The notes under the pieces are model-generated. The model had not been told where the DNA came from. It saw only the letters and a program-made list of their open reading frames with translations, and did no database searches. The position numbers were made by a program, and so were the translations under genes. A DNA stretch of 10,312 nucleotides from a bacterium (lineage in GTDB: Bacteria; UBA9089; JASEGY01), in the NCBI GenBank assembly GCA_030019105.1, contig JASEGY010000005.1, forward strand, positions 16,053-26,364. Direction: 5' to 3'. This document shows, piece by piece, positions 1-10,312 of the stretch (positions are counted from its first letter, which is position 1; every line of letters starts with the position of its first letter).

Positions 1-214
1 TCGTATTTTGCGATACCAACACGCCAACTTCCTCCTCTGTCAATTGAAACATAAAGTCTTCTGGAAATCACTTCATATTGCGCTTCACTTGTTCTCTCAG
101 CCTAATGGCTTTCACCCCATACAGCTCTGCCAAATCCCTATCTATCATTACTTTCTGCCCCCTTATCAGAAGGATTCTACCTTCTACTCTCTCTGCTGGA
201 ACCAAACTACTTAT
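1..214 (-). pseudogene. ORF6N-domain gene remnant, N-terminal part, runs off window
   Basis: Reading the minus strand from 214 gives an ORF6N (KilA-N-related, phage-type DNA-binding) N-terminus: SSLVPAERVEGRILLIRGQ, then KVMIDRDLAELYGVKAIRL, then REQVKRNMK, a TGA stop at 70-68, and FPEDFMFQLTEEEV up to the window edge. Blocks such as LIRGQKVM, DLAELYGV and FPEDFMFQLT are the family signature. The stop sits where family members usually have Arg, so CGA to TGA is the simplest change. An ATA occupies the expected start position (214-212), with AAGAGAG about 8 nt upstream, suggesting ATG to ATA; a TTG four codons on is an alternative start. An in-frame TAA lies shortly upstream. Two lesions in one short stretch argue for a dead gene. 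The C-terminal half is outside the window. Domain identity is by recognition, not by search. Confidence 0.8.
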
Positions 215-288
215 TGTTATTGCTCTCTTATTAGCTCCGCAAGTTTAGGTTAAGGAGCATAGCAAAACCCAACCATCGAATAGAGACC

Positions 289-307
289 AGGTTTCTTCGA
301 GAAACCT
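289..307. repeat. Hairpin repeat of the AGGTTTCTTC family
   Basis: Arms aggtttct (289-296) and agaaacct (300-307) surround a 3-nt loop. The core AGGTTTCTTCRAGAAACCT recurs at 10273-10291 inside a longer perfect palindrome, so this is a dispersed element. It abuts the truncated end of the ORF6N fragment at 311. Confidence 0.6.
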
Positions 308-310
308 ACT

Positions 311-431
311 CTAAATACCGTGTTCCGTAAACGCATAAGGCTTACGTATTAGTCCTATTCTCTCTGAATTGGATGTCGCAATTTGCGACTTCAAATCCTT
401 CTTTTGTCATAAGCTGGAACATAAAGTCTCG
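311..431 (-). pseudogene. Second ORF6N-domain fragment, frameshifted and truncated at both ends
   Basis: Minus-strand translation from 431 gives RDFMFQLMTKEGFEVANCD, matching the DFMFQLTKEE segment also present in the remnant at 1-214. After a one-base frame change the other frame reads IRKPYAFTEHGI and stops at 313-311 (TAG). PYAFTEHG is the best-conserved downstream motif of ORF6N proteins. The first frame ends at TAA 344-342, so the frame change lies between roughly 345 and 400. Upstream the homology ends against a GTTCC...GGAAC hairpin (437-459); downstream it ends against the hairpin at 289-307. Because it repeats the DFMFQL segment, it comes from a second gene copy in the same orientation, not from the missing half of the first. 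Confidence 0.7.
375..389. repeat. Palindrome GTCGCAA-T-TTGCGAC within ORF6N remnant
   Basis: Perfect 7-bp arms around a single central base. It lies inside the ORF6N fragment, in the VANCD-coding stretch. The longer palindrome at 642-672 has the related core GTCACAA-T-TTGTGAC; the one differing position changes on both arms. Confidence 0.7.
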
Positions 432-436
432 CTCTT

Positions 437-459
437 GTTCCTACGCTCTGCGTGGGAAC
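437..459. repeat. GTTCC...GGAAC hairpin
   Basis: Arms gttcctacgc (437-446) and gcgtgggaac (450-459) pair at 9 of 10 positions around the loop tct. A degraded counterpart, acgcagagcgt, lies at 614-624 on the far side of the nested inverted repeat. Short hairpins of this form are common dispersed intergenic elements in bacteria. Confidence 0.55.
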
Positions 460-467
460 ACCCTCTG

Positions 468-603
468 GGCCTTGTCCATCGTTTGGGCAATTCACGAAAT
501 TGGCAGGTTGGGTTGAGCGGAGCGAAACCCAACACCAGTGTGGATTGTTGGGTTTCGTTCCTTAATCCAACCTACCCAAATTGCCGAAACGATGGACAAA
601 GCC
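468..603. repeat. Nested inverted repeat (25-bp outer arms, about 28-bp inner arms)
   Basis: Outer arms 468-492 and 579-603 pair at 23 of 25 positions (core TTGTCCATCGTTT). Inside, 505-533 and 547-573 form a second inverted pair ending in CGAAACCCAAC, and the left inner arm is itself partly palindromic. The block has no convincing reading frame. It resembles widely scattered noncoding repeat modules and may reflect one element inserted into another. Confidence 0.65.
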
Positions 604-641
604 ACCCTCTGTGACGCAGAGCGTGGGGACGAGAAACGGGC

Positions 642-672
642 TTGAGGTGGTCACAATTTGTGACCACCTCAA
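642..672. repeat. Perfect 31-bp palindrome; encodes an ORF6N-like peptide on the minus strand
   Basis: Arms 642-656 and 658-672 are exact 15-base complements around T657. The minus strand at 676-641 reads DIEVVTNCDHLK, resembling the V(V/A)(T/A)NCDHL segment that precedes PYAFTEHG in one ORF6N subgroup. It may therefore be a micro-remnant of a third ORF6N copy. The palindrome is directly visible; the peptide match is weak because it is so short. Confidence 0.65.
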
Positions 673-703
673 TATCCTGCCTGAGCGATCGAGTTCCGTG
701 AGA

Positions 704-743
704 CGGGTTTCGGGCTCCTCAAAAAATCAAAACCCGAAACCCG
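704..743. repeat. 11-bp-stem hairpin just downstream of the 879-residue gene
   Basis: CGGGTTTCGGG (704-714) pairs exactly with 733-743 across an 18-nt loop, starting 12 nt after the stop of the minus-strand gene. There is no T-tract on its exit side (tctcacgg), so an intrinsic terminator is not supported. It could still end transcription in another way or protect the 3' end. Confidence 0.5.
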
Positions 744-755
744 CAACTCGAAACC

Positions 756-3395
756 TTACTTAAGCACAATCATCTTCCTGGTCGAGGTAAAATCACCGGC
801 CTTCAACTGATAGAGATAAATCCCGCTGGCTGTCTCATGCCCATGGTTATCTTTACCATCCCAGTAAGCGGCTTTATCCTTAATCTCATATATCCCGGCT
901 GCCTTTTCACCCAGATCAAGGGTCCGGATCAACTGACCGGAGAGGGAATAAACATTGATCACTACCCTGGCTGAGTTGCTCAGACTGAACGGAATCCATG
1001 TCTCAGGATTGATCGGGTTAGGATAGTTCTGAGAGAGGAAAGATCGACTTGGTATCGACTCTGGATTGAGAAGCTCAAAGGGAAGCTCAATAGCCTGATC
1101 ACTGCCCAGGATAATCTCGTTTACAGAGATATCCCCGGCTGAAGCGGCTTGCGCCAGGGTAATCTTCAAGAGCTCTCCAGAACCATTTGCTCCAGAGACC
1201 CCAGGCATATTGATCAATACCCTGGCTCTACCCTGCTCATTTTGGATATTACTCAGGATACGGGCTCCTTCAGCGAGGTCCCCCACCTCTATCTTTTCAA
1301 TCCTCACCTTGGCTGGATCGTAACTAAGATCACAGAAGAGGGTATCAAAGTTCTTCATCTCACCGGCCCACAGTTTTAATTCGTTGGTAGCTACACCTCT
1401 CATCCTCAATTTGGCTATTACCTCTGAAGTGGTCATCTTAGCCGGAGCCGGAGCCGCAGGTAAGCCAAGAACAATCCGCTCAATAGCCGTAATATCGGCT
1501 GAACTTACCTTCCCATCCCCATTGGCATCGGCATTAGCCCAGTTACAATAACACTTGTCGGCGCCATCAAAACCCAGGAGGCATCTCTCTAACTGGGTAA
1601 TATCTAAGATAGTAACACCGCTGTCACAGTTAACATCACCGCGACAGGTGGGAGGACCAATAGCACCCGCACCTATACAAAAACTGGTGCCAGTTACATT
1701 CATCACGCATATCTCCCTGGCTGCAGTATCACCCATAGTATGAGTATCACCTAAGGTATTGCAACACGTTGTTTCTCCCCTGTATAGATTAAGATTGCAA
1801 CACCCAGTAGGTCCTGTAGCCCACAGATATATCTCGACTAACGATGTGTCCGCATCAGGATTGCCAGAAGTAGCAGTGCTCGTAACCCAACTGTTAACAT
1901 CTAACATATTGACCAGAAACTCGATTCTCCCTGCCACAGTATCCATATCTACCATAAGATTTGTCCCTGGATGAACCGAGGTGTCAGTCGCATCTCCCAA
2001 CCGGACGGTAGGGGTAGAAAAGCAATTAGTGTCGTAGGTAAGGCTGGCATGAAGTGTATCCATATAATACACTGTATCAGACATTACATCGACTTTAAAC
2101 TGAGTTCCTTGAGGGCCACTCGAAACAGGGGTGGTTTGAAGCCAGAGATTGGTCCAGTTGATGAAGTTTGTGTCAGAGTAATTCCAATCAGAACTACCAG
2201 CTATATTCCAGCCACGCACCCCATAGTTCACATTATGACCTCGCAGGTTGACCACAGTAGTGTCAAAAAAGCTGGTATCCGAGGTCTGACCAATATAAGT
2301 GTGAGAACTCCCATCAACACTCCTCCAAATCCCAAAGGTATCCTCACAATCATCCGGATAGCCCCTGCCCCAGGTCAATCTGACCCCAGAGTCAGCCGCA
2401 TTGCACTGGAAGGTCTTGACAATGTTAGTTGGACTATCAGGTGCATTCATGGCTGCCCAGCTTGGGGAGTTCATTTCCATCCATTCGTGGCCACTACCAT
2501 TAACCCAGAGCGTCCAGGCATTACTTGTCATAGGCACAGGGGCAGTATCCATATAGATTCTCCCCTTAGTGGTGAGATGATGGGAAATGAAAATAACCGT
2601 ATCTCCAGTAGTGGTGTCAGCAAAATAAGGAGAAGTTTGGACTGCCGAATCCATAGTCACCCTTTGGACTGTTGTCCCTGTTATATTCATTATGTATATC
2701 TCAGCTTGGGTATCATTACGGTTAGAGGCAAAAACGACCGTATCTCCGCTGCTGTGAATAGCCGGGTCCATATCATAATAATTGGTATTGGTCAAAGGAG
2801 TTAATCCAGTACCGTTCATGGCCATCCGCATAATTACCGGATTATTACTATTTGGTCCCCGATTGGATTGGAAGACAATGTAAGTTCCGTTATGAGATGG
2901 TGCCTGGTCATTATAACCATCCCAGGTTAATCTGAATAGGCCCGTTCCATCTGTCTTCACTTTATATATCTCGTAGTCAGTCTCACCAGTCGGGATCGCA
3001 GAAAAAACTATCCAGTCAGGCGCTGCCCTATTAGTCGAAAAAGCTGGTTGAACTGCTGTATCCACGCTTTCACAAAGTGTCGTCTCAACCCCAGTGACAA
3101 GATTCTTCAGGTATATCCCGAACTTCCCATTATTCTTCTTGGCCGCGAAGACCACCTTATTGGCATCGGGTGAGATGCAGGGATCGATATCATCATAGCT
3201 ATTGTTAGTCACCCGTTTTGGGGTCGTATCCGGAAGACCTACGTAATAAATCTCCCAATCTCCCACGCCATTATTATCAGGGTCGTCAAAACCCTCAAAG
3301 ACGATCCTGTCCATTGCCATAGCCTCGACTGCAAAACACAAGCCTAAGCTCAAGGCAACCAGTAAAACCCATATCCAGCGACTACCTTTCTTCAT
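756..3395 (-). CDS. Secreted TolB-like propeller / FN3 / cohesin-dockerin surface protein (879 aa)
   Basis: The start at 3395 is chosen because AAGGAGGGG (3411-3403) precedes it and because MKKGSRWIWVLLVALSLG opens a good signal peptide (likely cut after AMA, residue 27). The frame runs 19 codons further upstream but with no ribosome binding site. Visible domains: TolB/WD40-like propeller, residues 28-315, with repeated DWEIYYV, FGIYLKN, DYEIYKVKTDG and AEIYIMN strands; FN3-like 318-413; cohesin-like 416-572; dockerin about 586-645 with loops D587-D598 and D623-D634; a second cohesin-like domain about 655-775 (LSYDPAKVRIE); FlgD-like / type IX-sorting-like tail 784-879 (YPNPINPETWIPF, AYWDGKDN, ASGIYLYQL). 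The first dockerin loop has DS in place of the usual DG. It is collinear with residues 674-1516 of the paralogue at 5254-9804 but lacks PKD domains and has an unrelated signal peptide. Probably a surface scaffold or adhesive protein; no catalytic domain was seen. Confidence 0.9.
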   Translation of the reverse strand: MKKGSRWIWVLLVALSLGLCFAVEAMAMDRIVFEGFDDPDNNGVGDWEIYYVGLPDTTPKRVTNNSYDDIDPCISPDANKVVFAAKKNNGKFGIYLKNLVTGVETTLCESVDTAVQPAFSTNRAAPDWIVFSAIPTGETDYEIYKVKTDGTGLFRLTWDGYNDQAPSHNGTYIVFQSNRGPNSNNPVIMRMAMNGTGLTPLTNTNYYDMDPAIHSSGDTVVFASNRNDTQAEIYIMNITGTTVQRVTMDSAVQTSPYFADTTTGDTVIFISHHLTTKGRIYMDTAPVPMTSNAWTLWVNGSGHEWMEMNSPSWAAMNAPDSPTNIVKTFQCNAADSGVRLTWGRGYPDDCEDTFGIWRSVDGSSHTYIGQTSDTSFFDTTVVNLRGHNVNYGVRGWNIAGSSDWNYSDTNFINWTNLWLQTTPVSSGPQGTQFKVDVMSDTVYYMDTLHASLTYDTNCFSTPTVRLGDATDTSVHPGTNLMVDMDTVAGRIEFLVNMLDVNSWVTSTATSGNPDADTSLVEIYLWATGPTGCCNLNLYRGETTCCNTLGDTHTMGDTAAREICVMNVTGTSFCIGAGAIGPPTCRGDVNCDSGVTILDITQLERCLLGFDGADKCYCNWANADANGDGKVSSADITAIERIVLGLPAAPAPAKMTTSEVIAKLRMRGVATNELKLWAGEMKNFDTLFCDLSYDPAKVRIEKIEVGDLAEGARILSNIQNEQGRARVLINMPGVSGANGSGELLKITLAQAASAGDISVNEIILGSDQAIELPFELLNPESIPSRSFLSQNYPNPINPETWIPFSLSNSARVVINVYSLSGQLIRTLDLGEKAAGIYEIKDKAAYWDGKDNHGHETASGIYLYQLKAGDFTSTRKMIVLK

Positions 3396-3402
3396 GTCTA
3401 AA

Positions 3403-3411
3403 CCCCTCCTT
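3403..3411 (-). promoter_or_regulatory. Ribosome binding site fixing the start at 3395
   Basis: The minus strand reads AAGGAGGGGTTTAGAC then ATG. AAGGAGG lies 9 nt before the start. This decides for the internal ATG over the upstream in-frame ATG at 3452, which is preceded only by AT-rich sequence. Confidence 0.8.
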
Positions 3412-3541
3412 ATGTTTTTTGAGTGAATCTTTGTTACCAACCACTTACCCAAATTAATTCATATCTTGTTGGGCAAAACAATACTCCTCACGGTCCCCTT
3501 GCTTTCATCATCATTCCCCTCCTGGTTTTTAAACTGGCTAA

Positions 3542-3609
3542 GAGCCTATCCCAAAACCTACTTTTCAAACAGCAAACAAGACCATTTGCGGAGGTTTTGG
3601 GATTGGCTC
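3542..3609. mobile_element. 68-bp MITE-like element with 18-bp inverted ends and TAA target duplication
   Basis: The terminal inverted repeats 3542-3559 (GAGCCTATCCCAAAACCT) and 3592-3609 match at 17 of 18 positions. The element is flanked directly by TAA at 3539-3541 and 3610-3612. A 3-bp TNA duplication with GAGCC-type ends is what IS5-family (IS427/IS1031-like) transposases produce, so a non-autonomous derivative of such an element is the likely identity. The 32-bp interior encodes nothing. It sits 30 nt downstream of the DUF5615 stop and could fold when transcribed. Confidence 0.75.
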
Positions 3610-3638
3610 TAAATAACCCCGCCATCAACTCCTTTCTA

Positions 3639-4016
3639 TCATCTTGAACCAAATCCACCCATTCTCTCTCTAATCTTAACCGAATCTCTATAAAGGATGA
3701 CCAGTTTCTTTTTAAACCGAGAAAAAGGATAGCCCTGCAAAAATCTTACTACTATCCCTATTTCTTCATCTGATTTCAAGTTTCCAGGACGGATATAGAT
3801 GATTCCACCTATCTTCTCTGGATCGAACCGAAAAGGATTGGTAAAATGGTAATCTCTGGTGATGATCACTGCTCCTCCTTTGCCAGATATATCAAATATC
3901 GATGTATCTTTCATCCCACGATCAGATAATTCTGCAATGGCAATTACCTCATATCCCAAGCTACGCAGGGTCGTTACCAGACCATAACTTACATTTTCAT
4001 CAATCACTAACTTCAT
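3639..4016 (-). CDS. DUF5615 PIN-like protein, probable toxin of a DUF433/DUF5615 pair (125 aa)
   Basis: The family consists of PIN-like, putatively RNA-cleaving proteins usually paired with a DUF433 partner. Seen here: MKLVIDENVS with the conserved acidic residue D6 at the N-terminus, GYEVIAIAEL followed by D32 and D37, and VIITRDYHF with D55, matching the DEN...TRDxxF pattern expected of a divalent-metal site. At 125 residues it is a usual length and looks intact. Its ATG overlaps the stop of the upstream DUF433 gene as ATGA (4016-4013), so translation is probably coupled; only a weak GGTGG precedes it. It ends in TGA. Toxin activity is inferred from family and context, not shown. The MITE-like element follows 30 nt downstream. 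Confidence 0.85.
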   Translation of the reverse strand: MKLVIDENVSYGLVTTLRSLGYEVIAIAELSDRGMKDTSIFDISGKGGAVIITRDYHFTNPFRFDPEKIGGIIYIRPGNLKSDEEIGIVVRFLQGYPFSRFKKKLVILYRDSVKIRERMGGFGSR

Positions 4017-4228
4017 GCTGCCACCATCTTTTCTGTGGAGAGATAGGCTGCATATTCAAGAGATGCCAAAATGTCCTGAGGGGTGATGTTGGGGAAATTC
4101 CTCAAAATCTCCTCCTCTGTATCACCTGCTGCCATATGGCTTAAGATGATATGAACAGGTATCCTCGTTCCCCTGATACAAGGCTCTCCCCCACAAATCT
4201 CAGCATCTACTACAATTCGAGTGTTCAT
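4013..4228 (-). CDS. DUF433 protein, probable antitoxin (71 aa)
   Basis: DUF433 proteins are small helix-turn-helix proteins that commonly sit before PIN-like toxins and are thought to neutralise them and repress the operon. The sequence shows the family core: VDAEICGGEPCIRGTRIPV at residues 7-25, then GDTEEEILRNFPNITPQDI, and the closing LEYAAY. The length of 71 residues is normal. The start is backed by GGAGGTGAAGATGG (4242-4229), a strong Shine-Dalgarno 8 nt before ATG. It is the first gene of a two-gene unit with the DUF5615 gene. No clear promoter was found immediately upstream; a consensus promoter lies about 850 nt upstream at 5081-5109. Confidence 0.88.
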   Translation of the reverse strand: MNTRIVVDAEICGGEPCIRGTRIPVHIILSHMAAGDTEEEILRNFPNITPQDILASLEYAAYLSTEKMVAA

Positions 4229-4274
4229 CCATCTTCACCTCCAAGAAAACTTGATTGCCCAAGTCGATATTTTC

Positions 4275-4300
4275 GTAAGCGTTCACGGGTTCAGGGTTCA
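4275..4300. repeat. Left copy of a 26-bp inverted repeat (GTAAGCGTTCACGGGTTCAG)
   Basis: Matches the reverse complement of 5226-5251 at 25 of 26 positions. The pair bounds the whole gap between the toxin-antitoxin unit and the 1516-residue gene. It contains a doubled GGGTTCA unit. Confidence 0.7.
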
Positions 4301-4376
4301 CGCTGGATTTTTTCTCTGCGGCGAACAGTTACTCTCGCCCTTACATGGCTGATTAGTCTTTGTGTGCCCCCTAAAC

Positions 4377-4424
4377 CCAAGGCGCTGCCCTGGGCTGTAA
4401 TATTACGCCTCGTTGGGGCTTACG
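4377..4424. repeat. Probable dispersed intergenic module (CCCTGGGCT...CGTTGGGGCT)
   Basis: The stretch around GCGCTGCCCTGGGCT and CGCCTCGTTGGGGCT resembles a noncoding module I know as scattered through genomes of several environmental phyla. It occurs once in this window, so its repeat nature rests on recognition only. A GGCGA...TCGCC hairpin lies beside it at 4320-4339. No gene was seen from 4243 to 4480. Confidence 0.35.
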
Positions 4425-4482
4425 ATCTATCTCGCCAAGTAAATCTGATTGCACAGGAAATATTTTGTTTGCGAATTTAGCT

Positions 4483-4534
4483 GGGAACAATAATCCCCTT
4501 TAAATGGGCACAGCTATAATCTATAAGTGAGATC
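4483..4534. repeat. Short copy (A) of the CCCTT...TGGRCACA repeat
   Basis: Starts GGGAACAATAATCCCCTT and continues TAAATGGGCACAGCTAT. It is an imperfect direct copy, 60 bp away, of the sequence starting at 4543 (GGGCACAACAACTCCCTT, CATTTGGACACAATTAG). Confidence 0.5.
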
Positions 4535-4542
4535 GCGTCCCA

Positions 4543-4665
4543 GGGCACAACAACTCCCTTCATTTGGACACAATTAGGATGAAATCTTAGGAGGGTTTTT
4601 TTGCAAAAAAATCTCCCTGTCTTAAGAACAAGGAGGATTAGAAAAGATTAATGAATTAGATAATG
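4543..4665. repeat. Long direct repeat, copy B, with hairpin
   Basis: From ACTCCCTTC (4553) onward this matches 10116-10232: TTGGACACA, ATCTTAGGAGGGTTTTT, TCTCCCTGTCTT and then an AT-rich GATTAG/GAATTAG tail. An imperfect hairpin, AGGAGGGTTTTTTT against AAAAAAATCTCCCT, lies within (4590-4619). The stem bases are kept in copy C while the loop differs. Together with copy C it flanks the 1516-residue gene in direct orientation. Confidence 0.65.
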
Positions 4666-5086
4666 TAGTATTAGAAGAAAATAGAGGGGATACATAAGGG
4701 GATACATATTGGAGGAGGGAATAACTAAAAAAAGATTGAACCCGGAACTTGATATTTAGACATATCAACCCCTGCCCAATCCATGCACAAAGTCCCTTTT
4801 TAGCCTGAAAAATCTTTTCCTCCATGAAAAAACCAGCCCTTTCTTTGAAGATCCCTCTGAACTACAATCACTTGCTACGATGATAGACTTTATTCTCTAG
4901 TGTTTTCTTTAACTGTGCTACACGCTATGTAATTTAGAATCAATCACATAACACTCTGCCGTATACTTTAATTTTAGGGGCCACCATTTCAGAATCTAAA
5001 TAAAGACTCCAAATCTCTTTGTAATGATAACTTCTTGCCTGAGTGAGACTTGCTACTTTGTGCAAATTTAATGATATTCTATTATA
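4622..5086 (-). pseudogene. Possible decayed gene, unrecognised
   Basis: One minus-strand frame is open from 5086 to 4943 (containing ARSYHYKEIWSLYLDSEMV and KIKVYGRVLCD), then broken by TGA, TAA and TAG at 4942-4925. It reopens (VAQLKKTLENKVYHRSK), is broken again near 4870, and stays open from 4825 to 4622 (MEEKIFQAKKGLCAWIGQG). The composition looks protein-like and the frame is constant, which suggests a gene lost to stops rather than chance. No family was recognised and no ribosome binding site was found, so the call is tentative. A consensus promoter lies directly at its upstream edge. A 12-bp tandem repeat (aggggatacata, 4685-4708) falls near its end. Confidence 0.3.
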
Positions 5087-5109
5087 TCAAATAATCGGTT
5101 ATTTGTCAA
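5081..5109 (-). promoter_or_regulatory. Consensus sigma-70-type promoter (TTGACA-17-TATAAT)
   Basis: The minus strand has a perfect -35 TTGACA (5109-5104) and a perfect -10 TATAAT (5086-5081) with a 17-nt spacer. The predicted start is near 5074, with transcription toward lower coordinates. The next intact gene that way is DUF433, about 850 nt on, and the decayed frame at 5086-4622 lies first. It begins about 20 nt beyond the predicted terminator of the 1516-residue gene, so the two together separate transcription units. Confidence 0.7.
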
Positions 5110-5130
5110 CAAAAATTTTTCATATCTAAG

Positions 5131-5176
5131 AAAAAAAGCGGTTACCTTCCCGAAAGTTTCAAGCTTTCGGGAAGGT
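5131..5176 (-). terminator. Probable intrinsic terminator of the 1516-residue gene
   Basis: On the minus strand, a perfect 13-bp stem ACCTTCCCGAAAG / CTTTCGGGAAGGT (5176-5164 with 5156-5144, 7-nt loop) is followed after AACCGC by seven Ts. It lies 78 nt beyond the TAA stop. The 6-nt gap before the T-tract is longer than usual, which lowers certainty. Confidence 0.6.
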
Positions 5177-5225
5177 GGACAGGTATCCGGCCGAACCGAT
5201 AAACATTCGCTGCTTTCCTCAACCC

Positions 5226-5251
5226 TGAACCCTGAACCCGTAAACGCTTAC
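5226..5251. repeat. Right copy of the 26-bp inverted repeat
   Basis: The inverted partner of 4275-4300 (25 of 26). It ends 3 bp from the stop codon of the 1516-residue gene. The motif GTAAACGC...CTTAC is echoed at 327-345. Confidence 0.7.
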
Positions 5252-5253
5252 CT

Positions 5254-8200
5254 TTACTTCACCACAATCATCTTCCTGGTCGAGATAAAATCACCGGCCT
5301 TCAACTGATAAAGGTAAACCCCGCTGGCCACTTTGTGCCCCTGGTTATCTTTACCATCCCAGTAAGCGGCTTTCTCCTTATCCTCGTATATCCCGACCGG
5401 CTTTTTACCCAGATCAAGAGTCCGGATCAATTGACCGGAGACTGAGTAAATATTGATCACTACCTTAGCCGGCTGACTCAGACCAAAGGGTATCCAGGCC
5501 TCAGGATTGAGAGGATTGGGGTAGCTCTGAGAGAGGAAAGACTGGCTCGGTATAGCTTCGGGATTGAGTAACTCAAAGGGCAGTTCAATAGCCTGATTAC
5601 TACCCAGGACAATCCTGTTTATAGAGATGTCTCCGGCTGAAGCTGCTTCTGCCAGAGTAATCTTTAATAGGTCTCCGGAACCATTGATACCGGTTATTCC
5701 GGGCATATTGAGCAATATCCTGATTCTACCCTGCCCATTTTGGATATTACTCCGGATACAGGCTCCCTCGATTATACTCCCGGCTTCCACCTTTTCAATC
5801 CTTACCCTGGCCGGGTCGTAGTTGAGGTCACACTGGAGGGTATCAAAGCCCTTAACTTCGCCGACAAACAGGGTCAGTTCCCTGGTAGCCACACCTCTCA
5901 TCTTCAGTTTGGCTATTGCCTCCGAAGTGGTAATCTTAGACGGAGCCGGGGCCGGATCCAGGCCAAGAATAATCCGCTCAATAGCCGTAATATCGGCTGA
6001 GCTTATTCTACCATCCTGATTGGCATCAGCATTAGCCCAATTACAGTAGCAGTCGCTGTCAAGACCCAGCAGGCATCTCTCTAACTTGGTAATATCCATG
6101 CCACGAACCTTTCCATCACAGTTAACATCACCTATAAGAGTCGGCGTGGGCAAAGGTTGGCTACTTATACAGATAGTCGTGTCACTCACATCCATCACGC
6201 ATATCTCCTGGGCTACGGTGTTACCCATAGTCGAGCTGTCACTTAAGGTAGTGCAGTCTGTCCTCCGGAGGTCAAGGGCGCAACACGTCCCCGAGTCTCC
6301 TATAGCCCAGAGATATATCTCGACTAATGATGTGTCAGAAGTGGTTGTAACCCAACTATTAACATCTAACATGTTGACCAGGAACTCGATTGTTCCTGCC
6401 CCCGTATCAATATCCACCATCAGGTCTGTCCCCGGGTGAACCGAGGTGTCAGTCGCATCTCCCAACCGGACGGTAGGGGTGGAAAAGCAATTAGTGTTGT
6501 ATGTCAGGCAGGCGTGAAGGGTGTCCATATAATAAACCGTGTCACACATTATATCGGCTCTAACCTGGGCCCCTTGAGTTACCGTATTACTATCGCTGAC
6601 TTCAACCCAGAGATTAGTCCAATTGATGAAGATTGTGTTGGAGTAAGCCCAGGGAGAAGAATCGGCAATATTCCAGCCACGCACCCTGTAACGGACAGTG
6701 TCGCCCCGGAGGTTAACCGCCGTAGTGTCAAGAAAAGTGGTCTCAGAAGTCGAGCCTATGAAAGCCCAGGCGCTTGAGGTTGACTCTCTCTGAATCTCAA
6801 AGGTGTCTTCACTGTCATTCAGGCTGCCCCTGCTCCAGCTCAATTTGACCCCAAAGTCATTTGTATCACATTGCAAGCTCACCCCGGTGATAGTCGGGGT
6901 GTCAGGTAAAGCGACATATGCCCAGCTTGGGGAATTTATTTCCATATTTTCAAGTCCGGACTTGTTGACGACCGTGGTCCAGCTCGCTGGAATAGCCATA
7001 TTGGTTCCATTGGCATAGTTTACGTAGATATTGCCTTTGGATGTCTCATGAGCGGAAGTAAAGACCACCCAGATTCCATTATCCCCTGCAAAATAAGAAG
7101 ATACCTGGGTAGAAACATGACTGGTTGCCTGCACTATGCTCCCATCCGATTTCCTCACATAGATATCGGTAGTATCTCCGCTGCTGCCTCGATCAGAAGT
7201 AAAGGTGACCGTATCCCCGGTAGAGGTTATGGCCGGATCCATATCACGAGCATCATTATTGGTTAAATTAGTCAAGCCATTACCGTCCATGCCCATTCGC
7301 ATGATCTCCCAGTTATTACTGGTCCCCCGATTGGATTGGAAAACAATGTAGGTCCCATTATGGGAGGGGGCCTGATTATTATAGTCATCATAGGTTAATC
7401 TGAGCATGCCGAGTCCATTTGTCTTCACCTTATATATCTCCCAATCAGTCTCACTGGTCGGAATGGCGGAAAAAACTATCCAGGTATCGGCGTCATTATT
7501 GGTCGAAAAAGATGGTTGAGCCGCTTTTTCCACGCTCTCACAGAGCACAGTCAGGTCTCCATCAGTGATATTCTTCAGGTATATCCCGAACTTATCATTC
7601 GTCTTTTTAGCCGCGTAAACTACCTTCAAGCCATCCGGTGAGATACAGGGATCAATATCATCATAGCTATTGTCAGTCACTTGTTTCGGAATGTTACCAG
7701 TCGTATCTACCAGGTCCACGTAAAAAATCTCCCAATCACCGTCACTGTCCTGGTGCCCTTTAAAGGTAACTCTCCCGGTCACATTGGGAGGAGTCTGCCA
7801 TATAACAACCGTGGCCGTATCAGTGCTTGTATCCCCATCATCATCAGTAACCATAAGAGTAACAATGTATGTCCCGACCGTGGCGTAGGTGTAAGTAGGA
7901 GTAGAATCGGAACCCTCAAGATCATAAATCCCGTTACTGGTAAAATCCCAGGAATAAGTTTCAATAGTATCGCAGGCAGCCGTGGCTGTGCTTCCTGTCC
8001 CATCAAGTTCAAGAGGACTGCCTACACTGCCCCCGTATGGCCCGTTAGCATCAGCTATGGCTGTGCCGGCGTCAGTTACGGTGATGGTTGCCGTATCTGA
8101 AGCCGTATTGCCATCGTCATCGGTTACGGTCAGGGTTGCGGTGTAGACCCCGCTATCTACATTCGAGAGGTGCAGGACAGGATCCTCGACCGTGGTATCA

Positions 8201-9804
8201 GACCAACCTCCACTAAAAGTCCAACGGTAAGTGTTGATGGTATCACAGATAGCCCCGGCAGTCCCTGAGCCGTCAAGGGAAATGGTGCCGCTACATTCAG
8301 TGCCGGTATACGGCCCGCCGGCATCAGCTATCGGTGTGCCAACATTAGTTACGGTAATGGTCGCCGTATCTGAAGCTGTATTGCCATCGTCATCGGTTAC
8401 GGTCAGGGTTGCGGTGTAGACCCCGCTATCTACATTCGAGAGGTGCAGGACAGGATCCTCGACCGTGGTATCAGACCAACCTCCACTAAAAGTCCAACGG
8501 TAAGTGTTGATGGTATCACAGATAGCCCCGGCAGTCCCTGAGCCGTCAAGGGAAATGGTGCCGCTACATTCAGTGCCGGTATACGGCCCGCCGGCATCAG
8601 CTATCGGTGTGCCAACATTAGTTACGGTAATGGTCGCCGTATCTGAAGCTGTATTGCCATCGTCATCGGTTACGGTCAGGGTTGCGGTGTAGACCCCGCT
8701 ATCTACATTCGAGAGGTCCAGGACAGGATCCTCAACCGTAGTATCAGACCAACCTCCACTAAAAGTCCAACGGTAAGTGTTGATGGTATCACAGGTAGCC
8801 CCGGCAGTCCCTGAGCCAGCAAGGGAAATGGTGTCGCTACATTCAGTGCCGGTATACGGCCCCCCGGCATCAGCTGTCGGTGTGCCGGCATTAGTTACGG
8901 TAATGGTCGCCGTATCTGAAGCTGTATTGCCATCGTCATCGGTTACGGTCAGGGTTGCGGTGTAGACCCCGCTATCTACATTCGAGAGGTCCAGGACAGG
9001 ATCCTCAACCGTAGTATCAGACCAAGCTCCACTAAAAGTCCAACTGTAAGTGTCGATGGTGTCACAGGTAGCCCCGGCAGTCCCTGAGCCATCAAGGGGA
9101 ATGGTGCCGCTACATTCAGTGCCGCTATACAGCCCCCCGGCATCAGCTATCGGTGTGCCGGTGTCAGTTATGGTGATGGTTGCCGTATCTGAAGCCGTAT
9201 TACCATCGTCATCGGTTACGGTCAGGGTTGCGGTATAGACCCCGCTATCTACATTCGAGAGGGACAGGACAGGATCCTCAACCGTAGTATCAGACCAAGC
9301 TCCACTAAAAGTCCAACTGTAAGTGTCGATGGTGTCACAGGTAGCCCCGGCAGTCCCTGAGCCATCAAGGGAAATAGTGCCGCTACATTCAGTGCCGCTA
9401 TACGGCCCCCTGGCATCAGCTGTCGGTGTGCCGGCGTCAGTTACGGTAATCTGAGCTTCATCACTATCCGAATCTACATTCCAGGTAGTTACTAACAATC
9501 TTATGGTATAGACTCCGCTATCATAAGTATTATTAGCATAAAAGGCGGGTTGAGTTCCCGAAGCGTCATCATAAAACCCATCCAGATCAAAGTCCCATAA
9601 GTAAGTAGCTATCGTATCACTGGCGTCTGAATCACTCCCTGTGGCGTCAAGAGTAACGGTGTTACACTCGTCAACAGTATACGGCCCTCCTGCATCGGCC
9701 GTAGGCACCACCGCCGAAGCCACCTGAGCCATTCCCAACAACATTACCAAAACCAAACCAAGACAAAAACCGAACCTCCCTGCTTTTCCTAAAGACTTTG
9801 ACAT
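5254..9804 (-). CDS. Giant secreted PKD-array / propeller / cohesin-dockerin surface protein (1516 aa)
   Basis: Start 9804 follows AAAGGAGG by 6 nt and opens a clean signal peptide (MSKSLGKAGRFGFCLGL to VASA, residue 31). An in-frame ATG at 9855, also with a good Shine-Dalgarno, would add 17 residues. Domains: PKD1 32-125; five 91-residue PKD repeats 126-580; PKD7 581-673; TolB-like propeller about 674-965 (DWEIFYVD, FGIYLKN, DWEIYKVKTNG, NWEIMRMGMDG, TDIYVRK, GNIYVNY); FN3-like 967-1062; cohesin-like 1063-1220; dockerin 1224-1283 with calcium loops D1226-D1237 and D1260-D1271; second cohesin-like 1292-1415 (LNYDPARVRIEKVEAGS); FlgD-like / type IX-sorting-like tail 1420-1516. From 674 on it parallels the 879-residue protein at 756-3395. 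Cysteines in the PKD array follow a staggered scheme. Role inferred: an extended surface stalk presenting a propeller and binding modules. No enzyme domain seen. Confidence 0.9.
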   Translation of the reverse strand: MSKSLGKAGRFGFCLGLVLVMLLGMAQVASAVVPTADAGGPYTVDECNTVTLDATGSDSDASDTIATYLWDFDLDGFYDDASGTQPAFYANNTYDSGVYTIRLLVTTWNVDSDSDEAQITVTDAGTPTADARGPYSGTECSGTISLDGSGTAGATCDTIDTYSWTFSGAWSDTTVEDPVLSLSNVDSGVYTATLTVTDDDGNTASDTATITITDTGTPIADAGGLYSGTECSGTIPLDGSGTAGATCDTIDTYSWTFSGAWSDTTVEDPVLDLSNVDSGVYTATLTVTDDDGNTASDTATITVTNAGTPTADAGGPYTGTECSDTISLAGSGTAGATCDTINTYRWTFSGGWSDTTVEDPVLDLSNVDSGVYTATLTVTDDDGNTASDTATITVTNVGTPIADAGGPYTGTECSGTISLDGSGTAGAICDTINTYRWTFSGGWSDTTVEDPVLHLSNVDSGVYTATLTVTDDDGNTASDTATITVTNVGTPIADAGGPYTGTECSGTISLDGSGTAGAICDTINTYRWTFSGGWSDTTVEDPVLHLSNVDSGVYTATLTVTDDDGNTASDTATITVTDAGTAIADANGPYGGSVGSPLELDGTGSTATAACDTIETYSWDFTSNGIYDLEGSDSTPTYTYATVGTYIVTLMVTDDDGDTSTDTATVVIWQTPPNVTGRVTFKGHQDSDGDWEIFYVDLVDTTGNIPKQVTDNSYDDIDPCISPDGLKVVYAAKKTNDKFGIYLKNITDGDLTVLCESVEKAAQPSFSTNNDADTWIVFSAIPTSETDWEIYKVKTNGLGMLRLTYDDYNNQAPSHNGTYIVFQSNRGTSNNWEIMRMGMDGNGLTNLTNNDARDMDPAITSTGDTVTFTSDRGSSGDTTDIYVRKSDGSIVQATSHVSTQVSSYFAGDNGIWVVFTSAHETSKGNIYVNYANGTNMAIPASWTTVVNKSGLENMEINSPSWAYVALPDTPTITGVSLQCDTNDFGVKLSWSRGSLNDSEDTFEIQRESTSSAWAFIGSTSETTFLDTTAVNLRGDTVRYRVRGWNIADSSPWAYSNTIFINWTNLWVEVSDSNTVTQGAQVRADIMCDTVYYMDTLHACLTYNTNCFSTPTVRLGDATDTSVHPGTDLMVDIDTGAGTIEFLVNMLDVNSWVTTTSDTSLVEIYLWAIGDSGTCCALDLRRTDCTTLSDSSTMGNTVAQEICVMDVSDTTICISSQPLPTPTLIGDVNCDGKVRGMDITKLERCLLGLDSDCYCNWANADANQDGRISSADITAIERIILGLDPAPAPSKITTSEAIAKLKMRGVATRELTLFVGEVKGFDTLQCDLNYDPARVRIEKVEAGSIIEGACIRSNIQNGQGRIRILLNMPGITGINGSGDLLKITLAEAASAGDISINRIVLGSNQAIELPFELLNPEAIPSQSFLSQSYPNPLNPEAWIPFGLSQPAKVVINIYSVSGQLIRTLDLGKKPVGIYEDKEKAAYWDGKDNQGHKVASGVYLYQLKAGDFISTRKMIVVK
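7786..9711 (-). repeat. Seven PKD domains; five central ones as 273-bp tandem repeats
   Basis: PKD1 (9711-9430) and PKD7 (8064-7786) are divergent caps. PKD2-6 (9429-8065) are five 91-codon units, each starting T(P)xADAxGxY and ending DTATIT(V/I)T(D/N)xG. PKD2-3 share YSWTFSGAW and PKD4-6 share YRWTFSGGW, so the array grew in at least two steps. In DNA, bases 8105-8444 equal 8378-8717 exactly: a 340-base match at shift 273 covering all of one unit. Confidence 0.92.
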
Positions 9805-9810
9805 AATAAA

Positions 9811-9818
9811 CCTCCTTT
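9811..9818 (-). promoter_or_regulatory. Ribosome binding site for the start at 9804
   Basis: AAAGGAGG, then TTTATT, then ATG. It lies inside the optional 17-codon extension (coding KRRFI), yet is ideally placed before the natural signal peptide. Confidence 0.7.
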
Positions 9819-9860
9819 TATTGTTTTTACCACTTGATCTTCCTATCATGTTCATGTGAT

Positions 9861-9869
9861 CCCCTCCTT
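9861..9869 (-). promoter_or_regulatory. Second ribosome binding site, for an alternative start at 9855
   Basis: AAGGAGGGG, then ATCAC, then ATG (9855). The same TAAGGAGGGG...AC-ATG arrangement precedes the paralogue's start at 3395, which suggests shared leader ancestry. Both starts are in frame. Confidence 0.6.
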
Positions 9870-9961
9870 AATTTTAGTGGAAGCCTCTCTGATAAAATTA
9901 CTCATCAGTTCTATTGAGGTTACAGTTCCTTGTGGTAATGTTAACCAGCAAGAAATTATAT

Positions 9962-10035
9962 TCTCTCGCAAAGACGCAAAGTCGCTAAGAGGTTATATTT
10001 TTTTATTCTCTGCGCCTTTGCGCCTCTGCGAGAGA
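9962..10035. repeat. Hairpin repeat of the CGCAAAGACGCAAAG type
   Basis: Arms 9962-9985 and 10012-10035 pair at 21 of 24 positions (TCTCTCGCA ... TGCGAGAGA). This GCAAAG-rich inverted form is a familiar dispersed intergenic element in many bacterial genomes. It sits about 105 bp upstream of the translation start of the 1516-residue gene. A TATAAT on the minus strand at its inner edge (near 9956-9961) has no matching -35. Confidence 0.6.
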
Positions 10036-10055
10036 TATTTTTTATCCGAGAGCCT

Positions 10056-10088
10056 CTTAGATGAGATTTAACCTTAGATGAGATTTAA
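10056..10088. repeat. 16-bp tandem duplication
   Basis: CTTAGATGAGATTTAA occurs at 10056-10071 and again at 10073-10088 (17-bp period). It has no evident function. Confidence 0.7.
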
Positions 10089-10115
10089 ACAGAGATTATG
10101 CCCCCAAAGAGAATG

Positions 10116-10232
10116 ACTCCCTTCAATTGGACACAGTTATGGTGAGATCTTAGGAGGGTTTTTAAAAAAGAAATTCTCCCTGTCTTTTTAACAAGCACAA
10201 AGAGAATTAGTAAATTAGTGAGATAGATACTA
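10116..10232. repeat. Long direct repeat, copy C
   Basis: Same orientation and order of blocks as copy B (4553-4665): ACTCCCTTCAATTGGACACA, GAGATCTTAGGAGGG, TCTCCCTGTCTT, then an AT-rich tail ending ACTATTA. It lies about 260 bp upstream of the 1516-residue gene. No gene was seen between 9870 and the window end. Confidence 0.65.
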
Positions 10233-10266
10233 TTACTCCATTCCATTTGATTTTAGTGGTTTGGAT

Positions 10267-10299
10267 AGAAACCAGGTTTCTTCAAGAAACCTGGTTTCT
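10267..10299. repeat. Perfect 33-bp palindrome, AGGTTTCTTC family
   Basis: Arms 10267-10282 and 10284-10299 are exact 16-base complements around C10283. The core is shared with the hairpin at 289-307. Confidence 0.75.
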
Positions 10300-10312
10300 G
10301 CGGGGCCTACCA

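Follow-up and report, generated by a model that had tools for sequence, protein, structure and literature searches.

Staggered cysteines in a seven-domain PKD array point to probable disulfides between each domain and the next

The window analysed here, a stretch of 10,312 nucleotides from a bacterial assembly, carries on its reverse strand a gene for an exported protein of 1533 amino acids. The protein is composed, in order, of a probable signal peptide, seven PKD domains, a TolB/PD40-like propeller, a dockerin and a T9SS-type C-terminal domain (Table 1). The PKD domains were identified by Pfam, with seven stretches each for PF22352 (187.8 bits) and PF18911 (159.3 bits; cut-offs 27). The family of the T9SS translocon protein SprA (PF14349) had no matches in the genome; it had none in the control genomes either. 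A paralogue without a PKD array lies at 756-3452 on the same strand; it begins at the propeller and is 65% identical over 864 residues, which marks the array as an N-terminal add-on. Between the two paralogues there is a gene for a DUF5615/PIN-like protein of 125 amino acids (3639-4016, reverse strand). Two cysteines at the start of the propeller, 737 and 772, both have counterparts in the paralogue, and as that protein has no array, neither of them requires a partner among the PKD domains.

Table 1. Features of the gene for the PKD-array protein, in window coordinates; residues are numbered in the 1533-residue protein.
Feature	Coordinates	Strand	Residues	Basis and remarks
Gene for 1533-aa exported protein	5254..9855	-		ORF from upstream ATG; Pfam and NCBIfam matches
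Probable signal peptide	9712..9804	-	18-48	By eye from the sequence, counted from an internal Met
PKD1	9427..9705	-	51-143	C1 only: C64 (codon 9664-9666)
PKD2	9154..9426	-	144-234	C1 C157 (9385-9387), C2 C173 (9337-9339)
PKD3	8881..9153	-	235-325	C1 C248 (9112-9114), C2 C264 (9064-9066)
PKD4	8608..8880	-	326-416	C1 C339 (8839-8841), C2 C355 (8791-8793)
PKD5	8335..8607	-	417-507	C1 C430 (8566-8568), C2 C446 (8518-8520)
PKD6	8062..8334	-	508-598	C1 C521 (8293-8295), C2 C537 (8245-8247)
PKD7	7786..8061	-	599-690	C2 only: C628 (codon 7972-7974)
TolB/PD40-like beta-propeller region after the array	6901..7773	-		Approximate limits, from alignment with the paralogue at 756-3452; PF07676; TIGR02800 at residues 714-955
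Dockerin type I domain	5968..6132	-	1242-1296	PF00404, 39.3 bits (cut-off 22.9)
T9SS type A sorting-like C-terminal domain	5263..5523	-	1445-1531	TIGR04183, 26.5 bits (cut-off 23); also PF18962, 40.4 bits (cut-off 27)

Exactly twelve cysteines, and no others, occur in residues 51-690. Six of them (C1) lie in the AB loop just before strand B, one in each of PKD1-6, and six (C2) in the BC loop just before strand C, one in each of PKD2-7. The array thus reads AXXXXXb, where PKD1 has C1 only, PKD2-6 have both and PKD7 has C2 only. The initial annotation had described this arrangement of six and six, with each terminal domain lacking one cysteine, and the residue positions bear it out; its numbers, counted from an internal Met, are those of the 1533-residue protein minus 17, and the entry P0001, which begins at that Met, gives 47, 140, 231 and so on exactly. 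We define as staggered those arrays in which an AB-loop cysteine in domain n goes with an upper-pole cysteine in domain n+1 and the outward cysteine is absent from both terminal domains, a class to which this array belongs. The spacing from C1 of one domain to C2 of the next is 107 residues five times and 109 once, while C1 and C2 of the same domain are 16 residues apart. In all seven copies cysteine is found only at profile positions 14 and 29, and the canonical intradomain B-F pair of Ig domains is absent. Cysteine is rare at these two positions: in the first 120 related proteins, which hold 1984 PKD domains and include this protein, positions 14 and 29 carry it six times each, always in this protein.

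How much these counts can carry depends on the history of the repeats. In pairwise DNA comparisons PKD2-6 are 90-97% identical to each other; PKD1 matches them at 59-60% and PKD7 at 53-56%, and the two end domains share 46%. Because PKD2-6 are so alike in their DNA, the six-and-six count is largely that of one amplified unit, and the window alone therefore counts as about three independent domains. Its independent facts are a PKD1 with C1 only, a repeated unit with both cysteines and a PKD7 with C2 only. The pairing that the initial annotation had read from the array, C1 of each domain with C2 of the next, is supported, but the window alone speaks for it less strongly than it seemed to, since PKD2-6 are recent copies.

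A domain of Ig-type topology has its AB loop at the C-terminal pole and its BC and FG loops at the opposite, N-terminal one; C1 of domain n is thereby turned towards the upper loops of domain n+1. The predicted models have the PKD beta-sandwich fold and place C1 between the strand at domain residues 9-12 and strand B, with C2 immediately ahead of strand C; the two-domain model reached a pLDDT of 92.1 and a pTM of 0.75, the seven-domain model a pTM of only 0.41. We consider it very probable that covalent staples make the array a rod, with the AB-loop cysteine of each domain bonded to the BC-loop cysteine of its successor. Disulfides of this kind would span all six PKD-PKD junctions, and the free outer faces of PKD1 and PKD7 have no partner cysteine. 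The staples would limit bending and twisting, making of the array a stiff N-terminal spacer before the propeller, dockerin and sorting domains. Every two-cysteine unit gained by tandem duplication would add one more staple and leave no lone cysteine, in keeping with the recent expansion of PKD2-6. The scheme would be one variant of a wider design, in which the partner of the same AB-loop cysteine lies in either the BC or the FG loop of the following domain.

Strong support for pairing between domain n and domain n+1 comes from covariation in other proteins, in which three intradomain pairs serve as controls. The set comprised 240 related proteins with 3999 PKD domains, this protein included, taken from the best 120 matches listed for each search; a cysteine in the BC or the FG loop was counted as an upper-pole cysteine, and 96 proteins contribute. 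The bins, in profile positions, were 10-17.5 for the AB loop, 26-31 for the BC loop and 72.5-80 for the FG loop, with at most 35 residues between domains (earlier 15), and truncated profile hits were extended ungapped before their cysteines were binned. A first mapping, which took the FG-loop cysteine alone as the upper-pole cysteine, gave a weaker 70 next-only against 31 same-only domains and was replaced because it missed cysteines just outside truncated hits, for example in P0158.

Among these 240 best-listed proteins, 729 of the 744 domains that have an AB-loop cysteine and an adjacent successor are followed by an upper-pole cysteine in domain n+1: 513 have one both in their own domain and in the successor, 216 in the successor only, 9 in their own only and 6 in neither. 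Counted by protein, 87 favour the next domain and 3 the same, out of the 96 that contribute. Against the expectation within proteins, pairs at offset +1 are in strong excess (729 observed, 543.8 expected, z 27.7), those at offset 0 are not (640 and 634.4, z 0.8) and those at offset -1 are depleted (464 and 497.6, z -5.3), while the intradomain control pairs 39-56, 21-68 and 71-78 all peak at offset 0. The phi coefficient is 0.894 for the junction from n to n+1; within a single domain it is 0.593, and across the junction taken in reverse 0.529. When the proteins are clustered, the next domain is favoured by 13 clusters and the same domain by 1, of 25, at 40% identity; the figures are 35 and 3 of 90 at 50%, and 3 and 0 of 3 at 35%.

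The junctions of these best-listed proteins divide into 729 with both cysteines, 15 with the AB-loop cysteine only, 120 with the upper-pole cysteine only and 2723 with none. Unequal numbers of the two cysteine types, which the initial annotation had named as refuting its reading, thus do exist, but as a minority of 15 and 120 against 729 pairs. Some of the 120 upper-pole cysteines whose preceding domain lacks an AB-loop cysteine may be members of different pairs, 68-74 for instance. Taken alone, the BC-loop variant finds a partner for 13 of 17 BC-loop cysteine domains in the P set, six of the 13 being those of this protein. The layout from AB to BC loop is one variant of a rule that appears more commonly as AB loop to FG loop.

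Because the 240 proteins came from searches that might prefer cysteine-rich relatives, a second sample was drawn irrespective of cysteine: a plain PKD family search of 290 genomes supplied the list from which 40 regions were taken. Proteins with at least three PKD domains were kept, which gave 29 proteins and 273 domains, binned with the same settings. Three of the 40 regions lie in genomes of the window's phylum, three further genomes in the sample (G032, G034 and G047) had given matches to the array of the window as well, and some patterns, such as XXtAXXXX, are common to both sets, which therefore share families. Here 98 of 104 AB-loop cysteine domains have their partner next door (21 next-only, 1 same-only, 5 neither), and an AB-loop cysteine precedes 10 of the 11 domains with a BC-loop cysteine.

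Individual relatives show the same stagger. In P0143, a protein named in its source as coming from a Proteobacteria MAG, four PKD domains read C1 only, both, both and C2 only; the first has Tyr at the C2 site and the last Asp at the C1 site, with the surrounding motif kept. G283 contains a run AXXb whose last stapled domain has EG in place of EC, and the domain after it, with EG and PPD, has neither cysteine. The array of G246 (AbAb..., locus L180) consists of nine alternating A-b pairs, and a partner is present for nine of its ten BC-loop cysteines, the tenth having none before it. P0147, P0150, P0169 and P0211, which are 40-64% identical to each other in their best BLASTP segments, have their sole BC-loop cysteine in domain 3 and an AB-loop cysteine in or just before domain 2. 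These four are large PKD proteins with the AB-BC pair near the start only, and apparent canonical B-F pairs (positions 21/68 or the same motif) occur in their later domains. No counterpart of the array itself was found in a genome of the same genus (G001), where the best match scored 69.8 bits against 1375.9 for the window, and a scan of genome contigs gave six loci, none with cysteine at profile positions 14 or 29 in the mapping used there.

The organism's own genome, a MAG of 4.3 Mb, has 101 PKD_4 matches, and in several of its PKD proteins cysteines that seem to be paired are abundant. In the arrays scanned there, 61 of 65 AB-loop cysteine domains with an adjacent successor have a partner in it (8 next-only, 3 same-only, 1 neither), and one array, C156, reads AXtAXt. 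C209 (locus L174) is a frame of 4742 amino acids with 31 PKD-like domains, many of which appear to hold an intradomain pair (16, 57-59) together with an inter-domain pair (12 to position 76 of the next). Its domain 20 lacks the cysteine at position 12 and its domain 21 that at position 76, while both retain the second pair within the domain (positions 16 and 57-59); the junction was tallied as same-only because the cysteine at position 16 falls within the AB bin. Paired absence of both cysteines at one junction, to which the initial annotation had looked for a sign of bonding, is therefore found both here and in G283 (domains 17/18). C309 fits less well: the final domain of its run has C2 only, but C2 is also present in the first PKD, which has no PKD ahead of it, and the second domain is masked by a run of N, so that a partner is visible for one of its three BC-loop domains and hidden for another. 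In the same protein (locus L055), residue 728 of the frame, in the last SBBP-type blade before the array, is a cysteine where the other blades seen have Ser, and this may be the partner of the upper-pole cysteine of the first PKD.

Among known systems, the closest in these comparisons was GhpA of Aureispira (cryo-EM entries 9flp, 9fly and 9flw), which among the Foldseek matches listed ranks first by E-value, at a TM of only 0.22, and comes first in the profile search too. In the portion of its sequence examined, the repeats mostly carry an AB-loop cysteine (CEG, CSG) and an FG-loop cysteine (GC), but the upper partner would be the FG loop and not the BC loop, and the chain is 5898 amino acids long. 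With AB- and FG-loop cysteines in that portion, the rule may be checkable directly in the deposited coordinates. The PKD array of KIAA0319L/AAVR (6nz0), namesake of the array's best Pfam family PF22352, scores 51.5 bits by phmmer, but the aligned stretch is free of cysteine and no staple is visible there; the collagenase PKD domains (ColG and ColH; e.g. 4u6t, 2y72) likewise differ, as the aligned ColH stretch has no cysteine and so no staple. In the tandem BIg domains of SiiE the relative orientation of Ig-like neighbours is fixed at the junction, although by Ca2+ sites instead of a disulfide and in BIg instead of PKD domains (PMC5466336). An Ig-like adhesin of Mobiluncus has tandem surface domains with covalent cross-links, one of them a disulfide, but the cross-links described there lie inside a domain, and its authors speak of a flexible interdomain linker (PMC10619420). 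Cross-linking of tandem Ig-like surface proteins, whether covalent or by calcium, is therefore already known. For a disulfide between successive PKD domains, our literature search, which reached few of the subscription papers, found no description. The layout itself is not confined to this protein.

Other explanations of the stagger have to be weighed. The cysteine pairs might join parallel chains at a stagger of one domain, giving a cross-linked bundle instead of a stapled single chain. Such a stagger would yield identical covariation between n and n+1; PKD domains of SorCS2 take part in dimer contacts (PMC6065357), and GhpA, the best profile match, is entered as 56 chains in eight entries. 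A bundle would, however, need a fixed one-domain offset in every chain, when within one chain the partner domain already lies immediately alongside, and arrays with a single AB-BC junction (the P0147 group) fit a local contact better. We regard the bundle as unlikely.

A shade less likely still is that the cysteines do come together between domains as proposed, yet remain reduced or coordinate a metal, in an organism without disulfide-forming enzymes. VKOR, DSBA, DsbB and Thioredoxin_4 had no matches in the genome, which is 95% complete, while the same searches were positive in control genomes; C1 of C309 and of P0143 has a His right after it (TECH, SECH), which could serve there as a third ligand. 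Against this, two cysteines alone make a poor metal site, the seven copies of this protein have no His or extra cysteine beside C1 or C2, and oxidation of an exported protein can take place outside the cell, the oxidase search having covered four families.

A bond within one PKD domain is very improbable. PKD2-6 do hold both cysteines, 16 residues apart, but a lone cysteine would remain in PKD1 and in PKD7, the arrays of P0237 (AtAt...) and G246 have no PKD domain with both, and the same-domain association does not rise above expectation. Least credible of all is an accident of domain shuffling, in which a first and a last PKD of other origin simply lack one cysteine each: the low DNA identity of PKD1 and PKD7 to the other copies, and the amplification of PKD2-6 as one unit, would suit it, but P0143, G283 and C156 follow the same rule at their ends, and the end domains of P0143 depart from the motif just at the unpaired cysteine site.

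Tandem PKD and Ig-like domains build giant bacterial and archaeal surface proteins, which are usually pictured as flexible strings of beads. Should bonds join neighbouring domains, as the stapled-rod reading proposes, such PKD rows may be covalently stapled rods and not loose chains, and the length of an array, its stiffness and the places of its hinges would become predictable from sequence and checkable in existing cryo-EM entries. The reading would also explain how arrays grow by tandem duplication without leaving a lone cysteine, and it would raise the question of which oxidant forms the bonds in an organism in which the usual enzymes, as far as the four families go, were not found. Beyond this protein, we lean towards the view that in tandem PKD arrays of many lineages the cysteines encode rods, as stapled runs from an AB-loop-only to an upper-pole-only domain, and hinges, as the domains between them that lack these cysteines. 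If that is true, two alternative upper sockets, in the BC and the FG loop, would serve one lower cysteine, and patterns like At.....AXXt.AXt would be a readable stiffness code.
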